Shown here: positions 1 to 64,000 of the stretch, piece by piece | Layout: every line of letters starts with the position of its first letter | Numbering within the stretch: the stretch's first letter is position 1 | Source: an uncultured Bdellovibrionales bacterium | GTDB lineage: Bacteria; Bdellovibrionota; Bdellovibrionia; Bdellovibrionales; UBA1609 | DNA: 64,000 nucleotides | Assembly (NCBI GenBank): GCA_903833275.1 | Contig: CAILEP010000022.1 | Span: forward strand, 124,001-188,000 | Direction: 5' to 3' | The notes under the pieces: generated by a model | Seen by the model: the letters and a program-made list of their open reading frames with translations, nothing else | Database searches by the model: none | Told to the model about the DNA's origin: nothing | Made by a program: the position numbers and the translations under genes

Positions 1-147
1 TGGCCGCATAAATACTCGCGCGAGAAAGCCGCCTACCCCTTGCCGTGGGTGCGCGATCGAAAATTTTGGCCGAGCGTTGGCCGTGTTGACAATGTTTACG
101 GCGATCGCAATCTCGTATGCAGTTGCCCGCCGATGTCGGATTACTAA
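1..147 (+). CDS. gcvP: Glycine dehydrogenase (P-protein) C-terminus, partial
   Basis: The first 48 codons, read in frame 1 and ending at TAA 145-147, carry the typical C-terminal end of the glycine cleavage system P-protein: a YSRE segment, then a PWVR segment, then [16 protein letters not shown]. The P-protein is the PLP-dependent decarboxylase that starts glycine breakdown in the cytoplasm. Only the tail is present; the PLP lysine and the rest lie upstream of the window. The short frame was recognised by motif, so the identification rests on about 45 residues, but these are among the best conserved in the family. Confidence 0.9.
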
Positions 148-187
148 TTTATTTGTTGTTAGGTCATTTTTAACCAAGGTGCACGCT

Positions 188-529
188 TTGTCGAATCTAC
201 CCGAAAAAACATGTTCAATAGATCAACTGGTTCGGCATCCGCGACTTGTTGCAGCCGCCATCGCCGGTCAGAAGACACAACAACGACGTGATGGCGTTTA
301 CGCCCACCCCGGCGAAACCTTCGTACTTCAAGGCGTAAAATTTGTCGTGATGGCGCTTGATCGCCAACGGCTTGGCGATATGACCGAAAGCGATGCAACG
401 GCCGAGGGTTATCCAAACTTAGGCGCCTATAAAGACATTATTTTGAAAATGCATGCCGGTATGACCTGGGACGATAACGGTTTAGTTTGGGTGCATCGCT
501 TTCAACGCTCAGATTTACTTTCAAACTGA
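188..529 (+). CDS. ASCH-domain protein
   Basis: The protein reads as an ASCH (ASC-1 homology) domain, a small beta-barrel fold related to PUA and thought to bind RNA or modified nucleotides. Support comes from a conserved start region with AGQKTQQRRDG, a middle beta segment, and a C-terminal stretch ending in VHRFQR. The frame stays open upstream to 77, but that part overlaps the end of gcvP and gives no ASCH-like residues. TTG at 188 has AAGGTG six bases upstream and is preferred; GTG at 179 is the alternative. The substrate cannot be inferred. It may be cotranscribed with gcvP. Confidence 0.65.
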   Translation: MSNLPEKTCSIDQLVRHPRLVAAAIAGQKTQQRRDGVYAHPGETFVLQGVKFVVMALDRQRLGDMTESDATAEGYPNLGAYKDIILKMHAGMTWDDNGLVWVHRFQRSDLLSN

Positions 530-571
530 TCTTCGACAAATTTTGTCTCTCTTAAACAAGGAGTTCTACCC

Positions 572-1447
572 GTGCCGAAACTAAAAAGACCCTCAATCCT
601 AACATTAATGCTTGCACTGCTTTTGACCTTTTCAGCCCACGCCGAATCAACGACAGCACCTGCGCTTGGCAATAGTGCGGGCCTAAACTTGATCACAATC
701 AACAAACACCAATTTATTCAAGTCGGCGATCAACTGATTGATGCTGACCGTCTGCAAAACCCCAATTACGCCGATCTCGAAAGAGGCCCCTTGGCTTCGA
801 AGCTTGATAGCGTGCCTTTCGCGGCTCGACCGACAAAAGTTGAACTCTGGACTGACGGGGTCATACCCATCACTTTCGGCAAAGACATCGATGCCCCATT
901 ACAGAAAACTGTTTTTGATGCGTGTCTTGAGTGGGCAAAATCGACGACGCATTTGCATTGCCAATTGGGTGCCTACAAGGGCCAAAAATTAAAAGTGACC
1001 CGCAGTTTTATGGGCAACAATGCCGGCTGTTGGTCGATGCTCGGCCAAGGCGCTTATTTTATGGGCATACGCCGGCACATGAATCTCGGCTACGGCTGCG
1101 ATCGATTCACCACCGTTTTGCATGAGATGGGCCACGTGCTTGGTCTCGCGCATGAGCACCAACGCTCAGATCGCGACAATTATGTTGTGATCCACCAAGA
1201 AAATATCGCTGACCCTTATGCGGGTTTTGGCATCAAATTGAATTTTGCCCGGCAAAAAACTGAGCTGGTCACCGCTTACGATTTTCTTTCGATAATGCAT
1301 TACCATCGTGATTCATTTTCAAAAAATGGTGGCGACACCATCGTACCGCGTGACCAATATTCCGCCTACATCGATAAAATTGGTCACGCCGAGGGCTTGT
1401 CTGAACTCGATCGCGAAGCCGTACGTCAACTTTACAGCGGCAAATAA
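572..1447 (+). CDS. Secreted astacin-family (M12A) zinc metalloprotease
   Basis: The GTG start follows AAGGAG with 8-base spacing. An N-terminal signal peptide ending near AHA targets export. The catalytic domain has the extended zinc motif HEMGHVLGLAHEHQR with ligands His184, His188 and His194 and catalytic Glu185, followed by the Met-turn SIMHY (Met242, Tyr244). This combination defines astacins rather than matrixins or serralysins. The region between signal peptide and protease (about residues 25-85) may be a short propeptide. The enzyme should cut proteins outside the cell or in prey/host material; the real substrate is unknown. Confidence 0.92.
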   Translation: MPKLKRPSILTLMLALLLTFSAHAESTTAPALGNSAGLNLITINKHQFIQVGDQLIDADRLQNPNYADLERGPLASKLDSVPFAARPTKVELWTDGVIPITFGKDIDAPLQKTVFDACLEWAKSTTHLHCQLGAYKGQKLKVTRSFMGNNAGCWSMLGQGAYFMGIRRHMNLGYGCDRFTTVLHEMGHVLGLAHEHQRSDRDNYVVIHQENIADPYAGFGIKLNFARQKTELVTAYDFLSIMHYHRDSFSKNGGDTIVPRDQYSAYIDKIGHAEGLSELDREAVRQLYSGK

Positions 1448-1471
1448 AAGCTAATTTAACCGGGGGTCACA

Positions 1472-2278
1472 ATGAAACAGCTTCTACGCAACTTAATAAT
1501 ACTGTCTTTGGCACTAGTGAGCGCGAAGGCCTTTGCCGGCGATAGCCTTAATTTCGGCGGCATACCAAAAGAGGATGCAGAAGCTCTTCATACAGCCTTT
1601 AAAGGCAGCCGAACCATGGACACCGGCGTTGCACTCGCCTTCGGCGACACCGTAACCGATGCCAGCGAACTTTCAAAACAAATTGGCGAGCGAATTAAAA
1701 CCTGCACGCTTCAAACTCAGATTGGTGATGGCAACACCTCAATTTTACGAACTGCAAACGGCCAGGGCTGCATCACTGACTACGTTTCAAAAGCTCAAAT
1801 CACCAATCCGACCCCAACCCAAACAAACCTCGTTTTGGGTTCTGGCACTCAAGTGCGAACCACAGACCTCTGGCCACTCCTTGGCATTATCAAAAGCTCT
1901 ATGGGAATAAATTTTGTATCGCATGATCACCCCGACAAAACTTGGGACTCAACTGGCGAAACCTCGCTTAATTTAACTTCAACTTCGAATACTGCGATTG
2001 CGTTAACGACAAAAAACGCCTCGACGGGCTACACCACCAAGAACGGCGATACGGTTGAGCTCGTTATCACCCACACCGACCTCAGCGGCACTATTCTGTA
2101 CGACGGTAAACAAATCGTCGGAACACTCACTCTTGACGCCCCGGCTGACGGCAAAAAAGACCCGGTCGTGACCTGCACGCTTAATAGCGATTCGGCTCAA
2201 TGCCAGGCCCTTGCCTACATCATCGGCTTTGACACCACGAAACAAATGACCGCCGTGAAAATGCACCGAGTTCGCTAG
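1472..2278 (+). CDS. Secreted protein of unknown function
   Basis: A 268-residue protein with a clear signal peptide (Lys/Arg start, hydrophobic core, cleavage near AFA-GD). The mature part is rich in Thr, Ser and Asn and predicts mostly beta structure. It has four cysteines in two close pairs (around CTLQ/QGC and VTCTL/AQC), suggesting two disulfides in the periplasm or outside. It starts 25 bases after the astacin gene with GGGGG just upstream of ATG, so the two may share a transcript. I recognise no family. Confidence 0.7.
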   Translation: MKQLLRNLIILSLALVSAKAFAGDSLNFGGIPKEDAEALHTAFKGSRTMDTGVALAFGDTVTDASELSKQIGERIKTCTLQTQIGDGNTSILRTANGQGCITDYVSKAQITNPTPTQTNLVLGSGTQVRTTDLWPLLGIIKSSMGINFVSHDHPDKTWDSTGETSLNLTSTSNTAIALTTKNASTGYTTKNGDTVELVITHTDLSGTILYDGKQIVGTLTLDAPADGKKDPVVTCTLNSDSAQCQALAYIIGFDTTKQMTAVKMHRVR

Positions 2279-2295
2279 ATTACTATTTTAGTTAT

Positions 2296-3144
2296 TTAGC
2301 TCATCAAAATATCAAGCCACGCCAATTTGTCTTTGGGGATTGCGTCTTTCGGGGTCATCAACCCAGTGCGCAACCCCTGATCGCGGCAATGACAATCAGC
2401 ATAGAGCGCGTCGCCGGTTGCCAAAATATCTTGGGCCATCTTAAAGGCTTTGCCATTATTTAACCGCATCACCTTAATCACTTCTTCAAGCGTCACGTGC
2501 GGTATCAAATCATCCCAACAATCATAATCCGTAACAAAGCAGCACGGAATGTAAGATAAACCCGCCTCGCGGGCCAGCGCGAACTCAGGAAAGTGGGTCA
2601 TGCCGATAATATCGGCGCCGATTTGACGATAGTAATTCGATTCGGCCTTTGTCGAAAAATACGGCCCTTCAATGCAAATATATGTTTGGCCAAAGTGACA
2701 ATCGAAGTCGTACTTTTCGCTCATTTTTTGAATGGCGCCGACTGCTGTTTTACAAACCGGATGCGCCAGCGAAACATGCCCTACGATACCTTCACCCAAA
2801 AAAGTATGCGCCCGTACGCCCTTGGTACGATCAATGTATTGTGAGCACAAAACCATATCACCGGGCTTAAATTCTTTTCGCAAACTGCCCACGGCCGAAA
2901 AGGCCAATATCGCACGTGCGCCTAGTTTCTTTAAAGCGTAAATATTGGCCCGAAAATTTACTTCTGTCGGCAACTGCTCGTGGTGTTCGCCGTGTCGAGA
3001 GAGAAAAAGACACTCATGCGAACCAATCTTTACGCGCTTCAAGCCCGACGAAGTCGGGCCAAACGGAGTCTCGACTTTAATGTTTTCAACAGTTTTAAAT
3101 CCGTCAAATTTTTCAAAACCCGAACCACCGACAATCGCGTACAT
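2296..3144 (-). CDS. mtnP: S-methyl-5'-thioadenosine phosphorylase (MTAP family)
   Basis: A PNP/MTAP family phosphorylase that splits methylthioadenosine into adenine and 5-methylthioribose-1-phosphate, the substrate of MtnA encoded two genes upstream. Visible motifs are the N-terminal IVGGSGF phosphate loop, SRHGEHHEQLP, CIEGPYFSTKAE, the GMT.FPE..LAREAGL motif and VTDYDCW near the purine pocket, which is typical of MTAP rather than plain PNP. A His follows GMT where many family members have Asn, Thr or Gly. Length (282) fits the family. It is the last gene of the mtnA-transglutaminase-mtnP run on the minus strand. Confidence 0.88.
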   Translation of the reverse strand: MYAIVGGSGFEKFDGFKTVENIKVETPFGPTSSGLKRVKIGSHECLFLSRHGEHHEQLPTEVNFRANIYALKKLGARAILAFSAVGSLRKEFKPGDMVLCSQYIDRTKGVRAHTFLGEGIVGHVSLAHPVCKTAVGAIQKMSEKYDFDCHFGQTYICIEGPYFSTKAESNYYRQIGADIIGMTHFPEFALAREAGLSYIPCCFVTDYDCWDDLIPHVTLEEVIKVMRLNNGKAFKMAQDILATGDALYADCHCRDQGLRTGLMTPKDAIPKDKLAWLDILMS

Positions 3145-3161
3145 AGAGCCCTCTTCTTCTG

Positions 3162-4886
3162 TTACAAACTTCGAATTGAAAAAATAAAATTAGCCAGCAT
3201 CCACTGCTCTTTTACGAGATCGCTTTTGCGAGTGGGGTCGTCCATCTCAGCCGAAACAGCGAGCGGAAGATACTGCCAGTACTTCATCGAAAATAAATTT
3301 TTAAACTGCGGCTCAAGCGGCAGCCAGACCCCGTCTTGAATCTCCACTTCGTTCCAGGCATGACCGAACGACTGGCGCGCCTCGAGGGCATAGCCTGAGA
3401 TCACCCGAGCTGGCAAACCAGTGGCACGGGCAATCGCTGCATAGAGAATGGCAAAATGTTGGCAAACGCCACCACCACGCTCGAGAATTTGACTGGCCTT
3501 TAGCGGCGTAATCGTATTCTCATCCATCATGTCATCATCGAAAACGATCAGTTTGTTCACTAACGACGCGATCTTTTGCGCCATCTCAAGCCGAGTGCCC
3601 TTAAAGTCACGGGTCAGTTCTTGCGCGAGCGCCTGAATTTTCGGGTGATTTGATTCAACATAGAGGCTAGATCGTAAAAATTCAGGGGTCGCCGTTACTG
3701 TATTCGACAAAAGCAACGAGTCTCGCGAAGCCGCTTTTTTTCGCGCCTTAATCGTATAATCAAAGGTTAGATCTTCGCGCTTAGGGTTGCTGATCGGCTC
3801 GTGGGCCTCGACTTGCCAATAGGCCCCAATATTTGGATAGGTAAAATCTTGGTTGGTCTGCAGGTCGGCCCTTAAAACAGTACGGCCGTCAAAGGTCGTT
3901 TTATCAAATTTGACCAATGACATGCCATCGGCCGAACCCGTTAGAACGCGCTCACCCCAGGTGGCCTCATCAACCACGCTCTCATGTACGCCGGTGCTCT
4001 GAATGCGCTCGCCGTAGGGTGAATTTGGCGAAAATAAAAGTCGATACTCACTGAGTGATTGTTTTTCATCCGACCAAACCAACTTCACAGTCGATAACTT
4101 TTCAGTGGCTTTGGTCAGAGGGTTTTGCACCTCGACGGGCTCAGCGTGCTCAATTCTAAAATTCATCAACGGTATGTCGGCAGAGCCGAACGACACCAAT
4201 TTCTGCCCTATCAAATGCTCATAGTATTGAATAACGCGTGCACCACCCAAAGCCGGCAACAAAGAAATGTCATATGCACGGTCAGTCGGCAAAGTGGCCT
4301 TAACCTCTTTGAATTCAATTTGGGTTTTTTCGCTGGCGTGCTCCCAGTTCTGAGCCGTGAGATTTTGACCGTCCACTGTAACTTTCTGAACTGAGGTCTC
4401 GACGGCGCGGCCCTCGCAAGTAGTTGAAAAATTAATGGTTTGAGCAATTGTCACAGTTGTCGAATTGCCTTCAAGCAGATTGGCCTCAAGCTGAACACTC
4501 AGTGGCCACTTTGGGGTGTCAGGTGACAATTCGATATCGGCGGCAAAACTTTCAAATTTTTTATTGTCGACGAACCGATAATTCGCCAGCGTCAATTTTA
4601 AAACCTTGTGCGTGGGGCTTGTTGAAACCTGATATTCTCGCTCGAGCTGAGAATTTTTATTAAATTTATTGGCATTCTCAATGTAGGGGTCTACTTCGGC
4701 GTGGCCGATGGCAAAAAACTTAACCTCGCCGCTCTTAAGTTGTCCTTTGATTTTACTTTCACAAGCCAAAACCTTTTGATTCACTAACCCGCGAACCGTC
4801 GACGATATAGTTTGCGCCAAAGCAACTGTCGACGAAACACCGAAAATAAGAGTGAAAATCGCCGACCATTTTTTTATTTTAACCAT
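3162..4886 (-). CDS. Exported transglutaminase-like protein
   Basis: The protein has a signal peptide (cleavage near ALA-QT), a long beta-rich N-terminal part of about 400 residues (DUF3857-like layout, not proved), and a C-terminal transglutaminase core. Catalytic Cys475 lies in GGGVCQHF and His509 in GHAWNEV; the third acid position appears to be Glu (LEPQ) rather than the usual Asp. Such proteins are usually periplasmic amidases, proteases or crosslinkers. ATG 4886 is preferred over GTG 4895 because the GTG lies inside the AAGGGG ribosome site. It begins 14 bases after mtnA ends, yet has no obvious link to methionine salvage. Confidence 0.8.
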   Translation of the reverse strand: MVKIKKWSAIFTLIFGVSSTVALAQTISSTVRGLVNQKVLACESKIKGQLKSGEVKFFAIGHAEVDPYIENANKFNKNSQLEREYQVSTSPTHKVLKLTLANYRFVDNKKFESFAADIELSPDTPKWPLSVQLEANLLEGNSTTVTIAQTINFSTTCEGRAVETSVQKVTVDGQNLTAQNWEHASEKTQIEFKEVKATLPTDRAYDISLLPALGGARVIQYYEHLIGQKLVSFGSADIPLMNFRIEHAEPVEVQNPLTKATEKLSTVKLVWSDEKQSLSEYRLLFSPNSPYGERIQSTGVHESVVDEATWGERVLTGSADGMSLVKFDKTTFDGRTVLRADLQTNQDFTYPNIGAYWQVEAHEPISNPKREDLTFDYTIKARKKAASRDSLLLSNTVTATPEFLRSSLYVESNHPKIQALAQELTRDFKGTRLEMAQKIASLVNKLIVFDDDMMDENTITPLKASQILERGGGVCQHFAILYAAIARATGLPARVISGYALEARQSFGHAWNEVEIQDGVWLPLEPQFKNLFSMKYWQYLPLAVSAEMDDPTRKSDLVKEQWMLANFIFSIRSL

Positions 4887-4899
4887 AAACCCCACCCCT

Positions 4900-5970
4900 T
4901 TAGCTGTTCTTTATCGTAGTCTTATTTTCAATAGCCATCAGCAGATCTTCGGCTCGGGTAAATACGCCCGAATCGAGCACCCACCCCGTCACAAGCTCTG
5001 CCGGAGTCACATCAAACGACGGATTAAAAACTTGCGCATTCGATGGCGCCCACTCAACCGAACCAAAAGCCCCATGAGCGCCGCGCACTTCTAGTGCGCC
5101 TCGTTCTTCGATTGGTATCGCCGCGCCCGACGCGCAATTTAAATCAACCGTGGTATGAGGGCCGGCCACGTAAAATGGCACCTTGTGGTGGCGGGCCAAA
5201 ACGGCAAGTCCATAAGTTCCAACCTTGTTGGCAAAATCGCCATTGCGAGCGATGCGGTCACAACCGACAAATATTTTTTGTACACGACCTTGTCGCATCA
5301 AAATTGCCGCCATGTTGTCGCAAATGAGGGTGTACGGAATATTGAGCTCGCCGAGCTCCCAAGACGTCAGGCGCCCCCCTTGCAAGAGCGGGCGGGTCTC
5401 GTCGACGTAAACATGCACTTTCAACCCCATGCGATCGGCTTCACGAATAACCCCGAACGCCGTGCCGACACCGGCCGTTGCCAAGCCACCCGTATTGCAG
5501 TGGGTAAGAATCCCGTCGTGCATCTTAACCAATGAGGCCCCGTGACGAGCAATTCGGCCACAAAGCTCTACATCCTCGCGAAAAATCTCAAGCGCCGTTT
5601 TAATTAAATGTTCGGGGCTGTAAGCGTTTGCGCTGGTTTTCGATTTGTAGCTCAACAGTTGGTCAATGTTGTTCATTAAATTGACAGCCGTGGGTCGTGA
5701 TTTTCGAAGATCTGCGGCGGCGGTCAAAAACTCTGACTCAGTCGCGCCACCCAATGCATAGTTTGCCAAGCAAATTACCGCCGATACACCGATCATGGGT
5801 GCGCCCCGAACCTTTAGCTCTCGAATGTATTGCGCTAAATGCGCCGGGGCCGATGCATCTAGCCAAATTTTTTCTTGGGGCAATCTCGATTGATCAAGCA
5901 CTGATACGCTTCGGCCATCATAACGAAGTGCCAACGATTCGACACTGCGGTGGCTCTCAATTGACGACAT
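4900..5970 (-). CDS. mtnA: S-methyl-5-thioribose-1-phosphate isomerase
   Basis: An eIF2B-like aldose-ketose isomerase that converts methylthioribose-1-phosphate to the ribulose form in methionine salvage. Seen motifs: RGAPMIGVSA, the catalytic Cys in LTHCNTGGLAT, and the catalytic Asp in CDRIARNGDFANKVGT, followed by PFYVAGP. ATG 5970 leaves a 14-bp overlap with the upstream radical SAM gene; a longer frame from 6000 is possible but adds residues without family resemblance. Together with mtnP it supplies the first two salvage steps; mtnB, mtnC and mtnD homologues are not in the window. Confidence 0.93.
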   Translation of the reverse strand: MSSIESHRSVESLALRYDGRSVSVLDQSRLPQEKIWLDASAPAHLAQYIRELKVRGAPMIGVSAVICLANYALGGATESEFLTAAADLRKSRPTAVNLMNNIDQLLSYKSKTSANAYSPEHLIKTALEIFREDVELCGRIARHGASLVKMHDGILTHCNTGGLATAGVGTAFGVIREADRMGLKVHVYVDETRPLLQGGRLTSWELGELNIPYTLICDNMAAILMRQGRVQKIFVGCDRIARNGDFANKVGTYGLAVLARHHKVPFYVAGPHTTVDLNCASGAAIPIEERGALEVRGAHGAFGSVEWAPSNAQVFNPSFDVTPAELVTGWVLDSGVFTRAEDLLMAIENKTTIKNS

Positions 5971-6937
5971 AACGATCGCCCTGCCGCGCACCGCGAGCAT
6001 TGATGTAATCCAAAATATATTGGTGCGTTTGCATTCTCAAACCCGCCCATTTCGGTGCGACAATTTCATCACCGCGACTCGCAACGGCGGCCAATCGATG
6101 TATGTAAATATCGGGCCGCAGATGTTGCAAAAATACTGTCACACGCGAGGCGTAATCTTCAAGCGAAATTGGCAAGTACTCGCCGCGATTAAAATCATCG
6201 GCTAATGGAGTGTTTTTAAGCACGTGCAGGTTATGCAGCTTTACGTTGTCTAGCGGCAACTCGTTGCAAAGACGCGCCGCCTCGATAATGTCGACCTCAG
6301 TTTCGCCAGGTAGACCAAAAATTAAATGTACACCCAGATTCACTTTAGTTTTTTCGTGCAGACGGCGAATGCCCCAAATCGAACGCTCGGCGGTATGGCC
6401 GCGTCGCATCCAAATAAGCTGATCTTCTTTAAATGATTGCACGCCGAGTTCGACCGCCACGTAGCACTTCTCAGAGTATTCATTTAACAGATCTAAAAGC
6501 GCATCCGACAGGCAGTCAGGTCGAGTGCCGACAACGAAGCCTTTGATATCGGGCTCGGCGAGAGCCGCCGCAATGTGCACGCGCAATTCTGCGACACGCG
6601 CGAAGGTTGTCGTATAGGCCTGAAAATAAACCAAAAAATTAGAACGATTGACCCGCCGCTGAACACGCTCTCGCCCCACTTTAATTTGTTCATGCAGAGA
6701 TTTGTTCACCAGATCTTCGTAGGCCGCCGAACCCCAAACGTCGCAAAAATTACAGGTCTTCATGCCATTAAGGCCTTCGCGATTCGGGCAGGTTTTTGCC
6801 ACACTGACAGGTATCTTATGAACCTTTTCGCCGAACGTTTTCAGATAGTGCAAACTGATAGGGTTATATGGTACCTGTCGGGCCGCAGGCTTTGAAAATT
6901 CGGGTAAATTATTTGGCATATTGGGTAGATAATGCAT
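5957..6937 (-). CDS. TIGR01212-family (YhcC-like) radical SAM protein
   Basis: The [4Fe-4S] SAM motif appears as CPNREGLNGMKTCNFC, the widely spaced cysteine form of the YhcC/TIGR01212 family rather than the short CxxxCxxC. Further family signs are the PYNPIS..LK.FGEKVHKIPV start, VGTRPDCLSD, ELGVQS and GLPGE. The family has no firmly assigned reaction. The start is uncertain: ATG 6937 and ATG 6919 both fit and neither has a good ribosome site. It faces the MnmC-like gene head-to-head, so a divergent promoter should lie near 6937-6992. Confidence 0.85.
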   Translation of the reverse strand: MHYLPNMPNNLPEFSKPAARQVPYNPISLHYLKTFGEKVHKIPVSVAKTCPNREGLNGMKTCNFCDVWGSAAYEDLVNKSLHEQIKVGRERVQRRVNRSNFLVYFQAYTTTFARVAELRVHIAAALAEPDIKGFVVGTRPDCLSDALLDLLNEYSEKCYVAVELGVQSFKEDQLIWMRRGHTAERSIWGIRRLHEKTKVNLGVHLIFGLPGETEVDIIEAARLCNELPLDNVKLHNLHVLKNTPLADDFNRGEYLPISLEDYASRVTVFLQHLRPDIYIHRLAAVASRGDEIVAPKWAGLRMQTHQYILDYINARGARQGDRYVVN

Positions 6938-6991
6938 CGAGACAAAAATCGCAATGACTTTGTTGCCACTCTGGCAGAGCGGCAAGCCGAA

Positions 6992-7798
6992 ATGATCGCT
7001 TTACCAAACTCCGATGGTGCGGCGATCATCACAATGCATAACAAGCTTTATCAGTTTATCGACACCGCTGACGGCAGCCCCTCGGTGCGAATGGCCTCAA
7101 TTGAGCAGAGGCCAGAGGCCATGCATCACTCCGGAGGCGCTCTTACCGAAAGCCTTTACATTTATGGTGAAGCCCTCAAATCAGCGCTTGAAGAAAATTT
7201 TACCCCAAGCGTTCTGTCCGTTGGCCTTGGCTGCGCCTACAACGAATGGATCGCCCTCGCCTACTTTTTAAACCGTGGCACGCCCACACACGAGATTTAT
7301 CTCGAAAGTTTCGAGAATGATGAGCTGATTCGTAGCGAATTTTTACGATTTCTCGATTCGAAACTGAAGGCGCCAAATAACTTCGAAACAAGCGCCCATT
7401 TTCAGCAAATTTTTGAAAACGTCATGACGGTTGTTGCCAATTCGCTGCAAGTTGAACCGACCCATCTTCTCGGCTTGGGCCGCAAGCTATTTGCCGACAA
7501 GCGCTGGTTAATTCGCGAAACACTTGATCTTAAAACAGATTTCACCCATCCGTTTTCAGTGGTCTTTTTTGATGCCTTTAGCAGCAAAGCAACGCCCGGC
7601 CTGTGGAATGAAGAGTTTCTCAATCAGTTTCTGCTGCGCGCCCCCGGCAAGCCCTGCGTCTTCGCCACTTACGCCTCAACCGCCACCCTCAAAAAAGCGC
7701 TCAAAACGGCTGGCTTTGAGCTTAAAGATCAACTCGGCTTTGGCGGTAAGCGCGAATCGACACGGGCCTATCGCTATGGTACGGTCGTCACCATATGA
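6992..7798 (+). CDS. MnmC-like SAM-dependent methyltransferase
   Basis: The C-terminal half matches the Methyltransf_30 / MnmC2 family: EIYLESFE, a VVFFDAFSSKATPGLWNEEF block (Asp in FDAF is the base-binding region) and the terminal GFGGKRESTRAYR. In E. coli the MnmC methylase finishes mnm5s2U at tRNA wobble position 34. Here only the methyltransferase part exists, without the FAD oxidase half. ATG 6992 is chosen as first start clear of the divergent gene; 6932 and 7034 are possible. The stop overlaps the next start as ATGA, indicating translational coupling with the exporter. Confidence 0.8.
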   Translation: MIALPNSDGAAIITMHNKLYQFIDTADGSPSVRMASIEQRPEAMHHSGGALTESLYIYGEALKSALEENFTPSVLSVGLGCAYNEWIALAYFLNRGTPTHEIYLESFENDELIRSEFLRFLDSKLKAPNNFETSAHFQQIFENVMTVVANSLQVEPTHLLGLGRKLFADKRWLIRETLDLKTDFTHPFSVVFFDAFSSKATPGLWNEEFLNQFLLRAPGKPCVFATYASTATLKKALKTAGFELKDQLGFGGKRESTRAYRYGTVVTI

Positions 7799-9504
7799 AA
7801 ATTTGGCTCAAACTCTGGCCTGATATAAAAGTCTATCGCAAGCAATTTATTATTGTCATTTTGTTAGGCTTTGCGACCAACATTAAGGGCTTGATACCCG
7901 AAATGACCAACCGCCTTTTAACGGCATGGCAAGGTCACGATCACACTCAAGCTTTGGCATTGCCTATCGCCATGGCCGTTGTTTGGATACTCAGCAGTAT
8001 CGCGCGCTTCTACCATCTCTATCTCATGAAATACACGTCGAATCGAATTTCGGTAAACCAGCGCCGCACGCTGATGGAGAAATATCTTTCACTCAACGTT
8101 ACATTCTTTCAGCAAACCGAACACGGCTCTGGTGGGCTTATTTCGCGCATGCTTAACGACATTAACATCATTCAAATCGGTATCGACCGGGTGGCCGATG
8201 TTTTTCGAGAACCCATTCTTACAATCGGAATGTTGGGCTATCTCATGTATCTCGACTGGCGACTGACGACCTTTATTATTCTCGCCCTGCCAATTATAAC
8301 GGCCATTTTACGAAGTTTAGCGCGAAGCCTTAGAAAATACTCTCGCCGCAATCAAGAAGTTATGGAGAGCCTTACGCGTACGCTCAAAGAAAGTCTGGAC
8401 GGCACCCGCGTCGTTCAGTCTTTTGTTCTTGAAGGCGAAATGCGCAATAAATTTGACCAGCAGGCCAACGCCTATCTCGAAACACGAAAAAGCATTATTG
8501 CGCGCGAAGAATTGGCTGGGCCCTTGTCAGAAAGTTTAACAGTCGTTTTTATCTCAACTCTTCTTCTTTATATCGGCTACCAGGTTTTTCAGTCTCAGTT
8601 TACCGTCGCCGGCTTTATGGGCTTTAGCTTTTCAATGGGCCTCTTGCAAGATTCTATTCGAAAACTGCAAGACGCCTACATTAAAATACAACAGGCCGGC
8701 ATTGCTCTAGAGCGCATGCATGCCATTCTTGAAACCGAGCCATCAGTGAAGGACCCAGTTAACCCAACGCCATTCCCAGAAAACTGGAAAGAAATTGAAT
8801 TGAGAAATGTTTCTTTTGCGTTTGAGAAAGATCTTGTACTTAACAATGTGAACTTGACCGTGCATCGCTCTGAAACTGTGGCACTGGTCGGCTCGAGCGG
8901 CAGTGGCAAATCGACCCTGGCTAATTTGTTGCAGCGATTTTTTGACCCAACCTCTGGCGACATCTTAATTGATGGCATCTCGATAAAACAATTTTCTCTT
9001 TCAGATCTTCGTCACCATATCGCGCTTGTGACCCAAGATGTGTTTCTGTTCAATGAATCAATTGAGCGAAATATATTGATGGGTGATCTCAGCAAGCCGC
9101 TCGATCGCGTCGTTGCCGCGGCAAAAATGGCCAATGCCGATGGCTTTATCAATAACACACCAAAGGGTTATCAAACCTCGGTTGGCGATTTCGGCAACCG
9201 CATGTCGGGCGGCGAAAAACAGCGCATCAGTATTGCGCGGGCAATCTTAAAAGATTCACCAATTTTGATTCTTGACGAGGCCACAAGCGCACTTGATTCT
9301 GAAAATGAACTTGAAGTTCAAAAGGGCCTCAATCAGTTACTCGCCGGCCGAACTGCGCTCGTCATTGCTCATCGCCTCTCAACTATTTCGCGCGCCGATC
9401 GCATTGTCGTATTGAAAAAGGGCGTCATTATTGAGCAAGGCAATCATGCTCAACTTCTTGAACGCCAGGGCGAATACTTTAAATTTTATCAAATGCAGCA
9501 TTAG
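7795..9504 (+). CDS. ABC exporter, MsbA-like (fused membrane and ATPase domains)
   Basis: A half-transporter of 569 residues: six membrane segments in residues 1-320, then an ATPase domain. Walker A GSSGSGKST begins at residue 366, the signature motif is MSGGE (about 470, Met in place of the usual Leu), Walker B is ILILDEATSALD (about 493), and the H-loop is IAHRLS. This is the MsbA/LmrA layout used for lipid A, lipids or drugs as a homodimer. It is coupled to the preceding methyltransferase by a 4-base overlap. Substrate is not decided by sequence. Confidence 0.92.
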   Translation: MKIWLKLWPDIKVYRKQFIIVILLGFATNIKGLIPEMTNRLLTAWQGHDHTQALALPIAMAVVWILSSIARFYHLYLMKYTSNRISVNQRRTLMEKYLSLNVTFFQQTEHGSGGLISRMLNDINIIQIGIDRVADVFREPILTIGMLGYLMYLDWRLTTFIILALPIITAILRSLARSLRKYSRRNQEVMESLTRTLKESLDGTRVVQSFVLEGEMRNKFDQQANAYLETRKSIIAREELAGPLSESLTVVFISTLLLYIGYQVFQSQFTVAGFMGFSFSMGLLQDSIRKLQDAYIKIQQAGIALERMHAILETEPSVKDPVNPTPFPENWKEIELRNVSFAFEKDLVLNNVNLTVHRSETVALVGSSGSGKSTLANLLQRFFDPTSGDILIDGISIKQFSLSDLRHHIALVTQDVFLFNESIERNILMGDLSKPLDRVVAAAKMANADGFINNTPKGYQTSVGDFGNRMSGGEKQRISIARAILKDSPILILDEATSALDSENELEVQKGLNQLLAGRTALVIAHRLSTISRADRIVVLKKGVIIEQGNHAQLLERQGEYFKFYQMQH

Positions 9505-10364
9505 TGCGAGAGTGTCTCTTCGTGGCGATAGCGCAAACTGATCGTCGGCTTAATTGTCGAATGGTACTTGCTCGCCACCTTCTCTCGCACAAGCTTCTTC
9601 ATTTCTTCAACTGAAGGCGCGCCGAACTCGAGGTTTTCGTTGATGGCTCGGGCCGTCACTCGCTGATCCGGGTGAATAACAACATCAAAGACAATCGAGT
9701 TTCTAACCGGGTGGTTACACCAATAGTAGATAAAAGCCCAATGGGCCGCGGCACCAAGCACGACAAAGATATGAAAAGTTTCGTGCGGCCCAAAGACTCC
9801 AGTTACGAGAACGGGCCAACGAGCGAAATCAAAAATCGCACCTATTGAATAAAATAGACCGCCGGCTGCAAATAGGTAGATACTTGGGTCGCGAAATTTT
9901 TTTCGAAAAAGAAGTCCAGAAATCGCACCAACCCAACCAAGAGCGAGAAATAGCCCGAAGGCCAAAGGCTCCGGAAAGCTGTTGAAAAATACCACCTCAA
10001 GAACAAGAGCGGTGATGGCCATTATCCAAACTGCGAGCAAAATCGCCCAGCGCCAGTGTTTGCGAAAAAGAATCACATGTATCGGGGTAAACGTGCCGGC
10101 AATCAAAACCCAAATACCGGCGTGATCAAGGCGCTGCAAAACTCCACGAGCTGCCCCGTCGTGATCGAGAAGATGAAACACTCCGCTCATTGAGAAAAGA
10201 AACACCAATGCAACAGAGTAGATCATTAACGCTGTCACTCGAGCTGTGTTGCCACGCCCACGGGCATATAGAAAGCCGGCGCCGATAGCCGACGCGGGGA
10301 CGGCAAGAAGGTGGCTCCAACTGCTAACGGGGTCACTAAAACCTAAAAAAGGGTCTGCAATCAT
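9501..10364 (-). CDS. Hemolysin III / YqfA family membrane protein
   Basis: A seven-helix membrane protein of the hemolysin III branch of the AdipoR/PAQR superfamily. The conserved polar residues are present: Ser and His in GVFHLLDH, the RLDHAGIWVLIAGTFTP segment, and HETFHIFVVLGAAAHW near the end; these form the zinc site in PAQR relatives. An extra soluble tail of about 65 residues, unusual for the family, follows the last helix. The gene is convergent with the ABC exporter and their stop codons share bases 9502-9503. Confidence 0.88.
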   Translation of the reverse strand: MIADPFLGFSDPVSSWSHLLAVPASAIGAGFLYARGRGNTARVTALMIYSVALVFLFSMSGVFHLLDHDGAARGVLQRLDHAGIWVLIAGTFTPIHVILFRKHWRWAILLAVWIMAITALVLEVVFFNSFPEPLAFGLFLALGWVGAISGLLFRKKFRDPSIYLFAAGGLFYSIGAIFDFARWPVLVTGVFGPHETFHIFVVLGAAAHWAFIYYWCNHPVRNSIVFDVVIHPDQRVTARAINENLEFGAPSVEEMKKLVREKVASKYHSTIKPTISLRYRHEETLSH

Positions 10365-10430
10365 AGGATGCTCACTCTAGACCTGAGCCCTTACCAAATC
10401 AAACGAAAGCACCTGAAAGGTCGGATGGGC

Positions 10431-11411
10431 CTAGCGTGCGTCGAAAACAAAATCAGCGCGGGGGCCGTATTTAGGGCTAGGCTCAATTTCAGTCTTTCGC
10501 TCAGACTCAGAAAGCTGAGTCGTGTCGATTTGCGATAAAGAAACGACTTTTTTGACTCCGCGAGATTTAAGACGAGCGATTAGGCCATCTTGATAAGCGA
10601 CGTGAAAGTCACCAACGATGATCATCAACAAAGCTTCAGGATGGCTCGAGAGGTAGCTCGACGCGCGCCAGGCCATGGTGTCGTCCCACAGGCTTTGTGC
10701 AGTGAAATAATTTTGAATCTGCTCTTCTTTGGCGTGGTCTTTCATAATTTCGCGAAACCGCTCAAAATAGCTTTGAGCGCCGCGCTCAAATTGTGGTGGC
10801 ATCATCGTTTTCTCGGCGTCAGAGAGACCGGCGAGGCCGCCCTTGGCCACTTTGCTCGATAACTCACGCGGAAAGTTCAATGCCAACGTCTGCCCATTAT
10901 GCAGGGCCGGAAACCGCACCTGAAAGCGATAGAACTCAAAGGCAAAATTCATTAGTTGCACGAGCGGTTGCATAAGAAGGCTCATGCCGCCGTCCCACTT
11001 AATTTGTTTTAAAAAAGTGGCCTCTTCGGTGCGACCGGCGACGTAATCGTCAACGTAAGCTTGGTCGGGATACGAAAAAAACTCCATGCCCACGCTGATC
11101 GCAAATGGGGCCCCTGACAATTTTACCAAGAGATCGCGTTGATTCTGGTGGTGAACTTCGTGGTCATGTAATTCTGAAGCAATTAAAACTGTGCCTGCGC
11201 CAAGGTGATTTAGAATTTCATCGGGGCCAACAACTTGCCCGGTTTGACCATCGTAAAAATTACCAGCCCAAGAGAGGCTACCCGCGCTCAAGGTGAGAAT
11301 TGCAAAAACAATCGCGAGTGGCGAAATATAACTACCGATTTGGCGTGCTCGGCGCGCCAGGCGCTTGAGCCGAAATTCGATCATGAATTTCTTTAACTTT
11401 CTTTTTAACAT
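10431..11411 (-). CDS. ChaN-like (DUF399) exported haem-binding family protein
   Basis: After a Lys/Arg-rich start and one hydrophobic segment (cleavage near LSWAG), the protein shows the ChaN/Tiki-superfamily pattern: a GTVLIASELHDHEVHH block, GMEFFSYPDQ, and the late VGDFHVAYQDG motif. ChaN of Campylobacter binds haem with such conserved His and Tyr residues. ATG 11411 follows CGGAG with 7-base spacing. This places the first 80 bases inside the end of the response-regulator gene in another frame, an unusually long overlap. Confidence 0.8.
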   Translation of the reverse strand: MLKRKLKKFMIEFRLKRLARRARQIGSYISPLAIVFAILTLSAGSLSWAGNFYDGQTGQVVGPDEILNHLGAGTVLIASELHDHEVHHQNQRDLLVKLSGAPFAISVGMEFFSYPDQAYVDDYVAGRTEEATFLKQIKWDGGMSLLMQPLVQLMNFAFEFYRFQVRFPALHNGQTLALNFPRELSSKVAKGGLAGLSDAEKTMMPPQFERGAQSYFERFREIMKDHAKEEQIQNYFTAQSLWDDTMAWRASSYLSSHPEALLMIIVGDFHVAYQDGLIARLKSRGVKKVVSLSQIDTTQLSESERKTEIEPSPKYGPRADFVFDAR

Positions 11412-11769
11412 CTTCAACTCCGAATGGTTTAACCATGTAGCCCGAAACCCCTTGCATAACGGCGCGCACAACCGATTGTTTTGCACTTTCAGTGGTCACA
11501 ATGATCACTGGGGTGTTTCTGGTTTTTAGATTTGAGCGAACTGTTTCAAGTAGTAAAAGGCCGTCAATTTTTGGCATGTTGATATCAGTAAAGACGAGAT
11601 CATACGGCTTGCCTTCATCGGCCGCCACTTTAATTTTTTCAAGCGCTACGGCCCCGTCAGCCGCTGAATCGACATTTAACAGCCCCAATTGAGTCAAGGC
11701 TGTGCGAACGAGATCACGGGTTAAGTTTGAATCATCGGCAATTAAAAATCGAGCTTCATCATGAAACAT
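11332..11769 (-). CDS. CheY-like single-domain response regulator
   Basis: A stand-alone receiver domain of 145 residues. The acidic pair is Asp12-Asp13, the phosphorylated residue is Asp62 (FTDINMPKIDG), the switch Thr is at 92-93 and the conserved Lys is Lys114 (VKPFG). A short Pro/Ala-rich tail follows. ATG 11769 has AAGGT six bases upstream; a longer frame adds no domain. There is no output domain, so it should act by protein contact, for example on a flagellar motor or a kinase. No partner kinase is next to it. Confidence 0.9.
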   Translation of the reverse strand: MFHDEARFLIADDSNLTRDLVRTALTQLGLLNVDSAADGAVALEKIKVAADEGKPYDLVFTDINMPKIDGLLLLETVRSNLKTRNTPVIIVTTESAKQSVVRAVMQGVSGYMVKPFGVEDVKKKVKEIHDRISAQAPGAPSTPNR

Positions 11770-11849
11770 GAAATACCTTGTTGGTTGATGTTGGTTTATC
11801 GTATATGCAATTCGCGCCATTGGTAAAGCTCAGAACGGGGTCTTAAGCA

Positions 11850-12911
11850 TTGCATAATAAATTCGTAGCAGTTGAGTCAGCATGGCTCGAAAAGCACTTT
11901 AAAAGCAGCATGGCTCGACCTGACGACGGCTTGATCAAACGCTGTGCTCAAAACGTATTAAAAATTTCAGACCACTACGCAGAAAAAGGCCCCCTGCGGC
12001 GCTCTATCTGGCAAAACGAAGCCTGGGTCGAGGCGTACCTGAGCTATTTTCTGCCGCTAAACTGGTTGCGATTACTAAGTATTGTCGATATCGGCGCTGA
12101 AGATGACTTTTTCTCGCAATTTGATGCTGTTATTGATTTCGGCAGCGGGCCCGGCACCTTTCACCTAGCGGCTTCAGAGCGCAACCTTGCCTTTAAGCGA
12201 TGGACTTTTATTGAAACAGCCTCCAATGCCGTTCGCGCGCACAAAGACCTCAATCAAAAGTTGGGCCTCGATAGCACGAAGCTAACCTGGCACGAATCGA
12301 TCACGTCGACTCAAGCCGAGGCGCTCTGCCGTCAAGACAATACGCTGGCGGTGTTTTCTTATGCACTCAACGAGCTCGAAACACTACCCGACTGGGCGTT
12401 TTCGGCTGATGGTCTTTTGATTCTAGAGCCCTCGACTCGTGAGCTCGGACGCGGCCTGCAGTCGTTACGAGCAAAACTGATTGAAAAGGGCTGGAGCATT
12501 TGGGCCCCGTGCACCCACGCCGAAGCTTGCCCGCTGCTGGTGCATTCTGAAAAAGATTGGTGCCACAGCCGCATTCATATCAAACAACCTGACTTTGTCG
12601 CCGCCATCGAAAATTATTTGCCTATGCGCAACGACACGGTCACCTACTCTTATCTACTCGCCTCGCGCTCCGCAAAAAATAAAAAAATCGAAACGCCGCA
12701 AGCCGCTCGGGTGATTGGCGATACGCTTTTTGAACGTGGCAAGATTCGGCAATCTATTTGCCGAGGGCCTCATCGAGAATTTTTATCTTGGCTCACACGC
12801 TATGGCGAGCCCGAGCTTATCGCCCGAGGCAGTCGAATTGAAATACCGGCAACGGCTGAAATTAAGGGCCAAGAAATTCGCATGACCCCAAAGACTGATG
12901 CCAAAAAGTAA
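11850..12911 (+). CDS. Rsm22-family ribosome assembly methyltransferase-like protein
   Basis: The family binds the small ribosomal subunit during maturation; its mitochondrial members (METTL17) hold an Fe-S cluster. Seen here: the SAM-like loop VIDFGSGPGTF, the LLILEPSTRELGR block, and the CTHAEACPLL...DWCHSR motif typical of Rsm22. Four cysteines (C-x5-C, then DWC, then ICRGPHRE) match the family's cluster-binding set. TTG 11850 is the apparent start with GGGG nine bases upstream; ATG 11910 is possible. It is divergent from the response-regulator gene with an 80-bp gap that should hold both promoters. Confidence 0.83.
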   Translation: MHNKFVAVESAWLEKHFKSSMARPDDGLIKRCAQNVLKISDHYAEKGPLRRSIWQNEAWVEAYLSYFLPLNWLRLLSIVDIGAEDDFFSQFDAVIDFGSGPGTFHLAASERNLAFKRWTFIETASNAVRAHKDLNQKLGLDSTKLTWHESITSTQAEALCRQDNTLAVFSYALNELETLPDWAFSADGLLILEPSTRELGRGLQSLRAKLIEKGWSIWAPCTHAEACPLLVHSEKDWCHSRIHIKQPDFVAAIENYLPMRNDTVTYSYLLASRSAKNKKIETPQAARVIGDTLFERGKIRQSICRGPHREFLSWLTRYGEPELIARGSRIEIPATAEIKGQEIRMTPKTDAKK

Positions 12912-12913
12912 AC

Positions 12914-13870
12914 TTAAAGATTAAAGCGCGTGCTTAACATATAAGAAGCATTCTCAAGAGCCAAATGCTCAGGCTCTAAAGTGATCGAGGGCGCGAAATA
13001 AAAATCGCGGGCGATCGCATAGCCAACGCCAATAATTTGGGTTGGGTCCACGTGCTGAAAGGCCAGAAAGTCAGATTTGTCGCGGTAGTGCGAGAAACCA
13101 AAAATGGCCAGCGAGGTGAAGGCATTGAAGTGATCATTAATTTTGTACTGAAGGGTCGGCATAATATTTATGCTCGTATCGTTTTGTCGATACTTAACAG
13201 CGTCATATTCTGAGCTCGAGTCAAAAGCCGTCTCCCACACGTTCATCGAAACGCCACCCTCAAAGCGCGACGAGGCGATCGGGTTGAGCGCCGTTAGACT
13301 GTAGGCCAACGAACCAATTTCACCGACGGCGCGATGCGAACGAAGTGTCGTCACATAAAGTGTCGCCTCCGAACTGATTTGTTTTTCGCCCATCGCAAAA
13401 GTTTTATTAAAAGACAACCGCGGGGTGCTCACCTGCAACGGCTGATCAATTTCTGATTTCTGCAAGGGCTGGGGGCGATTAATACCAGTTGAAAACGATA
13501 CGCTGTCGTTTTTGTCCATTCGATAACGGAGGCCAACGCTGCCCGAAAGACTTGTCGGTTCGACGATGCGGTTGCCACCTAAGCTTGGTCGAGAATCACC
13601 GCCTGGCTGGCTGAGGGCGGCGCCCATGTAGGTCAGCGAAAAACTTGAAGAGTATTTTGATTTTGACCCCGAGTGGGCGCGCATTTTGATATCAGTAATT
13701 TCTTTATCGAGATCGCCCTGGGCCTTGGCCTTTTCTTCTTCAACCATCCGATTGATTTTGGCCGCGTTACGCGGGGTCGGCAGCATCGGGCTGCTTTCGG
13801 TTTGAGCCTGCGCTTGTGTGCTGCCAATCAGGGCGCCCGCTAATAACAAACAAATTTTTTGCACTCTCAT
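12914..13870 (-). CDS. Outer-membrane beta-barrel-like protein, unknown function
   Basis: A signal peptide (cleavage near AQA-QT) is followed by a short charged, possibly helical segment (residues 35-65, Glu/Lys-rich) and then about 240 residues of alternating polar and nonpolar strands ending in STRFNL. A long strand-rich tail with a terminal aromatic region suggests a barrel inserted by the BAM machinery. ATG 13870 follows GGTGGGGGA; the GTG 12 bases upstream lies inside that ribosome site. No family is recognised. Confidence 0.7.
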   Translation of the reverse strand: MRVQKICLLLAGALIGSTQAQAQTESSPMLPTPRNAAKINRMVEEEKAKAQGDLDKEITDIKMRAHSGSKSKYSSSFSLTYMGAALSQPGGDSRPSLGGNRIVEPTSLSGSVGLRYRMDKNDSVSFSTGINRPQPLQKSEIDQPLQVSTPRLSFNKTFAMGEKQISSEATLYVTTLRSHRAVGEIGSLAYSLTALNPIASSRFEGGVSMNVWETAFDSSSEYDAVKYRQNDTSINIMPTLQYKINDHFNAFTSLAIFGFSHYRDKSDFLAFQHVDPTQIIGVGYAIARDFYFAPSITLEPEHLALENASYMLSTRFNL

Positions 13871-13914
13871 AATATCCCCCACCCGTTACACTGATCTCTT
13901 TTTAACTTTAAAAA

Positions 13915-14229
13915 CTATTTAACTTTTTCGATCTTTTGAATCGCACAAAAATCACGGCCATGGGCAAAACGATCGACGACAACAACGTCGTCACCTTCGC
14001 ACACCGACTGACTTCCGGGCGGAAAGGTGCGAAACCCAATCTCTTCGGCAAAAGATAAATTTTGGCAATAAAATGTGGTCACCTTGTATTCACCGCGGCC
14101 CATCGTATAAAGCGCGAGTTCGGTGTCGCTGACACCATTAAAGCCAGTAATTCGGCTGATCAAAACGCAATCATGCGCGAACGCATTCATAGAAAAAGCC
14201 GTAAATAGCGAAAGTAATAGTATTCTCAT
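13915..14229 (-). CDS. Small secreted protein resembling DUF6491
   Basis: A 104-residue exported protein with a signal peptide (cleavage near AFA-HD). The mature part has four cysteines: one at its start (HDC), one in FYCQNLSF, one in VCEGDDVVVVD and one in FCAIQKI. This order and the C-x-GD-x-V pattern resemble DUF6491, small periplasmic proteins of unknown role; the match is by eye only. ATG 14229 has AAGGGG with 7-base spacing; the TTG upstream is less likely. Confidence 0.6.
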   Translation of the reverse strand: MRILLLSLFTAFSMNAFAHDCVLISRITGFNGVSDTELALYTMGRGEYKVTTFYCQNLSFAEEIGFRTFPPGSQSVCEGDDVVVVDRFAHGRDFCAIQKIEKVK

Positions 14230-14241
14230 AACCAATCCCCT

Positions 14242-14835
14242 TTAGTTAGAATCGCCCGGCAAAAGTCGCTCGGGCAGATCAGTGAGTGTTGCGTGACCTC
14301 CGGTATCGTAGGTAATTACCCAAACGCGGTCAAACTGATCATTGGGCCAATCTGGGGGGTCATCGACCCCCAGCGCCTTGGCGATATCAACGAGCACCTT
14401 GTGCTCCCAGCAAACCCAAACGGCTTTATTGTCATAAATCGAATTTTCGAGGATTTCTGTCGCCAAAGGCTCTACCATATCGCGTTCGAAATCGGTGTTT
14501 GTTCGAACACCGATGGCCTGCGATAAAAACTGCAAGGTCTGAATGGCTCTCATCGATTTGCGCTTGGCGGTCGGCACCATGGCGAATAGGCCTACGGGCT
14601 GCCCAAAGCGAGTTAAATCGGCGCGCTTCATTAGCTGCGGCAGTGCTTTTGCACGATCCCAACCCCGATCAGAAAGATCGTCGCCATCCACTGGTTTTTC
14701 GCCATGCCGGATTAGCATAACTTGCGCCGGTCTGGCCCAGAGTTCACAGGCGCCCAATAAAACAAACATGCAAAGCATAGTCTTCAACACAGCAGACCCT
14801 GTTTTTTGAATCATTTCTCCCCCAAAATGTTTCAT
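14242..14835 (-). CDS. Exported histidine phosphatase family protein
   Basis: The phosphoglycerate-mutase-like fold is shown by the catalytic VMLIRHGEKP motif near residue 40 and a second His in CWEHKVLVDIAKALG. The preceding segment is a hydrophobic export signal. The family includes phosphatases such as SixA, Ais and phytases; substrate is open. The short LSDRGWDRAKALPQLM segment is typical of bacterial members. ATG 14814 just after GGGGGAG is an alternative start to 14835. Confidence 0.82.
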   Translation of the reverse strand: MKHFGGEMIQKTGSAVLKTMLCMFVLLGACELWARPAQVMLIRHGEKPVDGDDLSDRGWDRAKALPQLMKRADLTRFGQPVGLFAMVPTAKRKSMRAIQTLQFLSQAIGVRTNTDFERDMVEPLATEILENSIYDNKAVWVCWEHKVLVDIAKALGVDDPPDWPNDQFDRVWVITYDTGGHATLTDLPERLLPGDSN

Positions 14836-14948
14836 GACCGCTTTTAATCGGATGCGACCTAATAACTAAAGTAATAGCCGACCCGATGACAACTCAAATG
14901 TCGAAAACGTATTGCCAAAGTTACGTTGGCCAATGTAGGCAGAGCTCT

Positions 14949-15368
14949 ATGAAATCAATGCGTCATTTTGCCCCTAAAGCCTCATCTAAAATAGCCTCTA
15001 AACTCGCTCTACTCGGATTGCTACTTTTAGCAAACCCAGCGCATGCCTACTTAGCTTTTCGCCTAAGCTGCGTCAGCCGAGACGTGATGACCGTTGTGTC
15101 GGTCGATAAATCGCCCAATCCAGGCGGCAAATCACTCTATAGGGCCGAATGGGTCACCATGCTTGGCGGCTTTGACCGCGATTTTTCTAGCAAACTTGAA
15201 TTGCCCGCTGAGGCCTATCAGGCCAACTCCTACCTCGAAGGCTTTACGGTCGCTAGCCGCGACTCAAGATTAAGAATCCGTCGACTGGGCCGACACGAGG
15301 CATTTTCGGCAGACCTTGAGCTCGAAGGCCGAGTCTACCGAAACCTTTCTTGCCAACGAAATTGGTAA
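14949..15368 (+). CDS. Small secreted protein of unknown function
   Basis: An exported protein of about 139 residues. The signal peptide ends near AHAYLA. The mature part is about 105 residues, predicted mostly beta, with two cysteines (RLSCVS and LSCQRNW, second to the end) that could join the two termini. The frame continues to 14886, but the added residues lack signal character, so ATG 14949 or ATG 14958 is preferred. No ribosome site is convincing. No family recognised. Confidence 0.55.
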   Translation: MKSMRHFAPKASSKIASKLALLGLLLLANPAHAYLAFRLSCVSRDVMTVVSVDKSPNPGGKSLYRAEWVTMLGGFDRDFSSKLELPAEAYQANSYLEGFTVASRDSRLRIRRLGRHEAFSADLELEGRVYRNLSCQRNW

Positions 15369-15568
15369 AAATCGATTTTACGGCCGTAAGGTCGAGGGCA
15401 TAAGGCCTTCATTATTAACGGACATTCTTTTTTTACTGGTCGGCCCAGCCTTGGTTTTTGATAAAAGGCCACACCGAAAGTCGCGTTAACGGGCTAAGTT
15501 GCTGCATTCAGTTAGTTTTGCCCAAAGGTCGTGTTGCGTTGCGCACGTGTTATTCCGATACGTTTGAC

Positions 15569-16140
15569 GTGAAATCAAAATGGATATTTAAAACTTTAAT
15601 CATTCTCGCCGCGGCCATCGTGATTTTTGGCACGCCAAATCACGCACAGGCTGATGGAGCTGGCTCACAGCTAGGTCTTCTTTACGGTCTTCTGTTCCGG
15701 ATATGTCGAATACCAACCCGCACGACATGTTTGGCGTAAAAGGGTCTACATTTTGGAGTTCGAACTTTTCTCTCGGCGGCTATTATCTTTTATCTCGCTA
15801 TCAACAGGGCCTCGACGGCATCCCCTTCGACTATACAATCAGCGGCATCGAAGCCGCCTTTCATATGCCCAACGGCGGCGGTGATGTCTTTGTTGGTTTT
15901 CGGGGCGGGCTTACCAAAGTGCATTCGACCCCAGCGGCAGGCGTAGACTTAATTTATTCGCCGTATCACTACGGCCTTGTTGTCGGTTATGACTTTACCC
16001 TCACGGGCCCACTTACCGTCGGGTTTGAAGGTTCTTACTTACATATTGAGGGCGCCGAAACCACAGTCAACGGTACCCAATACACCGAAGCTAAATTTGG
16101 CTTGATGAATTTTTTAGTAACGCTGTCACTTCGCTTTTAA
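15569..16140 (+). pseudogene. Outer-membrane barrel protein broken by a one-base frameshift
   Basis: Two frames join to make one plausible exported barrel. The first (from GTG 15569) gives a signal peptide ending near AQADG and the start of the mature protein (SQLGLLYG). The second gives MSNTNPHDMFG and then about 140 strand-rich residues ending in LSLRF, a normal C-terminal signal for barrel insertion. The shift is near 15687-15695, where one added base would restore GL-x-SVPDMSNTN in line; the total would then be 573 bases, an exact number of codons. It may be a true pseudogene or a read error. Confidence 0.6.
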
Positions 16141-16158
16141 TAATTCTCGATCTTATAG

Positions 16159-16222
16159 GTTTCAGAAACTGTACCGCTACCGTGGGCCGCCGTCTGTGGA
16201 CTGAAACTGTTATTCTTTTTTT
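16159..16222 (+). terminator. Possible rho-independent terminator
   Basis: GTTTCAG at 16159-16165 pairs with CTGAAAC at 16201-16207 and is followed by a T-rich run (16208-16224). The loop is long (35 bases) and the T-run lies in the end of the opposite gene, so the call is weak. Confidence 0.3.
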
Positions 16223-16710
16223 TTCGAACAGAGCTGATCGACTTGGCCCATTTCGTGCCGAACATTTTCATTAAATATCAGCTCGTTGGCGAGCCAAAAA
16301 ATTTGAAATTGATCCATTTTAGCTAAGCCGCAAAAGCCACTATCGACATAACAACTAACATGCGAGTGCATGCCCACGACCTCGGCATCTACGCAGGTCA
16401 GGCCCCTTTGATTTTCAAGGCGATCAACAAGACAACTGCGAATTTTGGCAAGCACGGCCTGAACACGGTCCGAAAACTTGCTGCTATTTCTAATATACCG
16501 TCGGCAATATTTCTGGCCAAACTGCAGCAGGTAAGTGTCTTTTGCACATCCAAGCTCATTGGCTTTATAGCAATAGAAATCGCAGATCGTGCCATCAAAA
16601 GAACAGGCCTCTTGAGGGCTCGCCAGAGCCTTCGACCGCTCGGCATTGGCCGACGACCCTGCCAGAATTAATTGGCCAACCAAAAATGAAAGTAACAAAA
16701 TATTTTTCAT
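16210..16710 (-). CDS. Secreted cysteine-rich protein with stanniocalcin-like cysteine spacing
   Basis: A 166-residue exported protein (signal peptide to about residue 23) with ten cysteines at 36, 43, 47, 55, 69, 93, 106, 120, 127 and 161. Spacings in the second half match vertebrate stanniocalcin-1 as I recall it: C-x23-C, later C-x13-CY-x5-C, and about 33 residues to the last Cys. A Phe is at the tenth place after the fifth Cys in both, and CGLAK compares with CSIAK. The extra dimer cysteine of stanniocalcin is absent. This suggests the same five-disulfide fold; homology is inferred, function unknown. It ends in Lys/Glu residues encoded by an A-rich run. Confidence 0.6.
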   Translation of the reverse strand: MKNILLLSFLVGQLILAGSSANAERSKALASPQEACSFDGTICDFYCYKANELGCAKDTYLLQFGQKYCRRYIRNSSKFSDRVQAVLAKIRSCLVDRLENQRGLTCVDAEVVGMHSHVSCYVDSGFCGLAKMDQFQIFWLANELIFNENVRHEMGQVDQLCSKKKE

Positions 16711-16743
16711 ATCCGCGAATCTTGCTCCAATTATCCAATCCAG

Positions 16744-17271
16744 TTACTTGTAATTCACACAACGAAGCCATAGTTCAGTACCGGCCTTGAGCCCCGAGCC
16801 AAGTTCAAATAAAGCGGGCTGCCCTTTCTCAGTAGCGAATGACTCGAGCGGTATATGAGCAACTTCTGTTGGCATTTTTGACGAAGCGGCCATTGAGATC
16901 GACATCACGTAGTGCCGAGGTCGGGTGTCGGTCGCCAACATTTTCTGCAAAAAATTGGGGAGCCAACTCGAAATCGGTTCGTTAATGACATCCATTTCTG
17001 AAATTTGAATACTGCTGCCGTCGGCCAACCAAACCTGATGATCCATCAATGATTTGCGCGCATCTCTGGCCTCTGGATGTTTTTCTGAATCAAAAATAAA
17101 TCGCAGTAACGAAACATCCGTCTTGGCCTGCTTCGAGATTTCATGAACTTCGCAAAATAACGAGACTAACTGGGGTGTCGGGTTTTGCGCCTGGGCGCTT
17201 GGGGCTACAACCACGAACAAGGAGAAAAATGCCGGCCAAATTCGCAACCAAAGTTTCGATGGACGTCGCAC
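16744..17271 (-). CDS. Small secreted protein of unknown function
   Basis: A 175-residue exported protein from a GTG start with CGGGG seven bases upstream. The signal peptide ends near AQA-QN. There is one Cys near each end of the mature chain (SLFCEVHE and LRCVNYK), which may form a disulfide closing a beta-sandwich-like domain. It lies just upstream of the cysteine-rich gene on the same strand, with a 33-bp gap, so the two probably share a transcript. No known family is recognised. Confidence 0.6.
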   Translation of the reverse strand: MRRPSKLWLRIWPAFFSLFVVVAPSAQAQNPTPQLVSLFCEVHEISKQAKTDVSLLRFIFDSEKHPEARDARKSLMDHQVWLADGSSIQISEMDVINEPISSWLPNFLQKMLATDTRPRHYVMSISMAASSKMPTEVAHIPLESFATEKGQPALFELGSGLKAGTELWLRCVNYK

Positions 17272-17548
17272 GCAAAGACCCCGCTTTTTGAAGAGTTATC
17301 GGCAATTTACCAAATCGTGACTTTAATTTCGCCTGTTAGTTTTCTGACGGCGTGAAAGACTTTCAACATGCCCCGCCAAATCGCTAATAATGCGTTTCAT
17401 TAGTATCTTCTCATCAACTCATGGACTAGTAAAATTTGACCCGCTAATTACCTGGCCCGTATGTATGTATTCAGCGCGAGCCAGGTGCATTTGAGCCATT
17501 TGTCGACCGCTCAACCGAAGCAAAACTGACTCTAAAAAAGGAGATCCC

Positions 17549-18088
17549 ATGCCTTCAAATAAACCAAATCAAAAACCGTTTAATTTTTCAAAAATTTCAG
17601 TTTGTTTGGCGATGAGCGCCTTTATAAGCCTCGGCCATTTGATCTTGTCAGAGGCCGCTTACGCTGACGTCGATCACGCGACGACCTCGATTTTCTTTGG
17701 CATGACCACAGGGGCAGAAGATGGCGACCCGCAATCGCTAAAAAACACCATGAAAGAGATCGGCAAGAATTTTAAACTTATCGGCGGCTCGTTTTCGGAT
17801 GCCTCTCAAGCCGATGCCAACGCCGCGCGAGCGAACCGCGTTGCTGAACTATTGACTCTGGCTTTAGATAAAACTCCAGATAAAATCGACCAACTGCCGG
17901 CCTCAGAACAGGCCGATGCGCTCAAAAGATTTCAAGATGAAATCAAAAACATGATTTCGCTGGTGCGTGAATTGGCTGCCGATCTTCAAGCCAAAAAGAT
18001 GGATGCCCTCTCTGCGATCATGAGCAAAATTAAAGATGCAAAACAAAAAGGCCACGACGAATTTAAAGAAGAAGACAACGGCCATTGA
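17549..18088 (+). CDS. Cytochrome b562-like periplasmic four-helix haem protein
   Basis: After a signal peptide (to about residue 40) the mature chain is helical. The helix-1 motif TMKEIGKNFKLI matches the Met-ligand helix of E. coli cytochrome b562 (M-x2-L-x2-N-L-K-V-I), and the last helix ends with IKDAKQKGHDEF, like the His-ligand helix. Met68 and His169 would be the axial haem ligands, 101 residues apart against 95 in E. coli. AAAAAAGGAG lies just upstream of ATG. It overlaps the dihaem lipoprotein gene by four bases, which supports an electron-transfer role. Confidence 0.72.
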   Translation: MPSNKPNQKPFNFSKISVCLAMSAFISLGHLILSEAAYADVDHATTSIFFGMTTGAEDGDPQSLKNTMKEIGKNFKLIGGSFSDASQADANAARANRVAELLTLALDKTPDKIDQLPASEQADALKRFQDEIKNMISLVRELAADLQAKKMDALSAIMSKIKDAKQKGHDEFKEEDNGH

Positions 18089-19050
18089 TTAAAAGCAGAC
18101 CGCTCTTTTTTTTAAGTGCTCTCCTAAAATGTCGAGCCATCGCAGGCGGCCTCAAGCTATTCGCCTTGGGGCTTTTCACCTCGACGCTATTTGTATCGGG
18201 TTGCAATATGTATCTCGATAAAATGAATAATAGCGCGGCCGACATAACTCCTGTTTCTCGCACCGACCTCAATAAATTCAACTTTGATTTTGTGATGAGC
18301 TCGGTGATTGGCCCGCGCTGTCTCGAATGCCATCGCAATGAGAAAAAAGACCAACCCGACCTCACTGATTATGCGAAGCTCATGCGCTACGTAAAACCCG
18401 ATTCGCCGAGCACCAGTGATCTCTTCACTAATCTGCAGGGCGCGGGCGGCGATATGCCCAAGAAGAGGCCGGCGCTTGGGCCTAATCAGCTTGAGCTACT
18501 TCGTCTTTGGATTCTAAGTGGAGCACCACAAAATGCAGGCCAAGGCCACGCCCCTGGCAACGACATTGCGCTCCCGATCCCAATTCGCGACGTTGAGGTT
18601 GAACCCAATTTTGCCTCGATCAAAAAAAATGTCCTCGATCTTTATTGCCTAAAATGCCACGAGCCTCATCCCGATAAGCACAAGGGCCCCGACCGCGGCA
18701 TCGACTTCACCACCTACGAAACGACCATGGCCAGCCAGAATGATGAAGACGGCGGCTTTGCTGTGGTCGCCGGTAAGCCCGATGATTCGGCAATAGTAGA
18801 AGTTCTGCAGAAGGGCACCATGCCGCGACCGAAAACCGAATCGCGGCTTTCAGCCAATGTTGCCATCGCCATCGCCACTTGGATCACCAATGGGGCTAAA
18901 AATGACAGTGCGCCAACGCCGGCGCCAACTTTAACGCCGGCGCCGCTGCCCACGCCCACACCAGAACCGACGCTCGCCCCAACGCCAGAGCCAACTACGA
19001 CACCGGCCCCTCAGCCGTCAGCCCAACCCACGCAGGCGGCCAACCCATGA
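18085..19050 (+). CDS. Dihaem cytochrome c lipoprotein with Pro/Thr tail
   Basis: A lipobox FVSGC (Cys40) indicates a lipid-anchored periplasmic protein. Two c-type haem sites follow: C79-LE-C82-H83 and C188-LK-C191-H192. Each has a later Met-Pro motif (GGDMP near 124 and GTMPRP near 252) that may give the sixth haem ligand. The layout is like planctomycete-type cytochrome domains. The last 45 residues are a Pro/Thr/Ala spacer, fit to span the periplasm or cell wall. The TTG start overlaps the previous stop as TTGA, and its own stop overlaps the next start as ATGA. Confidence 0.85.
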   Translation: MIKSRPLFFLSALLKCRAIAGGLKLFALGLFTSTLFVSGCNMYLDKMNNSAADITPVSRTDLNKFNFDFVMSSVIGPRCLECHRNEKKDQPDLTDYAKLMRYVKPDSPSTSDLFTNLQGAGGDMPKKRPALGPNQLELLRLWILSGAPQNAGQGHAPGNDIALPIPIRDVEVEPNFASIKKNVLDLYCLKCHEPHPDKHKGPDRGIDFTTYETTMASQNDEDGGFAVVAGKPDDSAIVEVLQKGTMPRPKTESRLSANVAIAIATWITNGAKNDSAPTPAPTLTPAPLPTPTPEPTLAPTPEPTTTPAPQPSAQPTQAANP

Positions 19051-20183
19051 GACCATTTATTTTCGCGCGGTTGACGCCACTATTGGCCATTATTCTTTTC
19101 ACCATTATGTTTTTTACCGTCTCGCTTGAAGCATGGGCTTACCCTGATCTGGTTCGGCACGGCTACGCGAGTTGCCTCGCTTGTCACGTCAGCCCTACGG
19201 GCGGCGGGCTGACGACCCCGTATGGTCGCTCGCTATCGAAAGAACTTGTGAGCCATTGGGGCCGTGAGGGCGAAGAAAAGTTGCTCTACAAGACGACCCC
19301 ACCTGAGTGGCTCAATATTGGCGGCGATGTGCGCGCCATCCAAACCTATGTCAATACTCGGGCCTTCAAGCAAGCCCGATTTTTTCAGATGCAAACGGAT
19401 CTAGAGGTCGCCGTCAGTTATAAGAATTTTTACGCCGACACCACCGCCGGCGTTCAAGAGGGGCCCGAATCTACGGTCAATCGCGGGCATTTTCTTTCGC
19501 GAAGGCATTTTATCGGGTATCGGCCAAAAGATGAACTTTCGCTGAGAACGGGGCGCTTTCAAGCGGCCTATGGCCTTAATTTGAGCGACCACACCGCCGT
19601 CACACGCCGCAATCTCGGTTTTGACGAAAACACTGAAACCGATAATATCGAAGGCGCCATCATCGGCGAGAATGCCGACTTATTTCTGACAGGGATATTC
19701 GGCCGCACTGACGAACCCTGGGGCGATTGGGAGCACGGCGCCGCACTCTCGACCAGCTACTTCTTTATGGATCGCTTCAAGGTTGGCTTTAGCCTGCTAC
19801 ACGGCGACAAGAGCACATCGACTCGCGACCTGGTCGGTCTCAATGGCATTCTCGGCTTTTCGAAAAAACTCTACGCAATTTCTGAAGTCGATTTGCAAAT
19901 GCAGAGCTCAAAATTGGTCGGCGGCGCCTATACTCACGGTGGGGTTAGTTACCAACAGCTCAACTATGAGTTTTTACAGGGCCTCCATGTCTATCTCGCC
20001 CACCAGGTCTCCTACCTCGATTTTAGCGATGTTTTTTCTCGTGTTGACTCTTGGGGTGCCGGCACCGAGCTTTACCCTCGCCCCCACCTCGATTTTCAAC
20101 TGGAGCTTCGCAAAGAAAGAGCCATGGCCCTCTACACTAGCTATTACGACGTCGGCTGGGTTGTGTTACACTACTATCTATAG
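19047..20183 (+). CDS. Monohaem cytochrome-porin fusion, outer membrane
   Basis: A signal peptide (to about residue 31) is followed at once by a c-type haem site C43-LA-C46-H47 and a GGGL..PYGR segment. The remaining 320 residues read as a beta-barrel: RTGRFQAAYGLN, many aromatic girdle residues, and a C-terminal VVLHYYL. Fusing a haem site to the periplasmic mouth of a barrel would let electrons reach the outer membrane. It is the third gene of the haem operon (ATGA overlap). The role in extracellular electron transfer or metal reduction is inferred. Confidence 0.78.
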   Translation: MRPFIFARLTPLLAIILFTIMFFTVSLEAWAYPDLVRHGYASCLACHVSPTGGGLTTPYGRSLSKELVSHWGREGEEKLLYKTTPPEWLNIGGDVRAIQTYVNTRAFKQARFFQMQTDLEVAVSYKNFYADTTAGVQEGPESTVNRGHFLSRRHFIGYRPKDELSLRTGRFQAAYGLNLSDHTAVTRRNLGFDENTETDNIEGAIIGENADLFLTGIFGRTDEPWGDWEHGAALSTSYFFMDRFKVGFSLLHGDKSTSTRDLVGLNGILGFSKKLYAISEVDLQMQSSKLVGGAYTHGGVSYQQLNYEFLQGLHVYLAHQVSYLDFSDVFSRVDSWGAGTELYPRPHLDFQLELRKERAMALYTSYYDVGWVVLHYYL

Positions 20184-20234
20184 GCCGCCCCTTAACCCTT
20201 CGCGCCGAAATGCGCACACCACAGAGCAATTACT

Positions 20235-20786
20235 ATGGCAAAAAATATGACAGTTACCTACGAAGCAACACCTAACCCAAGTTCGATGAAATTTATCACC
20301 GGCAAAATCATTGCCGACGAATCTATTTACTTTGAAGACCCACAAAAAACCACGCGCTCACCCCTCGCCAAGAAACTTTTTGGGTTTGCTTGGGTGCAAG
20401 CCGTTATGGTCGGCCCGAATTTTGTGACCGTAACAAAACAAAATTGGGTAGAGTGGCCGCAGCTTGCCGACCCCTTGTCAGATCTTATTGCCGAACATCT
20501 TGAGCGCGACGAGGCCGTTTTACTGCCTGCAGAAAGCCTTGCCCCTACAAGCAATGATACTCCGGTGGTTAGCCTCATTAAGCAGATTTTGGATGAAGAA
20601 ATTCGACCGGCAGTGGCGATGGATGGTGGCGATATCGTTTTCGATCGCTACGAAGACAACCGACTTTATTTGCACATGGTTGGCGCCTGCTCGGGCTGCC
20701 CGAGCTCGACCATCACTCTTAAAGAGGGCATCGAGACTCGCCTGAAGCAGGCGATCCCCGAAATTATTGAAGTGATTTCTATTTAA
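20235..20786 (+). CDS. NfuA/Nfu1-type iron-sulfur carrier
   Basis: Two domains: an Nfu N-terminal domain (residues 1-95, TPNPSSMKFI start) and a NifU C-terminal domain (about 105-183) with the cluster motif CSGCPSS and the VAMDGGDI block. Nfu proteins carry [4Fe-4S] clusters to apoproteins in the cytoplasm. The layout matches mitochondrial and alphaproteobacterial Nfu1 rather than E. coli NfuA. It follows the haem operon by 51 bases and may be separately expressed. Identification is firm. Confidence 0.92.
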   Translation: MAKNMTVTYEATPNPSSMKFITGKIIADESIYFEDPQKTTRSPLAKKLFGFAWVQAVMVGPNFVTVTKQNWVEWPQLADPLSDLIAEHLERDEAVLLPAESLAPTSNDTPVVSLIKQILDEEIRPAVAMDGGDIVFDRYEDNRLYLHMVGACSGCPSSTITLKEGIETRLKQAIPEIIEVISI

Positions 20787-20793
20787 CTAAATT

Positions 20794-22335
20794 TTAGTTT
20801 TTCTGATTACGAATTCGGCTGTGTTTTATACCGTAGGTAAAATACACCACGAAGCCGATTGCCAACCAAATTACCAAGCGCAGCCAGGTGTCGAGGGGCA
20901 AACCCCACATGACGAACAAACAGGCCAATGCTCCCAATATAGAAACTGGAATATGAAACGGCACGCGAAACGGTCGCTTTAGATGCGGGTGAGTTCGGCG
21001 CAAGATCGGCACCGATAAACACACCAGAACGAACGCCAAAAGCGTACCAATCGACACCAGTTCGCCGACCAATGACATCGGCATGCAACCAGCACAAAAC
21101 ATCACAAAAAAGCCTGTGACCAATGTTGCAGTACTCGGAGTTTGAAATTTGCTATGAACCTTATCAAACCAAGGCAGCAAACCATCTTTTGCCATCGCAT
21201 AGAATATGCGCGTTTGGCCCAACACCAGTACGAGAATAACCGAAGTTAGACCCGCGAGTGCACCCAGCTTCACAAAGAAAGTAAAAATCTTTCTTGAATC
21301 AGCTGACCAGCCACGAAGCTCAACAATGCGGTCAATACCAACGGCAACTGGGTCTGGCACATTGAGCAGCGGATATTTCACAACCCCAGTCATAACGAGT
21401 GCCATTAAGATATAAAGGATGGTGCAAACCACAAGCGAACCCAAAATACCAATCGGTAAATCGCGCTGCGGGTTTTTAGCCTCTTGAGCCGTCGTCGAGA
21501 CCGCATCAAAGCCAATGTAGGCGAAAAAGACCACACCGGCCCCGGTCAGTACACCCAGCCAACCAAACGTCTCGAGTGGTTGGCCCTCAAAGGTCACCAT
21601 TTGACGAGGCGGAACAAATGCAGCGAAGCCCGTTTTGGCGGCGTCCCCGATCCAATTGTGCGGGTCAATCACACTCCAGCCCAAAACGATAAAGGCGATA
21701 ACGATAATCACTTTGATCACCACGATCACATTATTAACCACGGCACTTTCTTTGATGCCGCGATAAAGAATGGCGGTCACCAGCAGCGCGACGGCTGAAG
21801 CTGGTAAATTCCAGATGCCATGCACCTGCGAACCATTGGCGAGAGTCACTAGCTCCCACGGGCCTTTGGTAAACTGTAAGACAGTGTCAGAAAGTTCAAC
21901 TCCCAAGGTCTTATGTAATAACGATATGAAATAACCTGACCAACCGGCCGCCACCGTCACCGCGCCAAAGGCGTATTCGAGGACGAGATCCCAACCGATA
22001 ATCCAGGCGATCAACTCGCCCATTGTGGTGTAACTATAAGCGTAGGCCGAACCTGCGACCGGCACCATCGAGGCCATCTCAGCGTAGCAGACCCCGGCCA
22101 AAGCGCACAAAACGCCGCCGATCATAAAGCTATAAACAAGCCCGGGGCCAGCGTATTTGGCTGCTGCGACACCGGTGAGAGTGAAGATACCCGCGCCGAT
22201 AATACCACCGATACCAAGAAACACGAGGCTCCATGCGCTGAGTGAACGCTTCAACCCGGTGTGAGCATCTGGCGAAGACAAGTCACCTTCTTTTGCGAGT
22301 TGTGCTATCGGCTTTTTAATAAACAGATTGGCCAT
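20794..22335 (-). CDS. APC-family cationic amino acid permease
   Basis: A 12-14 helix transporter of the amino acid-polyamine-organocation family. The first helix holds the unwound substrate-site motif [11 protein letters not shown], followed by GPG and [16 protein letters not shown], typical of the CAT/YfnA branch. ATG 22335 has AGAGGAG five bases upstream; the ATG 15 bases earlier starts inside that site. The gene is convergent with nfu. The exact amino acid cannot be told. Confidence 0.9.
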
Positions 22336-22404
22336 GGGGCTCCTCTTCATATGAAGTAAATAATAGGTCTCTTTACGTTTACATTATATAATTGTGACTG
22401 GCGG

Positions 22405-22980
22405 TCAATAACTCGTTGCCGGGCGGACCTTACAAGTCGCCTGATGAATTGACAACATTTCGCTGCAAAAAGACTCCATAAGGCTCTTCGCGAACGAATT
22501 CGGCTCAATTTGGAGGTCTTGCAGGGCGAGAGTTTTTACCGGAGTCCCCTCGTTCGTCACATTCACCGCAAAGTGAATGAGCGCCGAAACCGGCGACACG
22601 GTGGCTATGCTGATCGAGAGCTTACGGTCGCCGGCAAAAATATCGTCGCCGTCACGTCGTAAACTCTGCGCCAGCTCATGAAGCGGAGAAAGCTTTCGTA
22701 ACACCTCGATGGCTATGGCTGTCGTCAATCTTTGCACCGCCACGCCATTGCTCAGGTTAAGACCGAACATTTCAGTGATAAAATGCACCATCTGCCCACC
22801 GCGAATGGCACTTTGAGCGCGAATATCTTCGCCGTCGATCATATGATCAAAGCTAATGTCGCAGGGGCCGACCCATGAAACGATCGAATCACCGAGCACG
22901 CCGTAATTCATGTAGGCAAAAAGGCTACGCAACTGCGTGCCATCGTATTTAAATTGCTGCTCAAGAAAGCGCGTCTGCAC
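22405..22980 (-). CDS. DUF366 family protein
   Basis: The whole chain fits DUF366: YDGTQL at the start, GDSIVSWVGPC, a HMIDGEDIRA block, HFITEMFG, RRDGDDI, KLSISIATVSPVSALIH and NEGTPV near the end. The function is unknown; the family occurs in archaea and bacteria. GTG 22980 follows GAAGG with 5-base spacing, leaving a 20-bp overlap with queC. The tight coupling to queC suggests a part in 7-deazaguanine or nucleotide chemistry, which is inference only. Confidence 0.85.
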   Translation of the reverse strand: MQTRFLEQQFKYDGTQLRSLFAYMNYGVLGDSIVSWVGPCDISFDHMIDGEDIRAQSAIRGGQMVHFITEMFGLNLSNGVAVQRLTTAIAIEVLRKLSPLHELAQSLRRDGDDIFAGDRKLSISIATVSPVSALIHFAVNVTNEGTPVKTLALQDLQIEPNSFAKSLMESFCSEMLSIHQATCKVRPATSY

Positions 22981-23704
22981 TTGGGCCTTCGGCACGAGGC
23001 GCGATTTGGTGTTTTTGCTCACCAACGGTGAGCTCGGCTTTTGCAATAGTCACTGCTCGATAGAACCGCTGGCAAGATTCGCAGCGGCCACACAGTGTTT
23101 CGTTATCGAAATAGCAAGGCCACATAAGATCAAAATTGAGGCCCATTTCGGCCTGTAGCTCTAACCCCAGTCGGGCAATTTCAATTTTATTAAGGTGCTG
23201 CGTGTAGCAAAGCGTTTGAACTTTCGATCGCGTCGAATAAGAAAAACTCTCATCAAGGGCGAGCAAGAAATCATGCGAATTGTCGGCAAACGTAGCGGCT
23301 TCTTCTCGATTAAAGCCCGGCACTACGAAATCGGCCTCGAGGCTCTCAGCGAAGGCCGCCGCGATATTAAGAAAAGCGCCATTTCGGTTGGGCACCCAAA
23401 CCCGCTCGGCCGTCAGTTCGCTCTGCTCAAGACTATCCATGCCAATTTCGGCGCCAACGGGTACGTCGGCTGCACGATTGACCAACGATGTTTTGGTAAT
23501 GGCCCGCAGCCAAGGCAATTCGATCACTTCGTGACGAAGACCCAAAATCTCGCACTGTATTTTTGATTTTTCTATTTCTTTTTTGGCGGCTCTTTGACCG
23601 TAATCAAAAGTAAGGACGGCTTTAATTTCGAGCTCACGGTGCGCTAAATAAAGATTGATGGTTGAATCGAGCCCCGAAGAAAGCAATACGACTGCAGAGC
23701 TCAT
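22961..23704 (-). CDS. queC: 7-cyano-7-deazaguanine (preQ0) synthase
   Basis: QueC turns carboxydeazaguanine into preQ0 with ATP and ammonia in queuosine synthesis. The PP-loop ATP motif is LLSSGLDST at the N-terminus. The zinc-binding cysteines are CYFDNETLCGRCESC near residue 210. Length fits. Its start overlaps the stop of the Lys-rich gene as TAATG. With tgt and queA at 29-31 kb the window holds three queuosine genes. Confidence 0.93.
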   Translation of the reverse strand: MSSAVVLLSSGLDSTINLYLAHRELEIKAVLTFDYGQRAAKKEIEKSKIQCEILGLRHEVIELPWLRAITKTSLVNRAADVPVGAEIGMDSLEQSELTAERVWVPNRNGAFLNIAAAFAESLEADFVVPGFNREEAATFADNSHDFLLALDESFSYSTRSKVQTLCYTQHLNKIEIARLGLELQAEMGLNFDLMWPCYFDNETLCGRCESCQRFYRAVTIAKAELTVGEQKHQIAPRAEGPSADALS

Positions 23705-24060
23705 TAGCGGCCTCGTGAAACTCGAGTTCGCTGAATAAGTGTGTCGCGAACTTCTTTGGCTTTATTTAAAATTCGAGAGCCGAGTTCGAGCGCAAGACGA
23801 CGCTCTTCGTTCAAACGCTTTTTACCATTTTCAATTTGCTTCAAAATTTTAAGATATGGCGGGTTCGCTAATTTCAACAAAACCTGATCGACGAGATCGG
23901 CTCTGACCTTGGCGCTCATTCTTGATTTTGAGCCGACGGCTTTCGTACGAGCGACCCTTTTAGGGGCTGCCGGCGCCACGCGCGTCACTTTCGCAGGTTT
24001 TTTTGATACTTTTTTAGTTAACGATTTCGAGGCTTTTTTGGTGGGCTTTTTTGTTGTCAT
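23704..24060 (-). CDS. Small basic Lys/Arg-rich protein, unknown function
   Basis: A 118-residue protein. The first 55 residues are a Lys/Thr/Ala/Ser/Pro-rich tail without fold, like histone H1-type or nucleoid-protein tails; the rest (about 55-118) predicts two charged helices that may coil. It may bind nucleic acid, but no domain is recognised. The first 47 bases overlap the end of recJ in another frame, so the Lys-rich tail is encoded over the RecJ C-terminus. Confidence 0.55.
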   Translation of the reverse strand: MTTKKPTKKASKSLTKKVSKKPAKVTRVAPAAPKRVARTKAVGSKSRMSAKVRADLVDQVLLKLANPPYLKILKQIENGKKRLNEERRLALELGSRILNKAKEVRDTLIQRTRVSRGR

Positions 24061-25840
24061 GCGGAGCATTTAACACGTCAGAAGTGACTCGTCTAGTCAT
24101 ACGGGCGTCGAGTATCAGAAGTTGCAGTGTCCGTTGGCCAAGATACTCATTCCATTGCGGCTCGATCAACACGTCAACCAGGCTACCCTCTTGAAATTCC
24201 TTAGGTTTTGAGAACCAAAGCGCATCTATTTTGGTGATGCCATCAGATAGCGAGTATTTGAGGTACTCGCCCTTTAAAAGCCGTTTGCCCACCACTTTTA
24301 GATTTTGAATAGCAAAAATCGGAGCCTCAAACTGCATACCGAAGGGCCCAAGGTTTTCGTACCATGACATAAACTCAGGCGTAATTTCGGCAAGTTCTAC
24401 TTCGGCATCGTACAAGATTGCCGAGCTGTCTTCGCTTGTCGCCAAACCGTCAATTGATTCATTCGCCACAGCTGTCGATTTTTTATTGGCAGCTTGAACT
24501 TCAAAATATTTTTGCAAAAGCCCCTGCATCATCGAGGTTTTGTCTCGATGAGTTTCAAACCCAGCCGCGAGTTGATGGCCGCCAAATTTTTCAAGACTCG
24601 TCTCGGCGGCTTTTAGAATGTGCTGCAGATTAAATTTTTTGCTCGGCGCGCGCGCACTGCCCACTATGCGACCGTCGGGGTGAATGGCCCCCACAAGTGC
24701 CGGCACGTTGTAGCGATTCATTAAATCACTCGCAATTAAACTGACCACGCCAGGGTGAAAATCGTGGTGGCACACAAATAAGTGCTCGGCGCCGATCTGA
24801 TCGCGCACAAGCTCGTCCACTATTTTCTTGGCGTGCTTCTGAAGTTCACCACGACGCTTATTGATCACCAGTACTTCGTCGACCAATTTTTGAGAATCAG
24901 CTTCGTTTGCGGTCAGCACCTGAAGCGCCGTTAGCCCGGCATCGAGTCGAGTCAGAGCGTTCAACTTCGGCGCGATTCGAAACCCGACGTCTTGGGCCCG
25001 CAGTGTTTTGCGATACAGCCCAAGCTCTTGCAAAAGCCGCTTAAGGCCGGGCCGTTCGCTCTGCGATAGAACGCGAAGGCCATGCTTTACCAGAACGCGA
25101 TTTTCAAAAACAAGTGGAACCATATCTGTGATCGTCGCCAGCGCGAACAAATCGAGCAAATCTTTCGGGTTAAAATTTTCTTTGAGTCGACCGAGCCGCG
25201 TGAGCTCCATTCGAAGGGCGAGAATCAGATAGAACGCGACCCCGGTGCCGCAAAGATGCTGAAGCCGAGAGGTGCAGGTGCCCTTGTTCGGGTTCAATAT
25301 CGCAACGGCTTCGGGCAAAGTTTCTTTTGGTAAATGGTGATCGGTGACGATCACGTCGACGCCTGCGGCTTTCAAATCGGCCACCGCATCAATATCGGTA
25401 ATACCGACATCAACAGTTACGACAAGGCTGACCCCTTGAGCGACAAATTCTTTCGCTTTCGCAGAGTGAAACCCGTACCCATCTCGCAATCGCGACGGCT
25501 GAAACATAAATAGTTTATCAAAACCAAGGCGTTTAAGGCCGTCCGCCAGCAGGGCAACGCCCGGGCTGCCATCGAGATCGTAATCGCCGTAAATCAAAAT
25601 ACTTTCGTTCTTGTCGAGAGCGCGCAAGAGGCGCTCGACGGCGACCGACATCTCATGAATGGTAAATGGATGAGCAAGGTCTTTGAGTTTTGGGTCGGTC
25701 AAACGATCAATATCATCAGCTGACCGACAGCCACGAGCCGCAAGAATTTGCCAAATCGCCTTTGGCATTGGCAACGGCGGGTCATAAATACCCGCCGAAC
25801 TGCGACGCAACCACCCACCCTGCGTTGTGATTTCGGTCAC
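24014..25840 (-). CDS. recJ: Single-strand DNA exonuclease RecJ
   Basis: RecJ degrades single-stranded DNA 5' to 3' in repair and recombination. DHH-family motifs are seen in order: GDYDLDGSPG (residues near 80), VDVGITD, TDHHLP, then DHHA1 motif SGGH-like region as KFGGHQLAAGF near 420. The C-terminal OB fold follows. A GTG start 5 bases after the secF stop suggests coupling to secF. The second position of the DYDVDG motif carries Leu. Confidence 0.92.
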   Translation of the reverse strand: MTEITTQGGWLRRSSAGIYDPPLPMPKAIWQILAARGCRSADDIDRLTDPKLKDLAHPFTIHEMSVAVERLLRALDKNESILIYGDYDLDGSPGVALLADGLKRLGFDKLFMFQPSRLRDGYGFHSAKAKEFVAQGVSLVVTVDVGITDIDAVADLKAAGVDVIVTDHHLPKETLPEAVAILNPNKGTCTSRLQHLCGTGVAFYLILALRMELTRLGRLKENFNPKDLLDLFALATITDMVPLVFENRVLVKHGLRVLSQSERPGLKRLLQELGLYRKTLRAQDVGFRIAPKLNALTRLDAGLTALQVLTANEADSQKLVDEVLVINKRRGELQKHAKKIVDELVRDQIGAEHLFVCHHDFHPGVVSLIASDLMNRYNVPALVGAIHPDGRIVGSARAPSKKFNLQHILKAAETSLEKFGGHQLAAGFETHRDKTSMMQGLLQKYFEVQAANKKSTAVANESIDGLATSEDSSAILYDAEVELAEITPEFMSWYENLGPFGMQFEAPIFAIQNLKVVGKRLLKGEYLKYSLSDGITKIDALWFSKPKEFQEGSLVDVLIEPQWNEYLGQRTLQLLILDARMTRRVTSDVLNAPHDNKKAHQKSLEIVN

Positions 25841-25845
25841 TTCGA

Positions 25846-26832
25846 CTAAGCTTTCGCCATTCGAAGTTTAGCTTGAGCACGCCTGTGCTCGAATCGATCG
25901 ATCATGATCACAAGTGGGGCGGCAATATATACAGATGAATACGTACCGATCACAATACCGACGAGCATGGTGAACGCAATTTGATGAATGGCTCCATCCG
26001 AAAATAGAAACAAGCCCACAACGGCAAGCTCTGTTGTGAACGCCGTTAAGATTGTTCGCACCAACATGTCGTTTACCGATCGATTGACGATGTCATAAAA
26101 ACTTTCGCCGGCAAAAATCTTCTCGTTTTCGCGCACCCGATCGAAGGTAATGATCGTGTCATTCATCGAGTAACCAAGAAGAGTCAAGATCGACGCCATG
26201 GTTTGAACGTTCACTTCGCGACCAAAGATCGAATAAATACTGATCGTCACAACCGCATCGTGAATCAAACAGAACACCGCACCAGGAGCATATTTATAGT
26301 CAAAGCGCAGACCAATATAGATCAAGATGATAAACATGCTGTAGAAAGTCGCGAGCAGTGAATTTCGCTTGAGCTCATCACCGACCTGGGGGCCAACAGA
26401 GTCAACCCGGCGAATTTCAGCGGTATTGCCGACCACCTGAGTTCTGAGGGCCTCAGAAATTTTCTTGGTCATCGCATTTTGCATCTCGTTGGTTTCTTGA
26501 TCGCTCTTGCCGACCAAAGATTGAACTCGCACGAGAAACTCATTGTTCTCACCAAATGTCTGCACCGATGATTTTTCATAGCCCGCTTTATTCAAAATTT
26601 CGCGAAGTACGTCATCTGAAGTGGGCTTCTGATATTGCACCTGAAACTCGGTACCACCTGAGAAATCGATGCCGTAGTTAAGCCCGCGGTAGGCCAAGCT
26701 GAACATACCAACAACGATGGTGATGACGGACAGAGGCACGAGATACTTGGCTTTGCCCAAGAAATCAATTTTGCCGGTGTCGAATTTTCGGCTGCTGTGG
26801 GGCTTTGTTTCGATTGTTTTTTCTTTGCTCAT
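25846..26832 (-). CDS. secF: Protein translocase subunit SecF
   Basis: Six membrane helices with the SecD/F P1 domain between helices 1 and 2. Key segments: GIDFSGGTEFQV after helix 1, GPQVGDEL, and the late SMNDTIITFDRVREN motif. SecF with SecD uses the proton gradient to pull proteins out of SecYEG. ATG 26832 has GGTGGAG just upstream; GTG 26838 is inside this site. It follows secD by 11 bases. Confidence 0.95.
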   Translation of the reverse strand: MSKEKTIETKPHSSRKFDTGKIDFLGKAKYLVPLSVITIVVGMFSLAYRGLNYGIDFSGGTEFQVQYQKPTSDDVLREILNKAGYEKSSVQTFGENNEFLVRVQSLVGKSDQETNEMQNAMTKKISEALRTQVVGNTAEIRRVDSVGPQVGDELKRNSLLATFYSMFIILIYIGLRFDYKYAPGAVFCLIHDAVVTISIYSIFGREVNVQTMASILTLLGYSMNDTIITFDRVRENEKIFAGESFYDIVNRSVNDMLVRTILTAFTTELAVVGLFLFSDGAIHQIAFTMLVGIVIGTYSSVYIAAPLVIMIDRFEHRRAQAKLRMAKA

Positions 26833-26843
26833 AATCACTCCAC

Positions 26844-28556
26844 CTAACCTTTTATTCCGCCAGAAAGAATATCCATTTTAAATTTTGTGACCAATGTATC
26901 GAGCACAGTTCTTGAGAAGAAAATAGCTGTAAACATTGAGGTCACCATCCCGATCGCGAGTGACACTGCGAAGCCGCGTATCGGGCCATTGCCGTAATAC
27001 ATGAGGACTAAGCAAGTCAAAACCGTCGTTACGTTGGCATCAAAAATCGAGGCGAAGGCATTATGATAACCGTCGCGCACGGCCCCGGCCATGCTGGCGC
27101 CTTTGCGCCGCTCTTCACGTATCCGCTCGTAAGTAATCACGTTCGCATCAACCGCCATACCTATGGTAAGGGCGATACCTGCAATACCAGGCAAAGTCAG
27201 AGTCGCTCCCATGGTCGTTAGAACCGCAAAGGTCAAAAATACGTTTAGAATCAAGCTGAGATCGGCGATAAGGCCGGCCACGCGATAGTACAAAAACATA
27301 AAAAGAAATACGGCAAGGGCTGAAATAATCGAGGCGTTGCGGGCTTTCAATATCGAGTCGCTACCGAGCGAGGGGCCGACAGCGCGCTCTTCAAGAGGCT
27401 CAAGGGCCGCAGGCAAAGCACCGGCGCGCAATGAAGTTGCGATAAAGGTCGCTTCGGCGAGGGTCGCATTGTAATCGCGACTTTGACCGAGAGTGATTCG
27501 GGCCGAATCGCTGTCGATTTCACGCTCAACATGCGGGGCCGACTTCACCACATCATCAAGTACAATGGCGATCGAGCCGCCGGCCGCTTTTGAAGTGACC
27601 TCAGCAAATAATTTTCGACCTTCGTTTGAAAAGCGAAAAACAACTTCGGGCTTACCGTACTCATCGGGGCGAACTGAAGCATCTTCAAGTTGACCGCCGC
27701 TCAGGTGTGAATCTGTGCGAATGAGAAACGGACGACGGCCGGCCTCAAGACTGGCGGCATTTTCTTGTTTTTCAAAAACAATGCGCGTGTCTTTTGGCAA
27801 TTGGGCTGCGAGATCTTCGTTTAATTTCTTAATATAAGCCTGATAGGTCAGCTTATTTTCGCCGAGCTTGTAATTGCCTTTTTTCTCGGTCTCTTCGACA
27901 AGACTAGCAATTTTGTCAGGTGCGAGCTCAGACGAAACGACTCGAAAGTCGAGGCGTGCCGTTCGGTTGATAAGTTCTTTCGCATGGGCGGCATCTTGAA
28001 TGCCAGGCAACTGCACAAGAATTCGATCATTACCTTGCGCCGAAATGCTGGGCTCAGAAACTCCAAATTCGTCAATACGATTTCGAATAACTTCAATGGC
28101 CTGCTCGACCACATGTTTTTTCATATCCATCATCACGGCATCGAAGTAGCGCAATTCGATGCGCTCTGGGGTCGCGGTTACGATCTGTAAGGTCGAACCG
28201 TCATGGTCTTCGATAAATTTAGTGATGACGTCTTTGTTTTGCGCCCCACCCGTTAAAACTTCAATGCTGGTTTTGTCAGCGCCGGTCACAGACACCGACT
28301 GCGCATTCACGCCATTGTCTTTAAACTGAGTCAGCAAATCTTTTACTTTGCGCGAAACTTGCTCTTGAACAACGGCTTGCACATCGACGCCCATCACAAG
28401 GTGCAACCCACCTTGAATGTCGAGGCCAAGAACCATTTTAGCTTTACCGAAATAACCCTTCGGGTCGTACTTGATAAAGTTTGGCGAAATCCAGAGACAG
28501 CCCAAAAGGCAAATAACCGTTATAACCGTCCAGCGAAATGACATCTTCTCAAGCAT
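26844..28556 (-). CDS. secD: Protein translocase subunit SecD
   Basis: The protein shows GLDIQGGLHLVMGVD after the first helix, a large P1 domain, and the GMAVDANVITYERIREE motif in the C-terminal membrane part, with the conserved Asp for proton flow. Length (570) is normal. It overlaps yajC by 8 bases and heads into secF, giving the usual yajC-secD-secF order. Confidence 0.95.
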   Translation of the reverse strand: MLEKMSFRWTVITVICLLGCLWISPNFIKYDPKGYFGKAKMVLGLDIQGGLHLVMGVDVQAVVQEQVSRKVKDLLTQFKDNGVNAQSVSVTGADKTSIEVLTGGAQNKDVITKFIEDHDGSTLQIVTATPERIELRYFDAVMMDMKKHVVEQAIEVIRNRIDEFGVSEPSISAQGNDRILVQLPGIQDAAHAKELINRTARLDFRVVSSELAPDKIASLVEETEKKGNYKLGENKLTYQAYIKKLNEDLAAQLPKDTRIVFEKQENAASLEAGRRPFLIRTDSHLSGGQLEDASVRPDEYGKPEVVFRFSNEGRKLFAEVTSKAAGGSIAIVLDDVVKSAPHVEREIDSDSARITLGQSRDYNATLAEATFIATSLRAGALPAALEPLEERAVGPSLGSDSILKARNASIISALAVFLFMFLYYRVAGLIADLSLILNVFLTFAVLTTMGATLTLPGIAGIALTIGMAVDANVITYERIREERRKGASMAGAVRDGYHNAFASIFDANVTTVLTCLVLMYYGNGPIRGFAVSLAIGMVTSMFTAIFFSRTVLDTLVTKFKMDILSGGIKG

Positions 28557-28911
28557 TGGCCGCCCCTTCGTTTACTGTCGATGCCACTTGGTTTTTCAAA
28601 ACGCGAATATTTACGCCTTGAGAAACTTCAAGGGTGACAAATTTATCAGAGAGACCTTGAACCGTGCCGTAAATGCCACCGGTCGTGATCACATTATCGC
28701 CACGCTTTAAATTGGATAAAAAACCAACGTGGTCTTTTTGTCTTTTCGACTGCGGACGTAAAATTAAAAAATAAAATATGGCGAAGATCGCGATGAACGG
28801 AACAAGCTGCTCGATCATCGATGGCCCTTGGGCTGCGGCGGCGGGCGCGTCTGCGAAAGCGGCTGTTGAAAGCAGCGGCATAGCGAGCGCAATCAAGAGG
28901 TTGCGGATCAT
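28549..28911 (-). CDS. yajC: Sec translocase accessory protein YajC
   Basis: A single-pass membrane protein: one strongly hydrophobic helix followed by FLILRPQSKRQKDH and the GDNVITTGGIYG domain of YajC. The N-terminus also has a short cleavable-looking signal with ADAPAAAAQ. YajC associates with SecDF. It starts the sec operon after a 86-bp gap from tgt and may have its own promoter there. Confidence 0.95.
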   Translation of the reverse strand: MIRNLLIALAMPLLSTAAFADAPAAAAQGPSMIEQLVPFIAIFAIFYFLILRPQSKRQKDHVGFLSNLKRGDNVITTGGIYGTVQGLSDKFVTLEVSQGVNIRVLKNQVASTVNEGAANA

Positions 28912-28997
28912 GGTGGCTCCTTATGTTGAATACGTATTAAACAGAAGATAACTTTTAATATTTTATGGCAGGCTAATCATCAAAAGATCGCGCCCCA

Positions 28998-31195
<2,198 letters not shown>

Positions 31196-31344
31196 TACAA
31201 TTGAAACTTAAGAGGCGCCATAAGAATCTCGAGCCGGCGCTTGGTCGCCGAGCCCTTATCAGCTTTTTGAGATCTTTAGGCGCCCCTCCGCACTCCCCCG
31301 CCCACTACACACATCGCTTAGGTAACGAAAACATGCCATCCATG
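31196..31344. other. Non-coding gap between queA and the 19-bp repeats
   Basis: With the repeat block and the bases up to the tRNA promoter this makes about 490 bases without a gene. It should hold the queA promoter reading leftward, but I see no clear boxes. A GGCGCC-rich start and a C-rich run at 31284-31310 are the only notable patterns. Confidence 0.4.
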
Positions 31345-31442
31345 GCCTGCTCGCTTCGCGATGGGTTGTTCGCTTCGCAATGGCTTGTTCGCTTCGCGAT
31401 GGCCCACTCGCTATTACGATCGCCCGCCCGCTTTCGCGATTA
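31345..31442 (+). repeat. Degenerate 19-bp tandem repeat
   Basis: Three close 19-bp units begin at 31345, 31364 and 31383 and share the core TCGCTTCGC-A/G-ATG. Two weaker, slightly longer units follow up to about 31442. Each unit holds a small palindrome (TCGC..GCGA). The block is upstream of the tRNA-Leu promoter. A longer open frame crosses it but gives a low-complexity product, so no gene is called. Confidence 0.65.
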
Positions 31443-31647
31443 CCGACGCATCCTTGCGTCTGCATTAATGACGTTGGGCCCACAGCTGGCGGTTAGCCTC
31501 GCCTCTCACCTGGCTAAAAAAATGTGCCTATCTGCCGCCATCTCGATCTGAAATGCGGCGCAGCAAGCGACAAAAGTTGTCACTCTCTTTTGAAGATTTT
31601 TTGATGCCTATCAGGAGCAGACCGCCGCCTCTCAAAAAAATGACGAA

Positions 31648-31677
31648 TTGACTTAGCCTACCGTTTGCGAGAATAAT
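31648..31677 (+). promoter_or_regulatory. Sigma-70-type promoter of tRNA-Leu
   Basis: TTGACT at 31648-31653 and AATAAT at 31672-31677 are separated by 18 bases, close to the -35/-10 consensus. The expected transcription start is near 31684, just before the tRNA at 31688. Confidence 0.65.
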
Positions 31678-31687
31678 TTCCGACATT

Positions 31688-31774
31688 GCGCGAGTGGCGA
31701 AACTGGTAGACGCACTGCTTTGAGGTGGCAGCGCCCGAAAGGGCATGAAGGTTCAAGTCCTTTCTCGCGCACCA
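31688..31774 (+). tRNA. tRNA-Leu (anticodon GAG)
   Basis: The 87-base sequence folds as a class II tRNA. The acceptor stem is GCGCGAG with CTCGCGC, followed by a discriminator A and an encoded CCA end. The D-loop has TGGTAGACGC. The anticodon stem CTGCT/GGCAG holds the loop TTGAGGT, giving anticodon GAG for Leu codons CUU/CUC. A long variable arm (GCCC..GGGC) is as expected for leucine tRNA, and the T-loop is TTCAAGT. Its 3' end is copied downstream. Confidence 0.95.
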
Positions 31775-31786
31775 AATCTATTTTCA

Positions 31787-31829
31787 AAAAAAGACAAATG
31801 ACCCGAAGTGGTTATTTGTCTTTTTTTTT
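31787..31829 (+). terminator. Intrinsic terminator after tRNA-Leu
   Basis: AAGACAAATGACC pairs with GGTTATTTGTCTT (one G-U) around loop CGAAGT and is followed by nine T. A-run on the left makes it work in the opposite direction too. Confidence 0.9.
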
Positions 31830-31871
31830 GCAATTTGTGGGCGCGAGAAAGGGCTTGAAAAGAGTGAGCGA

Positions 31872-31989
31872 CCCACGATGAAAACGACCAAAGGGAGTTT
31901 TTAGCGTGGGGCAGAAAAACAGGATGTTTTTCTGAGCGAACGGGCCGGCCATGCAGAGAGCGCGCAGGAAGCGCGCGACCGTAATGGCC
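31872..31989 (+). ncRNA. GGA-hairpin RNA module 1 (CsrB-like candidate)
   Basis: Three hairpins in a row. H1 (31872-31910): CCCACG..CGTGGG plus an inner AAAAC/GTTTT stem around an 11-base loop GACCAAAGGGA. H2 (31912-31934): CAGAAAAAC/GTTTTTCTG with loop AGGAT, reading CAGGATG at 31920. H3 (31947-31989): GGCCAT..ATGGCC enclosing GCGCGC/GCGCGC with loop AGGAA, reading CAGGAAG at 31965. CAGGA(U/A/C)G in hairpin loops is the repeated element of E. coli CsrB, which binds CsrA. A terminator at 32022 follows. Expression is not shown by sequence. Confidence 0.5.
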
Positions 31990-32021
31990 AAGTCCTTTCT
32001 CGCGCACCAAATCTATTTTCA

Positions 32022-32064
32022 AAAAAAGACAAATGACCCGAAGTGGTTATTTGTCTTTTTTTTT
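32022..32064 (+). terminator. Second copy of the tRNA-Leu terminator
   Basis: Same hairpin as at 31787, with A-run left and T9 right, so it can stop transcription from both the tRNA side and the GreA-like gene side. Confidence 0.9.
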
Positions 32065-32105
32065 GCAATTTGTGGGCGCGAGAAAGGGCTTGAAAAGAGC
32101 TTGCG

Positions 32106-32222
32106 GCCGTGTCGGATCCGACCGCAGGGAGGATTCGATACGGCAAGGCAGACAGGATGTCTGACTTAGCAAGCGAGCCGGCCATGCAGAGAGCGCGCAG
32201 GACGTGCGCGACCGTAGTGGCC
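32106..32222 (+). ncRNA. GGA-hairpin RNA module 2 (CsrB-like candidate)
   Basis: The same three hairpins as module 1 with changed stems. H1 (32106-32144): GCCGT..ACGGC and GGATCC/GGATTC around loop GACCGCAGGGA, the loop nearly the same as in module 1. H2 (32149-32163): CAGAC/GTCTG, loop AGGAT, reading CAGGATG at 32153. H3 (32180-32222): GGCCAT..GTGGCC enclosing GCGCGC/GTGCGC with loop AGGAC, reading CAGGACG at 32198. Stems differ yet stay paired while loops stay the same, which supports a selected RNA structure. No terminator follows this copy. Confidence 0.5.
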
Positions 32223-32256
32223 AAGTCCTTAATTGCGACCCTGGCTGATTTCATAA

Positions 32257-32739
32257 TTAAATGACGCTTAAAATTTCACAGAGGCGCACACGCTGGCCGA
32301 TTTCGAATTCGGCTACATCCCCGACTTCTAAACCCATGATGGCTTCGCCCATAGCTGAGCTGGGGGTCACAATTTGGGTCGTTTCATGAGCAATTTCGCA
32401 GCTGATGCCGCCGCCATTGGGCATAACTAAAAATCGGCCGCGCTTGCCATCGACTTTGAGTTCGACCAGAGCGGTGAGCGCGATGGCCTCGTGGGCCGAG
32501 AAGTTTTTGAAATTCAAAGTGTGAAAAAGCTGAATCACCACTTCGATTTCGTTTACCCGTTTGGCCTGGGCGCCGGCCAAGTACGAAGCCTCGAGGGCCC
32601 GAGTGTCATATTGATTTTCGGGCTTGCTCTCTTCGTTGGTGGCGGCATCGTAAGTGGCGATAGCGGCGGTTTTCAAAAGTTGAATTTCGCTTTCGAGAAA
32701 TTTTAAAAAAGCGGCGAGCCATTGTTTTTTGTCGGTCAT
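32257..32739 (-). CDS. GreA/GreB-family transcription factor
   Basis: An N-terminal coiled-coil domain has acidic residues at the tip in EESKPENQYDTRALEASYLAGAQAKR-like order (compare GreA DLKENAEY), and the C-terminal FKBP-like domain holds SSAMGEAIMGLEVGDVAEF, the GreA/B signature SP.G.ALLG...GD. Such factors enter the RNA polymerase channel and rescue backtracked complexes. It is shorter in some loops and may be a GreA paralogue. ATG 32739 directly follows the yajQ stop; the longer frame runs into yajQ. Confidence 0.75.
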   Translation of the reverse strand: MTDKKQWLAAFLKFLESEIQLLKTAAIATYDAATNEESKPENQYDTRALEASYLAGAQAKRVNEIEVVIQLFHTLNFKNFSAHEAIALTALVELKVDGKRGRFLVMPNGGGISCEIAHETTQIVTPSSAMGEAIMGLEVGDVAEFEIGQRVRLCEILSVI

Positions 32740-32740
32740 A

Positions 32741-33226
32741 TTAACTACGCATATTTTCAAATTGCAGAGGCTGCCCAAATCTTTGGGTGCGCAATACGGC
32801 CATACACTCTTGTAAAGCATCGATGCTCTTTGACATAACCGTCAGCTTGTCATCATTGATTTGGGTTTGCACCTTAATCTTGGTGTCTTTAATGGCCGCG
32901 CTGATTTTTTTAGCCGTTTCGCGATCAAGGCCCTGCTTAAGTGTCACGACCTGTTTCATCATCATCCCGCCCACATGTTCGATTTTAGAAAAATCGAGCG
33001 AGGTGATGTCGATACCTCGGTGATGAAGTTTTGACTGAAGAATGTCTTTAATGGCGCCCATTTTGTAATCATCAGGGGCCCTAAACGAAATGATCTTTTT
33101 ATCCCAGGTGATTTCGCAATTGCTGCCGCGAAAGTCAAACCGATTGGCAATTTCTTTTTGCGCTTGATGAACGGCGTTTTCAACTTCTTGTAAATTTATT
33201 TTTGAAACAATATCGAACGAAGCCAT
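32741..33226 (-). CDS. yajQ: YajQ-family nucleotide-binding protein
   Basis: The chain starts MASFDIVSKINLQEV and has NRFDFRGSNCEI, the KIEHVGGMMMKQVV segment and a C-terminal QRFGQPLQFENMR end, all typical of YajQ (two ferredoxin-like domains, about 160 residues). Members bind c-di-GMP in Xanthomonas and tRNA/GTP in E. coli. It is translationally adjacent to the GreA-like gene. Confidence 0.95.
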   Translation of the reverse strand: MASFDIVSKINLQEVENAVHQAQKEIANRFDFRGSNCEITWDKKIISFRAPDDYKMGAIKDILQSKLHHRGIDITSLDFSKIEHVGGMMMKQVVTLKQGLDRETAKKISAAIKDTKIKVQTQINDDKLTVMSKSIDALQECMAVLRTQRFGQPLQFENMRS

Positions 33227-33265
33227 AGACGAGATATACTGAATTTCAAATACCGCGACAAGCCC

Positions 33266-33643
33266 CTAATTCTTTTTAATCTTGGGGCAATAGCCAGGTC
33301 GCAAACCGATACTCGGAAACGCTCGGCAGACATTCGGTCGATTGGGGTACTCTCGACAAAGGCGTGATTTCGGGTCTAGAAAATGGCAGTCGCCATTCGA
33401 TCGCTGCGAGATCATAAAGAGCTGGGTCGATTCGCGATACGATTGAATCACCCCCTCTTTTTTTAAGCGGTTCACTAATTTTCGCCGACTTATGTGCAGG
33501 TCATCTTCACTTATGGCTTGCAGCCGAACCAAATCCTCAATTTTAATTTCAACCGGCATCGTGCAGCATGTGCCCATACAATCTCGACAGAGACTTTCTT
33601 TATATTTGATCCAAGTGCTGGGTTTGTCTTTATCGATATTCAT
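33266..33643 (-). CDS. YkgJ-family cysteine cluster protein
   Basis: The zinc or iron cluster motif CRDCMGTCC lies near the start, and the second half has C-HFLD...LCREYPNRPNVCRAFP, the standard YkgJ pattern. The family is of unknown function. ATG 33643 has GAGG nine bases upstream. It begins 10 bases after selO ends and is probably cotranscribed. Confidence 0.88.
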   Translation of the reverse strand: MNIDKDKPSTWIKYKESLCRDCMGTCCTMPVEIKIEDLVRLQAISEDDLHISRRKLVNRLKKEGVIQSYRESTQLFMISQRSNGDCHFLDPKSRLCREYPNRPNVCRAFPSIGLRPGYCPKIKKN

Positions 33644-33653
33644 GGCCACAGCC

Positions 33654-35132
33654 TCAAGTCCCGCAAAATGTTTTGTGCACGATTTCATTTGGGTTCGGCG
33701 GCAGCTGAAATGGCTCGAGGCCCTCGCGCAGGCGATAAGGCTCACTCAAGACGCTCATCAACTCAGACATTTTAGAAAAGTCATTTTGATCAACGGCCGC
33801 TCTGATGGCTCTTTCAATTAAGTGATTGCGCGGAATATACGCCGGGTTCGCCCGCAGCATCGACTTTTGGCAATCGTCTTTTGATCTGGGCTCGCGATCA
33901 ATTCGAAGACTCCAGTGCTCTAGCCATTTTGCACCGCCAGCACTTGAGGCCAGAATATGTGGCTTTGATGTTTCGCGCGTTTCAGACAGAAGCGAGCTCA
34001 GTTCGCGAAATGAATTGGTAAAATCGCCACCAACTTGTTCGAGATAGACGAAAAAATCTTGTGCCAGTTTGAGGTCACCCGGCTCTTCGATTGTAAGACC
34101 CAATTTTTGCCGCAGGCCACTTAGCCAATAGGCTTCATAGCGGCTCGAAAATGACTGCAGTAATTTCTCTGCTTCGCTCGTCGCGGTGGCTTGATCGAGG
34201 CCCAGAAGTGGCAAAAGTGATTCGGCAAGGCGCGTGAGATTCCAGAGCGCAATATCAGGTTGATTCGAAAAAGCGTAGCGACCATTTCGATCGATCGAAC
34301 TATAGACCTTGGCGCTTTCGAATTGGTCCATAAACGCGCAGGGGCCAAAATCGATGGTCTCGCCAGAGATTGTCATGTTGTCAGTGTTCATAACCCCATG
34401 AATAAAACCAATTTGCATCCAAGTCGCCACAAGCTGAGCCTGGGCATCGATAACTCTTTCAAGCAAACCAAGATACGGCGGCTCAACTTCAACAAACTCA
34501 GGATAGTGTCGATGGGTGGCATAATCTGCCAGCGCACGTATCGCGGTCTGATCACCGCGCGCGGCAAAGTACTGAAAAGTGCCGATGCGAATATGGCTAG
34601 CCCCAACGCGAGCTAGTATGGCCCCGGGCTGTGCGCTCTCGCGCAGAACCATTTCACCCGTGCTCACCGCGGCCAACGCGCGAGTGGTCGGCACACCGAG
34701 AGCATGCATCGCTTCACTCACGATCAACTCTCTAATGACCGGCCCAAGAGCTGCGCGGCCGTCGCCGTTACGCGAATAGGGCGTACGCCCTGCGCCCTTC
34801 AGCTGAAGATCATGACGCTTGCCCGTTGGGTCAATAATTTCGCCCAGCAAAATTGCTCGCCCGTCGCCCAGCTGCGGAACAAAATGGCCAAACTGATGGC
34901 CGGCGTAGGCCATGGCCAAATTTTCAGCCCCTGCCGCGGCTTCATTGCCTGAAAAAATTTTGGCCAGTTGTGCTTGGCTGACGGTTTCGAAATCTAGGCC
35001 CAAGCTTGAGGCCAACGACTTGTTAAAAAAAATAATGTTAGGCGAGCTCACAGCGGTCGGCTTGATTTTGGCATAGAAATTCGCCGGCAAACGCGAGTAA
35101 GAATTATCGAAGTTAAAGTTTAGGCCGGCCAT
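33654..35132 (-). CDS. selO: Protein adenylyltransferase SelO (YdiU family)
   Basis: A pseudokinase-fold enzyme that transfers AMP from ATP to Ser, Thr or Tyr of proteins. Seen: AGHQFGHFVPQLGDGRA, the LKGAGRTPYSR nucleotide loop, HGVMNTDNMTISGETIDFGPC with the catalytic Asn and Asp, and a penultimate-region Cys (FCGT) at the C-terminus where many homologues have Cys or selenocysteine. ATG 35132 is the start; upstream codons belong to the palindromic repeat. Confidence 0.94.
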   Translation of the reverse strand: MAGLNFNFDNSYSRLPANFYAKIKPTAVSSPNIIFFNKSLASSLGLDFETVSQAQLAKIFSGNEAAAGAENLAMAYAGHQFGHFVPQLGDGRAILLGEIIDPTGKRHDLQLKGAGRTPYSRNGDGRAALGPVIRELIVSEAMHALGVPTTRALAAVSTGEMVLRESAQPGAILARVGASHIRIGTFQYFAARGDQTAIRALADYATHRHYPEFVEVEPPYLGLLERVIDAQAQLVATWMQIGFIHGVMNTDNMTISGETIDFGPCAFMDQFESAKVYSSIDRNGRYAFSNQPDIALWNLTRLAESLLPLLGLDQATATSEAEKLLQSFSSRYEAYWLSGLRQKLGLTIEEPGDLKLAQDFFVYLEQVGGDFTNSFRELSSLLSETRETSKPHILASSAGGAKWLEHWSLRIDREPRSKDDCQKSMLRANPAYIPRNHLIERAIRAAVDQNDFSKMSELMSVLSEPYRLREGLEPFQLPPNPNEIVHKTFCGT

Positions 35133-35143
35133 TTTGTTCCTAG

Positions 35144-35214
35144 AAGGTACGCCGTAACTTTTTTCCAAAATATCCGCGACGGGACAAAAATGGAAAAAAG
35201 TTACGGCGTACCTT
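35144..35214. repeat. 24-bp perfect inverted repeat, copy 1 (terminator)
   Basis: AAGGTACGCCGTAACTTTTT and four more bases (35144-35167) are perfectly complementary to 35191-35214 around a 23-base loop with TCCGCGAC. It follows the stop codon of the OmpA gene by a few A residues, in the same context as copy 2 after another stop, so it may serve as a terminator; it also separates that gene from selO. Confidence 0.88.
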
Positions 35215-35216
35215 TT

Positions 35217-35885
35217 TTACTTCTTGGGAACCTTACTCTCATCGACGGTAATTTCAACTTCGACGCGGCGGTTTTTGGAGCGGTTGGCTTCGGTGTCATT
35301 TGCCGCTACCGGGTTTTCGGGGCCCATGCCGACGACAGAAATAGTGTTATCCGGGATCCCGCCATTGGCGAGTTCGAATTTTACAGCCTGGGCACGACGA
35401 GCTGAAAGATCTTTGTTTAGCTTCGCCGAACCCGTGTTATCTGTATAACCTCTCACTGTTAAAACATTCTCGGGGTATTTTTTCATAATCGCCGCCATTT
35501 GCGAAAGGTTTGATTTCGCCTCTGATTTCAAATCGGTGCGGCCGGTAGCAAACAAAATGTCGCTTTTAAGTTTGGTGATTAAACCCTGCTCCGTGCGCTT
35601 GGTTTCAGCAATCTTTGCCAGTTCTTGGCGCTGCTTATCCATGCGATGGCCGACAACCCCGCCGATACCACCACCGATCATTGCGCCGATAGCGGCACCC
35701 TCACCGCGATGGCCCGTTTGATGACCAAGAATGGCACCAACCGCTGCCCCGGCAGCCGCCCCAATGCCTGTGCCAGCCATCGCATCTTTGTTTTCTTCTG
35801 TCGCACAGCCCGTGATCATCATCAAAGAGGCAAGCGCCAAAGTGGCAAGAATAGTTTGAATTCGAGATTGTTGAATTTGGCTCAC
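35217..35885 (-). CDS. OmpA-family lipoprotein with glycine zipper
   Basis: A lipobox MITGC places the chain on a lipid anchor. Next comes a glycine-zipper region (GTGIGAAAGAAVGAILG and GAAIGAMIGGGIGG), then a C-terminal OmpA-like peptidoglycan-binding domain with ATGRTDLKSEA, VRGYTDNTGSAKLNKDLSARRA and NRRVEVEI. It should tie the outer membrane to the wall. The GTG at 35885 follows GAGGAG six bases away, so the 12 codons upstream are not used. It is like the Pal/YiaD group. Confidence 0.9.
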   Translation of the reverse strand: MSQIQQSRIQTILATLALASLMMITGCATEENKDAMAGTGIGAAAGAAVGAILGHQTGHRGEGAAIGAMIGGGIGGVVGHRMDKQRQELAKIAETKRTEQGLITKLKSDILFATGRTDLKSEAKSNLSQMAAIMKKYPENVLTVRGYTDNTGSAKLNKDLSARRAQAVKFELANGGIPDNTISVVGMGPENPVAANDTEANRSKNRRVEVEITVDESKVPKK

Positions 35886-36188
35886 GAGCGACTCCTCTAA
35901 TATTTGTTTTTTACTAAGCACAATTCAGAATTATGCCCCGAACCGGGGCACTCCAAAAGGTTTGCGAATATTTCAGGACTAAAAAATGGCTCGGGGCTTA
36001 CCTCGTCATTTATATTCGCCATTTTCGCGTAAATGACCAAAGTAAAAGACTTAGGTCTAGTTGCTAGATTTTTGAGCAATTCTTCTAATTTGGGTCATAT
36101 TTACGCCAAGTTATGACGATAAGGCCGTAAGGCTTTCGCCCTTGTTGCAAATGAGGGGCCCGTAGTTTTTAAAAACATTGGAGTCTGC

Positions 36189-36671
36189 ATGCGCGTTTCA
36201 AAAATCACTTGGACAGCCTTCGCACTCACCTGGGCATTAATGTGTCTGCTTTTTAGCGCGCCCGTGAAAGCTGAGCGCTTGAACAATGAAAATATTGGCA
36301 ATTCGGCCGGCGCTCGCCAACGAATAAACGCTGAAATTGGCGCCTTTGATTTTGATGCCGTTACGCCCGACCAAGAGTCTTATCACAGAAAGCCACTCAG
36401 CAAGAAATCAAAGCCCAAGCCTGCGTTACTCCCTGCCGGCCCGAACGACGAAGATCATTTTGCCGATCGTGAAATTGACTCGGTGATGACCGAACAAAAA
36501 CAAGCTGAAAAGTCAGCGGCAAAAAAAGCGCTCGAAGGCGCCTCACTTGAACGCGAATTTTTCTCTACTGCAAAAAAGCACAGGGCGAAACGAACGGCGA
36601 CCCACCGACCCTTAGAACATAAAGCGAGCTCAAAGCATAAACCCTCACTTGAAACTAAAGCCTCTCGATAA
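36189..36671 (+). CDS. Secreted basic protein of unknown function
   Basis: The signal peptide ends near VKA-ER. The mature part is charged and of low order: Lys/Ser/Ala runs, a Pro-rich SKPKPALLPAGP segment, and a Lys/His-rich C-terminal third. TTGGAG lies six bases upstream of ATG. The stop codon TAA touches copy 2 of the palindrome. No family recognised; it may bind acidic polymers, which is a guess from charge alone. Confidence 0.55.
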   Translation: MRVSKITWTAFALTWALMCLLFSAPVKAERLNNENIGNSAGARQRINAEIGAFDFDAVTPDQESYHRKPLSKKSKPKPALLPAGPNDEDHFADREIDSVMTEQKQAEKSAAKKALEGASLEREFFSTAKKHRAKRTATHRPLEHKASSKHKPSLETKASR

Positions 36672-36733
36672 AAGGTACGCCGTAACTTTTTTCCATAATT
36701 TCCGCGACTGGAAAAAAGTTACGGCGTACCTTT
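36671..36733. repeat. 25-bp perfect inverted repeat, copy 2 (terminator)
   Basis: 36671-36695 pairs perfectly with 36709-36733 around a 13-base loop holding TTTCCGCGAC. The arms match copy 1 base for base. The left arm begins at the last base of the preceding stop codon. Confidence 0.88.
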
Positions 36734-36792
36734 TTGTGCGTCATTTGCGGATAACACTAGCCACGGCGACATTTTTTTTCTACCAACAGTAG

Positions 36793-37839
36793 ATGCTTAA
36801 TCCCTTACGATTGCAGCTCGACTGGAGCAGCCGTCGCGCCATCTTAATTTTCGTTATTTGCTTAATCAGCGGATTGATCGGCGCGCCGAGCACTTTTGCC
36901 CAATCGGGGCAGACAAAATTGGCAGCGCCGTCAGCAGATTCGACGGCGCTCACAGATTCGGCGGCGCCCACAAAATCGGCGGCGCTCGCGCCCACGACGC
37001 AAAAAGAATTGAAACCGTTGACCCGCCAAAATTTAGGCTCGGCCGATAGTGAAATCACTTTACCGAAGTGGGAGTTCGGCTTCGGGGCCGCTGCATTTTA
37101 CCTCAACGACTACCCCGGCTCTGACCAACAACATCTTCGCTGGCTGCCGCTGCCTTTCGTCGTTTATCGAGGCGATTTCATTCGCACCGACCCACAGGGT
37201 AAATTTCGCGGCATGTTCTTCAATAGCACCGAGATTGATATCGACGCGAGTATCGACGGGTCGTTTCCGGTCGACTCCAGCAAAAATACCGCACGCGCTG
37301 GCATGCACCCGCTAGACTGGATGGGCGAAATCGGGCCGAGAGCCTTGGTTCACATCATCGGCCACCAAATTGTAAATCTAGATTTGTCATTGCCCGTGCG
37401 TTGGGTGTTCTCGACCGATGGCACGCGCATCGATGACCGCGGTTTCGACTTCAACCCCGAGCTAAAATTTCACCATCGCGCAATGTTCGACCCCAACGGC
37501 GCGTTTAATCTTTTTATCGGAGCCGCGTGGGGCACTCGCGAACTCAATCGATATTTTTACGACGTGCAACCGGCATTTGCGACGACCGACCGACCGGCCT
37601 ACTCGTCGGCCCCCGGGTTTATGTATGACTATGTTGGCCTTTACTATATGCACACGGCATCGTCGAACAACCGGCTGCACTACTTTGGCGGAGTTATAAA
37701 ATATTATCTCGGCGACTCGAGCAATCGCGCAAGCCCACTCATGAAGGCGATCGAGAATGAGTCCTATTACGCCGGTGTTATTCTAAACCTCTACCGCAGC
37801 GAAGCCCGAGAATCTCGCCGCGCCATTTTTCAACACTAA
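36793..37839 (+). CDS. MipA/OmpV-family outer membrane protein
   Basis: After an N-terminal membrane/signal segment and a low-complexity Ala/Thr/Ser/Pro linker (residues 44-70, encoded by imperfect repeats of GCGGCGC-rich units), the chain shows MipA/OmpV features: EFGFGAAAFYLNDYPGSD, LPLPFVVYRGDF, an SSTEIDIDASIDGSFPV-like block and a late YYAGVILNLYR end. The family scaffolds wall enzymes or acts as an outer membrane protein. The long linker between signal and barrel is unusual. Confidence 0.85.
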   Translation: MLNPLRLQLDWSSRRAILIFVICLISGLIGAPSTFAQSGQTKLAAPSADSTALTDSAAPTKSAALAPTTQKELKPLTRQNLGSADSEITLPKWEFGFGAAAFYLNDYPGSDQQHLRWLPLPFVVYRGDFIRTDPQGKFRGMFFNSTEIDIDASIDGSFPVDSSKNTARAGMHPLDWMGEIGPRALVHIIGHQIVNLDLSLPVRWVFSTDGTRIDDRGFDFNPELKFHHRAMFDPNGAFNLFIGAAWGTRELNRYFYDVQPAFATTDRPAYSSAPGFMYDYVGLYYMHTASSNNRLHYFGGVIKYYLGDSSNRASPLMKAIENESYYAGVILNLYRSEARESRRAIFQH

Positions 37840-38115
37840 GAGTTGGAAGGCGTGTCCGAGGCGAACTCCGTGAACTCGTGTTTTAACGAATCTAGCCGCC
37901 GCAAATCGACTGCGCGCCAGATCACTTTACCGCAGACCGAATATTTACTAATAAAATCATTATATTAGCCCGACAATAGGTTGGTCACCCGTGCAGACAA
38001 ATCACGGCCACATGAAGCCCAAGGCCACAAAAAATAGGCTCGCGGGCCGCCCGAACGAATTTACGAAAGGTAATACCCTACCTTTTGGGCACGCATTGTG
38101 CACTGCTATAGGAGC
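37840..38115. other. Intergenic region upstream of the transglutaminase-like barrel gene
   Basis: About 275 bases with no gene. A short palindrome AAAGGTA..TACCTTT lies at about 38065-38085, close upstream of the next gene and could be an operator. No clear promoter boxes. Confidence 0.35.
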
Positions 38116-39960
38116 ATGACAAAGCAAGGCCCCTCGAATCATTCGGCAGTTCTCTTCGGTGCCCCAATCGGCCCGTTGGCCACCCTGATATTGGTCGGAG
38201 TGTTTGCCTACTTATTTGGTGGCGATCTTGCTCGAGCCCAAGCGCCAGGGGCACCGCCCCCGAATAGCGCTACAAACTCAGAGCAAGGGCTCTTAGATAT
38301 CTCGGTGGTTTACGAAGCCCGCCGCGACAGCAGCGGCGCCCTCACTGTTCAAAGTCTTGTGCCGGCGTCTGGCGTGCCGCTCGACCCGGAAACCACGAAT
38401 CTATTGGACGCCATTTCGGGCCTGCCGACGACACAATTTCCGGCGGCTCAAAACTTTGAGCAATCGATAGCCCTCTTGCAAAGCCAAAGTGCCACGATGA
38501 CTGCGCAAGAAAAGCTTTTTCTGCTGTCACGCTTAGGCACCGCTCTCGCTCAGGGCTATGATTACTCGTTAAAAAACGCGACGCTTGAACAAGTCTTTGA
38601 AAATTTAAAAACCTCTGGTCATGCCGGTGGTATTTGCGGCGACATCCACACCTACCTTGCGCGCGCCGAAACGGCGTTGGGTTTTTCGGCGGCGGCGCTT
38701 ACCTCTGGTACCACCGCCCGCGATAATCACTTTGATGCCATTTTTAAAGACTCCACAACCGGCCACTATTACGTTCAAAATTATGGCCAAATTGTGGCAA
38801 CTAATGCCACCACCGTGCAAGAGGCAGTGGACATCTCAACACGCCTTCTTGGGCCGCTGACGGGCGCCTCGAGCATCGAATCACTGCCGGGTTTGTTTCA
38901 CACTTATATTCCACGCACCGCCCGTTGGGTAAACGAGCAGCTTGACCAAGGCGCCAGCTTTGAAGGCCCCAACACCTACATCGTCGCGAAACTTTCAAAT
39001 GCCAATGATTTAGTCGAGTTTCAACTTCGCCACGCGTTCTCTGACGCCCTCCAAAGCAAAGCGTTTTTGGTTCACTCTTTAGCCCACGAGTCTGAAGGTG
39101 ACTTTCAGCTTGATGCCGTTGGTGTATCTAGTAGCTTGCGCGGCACAAAACTAAAAGCTTGGAATGGCTTGATCGATGACCTGACCTATTCTGTCGATGC
39201 CCGCGCTGGTGGATTACAAATTTCAACACCGACATTATTTAACAATACATTTGCGCCATTGTTCGGCACCCAAGACCAAAACCGCTGGACGCGAGACGAT
39301 TTCTTTGCCGGGGTCAACATCAGGGGCTCAGCACGCATCAATCAGTTCACCGGCAAACTCGAATTCGCCGGGCAAACGATCGACTACAAAAATAAAAGCA
39401 CCGGGTCGGGCAACAGCAGGCTCGATGCGGGCCTCGCCTACCAGCCTAAAAATTCAAACGTCACCTTGGGGCTCGATCGCACCTTTGAATTCGTACCACG
39501 CGATAGTGGCGTCAATCTAAAGCTAAAGCCTGAAACCTCGTACGATAAAGTCAGCATCATTATCGATAGTCGAGGCGACAAAACTCAACCGTATCTTTCG
39601 TATCGTGGCGAACTCTATATTATGGAAGGCTTCGCGGCAGACGCCGCTCGCGGTCTACGGCATGCCATTCAAGCCGTAGTGCCCAGTGAGCAACTCGGCG
39701 ATTTCAGCGTTGTTCTCGACATCAATAGAATTACACATAACACCGCAAAGGACCCCTTTTACGATGTGCCCGCCTCATCAACGATAAAAGCCGCCTGGCG
39801 TAAGTCGCTGACCCAAGCCACAGAGATTGGTGCCGAAGTCAGCCGAGAAGACCATCAACCCTATTTTGCCTTCGAAGAGCCGGGTCAAGTGACGCCGGGC
39901 CTATTGAATTCAAATTCAAAACGCGTCAGAGGCTATGTTTGGATTCGCCATAAGATGTAG
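38116..39960 (+). CDS. Exported protein: transglutaminase-like domain plus probable barrel
   Basis: The signal region ends near ARAQAPG. Residues 80-270 have a Cys174 in GGICGDIHTYLARA and a His205 in DNHFDAIFKDSTTGHYYVQNYG, a layout like the Cys-His pair of transglutaminase or cysteine-peptidase folds. From about 290 to 614 the chain is strand-rich and ends in RVRGYVWIRHKM, like a barrel. I know no family with both parts. ATG 38116 is preferred; GTG 38098 is six codons upstream. It is the second of three transglutaminase-like genes in the window. Confidence 0.6.
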   Translation: MTKQGPSNHSAVLFGAPIGPLATLILVGVFAYLFGGDLARAQAPGAPPPNSATNSEQGLLDISVVYEARRDSSGALTVQSLVPASGVPLDPETTNLLDAISGLPTTQFPAAQNFEQSIALLQSQSATMTAQEKLFLLSRLGTALAQGYDYSLKNATLEQVFENLKTSGHAGGICGDIHTYLARAETALGFSAAALTSGTTARDNHFDAIFKDSTTGHYYVQNYGQIVATNATTVQEAVDISTRLLGPLTGASSIESLPGLFHTYIPRTARWVNEQLDQGASFEGPNTYIVAKLSNANDLVEFQLRHAFSDALQSKAFLVHSLAHESEGDFQLDAVGVSSSLRGTKLKAWNGLIDDLTYSVDARAGGLQISTPTLFNNTFAPLFGTQDQNRWTRDDFFAGVNIRGSARINQFTGKLEFAGQTIDYKNKSTGSGNSRLDAGLAYQPKNSNVTLGLDRTFEFVPRDSGVNLKLKPETSYDKVSIIIDSRGDKTQPYLSYRGELYIMEGFAADAARGLRHAIQAVVPSEQLGDFSVVLDINRITHNTAKDPFYDVPASSTIKAAWRKSLTQATEIGAEVSREDHQPYFAFEEPGQVTPGLLNSNSKRVRGYVWIRHKM

Positions 39961-40003
39961 GCCTCTCGGCGAGCGCTATTGATGATACGAATATTTGCAG
40001 ATG

Positions 40004-40456
40004 CTAGCGTTTATGTTTTGCTCGCATGTGCTCAAGATACTGATTAAATTTATCCTGCAATTCGAAAAAATAGTCACTTCTGCGAAATTTAACGTTAATC
40101 ACTTCTCTGCCCTGAATTAGATTGTCGAGATTCATTTTTATCGACTGAATAGGCCCGGCAATTTTCTTAGACAAATGCAAGCCACCGATAACGACAATTA
40201 TAGTAAACGCCACAAGCAGAATGCCCAAAAAACCATTCGCCTGATTTTGAAGCTCGGCCATACCCTGCTTCACATTTTCTGTCGCTTCAATGCTGTTGTT
40301 TTGAAGAATAAATTTGAAGTTTACGAAGACAAAATTAATCATAAGGTAAAACACCAAACACGCCGCATAGAAAACCGTCAATGACCAGCGCACAAGCCCG
40401 TATTGCAACTGAGCATCTACGACTATTCTACGCTTAACTTTTGGCTTTTCTTCCAT
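40004..40456 (-). CDS. Two-helix membrane protein with HAMP-like domain
   Basis: Two membrane helices flank a short periplasmic loop of about 40 residues; the second is followed by a HAMP-like segment (LSKKIAGPIQSIKMNLDNLI) and ends without any output domain. The N-terminus before the first helix is basic and repeats a VKRRIVVD motif. GAGGGTGAG precedes ATG 40456. It may be a signalling accessory for another receptor. No neighbour reveals the partner. Confidence 0.7.
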   Translation of the reverse strand: MEEKPKVKRRIVVDAQLQYGLVRWSLTVFYAACLVFYLMINFVFVNFKFILQNNSIEATENVKQGMAELQNQANGFLGILLVAFTIIVVIGGLHLSKKIAGPIQSIKMNLDNLIQGREVINVKFRRSDYFFELQDKFNQYLEHMRAKHKR

Positions 40457-40598
40457 ACTCACCCTCTGTGCTTTAACTGTAATCTTGTGAGGCTGGTTCG
40501 CCACGCCCTTTTTGAAGCGGCTAGCCCAATGTCTGGAAAGTGGTCTATTCGGTGGTCTGGGCTCCAGTAAAGATAACGGTGTGGCCGAGGGTCAAAGC

Positions 40599-41612
40599 CT
40601 AATTCTGGCCGAGCTTGCCCGGCGAAAATGCACGAATCAAATTCTCGACGATGTAGTTCGCCCGCGCCGTATGGCTATGATATTTCTTTAAATGCGCGTA
40701 GGCGGCCGTTGAAATTTTGAGCCGCTCGCTCTCGTGCTGCAGATAGTAGCGACAGATATCGATTAAATCAGAAAGATCATCCTGGCAAAAAATCACGTGC
40801 TTTTTATGTTCAAAGTCATTGGGTATCTCGATATTCAATTTCTGGCTGACTAAAAGTGGGCCGAGCGCCGGGACTTCCCAATACCGAAGAGTGTCCCACC
40901 CGCCGCCGCGAAGACTTAAAACGATTTTGCACTTCGCGAGCTCTTCGTGATAGCGCCTACCTTTGTATTTGTAATTTTTAAAAACTTGATTTTTTGAGGT
41001 GCCATTACGATCGCAATCAAACTGCCCCTTCAAAAGATCAAGTCCCTGCGTGCGAATGGGATGTGATTCGACCGCCCAAAAACTTACGTCTTTGTCGAAC
41101 ACTCTCGACGGCTGTACCTTGAGCGCCGAGAAATTCATCGAAAAAGGCAAGGGCCGAACGTTATCTGCATATTTTGTGTCTTTTAAAAACTCACGCTTAA
41201 AAATAAAATCGAATGGGCGCTGGCGAATAGCCTCCTCCCACAAATGGCCGCATTTAAGGCGGTAGGCATCACCACCGATGGCCTCATGATCTCCGCCTTC
41301 AATCAACACAATAGGCGTTGATTTTGGTATCTCAGGTAAAACCTTTAGGTAAACCTCCAAAGCATCGGGCTTTAAACTTCCGAGAAAAACAAAATCGCAA
41401 TTATCTGGGCGAATCTCCGACGCGCGATAAATATCGGTTGCCGAAAAACCGGCTCCCCCTAAATTTTTAGGGTAAGGCTTGAAATTCAAATGATAGGTAA
41501 AATTGAACGGCAGATCGCGAATTGAGTGGCGCCCAAGAACGGCGGCAAGACCCGAAAAGGTCAAGTCTTGGGCGTAATCGAATTTTCTCGAATTAATAAA
41601 CAGAATCTTCAC
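40599..41612 (-). CDS. CgeB-like glycosyltransferase family 1 protein
   Basis: The C-terminal half has the nucleotide-sugar site pattern SLRGGGWDTLRYWEVPALGPLLVS, then DFEHKKHVIFCQDDLSDL and a helical end with YHSHTARANYIV, as in CgeB/Glyco_trans_1_2 proteins. The N-terminal half is a weaker Rossmann-like domain. It probably glycosylates a surface polymer and faces a GT4 gene head-to-head with a 94-bp gap that should hold both promoters. Confidence 0.75.
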   Translation of the reverse strand: MKILFINSRKFDYAQDLTFSGLAAVLGRHSIRDLPFNFTYHLNFKPYPKNLGGAGFSATDIYRASEIRPDNCDFVFLGSLKPDALEVYLKVLPEIPKSTPIVLIEGGDHEAIGGDAYRLKCGHLWEEAIRQRPFDFIFKREFLKDTKYADNVRPLPFSMNFSALKVQPSRVFDKDVSFWAVESHPIRTQGLDLLKGQFDCDRNGTSKNQVFKNYKYKGRRYHEELAKCKIVLSLRGGGWDTLRYWEVPALGPLLVSQKLNIEIPNDFEHKKHVIFCQDDLSDLIDICRYYLQHESERLKISTAAYAHLKKYHSHTARANYIVENLIRAFSPGKLGQN

Positions 41613-41706
41613 GCGCTAAAAGTATCGTTATCGACTGGGTTTTGCAACCCTACCCCTGGCGGTTTGAGCGTGATTTTGACTTCATTCTAAGATACAAAGC
41701 TCATAT

Positions 41707-42813
41707 ATGATCAAAGTTTTGCATATTGGCACCGACCTTCAATGGCGCGGTGGCGAGCACCAGATTCAACTTCTCGGCCTTGGCTTAAAACCTTTAGGCG
41801 TAGAAACCTACGTCGCCTATCCGAAAGCGAGTTTGGCCCTTGAAAAGTTTAAGGCCAATTTCAAATGCCACGCCATGCCCAAATCTCTCGATGCTGCGGC
41901 TGCCGGACTGATTGAGTTTGCCGATAATAACGAGATTCAAATCGTTAACGCCCATTCGTCGAAAGCCCATAAGCTCGCTCTTGCCATAAAAAACAGAACC
42001 GCCAAGCCCATTCGCGTTGTCGTCCACCGGCGCGTGACCGACTTCCCGAAATGGAATTTTTTTAGCAAGGCGAAATACCTTGATGACCAGGTTGACGCTT
42101 TCGTTGCGATTTCAAGTTTTATTGCCAAAATCCTTGAGTCAAACGGGGTGTCAAAAAATAAAATTTCAGTTATTCATGATTGCGCAGATCAAAATGATTA
42201 TAAAAATACGGATCGCACAAAAGCCCGCGCCAAATGGTTAGATCATTTACGCATAGACCTCGCAACATCAAATAAGCCCATTACGCTTATCGGGATTATT
42301 GCCGCCCTCACCCGCGAAAAAGGCCACAAGACCTTGCTCGAGGCGGCGGCGCTCATGACGGCTGACCAAAATTTTAAAATCGTGGTGGCCGGCCGCGGCC
42401 CTCTTGACGCCGCTTTAAAAAAGCAAGTGGCCAAGCTCAGGCTTGAAGACAAAATTTGTTTTTTGGGTCAAATCGACAACGTACCCAGTCTTCTCTCTGC
42501 GCTTGATATCGTCGTATTGCCCTCTACCTCCGAAGGGTTTGGCTCGATCTTGCTGGATGCGACGTTGGCCGGGTGCTCGCTTGTGGCCTCAAATGTAGGC
42601 GGCATACCTGAATTTGTGCGCCCGAATTTGACTGGGGCGCTTTTTGAGCCCCATGATCGCGCCGCGCTGGCGGAATGTTTGCGACGACAAATCGCCGAAC
42701 CGACATTTCGAAGCCAGTTACAAAAAAACGCTTTTGACCTCGCGCAATCTGAGTATTCTTTAGAAGCCACTAGTGCGAAAACCCTGGCCGTTTATCAGCG
42801 GCTCATTGATTAG
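41707..42813 (+). CDS. GT4-family glycosyltransferase
   Basis: A two-Rossmann-domain (GT-B) enzyme. The N-terminal domain starts VLHIGTDLQWRGGEHQ. In the C-terminal domain are IIAALTREKGHKTLLEA, VAGRGPLD, FLGQIDNV, and the E-x7-E motif in STSEGFGSILLDATLAGCSLVAS with GGIPEFV. These bind the sugar nucleotide. It is followed after 14 bases by a GT2 gene and likely works on LPS or capsule sugar chains. Confidence 0.9.
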   Translation: MIKVLHIGTDLQWRGGEHQIQLLGLGLKPLGVETYVAYPKASLALEKFKANFKCHAMPKSLDAAAAGLIEFADNNEIQIVNAHSSKAHKLALAIKNRTAKPIRVVVHRRVTDFPKWNFFSKAKYLDDQVDAFVAISSFIAKILESNGVSKNKISVIHDCADQNDYKNTDRTKARAKWLDHLRIDLATSNKPITLIGIIAALTREKGHKTLLEAAALMTADQNFKIVVAGRGPLDAALKKQVAKLRLEDKICFLGQIDNVPSLLSALDIVVLPSTSEGFGSILLDATLAGCSLVASNVGGIPEFVRPNLTGALFEPHDRAALAECLRRQIAEPTFRSQLQKNAFDLAQSEYSLEATSAKTLAVYQRLID

Positions 42814-42827
42814 AAAGGTCTCCCCCT

Positions 42828-43583
42828 GTGAATCGCATCTCGGCCGTAATTATAACACTGAATGAAGAGAAAAATATTGGCCGCTGCCTCGATGCGATCG
42901 CCGACTGGGTTGACGAGATTATTGTGCTCGACTCAGGCAGCACTGATCGAACAAAAGAAATCTGCACGCGCGTTTCAAAAGTAAAATGGCACGAGCAGAA
43001 GTGGCTAGGCTATGGCCAACAGAAAAATAAGGCGAACAGCTTTGCAACAGGCGAATACATCCTGTCACTCGACGCTGACGAAGTCGTTTCACCCGAACTA
43101 AAAGCCGAGATTCAAAAGCTGAAGCCCAATCTCAAGGGCATCTACCGCCTCAATCGAATCACCAACTATTGCGGCCAATGGATACACCATTGTGGCTGGC
43201 GGCCCGATTATCAGTGGCGCCTGTTTCCGAACGGTCAAGCCCAATGGAATGAGATGGAAGTTCACGAATTCTTGATCTTTGCCCAAAATCTACCGACCCA
43301 CACCCTCATGGGCGACTTACAACACTACTCTTACCATTCGATTTCGGATCACTGGCGCCGCGTTTTGCCTTACGCCACGCTCGGGGCAAAAAAGGTACGG
43401 CATAAGCCGGTATTCGCCTTGGCTTTGAAAGCTGTGTTGAACCCACCACTGCGCTTTATTAAAACCTATTTTCTGCAGCTTGGTTTTCTTGATGGTTATT
43501 ATGGCCTGGTCATTTGTTTGATTACAGCCTACGGGGTGTACAAAAAGTACTCCCTGGCCTGTCAAAAATCGATTCGTGGCTAG
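42828..43583 (+). CDS. GT2-family LPS core glycosyltransferase (WaaE/KdtX-like)
   Basis: The GT-A fold has SAVIITLNEEKNIGRCL, the VLDSGSTDRT motif and the metal-binding LDADEVVS. A C-terminal hydrophobic segment follows. The WaaE/KdtX branch adds glucose to the inner core of LPS; the HHCGWRPDYQWRLF block is a sign of that branch. The start is GTG with AAGG 10 bases away. Confidence 0.85.
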   Translation: MNRISAVIITLNEEKNIGRCLDAIADWVDEIIVLDSGSTDRTKEICTRVSKVKWHEQKWLGYGQQKNKANSFATGEYILSLDADEVVSPELKAEIQKLKPNLKGIYRLNRITNYCGQWIHHCGWRPDYQWRLFPNGQAQWNEMEVHEFLIFAQNLPTHTLMGDLQHYSYHSISDHWRRVLPYATLGAKKVRHKPVFALALKAVLNPPLRFIKTYFLQLGFLDGYYGLVICLITAYGVYKKYSLACQKSIRG

Positions 43584-43585
43584 GC

Positions 43586-44428
43586 TTATTTTAAGCTCAC
43601 CAAATATTCTTGGATAAATTTTTCGAGGCTCGCCTGCCAAGTCGGTATCGAAAGACCAGAGACTTTCGATATCTTGGTTTTGTCTAAAACGCTGTAATGC
43701 GGGCGCACTGCCGGCAATGGGTACTCGCTCGTTTTGATAGGCGTAAGTGGGGTTTTACTTTTTGTCAGGTGCAAAATCTCTTTGGTGAGCTCGTACCAAC
43801 TGCATTGCCCCATATTCGAATAGTGAAACACCTCACCCCGAAATTGAGCGGGGGCTTCGGCGATGTGCGCCACCATGGCGACCAAATCGCTAGCATTTGT
43901 CGGGGTCCCAATTTGATCATCGACCACTTTCAACTGATCGCGAGTGGCAGCCAATTCGATCATGCGTTTGACGAAATTTTTATTAAATGCAGAATAGACC
44001 CACGAAGTGCGAATGACGACCGAGTTTTTGTTATTTTGAAACGCGGCTTTTTCACCAAGCAGCTTGCTTTGCCCATAATAATTTAAGGGGCCGGTCGAGT
44101 CTGTTTCAAGGTACGGGGCTTTCTTGTCGCCTGAAAACACATAGTCGGTTGAAATTTGAATTAACGTACCACAACACTTCGCCAATTCGCCCACCGCCGC
44201 AGCATTCAACAGTTCAGCCTCAGCGCGGCTCTTTTCGGCGTCATCCACCGCTGTAAATGCCGCAAAATTAATAATAACCGCGGGTTGTGTTTCAAACGCC
44301 CAGGCGATTGATTTTAAGTTCGTCAGGTCTAAATCGTGGCGATCTAAATAAACCCAATTGGGCCGAATCTTTTTAAGAGCCTTACCAAGTTGACTATTTG
44401 CGCCAACAACGACAATTTCAGATTTCAC
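43586..44428 (-). CDS. rfbD: dTDP-4-dehydrorhamnose reductase
   Basis: An extended short-chain dehydrogenase that makes dTDP-L-rhamnose with NADPH. Seen: GANSQLGKAL nucleotide loop, YYGQSK catalytic Tyr-Lys, STDYVFSG and a substrate region DQIGTPT. GTG 44428 overlaps the rfbC stop as GTGA. RfbA and RfbB, for the first two steps, are not in the window. Confidence 0.92.
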   Translation of the reverse strand: MKSEIVVVGANSQLGKALKKIRPNWVYLDRHDLDLTNLKSIAWAFETQPAVIINFAAFTAVDDAEKSRAEAELLNAAAVGELAKCCGTLIQISTDYVFSGDKKAPYLETDSTGPLNYYGQSKLLGEKAAFQNNKNSVVIRTSWVYSAFNKNFVKRMIELAATRDQLKVVDDQIGTPTNASDLVAMVAHIAEAPAQFRGEVFHYSNMGQCSWYELTKEILHLTKSKTPLTPIKTSEYPLPAVRPHYSVLDKTKISKVSGLSIPTWQASLEKFIQEYLVSLK

Positions 44429-44991
44429 TTGGCTTGCCAATCTTGGGTTTCTACGACGGTTTTCAACGAAGGCAGCTTGCGGTCTTTGTCAGAAAGTACA
44501 ATCTTGTCGATTGCTATCGGCCAGCGAAAATTCAATCCAGGGTCGAGTGGGTTGATGCCACTTTCGTTTTGCGGGCTATAAAAATTGTCACATTTATAAA
44601 TGATGGTCGCGGTCTCGCTTAATACCACAAACCCGTGCGCAAACTGCCGCGGCACCAATATTTGAAGGCCTTTCTCATCGTCAAGCTCAACTGAAAACAC
44701 CTTGGTAAAAGTCGGTGAGGTTGGGCGAAGATCAACAACGACATCAAGAATTCGACCTTGAGCCACACGCAAAACCTTGGTCTGCGCAAACGCGCCTCGC
44801 TGATAGTGCAAGCCTCTTAGCACTCCAAAGCTCGATACCGACTGATTGTCTTGTACAAAATTATGGCTAATGCCTGCTGCAGCCCAGTCTTTGGCGTTAT
44901 AAGACTCAACAAAAGAGCCGCGGCGATCACCAAAGACCTTAGGTTGAATTAAAAGAAGGTCTGGGAAGTCTGTTTTTTGAATCTCGAGCAT
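44425..44991 (-). CDS. rfbC: dTDP-4-dehydrorhamnose 3,5-epimerase
   Basis: A cupin-fold epimerase: GDRRGSFVESYN, the LRGLHYQ metal-free active site with His, VVVDLRPTSPTF and the QFAHGFVVLS segment with the base. Length 188 fits. ATG 44991 is taken; codons upstream run to 45066 without homology. It pairs with rfbD in dTDP-rhamnose synthesis for LPS. Confidence 0.93.
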   Translation of the reverse strand: MLEIQKTDFPDLLLIQPKVFGDRRGSFVESYNAKDWAAAGISHNFVQDNQSVSSFGVLRGLHYQRGAFAQTKVLRVAQGRILDVVVDLRPTSPTFTKVFSVELDDEKGLQILVPRQFAHGFVVLSETATIIYKCDNFYSPQNESGINPLDPGLNFRWPIAIDKIVLSDKDRKLPSLKTVVETQDWQAK

Positions 44992-45097
44992 TCTTTTTTT
45001 TACCCTTTCAAGCCGCCGCTTGCTACAAATTATTGAACAGAACCTAACGCCATGACAATGTTGCATTTTTTCAATTTAAATAATATCAATTAAGATC

Positions 45098-45916
45098 ATG
45101 TCAAAGCCGAAAGCCACAGTTGTCATAGCCTTTTATAACAAAGTTCGATTTTTAGAGCTCGTTCTGGCGGGCTTTTCTCGACAGACTGAAACCAACTTTG
45201 AAGTCATTATCGCCGACGATGGTTCGACGGCTGAAAATGTCGCCAAAGTTCATGCTCTGATACCACAGTACCCCTTTCGCATCAGCCATATGTGGCAAGA
45301 AGACAATGGTTTTCGAAAAAACGTGATTTACAATAAGGCCATTGTCGCGGCTCAAGCTGACATCATTATTTTTGTTGATGGCGACTGCATACCGCACGCC
45401 CAATTTGTAAAAGAACACACCAATTCAACTCGACTTGGTTTTTGTTCAGCCGGTCGCCGGGTGAATATGTCTTCGCAGCTTTCAGATTCGTTAACGACTG
45501 AAGCTGTGAAAAGCGGAGTGCTTGAAAAATCAAACATACGCTTTTTTCTGGATGCCTGGCGCGGCCGAGGCAATCACAGTGGCCAAGGCTATTATGTTAC
45601 AAAACCGCTTTTACGAAAACTTATTAACCAGCGCGACCGCGGTGTCTTAGGATCTAATTTTTCTGTTCACAAACAAGACCTAATCGAAATCAACGGTTTT
45701 GACGAACGTTATGTTCACCCGGCCGTTGGCGAAGACACGGATATTGAATTTCGCCTTCGCCTCAAGGGCGTTCAAGTGCTCTATTTGATTAACGTCGCCA
45801 ATCAATATCACCTCTATCACCGAATTCTACAGCGCGAAGAAGAGAACCCACGCCTCTTCGCGCAGGTTAAAAAAGAAAACAAGTATTTTGCTGCCCTTGG
45901 CATTAGTAAAAAGTAG
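45098..45916 (+). CDS. GT2-family glycosyltransferase with C-terminal galactosyltransferase-like part
   Basis: The GT-A domain has VVIAFYNKVRFLE, ADDGST and the metal motif DGDCIP. The second half holds NGFDERYVHPAVGEDTDIEFRLRLKG, the C-terminal motif of Glyco_transf_7C enzymes. The acceptor is not known; place among LPS genes suggests a surface glycan. It is divergent from rfbC with a 106-bp gap. Confidence 0.87.
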   Translation: MSKPKATVVIAFYNKVRFLELVLAGFSRQTETNFEVIIADDGSTAENVAKVHALIPQYPFRISHMWQEDNGFRKNVIYNKAIVAAQADIIIFVDGDCIPHAQFVKEHTNSTRLGFCSAGRRVNMSSQLSDSLTTEAVKSGVLEKSNIRFFLDAWRGRGNHSGQGYYVTKPLLRKLINQRDRGVLGSNFSVHKQDLIEINGFDERYVHPAVGEDTDIEFRLRLKGVQVLYLINVANQYHLYHRILQREEENPRLFAQVKKENKYFAALGISKK

Positions 45917-46116
45917 TGCCCTATCGAATGGCTAGACCAAGGGTCTAAGTCAAAGAATTACCGAGCGCGACCGGCTCGCTGCATCTTAAAAAACCTGCAA
46001 AAAAGACTGCCTTTATATAGATTGCGTTAAGGCCAATCGGCGCCAATCGAAAACTAGACCGCACTTATATGCATCAAATGTTCACACCAAAAACGAAATG
46101 AATTAGACTCTTAGGC

Positions 46117-46164
46117 TAAGAGATCAAATAAGAGATCGAACAAGAGAACGAACAAGAGCCAAAA
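46117..46164 (+). repeat. 12-bp tandem repeat, four units
   Basis: Units TAAGAGATCAAA, TAAGAGATCGAA, CAAGAGAACGAA and CAAGAGCCAAAA run from 46117 to 46164, 22 bases before the kinase ATG. They fall in the leader or promoter of the kinase gene. Confidence 0.75.
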
Positions 46165-46186
46165 CCTTATTCGAGGGCAGAAAACT

Positions 46187-48253
46187 ATGGCCACCGCAAA
46201 ACATTCACAGCCTGCGAAACCGACTGACGAAGCCAAACGACTGTTGGCGCTCAAGGGTTTCAATGTTTTAGACACGGCACCAGAAGTCGAACTGGATGAC
46301 ATCACGAGATTGGCCTCGCAAATTTGCGGCGTGCCCATCGCCCTCATCAGCCTGGTTGACGAAAACCGTCAGTGGTTTAAATCGCGCGTTGGTCTTTCAG
46401 CCACCGAAACACCGCGAGATGTGGCTTTTTGCGCGCACGCCATTCTTGAATCAAAAACTTTTATTGTTGAAGACGCCCTTAAAGACCATCGCTTCAGCGA
46501 AAACCCGCTAGTGGTGAGCGCCCCTAAAGTGCGCTTTTATGCCGGCGCGCCACTGACAACGAGTGCTGGCTATAAAATCGGCACCCTTTGTGTGATTGAT
46601 CATGAGCCTCGAAAATTGAGCCCCGACCAAACCAAGTCTCTCGAGGCGCCGGCTCGCCAAGTTATTGTCAATTTCGAAAATAAAAAACTTAAAAGCGAGG
46701 CCATCGAACGCGAGAATTTTCTAAGTAGTGTGGTGAGCATGCTGCCCCACCTCGTTAGCTACATCGACAAAGACTTCACATACCGATACGTCAATTCGGC
46801 CCATGAGGATTGGTACAATGTTAGTTCCGACGAGATTGTCGGAAAAACCATGACCTCCGTCGCTGGCGAAAAGGCGTTCAATTTGGTGCGGCCTTATGCG
46901 GTCAATGCACTCAAAGGCGAAAAACAGAAGTTTGAGTTAGAAATCCCTTTCAAATTTGGCGGCCAATCAACAGCCAAATCTATTCTTGCTCAGTACATCC
47001 CAGATTTTGACGATAAGAAAGCCGTTAAAGGCTTCTATGCAGTCGTTATTGACATCACTTCAACAAAACAGTCCGAAAAAGAGATCTTTGAAAAAAACAG
47101 GCTTCTGGAGGCTGCGCTCGAAAAAATTACTGCCAGCGAGAAGTCTTTCTCAGCCATTTTTGAGAACTCGCCCCTCGGCATTATACAGCTCGACTCTCGA
47201 CTTAAATTTGTTTCAGCAAACCCTGCTTTTGCCGCCTTTTTGGGCTACTCGCGATCAGAACTGCTAGATAGAACAATTTTGGATGTCACCTATCCGGAAG
47301 ATTTAAAAAAGACGACTGAAGCCGCCATCGCCTTCCCAAAAGAAGACGGCCGCGAACTCAAAAGATTCGAAAAACGCTACGTACATAAAAATGGCCAACC
47401 CGTTTGGTGCCTGGTCAACAGCCGCGCTGTCAAATTATCAACCGATGGCGAACAGTTTTTATTTTCGGTGATCGAGAATATCACCGAGAGTCGAAATAAA
47501 GAAGCAGCTCTCAGTATGACCAAAGCGAAACTGATTGCCTCATCAAAGATGGCATCGCTTGGCGAAATGGCGGGCGGGGTCGCGCACGAGATCAATAACC
47601 CCCTTGCCATTATTCGAGGCAAGGCTCAAGTTCTTATTAGCCAATTTAAACGGGGCCAGGTTGACCCGCAGAAATCAATCGACAATCTTGAAGTGATCTC
47701 AAAAACGGTCGAACGCATCGGCAAAATCGTGATTGGCCTCAGTACGTTTTCGCGCTCGTCCGAGAGTAATCAATTCGAAAAGACCTCAATGTTACAAATA
47801 TTTAACGACACCAAAGTGCTCTGCCAAGAGCGCTTTGTGACTCACGACATACCTCTCTCCATCAATTGCCCCGAAGGCATTGAGCTCGAATGTCGGCCCA
47901 CAGAGATTTCGCAGGTTCTGCTCAATCTTCTCAATAATTCTTTCGATGCTATTTTTAACCTCCAATCGAAATGGGTAAAAGTTGACGTCACAACCCACGA
48001 TAAAAATGTCAGGATTAAAATCAGTGACAGTGGCACGGGCATACCTGCCGAACTTGCGACGAAGATGATGGAGCCCTTTTTTACCACCAAAGAAGTCGGT
48101 AAGGGCACGGGGCTCGGCCTCAGCATTTCGCGGGGTATTGCCGAATCACACCATGGCGCCTTGACCTACGATTTTAGTGCCCCCAACACGACGTTCTATC
48201 TCGATTTACCAATGACACAGCCGACAGTTGATACTAAATTAAATGCCGGTTAG
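46187..48253 (+). CDS. Sensor histidine kinase (GAF-PAS-PAS-HisKA-HATPase)
   Basis: Domain order: GAF (about 25-170), two PAS domains (about 185-300 and 325-445), HisKA with phosphorylated His467 in GGVAHEINNPLA, and an HATPase domain with the N box LLNLLNNSFDA, G1 DSGTGIP and G2 GTGLGLSIS. No membrane helix is seen, so it senses cytoplasmic signals. The GAF domain resembles the phytochrome-like PAS-associated form. No response regulator gene follows. The repeats just upstream may regulate it. Confidence 0.92.
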   Translation: MATAKHSQPAKPTDEAKRLLALKGFNVLDTAPEVELDDITRLASQICGVPIALISLVDENRQWFKSRVGLSATETPRDVAFCAHAILESKTFIVEDALKDHRFSENPLVVSAPKVRFYAGAPLTTSAGYKIGTLCVIDHEPRKLSPDQTKSLEAPARQVIVNFENKKLKSEAIERENFLSSVVSMLPHLVSYIDKDFTYRYVNSAHEDWYNVSSDEIVGKTMTSVAGEKAFNLVRPYAVNALKGEKQKFELEIPFKFGGQSTAKSILAQYIPDFDDKKAVKGFYAVVIDITSTKQSEKEIFEKNRLLEAALEKITASEKSFSAIFENSPLGIIQLDSRLKFVSANPAFAAFLGYSRSELLDRTILDVTYPEDLKKTTEAAIAFPKEDGRELKRFEKRYVHKNGQPVWCLVNSRAVKLSTDGEQFLFSVIENITESRNKEAALSMTKAKLIASSKMASLGEMAGGVAHEINNPLAIIRGKAQVLISQFKRGQVDPQKSIDNLEVISKTVERIGKIVIGLSTFSRSSESNQFEKTSMLQIFNDTKVLCQERFVTHDIPLSINCPEGIELECRPTEISQVLLNLLNNSFDAIFNLQSKWVKVDVTTHDKNVRIKISDSGTGIPAELATKMMEPFFTTKEVGKGTGLGLSISRGIAESHHGALTYDFSAPNTTFYLDLPMTQPTVDTKLNAG

Positions 48254-48285
48254 TTTTCTTCTTTAGAAGCAAGAGGCACAGACAA

Positions 48286-48660
48286 ATGAACAAACTAAGA
48301 CAACTTCATCTTTTCATCGGCTGTTTTTTTGCGCCGCTATTGCTTTATTTTACTATCACGGGCACTTGGCAAATATTTGAACTGCATAAACACCCCCGCG
48401 GTGTGACCCCAACTGTCTCTCAGAAACTTCTTAATAGTCTTTCATCGGCCCACCTTGATGGCGTCATGCCCTTTTCTGGCAACGACGAAGCTCATTCTCT
48501 GGCTTTTCGCATATTCTGCGAACTTATGGCGGCTGGCTTTATTCTGACAATTCTATTGGGCGTTCAAATGGCGCTGCAAAATCAAAAACTGCGCAAGACG
48601 GTTCTTTTGAGTATGTCATTGGGTTTAATCATCCCCATTGTTTTTCTAATGATTGTTTAG
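48286..48660 (+). CDS. Small PepSY-like membrane protein
   Basis: The chain starts RQLHLFIGCFFAPLLLYFTITGTW, the first helix of PepSY-TM proteins, with a loop of about 40 residues, then two more helices. The full PepSY domain is missing. It lies 32 bases after the histidine kinase on the same strand and may be cotranscribed. The role is not known. Confidence 0.6.
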   Translation: MNKLRQLHLFIGCFFAPLLLYFTITGTWQIFELHKHPRGVTPTVSQKLLNSLSSAHLDGVMPFSGNDEAHSLAFRIFCELMAAGFILTILLGVQMALQNQKLRKTVLLSMSLGLIIPIVFLMIV

Positions 48661-48718
48661 GACACTCGGAGCCCTTGCAGACACGATCTTCCTCAGCAAC
48701 GGCGCGGCCGGGCCGGCT

Positions 48719-50200
48719 TCAGGAGTGTAGGCTGACGTTATCCCCATCATGCTCATTCAACTCTGAAAACCCAAATGCTGATAGAATAGTGACCAATCCG
48801 AGCACCAGAAACCCTTTGTGCAAACCCTGAATCATCTCATCAGAGCTAGCCGTAAAGCGATTGGCGATAAAGAACGTCGTGACAAGCGACGACGTCGCCA
48901 CGCCAAAACTGAGCGACATCTGCTGAACTGTGCTTAAAATAGTGCTGGCCATGCTTGTTTCGGCATCGTTGACGTCAGCGTAGGCCAAGGTGCCCATGCT
49001 GGTGTATTGCAGAGACGAAAAGAAGCCGAACCCACAGGCCTGCAAGATAATCATCCAGATGGCAGTGCCGTGACCGATCGTTGAAAAAAGCATCATTGAG
49101 AAACCCATAAAGATGGTATTGCCCAATAGAAGGCGCCGATAACCGAAATGCGAAAGTAAATTTGGTATCCAATAGCGAAAGAATATTGCGGCCAGCGGCT
49201 GAGGCATTATCAGTAAGCCTGATTGAATCGGCGTGTAGCCCAAACCCACTTGATAAAGCAGCGGCAAAAGAAAGGGCATGCCACCGGCACCGAGCCTAGT
49301 AAAAAAATTACCGCCGACCGCCGCACGCAGGGTTCGTATTCTCAAAAGGCCCAAGCGCAAAAGCGGGCGAGTTTTTCGCGAGGCATGAAGCCCGTAACTT
49401 AGAAGCAGGGCGATTGAAAGCCCCAAGAGCGCCAGAAGACCGTGGGTTGAAAGGCTCGTCTCTCCGAATACTTCGAGAATATATGATAGCAGCGCGATAC
49501 CGCTGCCGAAAAGAATCAGGCCCACCCAATCGAGTTTATCGCGACTAGCGATTTGGTAATCGGGCAGATGCTTCAACACGAGGTACAGGCCCAAAACGCC
49601 AATCGGCAGGTTAACGAAAAAAATCATTCGCCAATGTGATAACCCCACAATTAGACCGCCCGCCAACGGGCCCACCATCGGGCCGATCAGCGCTGGTATG
49701 GCCACAAAACTCATGGTGCTAACGAGTTCAGATTTAGCGAACGTGCGCACAAGTGTAAGGCGACCAACGGGCACCATCATTGCACCACCGCAGCCTTGCA
49801 AAATGCGGCAAAAAACTAAGAGCTGAATGTTATTGGAAAGACCGCAGAGCAATGAACCAAGACTGAAAATGCCAATGGCCGTGGCAAAAACGCGGCGAGT
49901 GCCAAACCGATCAGCCATCCAACTGCTGATTGGTATAAACACCGCGAGGCTCAGAGTGTAACTGCTCAGTACTGACTTCATGCTCAGAGGCATGACACCG
50001 AGAGCTTTAGCCATAATCGGGACGGCAGTGTTTAGAATCGTGGCGTCGAGAGACTCCATAAAAAAAGCAATGGCCACCAACCAGGGCACCAGCTTTCTCG
50101 TGAAAATGTGTGGGTCTTGAATTCTATCGACCATCGTGCCAACTAGCTTATGTTGAACTGGCACATCAAACAACTCGCCCTTTAGCCAGTCCATGTTCAT
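48719..50200 (-). CDS. MFS multidrug exporter, DHA2 (EmrB/QacA-like)
   Basis: Fourteen helices, the usual count for DHA2. Motifs: FFMESLDATILNTAVPIM in the first helix, motif A as WMADRFGTRRVFA, motif C as GPMVGPLAGG. Helical pattern and length support an EmrB-type drug/proton antiporter. The start is uncertain (50212, 50200 or 50194) as no ribosome site is present; it overlaps or abuts the start of the divergent barrel gene, so promoters must overlap coding sequence. Confidence 0.88.
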   Translation of the reverse strand: MNMDWLKGELFDVPVQHKLVGTMVDRIQDPHIFTRKLVPWLVAIAFFMESLDATILNTAVPIMAKALGVMPLSMKSVLSSYTLSLAVFIPISSWMADRFGTRRVFATAIGIFSLGSLLCGLSNNIQLLVFCRILQGCGGAMMVPVGRLTLVRTFAKSELVSTMSFVAIPALIGPMVGPLAGGLIVGLSHWRMIFFVNLPIGVLGLYLVLKHLPDYQIASRDKLDWVGLILFGSGIALLSYILEVFGETSLSTHGLLALLGLSIALLLSYGLHASRKTRPLLRLGLLRIRTLRAAVGGNFFTRLGAGGMPFLLPLLYQVGLGYTPIQSGLLIMPQPLAAIFFRYWIPNLLSHFGYRRLLLGNTIFMGFSMMLFSTIGHGTAIWMIILQACGFGFFSSLQYTSMGTLAYADVNDAETSMASTILSTVQQMSLSFGVATSSLVTTFFIANRFTASSDEMIQGLHKGFLVLGLVTILSAFGFSELNEHDGDNVSLHS

Positions 50201-50222
50201 ATTAAATCGCAACCGTCATACA

Positions 50223-50873
50223 ATGATAACTGTGAAAGCGTTGCTACATACCTTTTCTATCTTTATAGGCCTAATGTCACTTTCAACTATTGCTCGAGCG
50301 GCAGCCATTTCAATTGTTGGATTGCAAGACACATCACACATCTCGGCCACGGGGTTTACCGTAGACTCAAAATCGGGGGCCGGCGGCGGCATATTGCTAA
50401 ACGGCCATTTCGGCAATTCGTTCGGTATTGAAACCGGGGCGCTGGCTTTTGAGCGCTCTTGGACAGATAGCACCAGCGCCTCCGGCACAAGTACACTCTC
50501 AGGCACCGTCATCGAAATACCCCTCACAATTGAATATCGCTTCTGGCGCCACTTCTCGATCGGGGTCGGCGGCTACTACTCGTCATGCCCGGGCACTTTA
50601 AAAGAGACCGGGGCCACTACGAACAATGCCCTGAACTATTCAGCATATGGTATCAAAAATTCTGACTACGGCGGGGTCGCCGACTTCAGCCTGCAAATGC
50701 ACCTTTACTCGGCTACATTTTTTCGCGCCGAATATCGATACACAGTCGGAGGGCCGAACCTCACGTCGACAAGCGGCGACACTTTCAAAAACCGTGATAG
50801 CCAAATTCTCGTGGGCCTCACATTCGCCATTGGTAAAGGCGGCGGCTCGACATATGATAAATCTGAACGCTAG
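50223..50873 (+). CDS. Outer-membrane beta-barrel protein
   Basis: A signal peptide (to about ARA-A) followed by about 185 residues of strands, with GNSFGIETGALAFERSW, EYRFWRHFSIGVGGYYSS and FFRAEYRYTVGGPN. It resembles the OmpW/8-stranded group and the broken barrel gene at 15.6 kb (same FSLGGYY/FSIGVGGYYSS style). Frame is open from 50193, but the signal starts at ATG 50223. The terminal YDKSER tail after the last strand is not the usual aromatic end. Confidence 0.7.
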   Translation: MITVKALLHTFSIFIGLMSLSTIARAAAISIVGLQDTSHISATGFTVDSKSGAGGGILLNGHFGNSFGIETGALAFERSWTDSTSASGTSTLSGTVIEIPLTIEYRFWRHFSIGVGGYYSSCPGTLKETGATTNNALNYSAYGIKNSDYGGVADFSLQMHLYSATFFRAEYRYTVGGPNLTSTSGDTFKNRDSQILVGLTFAIGKGGGSTYDKSER

Positions 50874-50911
50874 TATCGATTTTGCGCGCGAGTAGATAAA
50901 CATCTTCTGGA

Positions 50912-52423
50912 ATGAGCCCCATGCCGCACACGCTTGTGAAACATTTTGGCAAATACATAGCTGACAAAAAACTCGGCCAAGGCGGTATGGCCGAAGTATA
51001 CAAAGGCCACTCAAAGAACGTGTTTGGCGTTAACAAAACCGTCGCGATCAAAGTCATGAGCTCAAAGGCGTCACAAGACCCGAAGTACGTTGAGATGTTC
51101 AAGCAAGAGGCCAAGATAGCCGTGCAACTGAGCCATGACAATGTTGTCAGCGTGATCGACTTCGGTGCACACCTTGACCAGTGTTACGTCGTTATGGATT
51201 ACGTCGATGGTTTTAATCTGCTCGAGCTCATGCAACTTGCAAATAAAAAAGAACAGAAACTGAGCATGGCCGAAATTCTTTTTATTGCCAAAGAGGGGTC
51301 GTCGGGCCTCGACTATATCCATCGCTTTCGAGATGCAGCCACCGGCAAGAATCTCAATATTGTTCATTGTGATATCAGCCCGCACAACATTATGGTCAGC
51401 CGCGAAGGGCAAGTTAAAATTATCGATTTTGGGGTCGCAAAATCAACCCTGAGCGCTCGAGTACAAAAGAGTCAGCCAAATATGGGCAAAGCCCGCTACC
51501 TCAGCCCCGAGCGACTGATCGATAGCCAGGCGACCCAGGCTTCAGACATTTTTGCCCTCGGCATTACGCTTTGGGAGCTCACCACAGGCGTACGGGTTTT
51601 TGAAAATCTTACTGCAATTGAAGTCGCCGCAAAAATCAGTAGCTTCGAATTGCCCACCCTCTATGAATTTAGAAACGATTGCCCCGAAGAATGGGTGCAA
51701 ATTCTCACTAAAGCGACTCACCCAGATCTTACCAAGCGCTATCAAAAAACCAGCGAACTCAATCGCGATCTTTCTGTTATTCTCAGCACCAGCTACCCGA
51801 CCTACACGCAAGAGGACTTTCGCCTTCGAATCGAAACGCTCGGCGCGAGTTCGCTGCAAGACGAAACCGAAAAGCTAGAAGTCGTAGCCAACGCAAATGC
51901 CGGTTCAGTAAAAATTTTTAAACCGATTTCGGTTGAATCTCGCAGAGTTTTACAAATTAACCCTATGTACGTTATTTTGCTATTTCTCACAGCTGCTGTT
52001 TATCTACTTTCTAATACAGATTTTTTCGAAAACTTTCAAATGCACCCAGAAAAAGTAGTGGGTCGGGTAAACTCATTGGTAAGAACCGGCAAATCAGAGA
52101 CCGTCGATGGGGTGAATTCGCCTACGGCCACCACCCCAATCAAGGTCGGCCAACCCAGCCACACCAATTCACCGCCGATCACACAAAATGAATTGAGCCC
52201 TGATGAGCGCCTTGTTCGCGTGACCTCAATGCCAACCGGCGCCTACATTTATGTAAATGGTTACTACACCCAACTCAAAACCCCTGCCCTCGCTAAGGTC
52301 TCGCGTCGAGATGCGACGGTTATACTCTTGCGCATGAATGGCTATCGAGATGCAACTTTAGTTTTGAACAAAGACGCCCCAGTCGCAGATTTTAAATTGA
52401 TTTCCACCGGCGCCAGACACTAA
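50912..52423 (+). CDS. Membrane Ser/Thr protein kinase with C-terminal PEGA-like domain
   Basis: Kinase domain residues 12-290: glycine loop LGQGGMAEVYKG, ATP Lys47 in VAIKVMS, catalytic loop VHCDISPHNIM near 150, DFGVAK, and SPE in the activation segment. The Arg of the HRD motif is Cys, so regulation by activation-loop phosphate may be altered. A single helix (about 350-372) places the rest outside: a Thr/Ser-rich linker and a PEGA-like beta domain (VTSMPTGAYIYVNGYY). Bacterial relatives are in predatory and social deltas. It converges on the GYF/TPR gene. Confidence 0.9.
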   Translation: MSPMPHTLVKHFGKYIADKKLGQGGMAEVYKGHSKNVFGVNKTVAIKVMSSKASQDPKYVEMFKQEAKIAVQLSHDNVVSVIDFGAHLDQCYVVMDYVDGFNLLELMQLANKKEQKLSMAEILFIAKEGSSGLDYIHRFRDAATGKNLNIVHCDISPHNIMVSREGQVKIIDFGVAKSTLSARVQKSQPNMGKARYLSPERLIDSQATQASDIFALGITLWELTTGVRVFENLTAIEVAAKISSFELPTLYEFRNDCPEEWVQILTKATHPDLTKRYQKTSELNRDLSVILSTSYPTYTQEDFRLRIETLGASSLQDETEKLEVVANANAGSVKIFKPISVESRRVLQINPMYVILLFLTAAVYLLSNTDFFENFQMHPEKVVGRVNSLVRTGKSETVDGVNSPTATTPIKVGQPSHTNSPPITQNELSPDERLVRVTSMPTGAYIYVNGYYTQLKTPALAKVSRRDATVILLRMNGYRDATLVLNKDAPVADFKLISTGARH

Positions 52424-52450
52424 CTAACTTTGACTCGAGCCCATTCGCTG

Positions 52451-54196
52451 TTAATATTTTTTCTTCGACTTTGGTTTGTTGCTCGATGGGCGAGGGGCGC
52501 GCGAACCAGCCGCCGGCTTTACTTCAGCATTTGGGCTACCGTTACATTCGGCATCAGGTTGCTTTTCGCAAATTTCGGCCAGCGAGTTCTTGGCCAGGCT
52601 TGACCCCACGGTGTTGCCTGCGCGCAATACTTGTTTCGCACCCTCGATATTGCCAGTCACAAAAACCAAATGCCCCAGGTAGCCACGAACATTTGGGTCA
52701 TCCGGCAGACGGTCAGCAGCATATTGCGCATAGGGCAAGGCCTCAATCGCCGATTTAGCGCGAGCGACGCAACCCGCGAAAAAGGCGCTCTTAATGACCC
52801 CGACACTGGGGTCTTTATAGACGTCGACACACCATTCATAAATATGGGCCCAGGTGGTACGATCATAGTCGACATTGAGCTCATACTTTTTCGTGATCGT
52901 CTTTCTAAAATCGAGATTTAACCACAGAGCCGTGAGTGCATTAAAATCTTCCGTTCGATTTAGTGTAGCGGCAATAATGATTCGAGTTACCAAGTTTTCA
53001 TCGTGGTAGGGGTCAAGGGGGTCGGTCGCCTGAATGAGCAACCTATTCACTTTATCAAGCCGCGGGTAGCTTGGTGGCGAATTGTCTTTCTTGGCTTGTT
53101 GTGCCTTTCGATCAAGCTGCATGGCCGCCTCGAATAACGCCAAAAGCATCGGGCCCTTATCGTGGTCGGGTATCTCAAGGGCCTTTAACAGAAGTGTCTC
53201 CGCCTGCTGCGGATCATTTTTTGATAAACTTATGATCGCGAGATTGTAGAGCGCACTGTGAAGAGAATCCCCTTTCAGCGAGTCTTCGTAGTAGGCACCC
53301 GCAGCCTCCATATTATTAGATCTAATCGCAATAAAGCCCAACAATGCTTTTGCGTGCGAAATATCGATCGGGTTCTTTGAGTCCTTCAAGACGCGATTAA
53401 GCAAAATCGAACTGGTGTCATATTTTTTGGTTTCGATATGAGCCTGCGCCATTTCGATCAAGGTTTTCGGGTCTATGTTTGAAAGATCCTTCACTCCATT
53501 AAAAAGAAGTACGGCTTTATCGTATTCACCAAGAGCTTTCGCCCGCACCGCGGCCTGGGCCTGTTGAACGGCCTCTTCAGTCAGTTTATCACGTTGGCGC
53601 TGCATGTATTTTGAGGCAAACACTGCGGCCACCGCTATTGTCAAAACCAAGGCAATTATTTTCTGTCGCCCCTGAGGGTCTGACCAATTGAAATTCGCTT
53701 TTAAGCGATCGAGTACTGTCGGCGCGTTTATTATTTCGTTGGCGTCGTCGGGATGAAGTTCTTCTCGTTCTTTAACGGCTGAAAGATCAATTACTAATTT
53801 TCGTTTCGAAATGATTTCACTCGCTAATTGCCTTAAGCCCTGAAGTTGCACGTTCATTTCTTGAAGGTTTTTTGCGTGTTCAAGTTGCTCACTAATACTG
53901 GAGCCAATATTAGTGAGATTATGAAACCCCGTTTGCTCACCGGTGCCGCCCTGACCGTCTTTATCCGCGCCATATCGGGTGACTTCCGCAGCAATCTTTT
54001 TAATCATGTTCTGAATGACAACTTCAAATTGAGGCTCGTTGCAAATAGCACTCCAGTTAGTGCGATCGCGTGAAATTCGATAAATAACTTTTAACTCGCC
54101 ATCGACGAGGGCTTTCAAAATTTGCGGGGTCGTCATTGGCCGAATTTGGCCTTTGACGTCAACAAACCAGCGATCTTTTAAAATTGAATCATTCAA
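52451..54196 (-). CDS. GYF-like, transmembrane, TPR-repeat protein
   Basis: N-terminus (about 8-60): DRWFVDVKGQIRPMTTPQILKALVDGEL resembles GYF_2 domains, which bind proline-rich peptides. A membrane helix (about 185-205) is followed by TPR-like repeats (about 215-540) and a Pro/Lys-rich end. GYF plus TPR proteins occur in gliding and pilus complexes of deltaproteobacteria, a guess supported only by the neighbouring pilT. It starts 9 bases after the restored end of pilT, which fits one operon. Confidence 0.75.
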   Translation of the reverse strand: MNDSILKDRWFVDVKGQIRPMTTPQILKALVDGELKVIYRISRDRTNWSAICNEPQFEVVIQNMIKKIAAEVTRYGADKDGQGGTGEQTGFHNLTNIGSSISEQLEHAKNLQEMNVQLQGLRQLASEIISKRKLVIDLSAVKEREELHPDDANEIINAPTVLDRLKANFNWSDPQGRQKIIALVLTIAVAAVFASKYMQRQRDKLTEEAVQQAQAAVRAKALGEYDKAVLLFNGVKDLSNIDPKTLIEMAQAHIETKKYDTSSILLNRVLKDSKNPIDISHAKALLGFIAIRSNNMEAAGAYYEDSLKGDSLHSALYNLAIISLSKNDPQQAETLLLKALEIPDHDKGPMLLALFEAAMQLDRKAQQAKKDNSPPSYPRLDKVNRLLIQATDPLDPYHDENLVTRIIIAATLNRTEDFNALTALWLNLDFRKTITKKYELNVDYDRTTWAHIYEWCVDVYKDPSVGVIKSAFFAGCVARAKSAIEALPYAQYAADRLPDDPNVRGYLGHLVFVTGNIEGAKQVLRAGNTVGSSLAKNSLAEICEKQPDAECNGSPNAEVKPAAGSRAPRPSSNKPKSKKKY

Positions 54197-54205
54197 CGAA
54201 GACCT

Positions 54206-55222
54206 CTATGTCACTGGCGTTGAAACGGTCGGTAAGAAACTTGCGGCAGCCGCTCGAGATACAATGCCCTGATCAACAAGAAGGCTGACCGAGGCCTCGA
54301 AAGAGATCATGCCTTTGCGTGACGAAGTTTGTATCACCGTTGGTATTTAATAGGTCTTGTTTTCTCGAATCAAATTTCGCACAGCGGGCGTCACCAATAG
54401 AACCTCAAGCGCAGGCACCATCCCCGCCTGGTCAGCTCGGGGCAATAGAGCCTGAGCGACAACGCCGGTCAAACTCTCAGATAGCATCACTCGCACCTGG
54501 GGCTGCTGTTCAGCCGGAAACGAATCGATAATTCTATCAATCGATTTAGATGCGCTGTTGGTGTGAAGAGTGGCGAAAACAAGGTGACCGGTTTCAGCCG
54601 CCGTCAAAGTAAGAGAGATCGTTTTCAAATCGCGCATTTCACCAACCATGATTACATCTGGATCTTCGCGCAGCGCCGCACGCAAGGCCCCGGCAAAAGA
54701 TTTCGTGTGGCGAAAAACTTCGCGTTGGTTAATGAGGCAATTGATACCTTTGTGTACATATTCAATCGGGTCTTCAATTGTTATTATGTGTTCTTTGCGA
54801 GTCATGTTGATGTGCTGAATTAGCGCGGCCAAGGTGGTCGACTTACCTGAGCCCGTGGGGCCCGTTGCCAAGATTAACCCCTTTGGTTGATCAGCTAACA
54901 CCGAAAGTACGTCGGGCAAACCCAATTCTTTAAACGATTTTATTTTTTCCGGTACTAATCTATAAACCGCACCAACGCCGTCATTTTGTACAAATGCGTT
55001 TGCACGAAAACGGGCAAGCCCTGGCAGCTGATAGCTCCAATCTAATTCTAAACGATTGCGAAACTGCTTGCTTTGGGCGGTCGACATCGTTTCGGTTACG
55101 ATTTTTTCACATTTTTCAGGGGTCAACGGCGCCACTTTTACTTTAATCATATGCCCGTTGATTCTGAAAAACGGCGAATAATTCGGTGAGATGTGAAGAT
55201 CTGATGCGCCTTCGCGCACCAT
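54206..55222 (-). pseudogene. pilT: Type IV pilus retraction ATPase PilT, with in-frame TAA
   Basis: PilT motifs are all present: GASDLHI near the start, Walker A GPTGSGKST, the Asp box EDPIEYVH, Walker B VGEMRD, HLVFATLHT and AVRNLIRE. The frame stops at TAA 54347-54349 after ENKTY, but the next 46 codons continue the PilT C-terminus (IPTVIQTSSRKGMISFEASV and more) to TAG 54206. The family usually has Gln at the stop position (TYQIPS), so a CAA to TAA change fits. The restored chain is 338 residues, the usual size. The ATG at 55222 may not be the original start: 12 in-frame codons upstream also look like PilT. Confidence 0.85.
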
Positions 55223-55395
55223 TACATGAAAGAGCTCGTCTAATGCTGCTATGAGAAAATGTTAATGGAGAGAGCTCGATATATCAAAGCGTGGACGCGC
55301 CTCGCGAAAACTCAAGACAAAGGTCGATCTGACTAAAGGTCTATTTTGAATATCATGACTATTCGGCCCCCTGACTGTCGCGCGACAATTAGAGA

Positions 55396-55872
55396 ATGCG
55401 TAGATACTATTTTTCACAACTGGCGTTTCTTGTTGCGATCGCTTTTTGCGCGCTTGCCCCAATCGCCTCGGTTGCCCGTGCCGATATTGACGGCGACGAG
55501 TCGTCGGTTGAAAAAGATCGCGCCCATTTTGGGGCTCACAAAAAACTTCGAAAAAATTTGAAGTACAACGTTTACGATCTCGAATCTGATCGGCACACCG
55601 TGCACGAATTTGTCGACCTCACCGGAAGAGTTTTTGCCATCACTTGGCAAGGGGCGATGCCACCCAACTTACCGACCCTACTCGGCAATCACCATGGCGA
55701 ATTTCTAGCCAAACGGGTCACGACACCAAAAACTCGAGGCCAGCGAAATTTTCAAATAATTACGACTTCGAAAATTCAGGTCGTTCAGGCTGGCCACATG
55801 GGGCACTGGACGGGCTCGGTCTACCTAATTGGTCGGCTGCCCCCCGGCCTTACCCTCGATCAGTTGGAGTAA
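55396..55872 (+). CDS. DUF2844 family exported protein
   Basis: A signal peptide (to about ARA-DI) is followed by the DUF2844 pattern: DGDESSVEKDRAHFGA, VYDLESDRHTVHEFVDLTGRVFAITWQGAMPPNLPTLLG. The family is of unknown function and occurs beside DUF3443, as here (gap of 3 bases). Its role is thought to be linked to the neighbour. Confidence 0.85.
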   Translation: MRRYYFSQLAFLVAIAFCALAPIASVARADIDGDESSVEKDRAHFGAHKKLRKNLKYNVYDLESDRHTVHEFVDLTGRVFAITWQGAMPPNLPTLLGNHHGEFLAKRVTTPKTRGQRNFQIITTSKIQVVQAGHMGHWTGSVYLIGRLPPGLTLDQLE

Positions 55873-55875
55873 TTT

Positions 55876-57168
55876 ATGAATTTAAAGTTCTCAGCTTTCA
55901 CTATTTTTTTGGTGACGCTCGCGAGCGCGGCACTCACCATGTCTTTTCTTAGTTCGTGCGGCTCATCGTCCACCACGACGACTGCTGCCGCAGTCGATTA
56001 CACGTGCCATGCTTATGCCGGCACGACGATTACTGCGACCGCGGCCAATCAAACTCACATCAATGTGGGTTGCCATTATACAAACGAGCCCTGCGTCTCT
56101 GTCACAATTTGTGAACCAGGCACTGCGAACTGCCAGACCATTAACGACATTCTTCTCGATACCGGCAGCTACGGCCTCAGACTGTTTTCATGCACGCACT
56201 CATTGACCTTACCGTCGATCGCACCCACCGCTGGCCACGAACTCGCCGAAATTGTCGGCTATGCCGACGGGTCGTGCGACTGGGGCCCTGTTAAATTAGC
56301 CGATGTCGTAATCGGCACGACCGAAAAGGCCTTAAACGTTCCGATTCACATTATCGACTATAGCTACACGGGCAAACCGTCGGCTGCCCAAACCGGGTTC
56401 AATTGCACAGGCCTCGATTACAGCCCGAGCCAAGCTGGCTTTAACGGGATACTTGGAGTTGGCCTTGCGACCACCGATTGCGGCACCAGTTGTTCGAGCT
56501 CGAGCGCGAACGGTGAGTATTTTTCTTGCGCGTCGGGGGTCTGCACCGGCACCGCGACCCCGAACGACACTTTGCACCAGGTGACAAACCCCGTTGCTAA
56601 AATGCCGACCAATAACAATGGTGTCATTCTTAGTTTTGGCTCGGTTGCCTTAGGTGGCGCCACGAGTCTTGTTGGCACGCTCACCTTGGGTATCAACACT
56701 TCCGCTGGCAATAACACCTCGACCGCGGCTCGCGCCTATAACACAAACGGCAACGCTGAATTCAATACCACCTACGGCGGCACTCTCATGGCAACATCAT
56801 TTATCGACAGCGGCTCTAACACCTATGCCTTCCCCAACATCGGCAGCGCCATTACGGCCTGCGGTTCAAACACAATCTCACCAGGCTTCTACTGCCCGGC
56901 AGTTAGAACCGGTTTTTCAGCGACTCAAGCCGGTGTCAGCAATGGCACGTCGCACGCAACGCCATTTAACGTTGCAAACGCAGCCGCTGAATTAAGCCCG
57001 TCAAATCCGAATATGATTTTTGACGATCTCGCCTCAAGCCTACCCTCTGTCGCCTCGTCGAATTATTTTGATTGGGGCTTTCCATTTTTTATTGGTAAGA
57101 CAGTCTACTCAAGCGTCGGTACGTCATTGACGCTACTCGGGACACCTGCGCCCTTTTGGGCTTGGTAA
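55876..57168 (+). CDS. DUF3443 lipoprotein with pepsin-like aspartic site pair
   Basis: A lipobox LSSC puts Cys28 at the anchor. The chain matches DUF3443: EPCVSVTICEPGTANCQTI, NGILGVGLATTDCG, DNNGV-like TNNNGVILSF, FDWGFPFFIGKTV near the end. Two motifs LLDTGSYGLRL (Asp95) and FIDSGSNTYAF (Asp311) are spaced like the two catalytic Asp of pepsin-fold enzymes. Ten or more cysteines are present. It may be a periplasmic or surface aspartic peptidase, or a binding relative. It forms a two-gene unit with DUF2844. Confidence 0.85.
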   Translation: MNLKFSAFTIFLVTLASAALTMSFLSSCGSSSTTTTAAAVDYTCHAYAGTTITATAANQTHINVGCHYTNEPCVSVTICEPGTANCQTINDILLDTGSYGLRLFSCTHSLTLPSIAPTAGHELAEIVGYADGSCDWGPVKLADVVIGTTEKALNVPIHIIDYSYTGKPSAAQTGFNCTGLDYSPSQAGFNGILGVGLATTDCGTSCSSSSANGEYFSCASGVCTGTATPNDTLHQVTNPVAKMPTNNNGVILSFGSVALGGATSLVGTLTLGINTSAGNNTSTAARAYNTNGNAEFNTTYGGTLMATSFIDSGSNTYAFPNIGSAITACGSNTISPGFYCPAVRTGFSATQAGVSNGTSHATPFNVANAAAELSPSNPNMIFDDLASSLPSVASSNYFDWGFPFFIGKTVYSSVGTSLTLLGTPAPFWAW

Positions 57169-57173
57169 AACCC

Positions 57174-57590
57174 TTAGCGCATCTTGAATTCAAACCGTTC
57201 TGACTTACCATGCTTCTTCTCTCGAACTTCGACCTCAAGCACCGTGGCCGGCCTGAGTGGCTCAACAATTTTGTAGGCCGCTGGGCCGCCTTTGGCGCTC
57301 GTATCACTCACCAAGTGCAAGTCGAGTCGTTGATTAGGCCCCGTCACACTTCGACCGAAAATCACCAGTTCTTCGGGCCGGTACTGTACTAAGCTTTTAC
57401 CAGCCCCTTTGACATGAATGCTGCTGTCGCCGGGCGAAATCTCAATTGTAAAAAGCTTGCCGCTTTGTCGCATCAATTGCGTATCAGGGGGCGCAAGCTC
57501 ATCGGTTTCAGGCCCCCCAAAAACATTTGAGCTGCACAAAACCACAACAGCCAGCAAACAAAAAAAAGACGCAGCATTCAAAAGTTTCAT
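57174..57590 (-). CDS. Small secreted protein of unknown function
   Basis: ATG 57590 starts a signal peptide with hydrophobic FFCLLAVVVLC; cleavage near VFG-GP or a lipobox at VLC are both possible. The mature part (about 110 residues) is beta-like and basic at the end. It follows the CBS gene by 4 bases and may be translated with it. No family recognised. Confidence 0.55.
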   Translation of the reverse strand: MKLLNAASFFCLLAVVVLCSSNVFGGPETDELAPPDTQLMRQSGKLFTIEISPGDSSIHVKGAGKSLVQYRPEELVIFGRSVTGPNQRLDLHLVSDTSAKGGPAAYKIVEPLRPATVLEVEVREKKHGKSERFEFKMR

Positions 57591-57594
57591 AAAA

Positions 57595-58110
57595 TTAAAT
57601 CCCCGCTTGGCTAAGGGTCGAAGCGACGCTACCAATCGGCGAATTGTAAGCAAACCCTTCTACCTCTTCGAAAACACTTTCAGTTCTATCATCGAGAATA
57701 TCGACAAGCACCTGCAATAGATCTTCATGGGTTACAATGCCAACCATTTTATAATCATCATCGACCACTAACACCGCCGAAATCTTTTTATCTATCATCA
57801 AGTGGGCCACGCTCTTAAGATCCGTCGACGCATCGACCGATTTTACCGGCTGGGTCATGTAATCACGAACCAAAGCCTCACCTTCAAATTCGGCTTGCAT
57901 AACGTAATTTGAGTCGTAACTTGTATCGGTTCTCATAGCTCGTTGAAAATCGCGATCAGATATAATCCCCACCAAATCGCCGCGGTCATCGACCACCGGT
58001 AAATGTCGTATCTCTAGCCGGACCATTTTCTTATAGGCCGAACCGAGGTCCTCCGTCCAATGCGCAGTGACAATATCGTCTGACATAATTTGATCAACTT
58101 TGATGCTCAT
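57595..58110 (-). CDS. CBS-domain pair protein
   Basis: Two tandem CBS domains: the first in residues 8-60 (MSDDIVTAHWTEDL.., RHLPVVDDRGDLVGIISDRD), the second in about 82-140 (MTQPVKSVDASTDLKSVAHLM, AVLVVDDDYKMVGIVTHEDLL). Such pairs bind AMP, ATP or SAM and control other proteins. No catalytic domain is attached. Confidence 0.92.
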   Translation of the reverse strand: MSIKVDQIMSDDIVTAHWTEDLGSAYKKMVRLEIRHLPVVDDRGDLVGIISDRDFQRAMRTDTSYDSNYVMQAEFEGEALVRDYMTQPVKSVDASTDLKSVAHLMIDKKISAVLVVDDDYKMVGIVTHEDLLQVLVDILDDRTESVFEEVEGFAYNSPIGSVASTLSQAGI

Positions 58111-58284
58111 GGCGCCCTCCTTTATTGGCTACTAATACCACCTCTATGAGGTGCATATTTTATGCCGCCTCCATCCCCAGTTATGGCGTGTCTCCAGGGT
58201 CGATCGATCAAGCGACGCGACTAAATGACCCAACCTTGGGGCCAAAAAGTAACACCGAAAAAACTTCTATGCTAAGCTCGACCC

Positions 58285-59022
58285 ATGTATAAAATTGCGA
58301 CTTTTTTTGTTTTTCTGCTCTTTTTGTCACCGTTGGCCCACGCGCAATACCAAAGGCAAAATTGGTGGGCCCTGGGTTACGACTTTACTCAAATTAAAAT
58401 CAATGAACTTAAATCAACTGAAATTGGCCATATCCCAACTCTTGATCTCGAGCTGGGCGTCAGCTTTTCGCCGACGACCGCCTTCGCGATTCGCGGGGTC
58501 TACGGCGAGAACAGCTTAACTTTTCAAGGCACCACCCTCAACGGCATTCAAGTCGATCAACTCGCTACCGTTCGAAAGTTTGATTTGCGCGGCGATGTCA
58601 TCTACATGTTCACAGAATATTTTTTTAATATCGGCTATGCCACTCGAAATTTATACGACAGTGTCCCGCAACAACCATCGCGCGATTCGCAAATTCACTT
58701 TTTACCGATTGGCGTAACCTATTGGGCTTACCCTTACTACCTGAAAGCCGAATATCGCCGTTGGCTATCAGCCGAAGAAAATGTGAAGGCCTCCGAGTTG
58801 GGTGGCGGTCGCCAAGACGTCAGTCTCAAGCAAAATGATGGCAATGGCTATTCGTTCGAGGTCGGCTATTTGATTCAGCGACCTCTTGGAGTAAAATTAT
58901 CACTTCAGTGGGAGCACTGGCATGTCGATGGCTCGAATTCGCAGAATGATTTCGTCGAAAACCTGAGCGAGCCCGACCAAACCATTACTGAAACAACTTT
59001 GGGCCTTGGCCTTATTTTTTGA
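58285..59022 (+). CDS. Outer-membrane beta-barrel protein
   Basis: A signal peptide (to about AHA-Q) is followed by about 225 residues of strands with NWWALGYDFTQIKI, FFNIGYATRNLYD and YLKAEYRRW, ending GLGLIF with a terminal Phe, the BAM signal. Function unknown. It could be expressed from the 174-bp gap upstream shared with the CBS gene. Confidence 0.75.
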   Translation: MYKIATFFVFLLFLSPLAHAQYQRQNWWALGYDFTQIKINELKSTEIGHIPTLDLELGVSFSPTTAFAIRGVYGENSLTFQGTTLNGIQVDQLATVRKFDLRGDVIYMFTEYFFNIGYATRNLYDSVPQQPSRDSQIHFLPIGVTYWAYPYYLKAEYRRWLSAEENVKASELGGGRQDVSLKQNDGNGYSFEVGYLIQRPLGVKLSLQWEHWHVDGSNSQNDFVENLSEPDQTITETTLGLGLIF

Positions 59023-59048
59023 AAAATATTGCAATTTAGACTCGTGCC

Positions 59049-60510
59049 CTAGAATCCGAGCGGCACGACATACCCGACCGCAACCCCGGCCCAAACAACC
59101 TGCGCTGAATTAATGGTGACATTGGTTTGCAATAAATTGCCGATCACATTCTCCCACGTGTTGCGTGGCACTTCGACATTTCGCTCGTACAATCGCACGA
59201 GCCACCTTTGCGATATGTATTTCATTATGCCAATCTCTTCAGCAAAAGTTATGTGCGCATTGTTATCAACATACGTCGTGCCACCGGCAGTGGTCGATAT
59301 TTGGTCGAACGCAAAAATTGGTAAAATATTAAAATAAAAATTCCAACTTCTTGAGCCATAGTTAAAGCTCGGCCCCCAGCCCACGTCGGTGTGAAGTCGG
59401 TGAAAGGTCTGGCCCGAGATCCCCAAGACTGTTTCAAATTTTTCGTTAGCGTAACTGAAGCTCGCGGTCGGTACGAAACTGGTTCGAAACGACCAGGTGT
59501 CGCGATCGATCGGTGGCAAAATTCTCCGCAAACTAATCGCAGAGACAACAGTGAAGGCTTCACCCAAAGGGCCATCCAGAGCCTGGGAAGTGGCCGGCGC
59601 ACTAACGCCGTTGATGGTAAAATTTGTTGTGGCACTTCCGAAATCAATAAACACGGTATTCGGCAACCAATAAAATAGGTTGCTCGTGTCAGCCACCCAA
59701 CCCACGCGACTCGCAGTTTTCAATTCTTGCTCTTTAAAAGAATAGCTTTTCGCCTCGTTAGCCCCGGCGTCTCGAACATCGTCGAGATGACCCTTTACGG
59801 TCACGACTTTTTTATCAATGCTAATCTGCGAAAAAAAATATCTTGTCTACCTTAGCTTCAAAAAAAATACGGTTGCGATTTGCAGATAGATCCTGGCTCT
59901 CAAAATCAAACCCCTGCGTATCGAACTTTTCGACCGTTTGCCCAAAAGGTAAAATCTCATAGTTAGGGAAGTCATTTCGCAATTTTTCTTCAAGATGCGC
60001 GCCCACTTCATCCGAAAGATTGGCGTGCGCGAAAAGCGGTGGTGCGATAGCAAGGGTCTTTCTTTGGCTGATCGCCTTCGACGGCGGGCGCACTCCTGCA
60101 CTGTTTGCAAATTGAACAGCATAATCTGGGTGAAACTGCCACGCATGACCTGAAACAAAATCGGTCACCCAACCAATTGGCGCCAAGCTAAGATACATTA
60201 GGTTACCAAAAAAGCTTCGCCCCCAGCGATAATCACCATTAAGCTCGATGGCTTTCTTGCTTTCACCCAGCCGGACTAAGATCTCGTCGTGGTGCGCTGA
60301 CTTAACTTTAACCAACACCGGCGTTTCGCCTTCATTTTTGCCTTTGTAGAAAACCGCCGCACCCGGAGGTTCACTTTTAACCAAGACCACCTGATCTTTA
60401 TCGATTATTGTGGCGCAACCCGAAAGCCAACCGAGACCTGCGCATAGGGCGATCGGCAACGTGCAACCATTGGCAAACCTTAAAAAATATGAGTTTTTAT
60501 ATTTAGACAT
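59049..60510 (-). pseudogene. PEGA-type lipoprotein plus barrel, broken at a T8 run
   Basis: Two open frames, 59821-60510 (lipoprotein with WLSGC lipobox and PEGA-like SEPPGAAVFYKGKNEGETPVLV) and 59049-59804 plus a few codons upstream (strand-rich, ending VVPLGF), meet at eight T in the coding strand (59831-59838). Removing one T turns KIFFFAD-stop into KIFFSQISIDKKVV running on, and the whole becomes 486 residues. Such PEGA-lipoprotein proteins anchor surface structures. Sequencing error, slip-controlled switching or decay are all possible. Confidence 0.6.
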
Positions 60511-60582
60511 TTCTCATTCAGTCTGCCGATGGTTTTGCCGAAAATAAATCAAATAAACCTCGAATCTGAATAGGGCCACTCG

Positions 60583-61512
60583 ATGAAAGTCTGGCTGAAG
60601 CGCAAATTGAAAAATAGTGAGAACGTAGACCCTCGGCTCCGCCAGATTTTGGATGAGGCCAACGCCGTCATCTATGGCAAAGCCGACGAACTGCAACTTG
60701 CCCTTACTTGTTTTCTCGCGGATGGCCACCTGCTGGTAGAAGACACACCCGGCGTGGGCAAAACGACGTTCGTCTCTTGTCTTGCCCAGCTTCTCGGCCT
60801 GAAAATGAATCGCATTCAATTTACCAACGACCTACTGCCCGGCGATGTACTCGGCTCTTCGATTTTCAACGAAGTCGATCGCAAATTTCATTTTCACCCG
60901 GGTGCTGTTTTTGCCGAAATGGTTCTCGGTGATGAACTCAATCGCGCCAATCCAAAAACGCAAAGTGCTTTTTTGCAGGCGATGGAAGAGCGTCGCGTCA
61001 CCATTGATGGGCACAGCCACACTTTACCACCTCCATTTTTAATTGTGTGCACCCAAAACCCTCAAACACAAATCGGGACTTACCCTTTGCCCGAATCACA
61101 ACTCGATCGTTTTATGCTTCGCCTTTCATTGGGTTACCCCGACACCGAGTCCGAGACACAGATGCTCGCTGCCGAAAACCCACGGCTTCGAATCATGAAG
61201 TTGAAGCCAGTCCTAAACGCTTTCGACTTCATGGAGCTACAAAAAAAATCCCAGCTGACCACTGTCGCTCTGCCCGTCATCAAGTACGTCCAAAGCTTAC
61301 TAGCCCATTCTCGAACCAGTGGCTCAGGGCTCTCACCTCGCGCGGGCATTCTTATACTTCAAGCGGCACGTAGCTGGGCATTTCTTGATGGTCGCGATTT
61401 TGTCTTGCCAGAAGATATCCAAACACTTGCACCGTTTGTTTTTGATCACCGCTTACCGACCTCATCGCAAATAAACTCGACGCAACTTTTAAAGTCCGTG
61501 CCGGTGCCGTGA
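60583..61512 (+). CDS. MoxR-family AAA ATPase
   Basis: Walker A EDTPGVGKTT (residues 53-62), Walker B LGDELNRA, sensor and Arg-finger region in PESQLDRFMLRLSLGYP, all standard for MoxR. The family acts as chaperone with DUF58 and VWA proteins. It opens the moxR-DUF58-tgpA operon, overlapping DUF58 by four bases (GTGA). Confidence 0.93.
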   Translation: MKVWLKRKLKNSENVDPRLRQILDEANAVIYGKADELQLALTCFLADGHLLVEDTPGVGKTTFVSCLAQLLGLKMNRIQFTNDLLPGDVLGSSIFNEVDRKFHFHPGAVFAEMVLGDELNRANPKTQSAFLQAMEERRVTIDGHSHTLPPPFLIVCTQNPQTQIGTYPLPESQLDRFMLRLSLGYPDTESETQMLAAENPRLRIMKLKPVLNAFDFMELQKKSQLTTVALPVIKYVQSLLAHSRTSGSGLSPRAGILILQAARSWAFLDGRDFVLPEDIQTLAPFVFDHRLPTSSQINSTQLLKSVPVP

Positions 61513-62405
61513 AGAAGCTCTTCGGAAAGCGGCAGCGAATTTACATTTTCCCAAATTTGTACGGCTTCATTGGCTTCGCCATGTTTTTGATTATGCTCGC
61601 CGCCGGCGCCACTTATCAAAATAACCTAGTTTTCATGATGGCTTTTCTATGCATTAGCCTAGGCCTCGTTGTCATTTTACAAACGGCCCGCAACCTTCGC
61701 GATTTAGAGCCTCTCGCCCTTTACGTCGAATCGTATTTTGCGAATGAATCCACCCGGGCCGTACTCAGCTTGACCAACAAATCAGCTGACCCGAAAATCA
61801 ATCTAGAAATACTGGCCGAATTCTCTGCCGAGCACAACCCCGCCACCAAGCTGGTCTGTCTATTTGATGTTTCAAGTCTCGAAAAACTTTCGACCAACTC
61901 CTTCAACACAGATGTTATGTTACCCAGTGGCCGAGGCCGGTATCTTCTGCGCCGAATTCGGATGAGCAGCACAGCCCCTTACGGGCTCTTTCGCGCCTGG
62001 ATCTACAAAGACCTCAAAACAGATTTTATAGTTTACCCTGCCGCCATCGGCCAGCGCGATCTACCGCAAGCCCAAACGGCACTTGGCGACGATTTCTCTG
62101 GCCACAAACCGTACACCCCGGGCGACCCAATGGGCCGAATCGACTGGAAGGTCTACTCGCGCCGAAAAGAATATTTCATTAAACAATTTCAAGATGGTTC
62201 CAACCCGAGGCTCAATTTTTTTCTTAAAGATGCGGCCGTCGAAAACCCCGAGTCTCACCTCTCACAACTGACTCTTTGGATCAATGAAGCCCACACCAAA
62301 CAGTATGATTTCAGTCTAGAAACAAAAAGCTTTAACAGTGGGTTTGGTTGCGACAAAGCGCACTTACACCGCTGCCTGACGGAGCTTGCATTATGGCCCG
62401 TATAA
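61509..62405 (+). CDS. DUF58 membrane protein
   Basis: Two N-terminal helices, then the DUF58 motif YTPGDPMGRIDWKVYSRRKEYFIKQF near 200, a von Willebrand-like surface. DUF58 proteins work with MoxR ATPases. Starts GTG overlapping the moxR stop; its end overlaps tgpA by 13 bases. Confidence 0.92.
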   Translation: MKKLFGKRQRIYIFPNLYGFIGFAMFLIMLAAGATYQNNLVFMMAFLCISLGLVVILQTARNLRDLEPLALYVESYFANESTRAVLSLTNKSADPKINLEILAEFSAEHNPATKLVCLFDVSSLEKLSTNSFNTDVMLPSGRGRYLLRRIRMSSTAPYGLFRAWIYKDLKTDFIVYPAAIGQRDLPQAQTALGDDFSGHKPYTPGDPMGRIDWKVYSRRKEYFIKQFQDGSNPRLNFFLKDAAVENPESHLSQLTLWINEAHTKQYDFSLETKSFNSGFGCDKAHLHRCLTELALWPV

Positions 62406-64000
62406 ATCCGTTTAGCGCCCAAAACCAATATCAATTGCGGCCAATGCTATTTACGATCTTTCTGACCACCACGCTGCCGCACGTTTTTGAAATCCCAACC
62501 TGGGTTACTATCGTGATGACTTGTATTACTGTCTGGTCATTCTTTGTCATTCGGCAAATCACCCGCCCCGCACCGCCGTGGCTCTTGGGCTTAACGAGTC
62601 TCGTTTTTACCGTGACAGTTTATGCCCAATTTAGAACTTTACTCGGCCCCGATTCGGCCACGCCACTCCTCTTGCTTCTGGCCGCTCTCAAAATGCAAGA
62701 AATTAGAAAGCTTCGTGATGCAATTATCTTTTTGTTTATATGCACCCTCATCGTTATGTACTACCTACTCTATTCTCAAACCCTTCTTGCCACTGTCTAC
62801 ATGATTGCAAATTTAATATTAATCGCCACGGCGTTTATGGTGATTCATTCTCCACCCGATAAGGTAAAAGAAGTGATTCGCTCGAGCCCTCGTCTCGTAA
62901 CAAAAGACCTTTTGCTAAGCTTGCCTCTCTTTTTGGCCTTCTTTTTTCTGTTTCCAAGATTTTCAACACCTTGGGGTCGCTATTTCTCAGAACCCAAGGG
63001 CTCGGTTGGTTTTTCAGATTTTGTTCGGCCGGGTGATTTTGCAAAGCTTGTCGAATCCGATGACCCAGCTTTTCGAGTAAGCTTTCCGGAAAACATTCAA
63101 ACCCGAATGGTTGCACGAGCCAACCAATTCTACTGGCGCGGAGTCTCTCTTGATCAAACCGACGGCTGGGGCTGGGGCCACCACCCCACAAAAGACGACA
63201 ATTTACCGGTCGCAGTTGAGCCTCTGCAAACCCACTCGCCAACCAATAGAATATTCCAATACTATCTGACCCTTGAGCCCAAATACGATCGGCAAATGTT
63301 CACTCTCGAAAGCACAAGATCTTTGGATTGGGTACGGCCCGACCAGCACAATCCAATACTAAAATTGAAAGACAACGTTTACAAAACAGCCTGGCCCAAT
63401 ATCGCTCGGGTGCAGTACGTTGGCCAAGCACTCGAAATTGGTCAACGCGAGATTTTAGATAAAAATCAAAAACAAATATTCACACGTCTGCCACCGGCAT
63501 TTTCAGAAAAAGCTCGCGAGCTCGCCAAAACACTTACAAAAAATCAGGCCAGTGTCGGCGAAAAGGTTCAGAAGATTCTTAGCTACTATGCCACCATGGG
63601 GTTTCGCTACTCACTTTCAACTCCTGAGATGCCAAATATTGATTCATTTCTATTTGAACAAAAAGTCGGGTTCTGCGAACACTTTGCGGCTAGCTTCGCG
63701 CTGCTTATGCGCTCGGTTGGCGTGCCGGCCCGCATGATTGTGGGTTTTCAAGGCGGCGAGATGAACGATTTCGCCAACTATATTCTCGTTCGCGATAAAG
63801 ACGCTCACACATGGGACGAAGTTTACGACGATAAGCTCGGCTGGATTCGCGTGGACCCAACCTCCGTCATCGGCCGAACGCGAGTATCGCTAGGCCGGCT
63901 GGAGGCCAAAACATATGCCGAACACAATTTGTTGGCCTATGCTTATCACTCGGGGCAAATGCTCTTTGATTCTGTCAATAGTCGCTACACCAGCTATATG
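62393..64000 (+). CDS. TgpA-like membrane transglutaminase, partial
   Basis: The frame is open from ATG 62393 to the end of the window (536 codons). Six or so N-terminal helices are followed by a periplasmic transglutaminase domain with Cys428 (VGFCEHFAASFALLMRSVGV), His472 (DAHTWDEVY) and Asp488 (RVDPT), the complete catalytic triad. This is the DUF3488/TgpA type. The 3' end, with an expected last helix and DUF4129, is beyond the window. Confidence 0.93.
   Translation, partial: MARINPFSAQNQYQLRPMLFTIFLTTTLPHVFEIPTWVTIVMTCITVWSFFVIRQITRPAPPWLLGLTSLVFTVTVYAQFRTLLGPDSATPLLLLLAALKMQEIRKLRDAIIFLFICTLIVMYYLLYSQTLLATVYMIANLILIATAFMVIHSPPDKVKEVIRSSPRLVTKDLLLSLPLFLAFFFLFPRFSTPWGRYFSEPKGSVGFSDFVRPGDFAKLVESDDPAFRVSFPENIQTRMVARANQFYWRGVSLDQTDGWGWGHHPTKDDNLPVAVEPLQTHSPTNRIFQYYLTLEPKYDRQMFTLESTRSLDWVRPDQHNPILKLKDNVYKTAWPNIARVQYVGQALEIGQREILDKNQKQIFTRLPPAFSEKARELAKTLTKNQASVGEKVQKILSYYATMGFRYSLSTPEMPNIDSFLFEQKVGFCEHFAASFALLMRSVGVPARMIVGFQGGEMNDFANYILVRDKDAHTWDEVYDDKLGWIRVDPTSVIGRTRVSLGRLEAKTYAEHNLLAYAYHSGQMLFDSVNSRYTSYM

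Follow-up and report, generated by a model that had tools for sequence, protein, structure and literature searches.

The window, meaning the whole 64,000-nucleotide stretch of DNA analysed here (from a 3.08-Mb draft genome of an uncultured Bdellovibrionales bacterium), encodes a small bacterial protein with ten cysteines that very probably has the stanniocalcin fold through shared ancestry with that family. This degree of confidence applies to the identity of the protein and not to its function. By fold and by family profile, the bacterial protein belongs with the stanniocalcins. A bacterial member of this fold had been proposed in a preliminary description of the window, and the proposal is supported by the family profile, the predicted fold and the joint loss of cysteines, with the protein standing in a bacterial branch and not among the hormone-type stanniocalcins. 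The ORF was found as described there, with the cysteine spacing claimed. Its position and those of associated features are given in Table 1.

Table 1. Positions in the window of the stanniocalcin-like gene, its parts and the gene upstream.
Feature	Position	Strand	Basis or remark
Stanniocalcin-like protein gene, 166 aa + stop	16210..16710	-	ORF, ATG start; homologous ORFs in 115/368 phylum genomes
Putative Sec signal peptide, residues 1-23	16642..16710	-	Read by eye from sequence
Stanniocalcin-like helical domain, ~residues 29-165, all ten cysteines	16216..16626	-	AlphaFold model and STC2 alignment
Most conserved motif of the family, SHVSCYVDSGFC, residues 116-127	16330..16365	-	Member alignments
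175-aa gene upstream, same strand	16744..17271	-	No Pfam match

The cysteines of the window protein lie at residues 36, 43, 47, 55, 69, 93, 106, 120, 127 and 161, with gaps of x6, x3, x7, x13, x23, x12, x13, x6 and x33. For human STC1, intrachain cysteines are given at residues 45, 54, 59, 65, 74, 98, 114, 128, 135 and 170 in the available text of PMC2744999, from which gaps of x8, x4, x5, x8, x23, x15, x13, x6 and x34 were calculated. On these published positions the ten cysteines of the window protein do follow the order of STC1, and the equal gaps that had been pointed out (x23, x13 and x6, with 33 against 34 residues to the last cysteine) are borne out. The gap between cysteines 4 and 5 differs (x13 in the window protein, x8 in STC1). 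In 87 of 114 members of the family the third cysteine is placed one residue later than in the window protein, which yields the stanniocalcin gap of x4. Compared with STC2, the ten intrachain cysteines again stand in the same order with like gaps (x23, x13, x6 and 33/34), and the gap between cysteines 4 and 5 is longer in the bacterial protein. Both proteins carry CY at the eighth cysteine and KF past the fifth; the latter contains the phenylalanine previously cited as a match, ten residues past that cysteine. The CxxAK match holds for the window protein itself (C127-GLAK, against CSIAK in the STC1 sequence as far as it was available), but AK is not kept across the bacterial family and the match is therefore of little weight.

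Searches with the window protein as a single sequence returned no Pfam match, PF03298 included, and no PDB chain, and phmmer gave only 6.2 bits against an STC2 fragment. The relationship to the stanniocalcins was found via family profiles, not via a single sequence. At E ≤ 1, the window protein picked up relatives, some weak, in 22 of the 59 near genomes. Profile A2 contained 11 sequences, recruited by the window protein alone. Profile A1 contained 19 sequences (those of A2 and eight more, five of which came from a PF03298 search), and profile A5 contained 109 of the 114 members, the near-duplicates L035, L054, L163, L166 and L172 being omitted. A1 and A5 are biased because some of their members were recruited with PF03298, whereas A2 is free of such members. 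The profiles were searched against 177,635 PDB sequences. With A2, the top three matches were STC2 (E = 0.0061). STC2 was likewise first with A1 (E = 2.3e-6, no unrelated match listed) and with A5 (E = 4.5e-7, next unrelated match at 0.93).

As a control, the STC2 fragment was shuffled 1000 times per profile with its cysteines fixed and its other residues permuted. The real fragment scored 33.1 bits with A1 (best shuffle 17.3, 993 reported), 23.5 bits with A2 (best shuffle 14.9, 988 reported) and 35.5 bits with A5 (best shuffle 20.6, 980 reported); with none of the three profiles did a cysteine-fixed shuffle reach the real score. Neither chance nor the cysteine ladder by itself accounts for the likeness to stanniocalcin.

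In the opposite direction, a PF03298 search of the class gave matches at E ≤ 0.01 in 9 of 143 genomes and exceeded the gathering cut-off (23 bits) in 3 of 143 (controls 0 of 14). The ORFs above the cut-off (in G022, G030 and G041) are relatives of the window protein, by which the same three were found at 5.1e-7 to 2.2e-14. In one of the nine matched genomes the match was false, an unrelated acyl-CoA-dehydrogenase-like ORF. When members were scanned singly, 32 of 109 matched PF03298 at E ≤ 0.01, and one other Pfam family was matched, by one member. The window protein itself stays below the PF03298 cut-off, unmatched, so that PF03298 as built misses most of the bacterial branch. Among 48 members, NCBIfam gave one stray match and PHROGs none.

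The AlphaFold model built for the window protein from 19 aligned sequences had a mean pLDDT of 86, with the core above 90. The first Foldseek match was an STC2 chain (probability 0.95, E 0.21). Structural realignment placed four STC2 entries first (Z 9.4, 9.2, 8.6 and 8.5; next 5.1), the best of them over residues 29-165 of the window protein (Z 9.4, rmsd 4.5, 131 aligned). A second model, of the Bdellovibrio bacteriovorus member (48 sequences), had a pLDDT of 93.9. Here, three STC2 chains came first in Foldseek (probability 0.99-1.00, E 0.038-0.17), and realignment gave Z 11.3, 11.1, 10.4 and 10.2 for STC2, with a spidroin domain next at 7.6. With human STC2 (PDB 8a7d, 8a7e, 7y5q and 8hgh) the helical fold is common over ~123-131 aligned residues, at 13-17% identity in structural alignments. 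The Foldseek E-values are weak (best 0.21 and 0.038 for the two models), and the alignment tool cautions that Z below ~13 may reflect an arrangement common in helical bundles. What counts in these predictions is that all four STC2 entries come first, by a margin, in both models; a fold unlike stanniocalcin, which had been named beforehand as a refuting outcome, was not obtained for either member. The authors of an STC2 structure report, in the available part of PMC9579167, that no other protein of similar fold was found. No paper on bacterial stanniocalcins was found in the open-access literature.

Convergence would mean that a small exported helical bundle has arrived at a similar cysteine order with no ancestry in common with stanniocalcin. 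It draws on the commonness of helical bundles, for which middling Z scores are not conclusive, on Foldseek E-values above 0.001 and on the failure of single-sequence searches. It is nevertheless improbable, given that profile, fold and cysteine co-loss (see below) agree, that cysteine-keeping shuffles fail to reproduce the score and that STC2 stands clear of unrelated folds.

Common descent was further examined through the disulfide pairs. In STC1, these are 45-59, 54-74, 65-114, 98-128 and 135-170, i.e. 1-3, 2-5, 4-7, 6-8 and 9-10 of the ladder (PMC2744999); the STC1 and STC2 pairings used were those in the available text of PMC2744999 and PMC9780223. Joint loss of cysteines was counted in 141 members, made up of the 114 and 27 new ORFs of a second phylum (31 after duplicate removal). 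The 114 members do not represent all 115 family-bearing genomes of the phylum, and two frames from G004 (L013), both fragments, were left out before they were counted. The second-phylum ORFs cover 31 of 32 genomes (ten, twenty and G374, which is L067), G512 being absent. All ten cysteines are present in 103 of the 141 members. Exactly C1 and C3 are missing in 19 and C3 alone in 4, both positions being scored by region, where stray cysteines may count; exactly C2 and C5 are missing in 7. The remaining 8 are cysteine-poor: four are without any cysteine at the ten places, and the others keep C2 and C5, C8, C1, or C1 and C3 (one each). The cysteines of pairs 4-7, 6-8 and 9-10 were lost only together.

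When all 945 possible pairings were compared, 15 tied for the lowest discordance (6), the pairing of stanniocalcin being one of them because both informative pairs are stanniocalcin pairs. In the 114-member count, 87 members have both C1 and C3, one has C1 only, four have C3 only and 22 have neither; such co-loss counts are inflated by relatedness. A tree-based test of C1/C3 co-loss was underpowered: one pair could be used when branches had to be supported, and 11 when every branch of the best tree was accepted. Where co-loss is informative, a pairing different from that of stanniocalcin, the second refuting outcome named beforehand, was not seen, and the counts support two of the five pairings, 1-3 and 2-5, as being those of stanniocalcin.

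Further bacterial members, for which a search had been recommended, were found in bulk. With profile A1, the phylum gave matches at E ≤ 0.01 in 115 of its 368 genomes, single-contig genomes included; three of the 115 matched weakly (>0.001). In the second phylum, that of one Myxococcales MAG, 32 of 235 genomes matched at E ≤ 0.001, and PF03298 itself matched in 0 of 95. Named records comprise B. bacteriovorus kdesi, Bdellovibrio sp. UBA4095, a Halobacteriovorax MAG, a Bdellovibrionales MAG, two Myxococcales MAGs and two unclassified proteobacterial MAGs. Eight of 12 matches in a pattern search were relatives. A plasmid search returned no match, and a search of viral contigs no relative.

Stanniocalcins have reportedly been described from eukaryotes, to go by the title that Roch and Sherwood chose in 2011. 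Recent acquisition of a stanniocalcin gene from a eukaryote, or contamination of the assembly with eukaryotic DNA, would agree with this, but both are very hard to reconcile with a family that is spread over two phyla in the numbers given above, single-contig genomes among them, and whose members are only 18-34% identical to the window protein. This spread and diversity fit an old residence in bacteria. The origin of the hormone family, known as eukaryotic, is thereby open to study in bacteria: the large bacterial branch, B. bacteriovorus included, offers an outgroup for the fold, and the origin becomes testable by phylogeny. Speculatively, stanniocalcins may have begun as an old exported family of Bdellovibrionota/Myxococcota-like bacteria, with cysteine-rich and nearly cysteine-free members, and may have passed to eukaryotes by gene transfer; their first role would then have been to bind and restrain proteases in predation, and STC/PAPP-A would preserve it.

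One subfamily, from genomes of family code f12 to which the Halobacteriovorax MAG belongs (L155-L166, L168, L169 and L172), is longer (~210-305 aa) and well conserved, with an extra N-terminal stretch ahead of the domain; some genomes contain both a long and a short member. No other domain was found fused to the long members in Pfam scans (10 tested), and two gave weak PF03298 matches.

STC1 is a glycoprotein and dimerises via C202. The window protein shares the ten intrachain cysteines of STC1 but is without the eleventh, and it ends five residues past C161, its tenth cysteine; the eleventh cysteine and the C-terminal dimerisation helices, features of the vertebrate hormones, are thus both absent. 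Relative to STC2, it is without C120 (the PAPP-A link), the 197-205 pair, C211 and the dimer helices. The STC2 dimer interface lies within E169-C211, according to the part of PMC9579167 that was available. Judged by dimer cysteine, dimer helices and PAPP-A link as read from its sequence, the bacterial protein is not a stanniocalcin of the vertebrate hormone type. For studies of structure and binding, the bacterial branch supplies a simple form that is probably a monomer.

The putative signal peptide was recognised by eye from a basic start, a hydrophobic core and the end ANA. Together with three DsbA-family genes in the window's genome and the disulfide-locked predicted fold, this export signal suggests work outside the cytoplasm. 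The protein would be exported by Sec, oxidised by DsbA-type enzymes and folded into a compact helical domain, presumably a monomer, with as many as five disulfides locking it in the manner of stanniocalcin. In the vertebrate system, STC1 and STC2 inhibit PAPP-A (PMC9579167, PMC9780223; available text), docking at a distance from its active site. By analogy, the bacterial protein might be an extracytoplasmic module for protein binding that restrains a protease, secreted or of the prey, by docking in the same way, for example to shield the predator envelope in protease-rich prey. We put this function forward tentatively.

A closer copy of the PAPP-A/STC axis, with the stanniocalcin-like protein regulating a self-encoded pappalysin (PAPP-A-type M43), could appeal to the same inhibition and to the existence of bacterial pappalysins (PMC11674741, available text), but it is highly unlikely, since M43 and the stanniocalcin-like gene never occur in the same genome among the 368. 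Peptidase_M43 was found in 5 of these and in 0 of the 115 with the gene, nor was it found in the window's genome. A self-encoded pappalysin partner is largely ruled out by this distribution, and these genomes contain no copy of the animal STC/PAPP-A axis.

Four residues (Y46, L94, H117 and Y121) are present in 141 of 141 members. H117 corresponds by alignment to Q in STC1 and STC2. The eight cysteine-poor ORFs (L195-L202, all of the second phylum) keep these four residues as well, which suggests that they mark the family's most ancient core, be it functional or structural. In the protease-restraining reading, the invariant H117/Y121/Y46 set would be a binding or core site. The same residues could instead belong to an envelope protein of stanniocalcin fold that binds a metal or small ligand, with H117, Y121, Y46 and Y60 as ligand site and the disulfides only stabilising; their presence throughout, including the 8 members with nearly all cysteines lost, speaks for such a protein, although conservation of histidine and aromatic residues may also be structural. 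This possibility is a doubtful one by itself, and binding of a ligand or metal around H117 is given the same likelihood as the protein-binding, protease-restraining role.

In four of the five cysteine-poor ORFs read (neighbourhoods L203-L207), the signal peptide is replaced by a polar stretch bearing GNxxxQ, a motif that may resemble those in the leaders of injected proteins. L206 and L207 each have a similar-looking gene (APDGSGWLFGWRGG and RPDGSGLMFGWRGG) directly after the cysteine-poor ORF.

Gene surroundings were compared in up to 29 stretches (the window, the eight loci of the named records and twenty others). No conserved neighbour or operon partner was found in them; the widest non-family cluster occurred in 5 stretches and the others in at most 3. 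The 175-aa gene upstream fell into no cluster common to at least three of the neighbourhoods compared. Its stop is separated by 33 bp from the ATG of the stanniocalcin-like gene, and the two are possibly co-transcribed. A scan for promoters and terminators gave no signal that rose above the level set by shuffles. Two overlapping ORFs on the plus strand (15458-15739 and 15703-16140) together resemble a single outer-membrane barrel protein broken across frames. Positions 17549-20183 hold, in this order, a gene of cytochrome b562 type (PF07361), one for a protein with two cytochrome c stretches (PSCyt1), and one that combines a CxxCH motif with a weak match to a porin; an electron-transfer cluster may adjoin the stanniocalcin-like gene.

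Follow-up and report, generated by a model that had tools for sequence, protein, structure and literature searches.

A tRNA- and tmRNA-linked structured repeat, probably of the TLR kind, in Bdellovibrionota

The two tandem units behind the tRNA-Leu(GAG) gene of an uncultured Bdellovibrionales bacterium are probably copies of a non-coding, RNA-structured repeat of the tRNA-linked-repeat (TLR) kind that is found where tRNA and tmRNA genes end and that spreads from one such gene to others in the same genome. The units lie in a stretch of 64,000 nucleotides (contig CAILEP010000022.1, positions 124,001 to 188,000), hereafter called the window. The repeat, referred to below as the element, represents a new and much larger TLR-like family in Bdellovibrionota, an assignment that is well supported; its architecture is ordinary beside that of the E. 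coli TLRs, and its inverted arm is the informative part.

The TLRs of E. coli have been known since 1978. They have been studied in one lineage, and a paper of 2021 still gives no known function for them; a large family that diversified independently, with strong covariation and with many tRNAs and a tmRNA as hosts, provides the comparative data that the question of TLR function lacked. The family shows conservation of the fold, of the C-NN-GA-N-G loops and of the tie between the arms and the tRNA end, whereas the GGA motif appears not to be conserved. Meanwhile, it poses the puzzle of how a short RNA-like repeat gains an inverted copy of the end of each new tRNA.

The locus behind tRNA-Leu(GAG)

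The tRNA-Leu(GAG) gene is the sole tRNA gene in the window. Two direct-repeat units follow its 3' end with a spacing of 233-235 bp (Table 1), which bears out a preliminary description of this DNA as a tRNA followed by tandem units carrying the tRNA end; the direct repeats are 120 nt at 31754/31989 (97% identity, spacing 235) and 86 nt at 31919/32152 (85% identity, spacing 233). The make-up then proposed for each unit, i.e. a hairpin/terminator, an inverted tRNA-end copy, three hairpins and a direct tRNA-end copy, was also found, except that the direct copy of unit 2 is degenerate and has no terminator after it. A strict terminator scan gave no call for the A/T-rich hairpin at 31786-31828. A consensus scan of 31560-32300 revealed no promoter-like site besides that of the tRNA gene, and because this only site lies upstream of the tRNA, RNA from the units would most likely arise by read-through of the tRNA terminator.

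Table 1. Features of the tRNA-Leu(GAG) locus, with positions in the window
Feature	Position	Strand	Evidence
Promoter-like site of tRNA-Leu(GAG), TTGACT-18-AATAAT	31648-31677	+	consensus match only
tRNA-Leu(GAG), the host gene and source of the 3'-end copies	31688-31774	+	Rfam tRNA, 49.5 bits
Spacer hairpin followed by a T run, terminator-like	31786-31828	+	A/T-rich 18-nt inverted repeat, 94%
Unit 1 arm5, tRNA 3' end in reverse complement (from the acceptor 3' strand to T54)	31841-31859	+	19 nt, 95% complementary
Unit 1 hairpin P3	31872-31910	+	predicted fold, covariation
Unit 1 hairpin P4, loop CAGGATG at 31920	31912-31934	+	predicted fold, loop motif, covariation
Unit 1 hairpin P5, loop CAGGAAG at 31965	31947-31989	+	predicted fold, loop motif
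Unit 1 arm3, 21 nt repeating the tRNA 3' end exactly in direct orientation (CAAGTCCTTTCTCGCGCACCA), forms P1 with arm5	31989-32009	+	repeat and predicted fold
Spacer hairpin/terminator, copy 2	32021-32063	+	inverted and direct repeat
Unit 2 arm5, inverted tRNA-end copy	32076-32094	+	19 nt, 95%
Unit 2 helix P2 (32099-32104 with 32169-32174), encloses P3 and P4	32099-32174	+	predicted fold
Unit 2 hairpin P3	32106-32144	+	predicted fold, covariation
Unit 2 hairpin P4, loop CAGGATG at 32153	32146-32166	+	predicted fold, loop motif
Unit 2 hairpin P5, loop CAGGACG at 32198	32180-32222	+	predicted fold, loop motif
Unit 2 arm3, degenerate direct tRNA-end copy (CAAGTCCTTAATTGCGA)	32222-32238	+	only 9 nt intact

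The predicted folds of both units are much stronger than those of shuffled sequences (z of -8.7 for unit 1 and -6.9 for unit 2). All four hairpin loops read in the preliminary description are present, and the motif CAGGA(U/A/C)G to which they conform has four occurrences over 397 nt, where shuffled sequences give 0.13 and none of 2000 reached four; plain GGA is not enriched over the units (eight seen, 8.8 expected). Within the array, the terminator and the arms are near-identical, and the hairpin stems differ between the units by compensated changes. This pattern is the one to be expected of a folded RNA together with concerted evolution of the parts derived from the tRNA end.

Distribution, fold and tRNA linkage of the element

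The units had been attributed to a partial duplication peculiar to one tRNA locus, which is not so: purely local duplication is ruled out, since the same body stands behind many tRNAs. A covariance model (R1) was built from 13 elements, and the search of other genomes with it, as the preliminary description had proposed, gave matches in 28 genomes of the class, which has 144, and in 78 of the 369 Bdellovibrionota genomes, with up to 16 copies per genome (16 in one genome of 1.5 Mb). The presence of the element is patchy, and the R1 search gave no match in the other five genomes of the window genus. Named matches belong to Bdellovibrionales, Oligoflexia or unclassified MAGs; off-phylum pattern matches, which would have placed the element outside Bdellovibrionota, were rejected as chance. 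The window genome groups with Bdellovibrionota, and its order also contains genome G072, which we take to be that of B. bacteriovorus HD100, as a c-di-GMP riboswitch stands at the merRNA coordinates of PMC3627812. The single element copy of HD100 (2,712,810-2,712,971, + strand; tRNA-Gln(UUG)) is not among the eight attack-phase sRNAs of that paper. No Rfam family matches the element at gathering or relaxed thresholds, and no described TLR family outside Enterobacteria was found in the open-access literature.

The window genome itself carries a second copy behind tRNA-Leu(UAG) (G000:C7, about 130,365-130,574; BLAST match about 130,429-130,565; L009, 1866-2075), the inverted arm of which fits tRNA-Leu(UAG). 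In relatives, copies were found by BLAST behind Leu, Gln, Ser and Asn tRNAs. Genomes with at least four copies hold 57 elements; for 33 of these the nearest relative lies at another locus of the same genome, and in 20 cases that locus is a different isoacceptor, which makes spread within genomes likely.

Covariation supports the fold: in 35 of 49 pairs both partners have changed, against 0 of 500 shuffles. For 60 elements outside the model build, 88.3% of cells are paired and 47 of 49 pairs have changed on both sides, with 33-38% in slid controls, where it should be noted that these elements were aligned to R1 and that model-fitted alignments lean towards the structure of the model. In the helices P2-P5, G-U pairs outnumber A-C (144 vs 27 and 85 vs 6 in two sets), which indicates that it is RNA of the tRNA-sense strand that folds. 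In the tRNA-derived stem P1 the two are equal (79 vs 84; 54 vs 54), a symmetry to be expected where copying, rather than selection for base pairing in the RNA, determines the stem. The conserved loop of both P4 and P5 is C-NN-GA-N-G.

Among 147 copies examined closely, 104 have a same-strand tRNA or tmRNA gene within 420 nt upstream (91 within 160 nt; median distance 60 nt), and these hosts comprise 16 tRNA isotypes and one tmRNA, while all 500-nt flanks together hold two opposite-strand tRNAs. ARAGORN found no upstream tRNA for 37 of the 147 copies, some of which are remnants or displaced; several of the unlinked copies are contig-edge cases, are associated with degenerate tRNAs, or are displaced copies still with a tRNA-end copy. 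The direct run of arm3 has a family median of 18 nt. The uninterrupted complement of arm5 averages 12.0 nt to its own tRNA vs 5.8 nt to other isotypes (0 of 2000 permutations), and its end is nearly always the complement of T54. Genome G038 has lost arm3, yet its arm5 is complementary over 16-18 nt to several different tRNAs, and at locus L034 arm5 matches the tRNA end plus CCAAA and arm3 does not; therefore, arm5 tracks the tRNA and not arm3.

Elements behind tRNA-Leu(CAG) in two genomes of the genus of G314 (L191 and L193) have the same body and the same distal flank. The long spacer hairpin between tRNA and arm5 is different in each of L191, L192 and L193, and its halves always change together. 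The tmRNA-linked element (L118, 1073-1661, genome G187) lies directly downstream of the tmRNA gene (tag ADSYESYALAA), whose T-arm region recurs in reverse complement as the arm GTGGGAATCGAA of the element. Two genomes of genus g13, G017 and G032 (L084, L085, L086, L087, L056, L108), have a degenerate tRNA and a degenerate element followed by an apparently intact tRNA, as if units of tRNA plus element had been duplicated and had then decayed. Deletion derivatives occur in Bdellovibrio, with only P4 left in G080 and only P5 in G084 (L148, L159), and their arm still fits tRNA-Gln.

Mobility and rival explanations

No dedicated protein was found for the element. Among 14 element-bearing genomes, a Y1 transposase is absent from five (G006, which has 16 copies, G017, G055, G348 and G359) and a reverse transcriptase from seven (G000, G038, G055, G141, G302, G348 and G359); a dedicated reverse transcriptase or Y1 transposase is ruled out as a requirement by the element genomes without either. 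No phage or plasmid copies were matched, the recall of the viral pattern scan being only about 6%. Likewise, no clean pair of an empty and a filled site sharing fixed flanks turned up, transposition was not observed, and insertion boundaries are uncertain because the tRNA loci concerned are hot spots for other islands. In G107 (L160, 1-1700), a large serine recombinase ORF, named from its sequence and not by family search, ends beside tRNA-Gln, and the island-end sequence of this genome also follows arm3 in G070 (L145); arm3 may act as a second attachment site for islands. The flank common to G070 and G107/G094 was rejected as the original 'empty' flank of tRNA-Gln, as it is an island end with a large serine recombinase.

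For a TLR-kind repeat spreading among tRNA 3' ends, the following route can be proposed. The element would have no promoter of its own and would be transcribed by read-through of the tRNA terminator, like RrB of E. coli, and its RNA would fold so that arm5 pairs with arm3 or, alternatively, with the tRNA 3' end. More speculatively, a new copy might be anchored on the universal T-loop sequence TTCRA and take its 3' end directly from the new tRNA. Its arm5 might be made anew on that tRNA as template, by fold-back copying across the spacer hairpin; this would explain why arm5 follows whichever tRNA lies upstream. As reverse transcriptase and Y1 transposase are each absent from several element genomes, we favour copying mediated by the host. 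A further-reaching form of this proposal is put forward tentatively, as possible though doubtful: an enzyme-less mobile element, with a folded RNA as its only content, would colonise tRNA and tmRNA 3' ends across the phylum and rewrite its 5' arm as the reverse complement of each new host tRNA; on this view, remnants of one and the same superfamily would survive in E. coli as its TLRs.

Several observations might be accounted for without any mobility or function of the element, if it arose passively as replication slipped and islands integrated at the tRNA gene: tRNA 3' ends are integration hot spots, the recombinase-bearing island end at tRNA-Gln recurs after arm3, and the tandem units are near-identical in their arm and terminator parts. 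However, slippage can not yield one covarying RNA body at 16 isotypes and a tmRNA in 78 genomes, and such an origin is highly improbable. That the element instead regulates its own tRNA, with arm5 pairing to the 3' end of the precursor and competing with folding or end processing as an antisense or conformational regulator, appears unlikely in view of the strong hairpin/terminator that separates tRNA and arm5 in many loci, the mismatched patch often found at the CCA/acceptor region, and the wild-type tRNA that still has to be made; what speaks for it is the permutation result on the match of arm5 to its own tRNA, together with the arms in G038 and L034 that fit the tRNA where arm3 is lost or unlike.

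The preliminary description had interpreted the units as a CsrA sponge. Read-through from tRNA transcription would then display GGA hairpins that sequester CsrA and tie growth rate to the Csr system, a role that we regard as somewhat unlikely. The four window loops fit the CsrA-type motif CAGGA(U/A/C)G, and the sequence around two of them, ACAGGAUGU, is similar to the SELEX optimum. CAGGAUG is also the commonest P4 loop in the 60-element set (24/60), and csrA, whose presence had been named as a check, was found in the window genome (G000:C6:285937). However, csrA is near-universal (135 genomes out of the 144 in the class have it, whether they carry the element or not), so its presence is uninformative as a test, and the distribution of the element is patchy by comparison. 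Moreover, what is conserved in the loops is C-NN-GA-N-G and not GGA: of the 147 copies, 94 have GGA in the P4 loop and 35 have CACGANG there, 80 have GGA in the P5 loop, 55 have it in both loops and 28 in neither. In the window units, plain GGA is not enriched. GGA is frequent in the family but appears not to be conserved, and a CsrA function of the whole family would have to do without conservation of the motif.

The joining of the two ideas in the CsrA proposal, for which no described example had been known, does have a precedent. Stenum et al. (PMC8144298) report that RrA, RrB and RrF, which are E. coli TLRs behind 5S rRNA, arise by read-through of a terminator and that GGA motifs in their loops bind CsrA in vitro; a coupling of growth rate to the Csr system has been proposed for them. 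The same paper gives a Kd of about 100 nM for RrB and CsrA in vitro, with binding lost on GGA to UUU, whereas the 19 tRNA-linked E. coli TLRs have low CsrA scores, < 0.01 in a CsrB-type predictor (PMC8144298). Many copies, both window units included, look like good candidate CsrA sites, and the sponge becomes one possibility that can be tested; for the TLR-kind repeat preferred here, CsrA binding via GGA loops, if any, would be secondary and confined to some of the copies.

Comparison with known systems

Like MITE/REP-type repeats, the element is short, non-coding and multi-copy, with inverted arms at its bounds. Its arms, however, follow the host tRNA and are not constant termini, its covariation is of the RNA type and extends over several helices, and several high-copy element genomes lack the Y1 transposase expected of the IS200/IS605 type. 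With CsrB/CsrC-type RNAs it shares GGA in hairpin loops (four loops in the window), but these RNAs have about 18 sites against two loops per unit, GGA appears not to be conserved in the element family, and the element is tRNA-linked and mobile-looking; the Rfam CsrB-family models do not match it. RrA, RrB and RrF of E. coli have the same order of gene end, terminator, hairpins, gene-end copy and terminator (RrB), and the RrB loops CCGGAGG and CAGGACG fit the C-NN-GA-N-G loop of the element. They differ in being linked to 5S rRNA and in that no inverted arm was seen in them, and R1 matched only P3-P4 of RrB, weakly, at 9.8 bits. Binding of both CsrA and Hfq in vitro is reported for these three RNAs in PMC8144298.

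The closest likeness is to the E. coli TLRs, including RtT (RF00391, tyrT-tyrV), and the preliminary description was right in seeing an rtT-type tRNA-linked repeat with GGA hairpins. The E. coli repeats lie directly behind the tRNA, their last 18-19 or more bp copy the tRNA 3' end, and they form tandem units with hairpins between inverted and direct tRNA-end segments. The window units likewise lie directly downstream of a tRNA gene and number two, within the 1-5 units per locus of TLRs; as for the 18-19 bp of identity to the gene 3' end, unit 1 has 21 nt, and unit 2 has only 9 nt intact. The inverted segment is on the 5' side in E. coli too (GGGGAAGGAT at tyrV, GGGAGGAT at argV), and the units of tyrT/tyrV and argV/argZ consist of this segment (10 and 8 nt, respectively), hairpins and a direct tRNA-end copy. 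In the tRNA TLRs of E. coli K-12 at L173, L223 and L227, the 5' side carries a short piece of the tRNA end in inverted orientation, a feature of which no mention was found in the passages of the TLR literature consulted. The inverted arm of 8-10 nt in E. coli contrasts with up to 19-23 nt or more in the Bdellovibrionota element, which has P2 in addition, longer P3, P4 and P5, and many more host tRNAs. The RF00391 covariance model has no match in the window or its relatives, and R1 scores only 4-9.4 bits on RtT units. As compared here at the sequence level, the element has the defining layout of a TLR and appears to work like one, and common descent with the E. coli TLRs is plausible.
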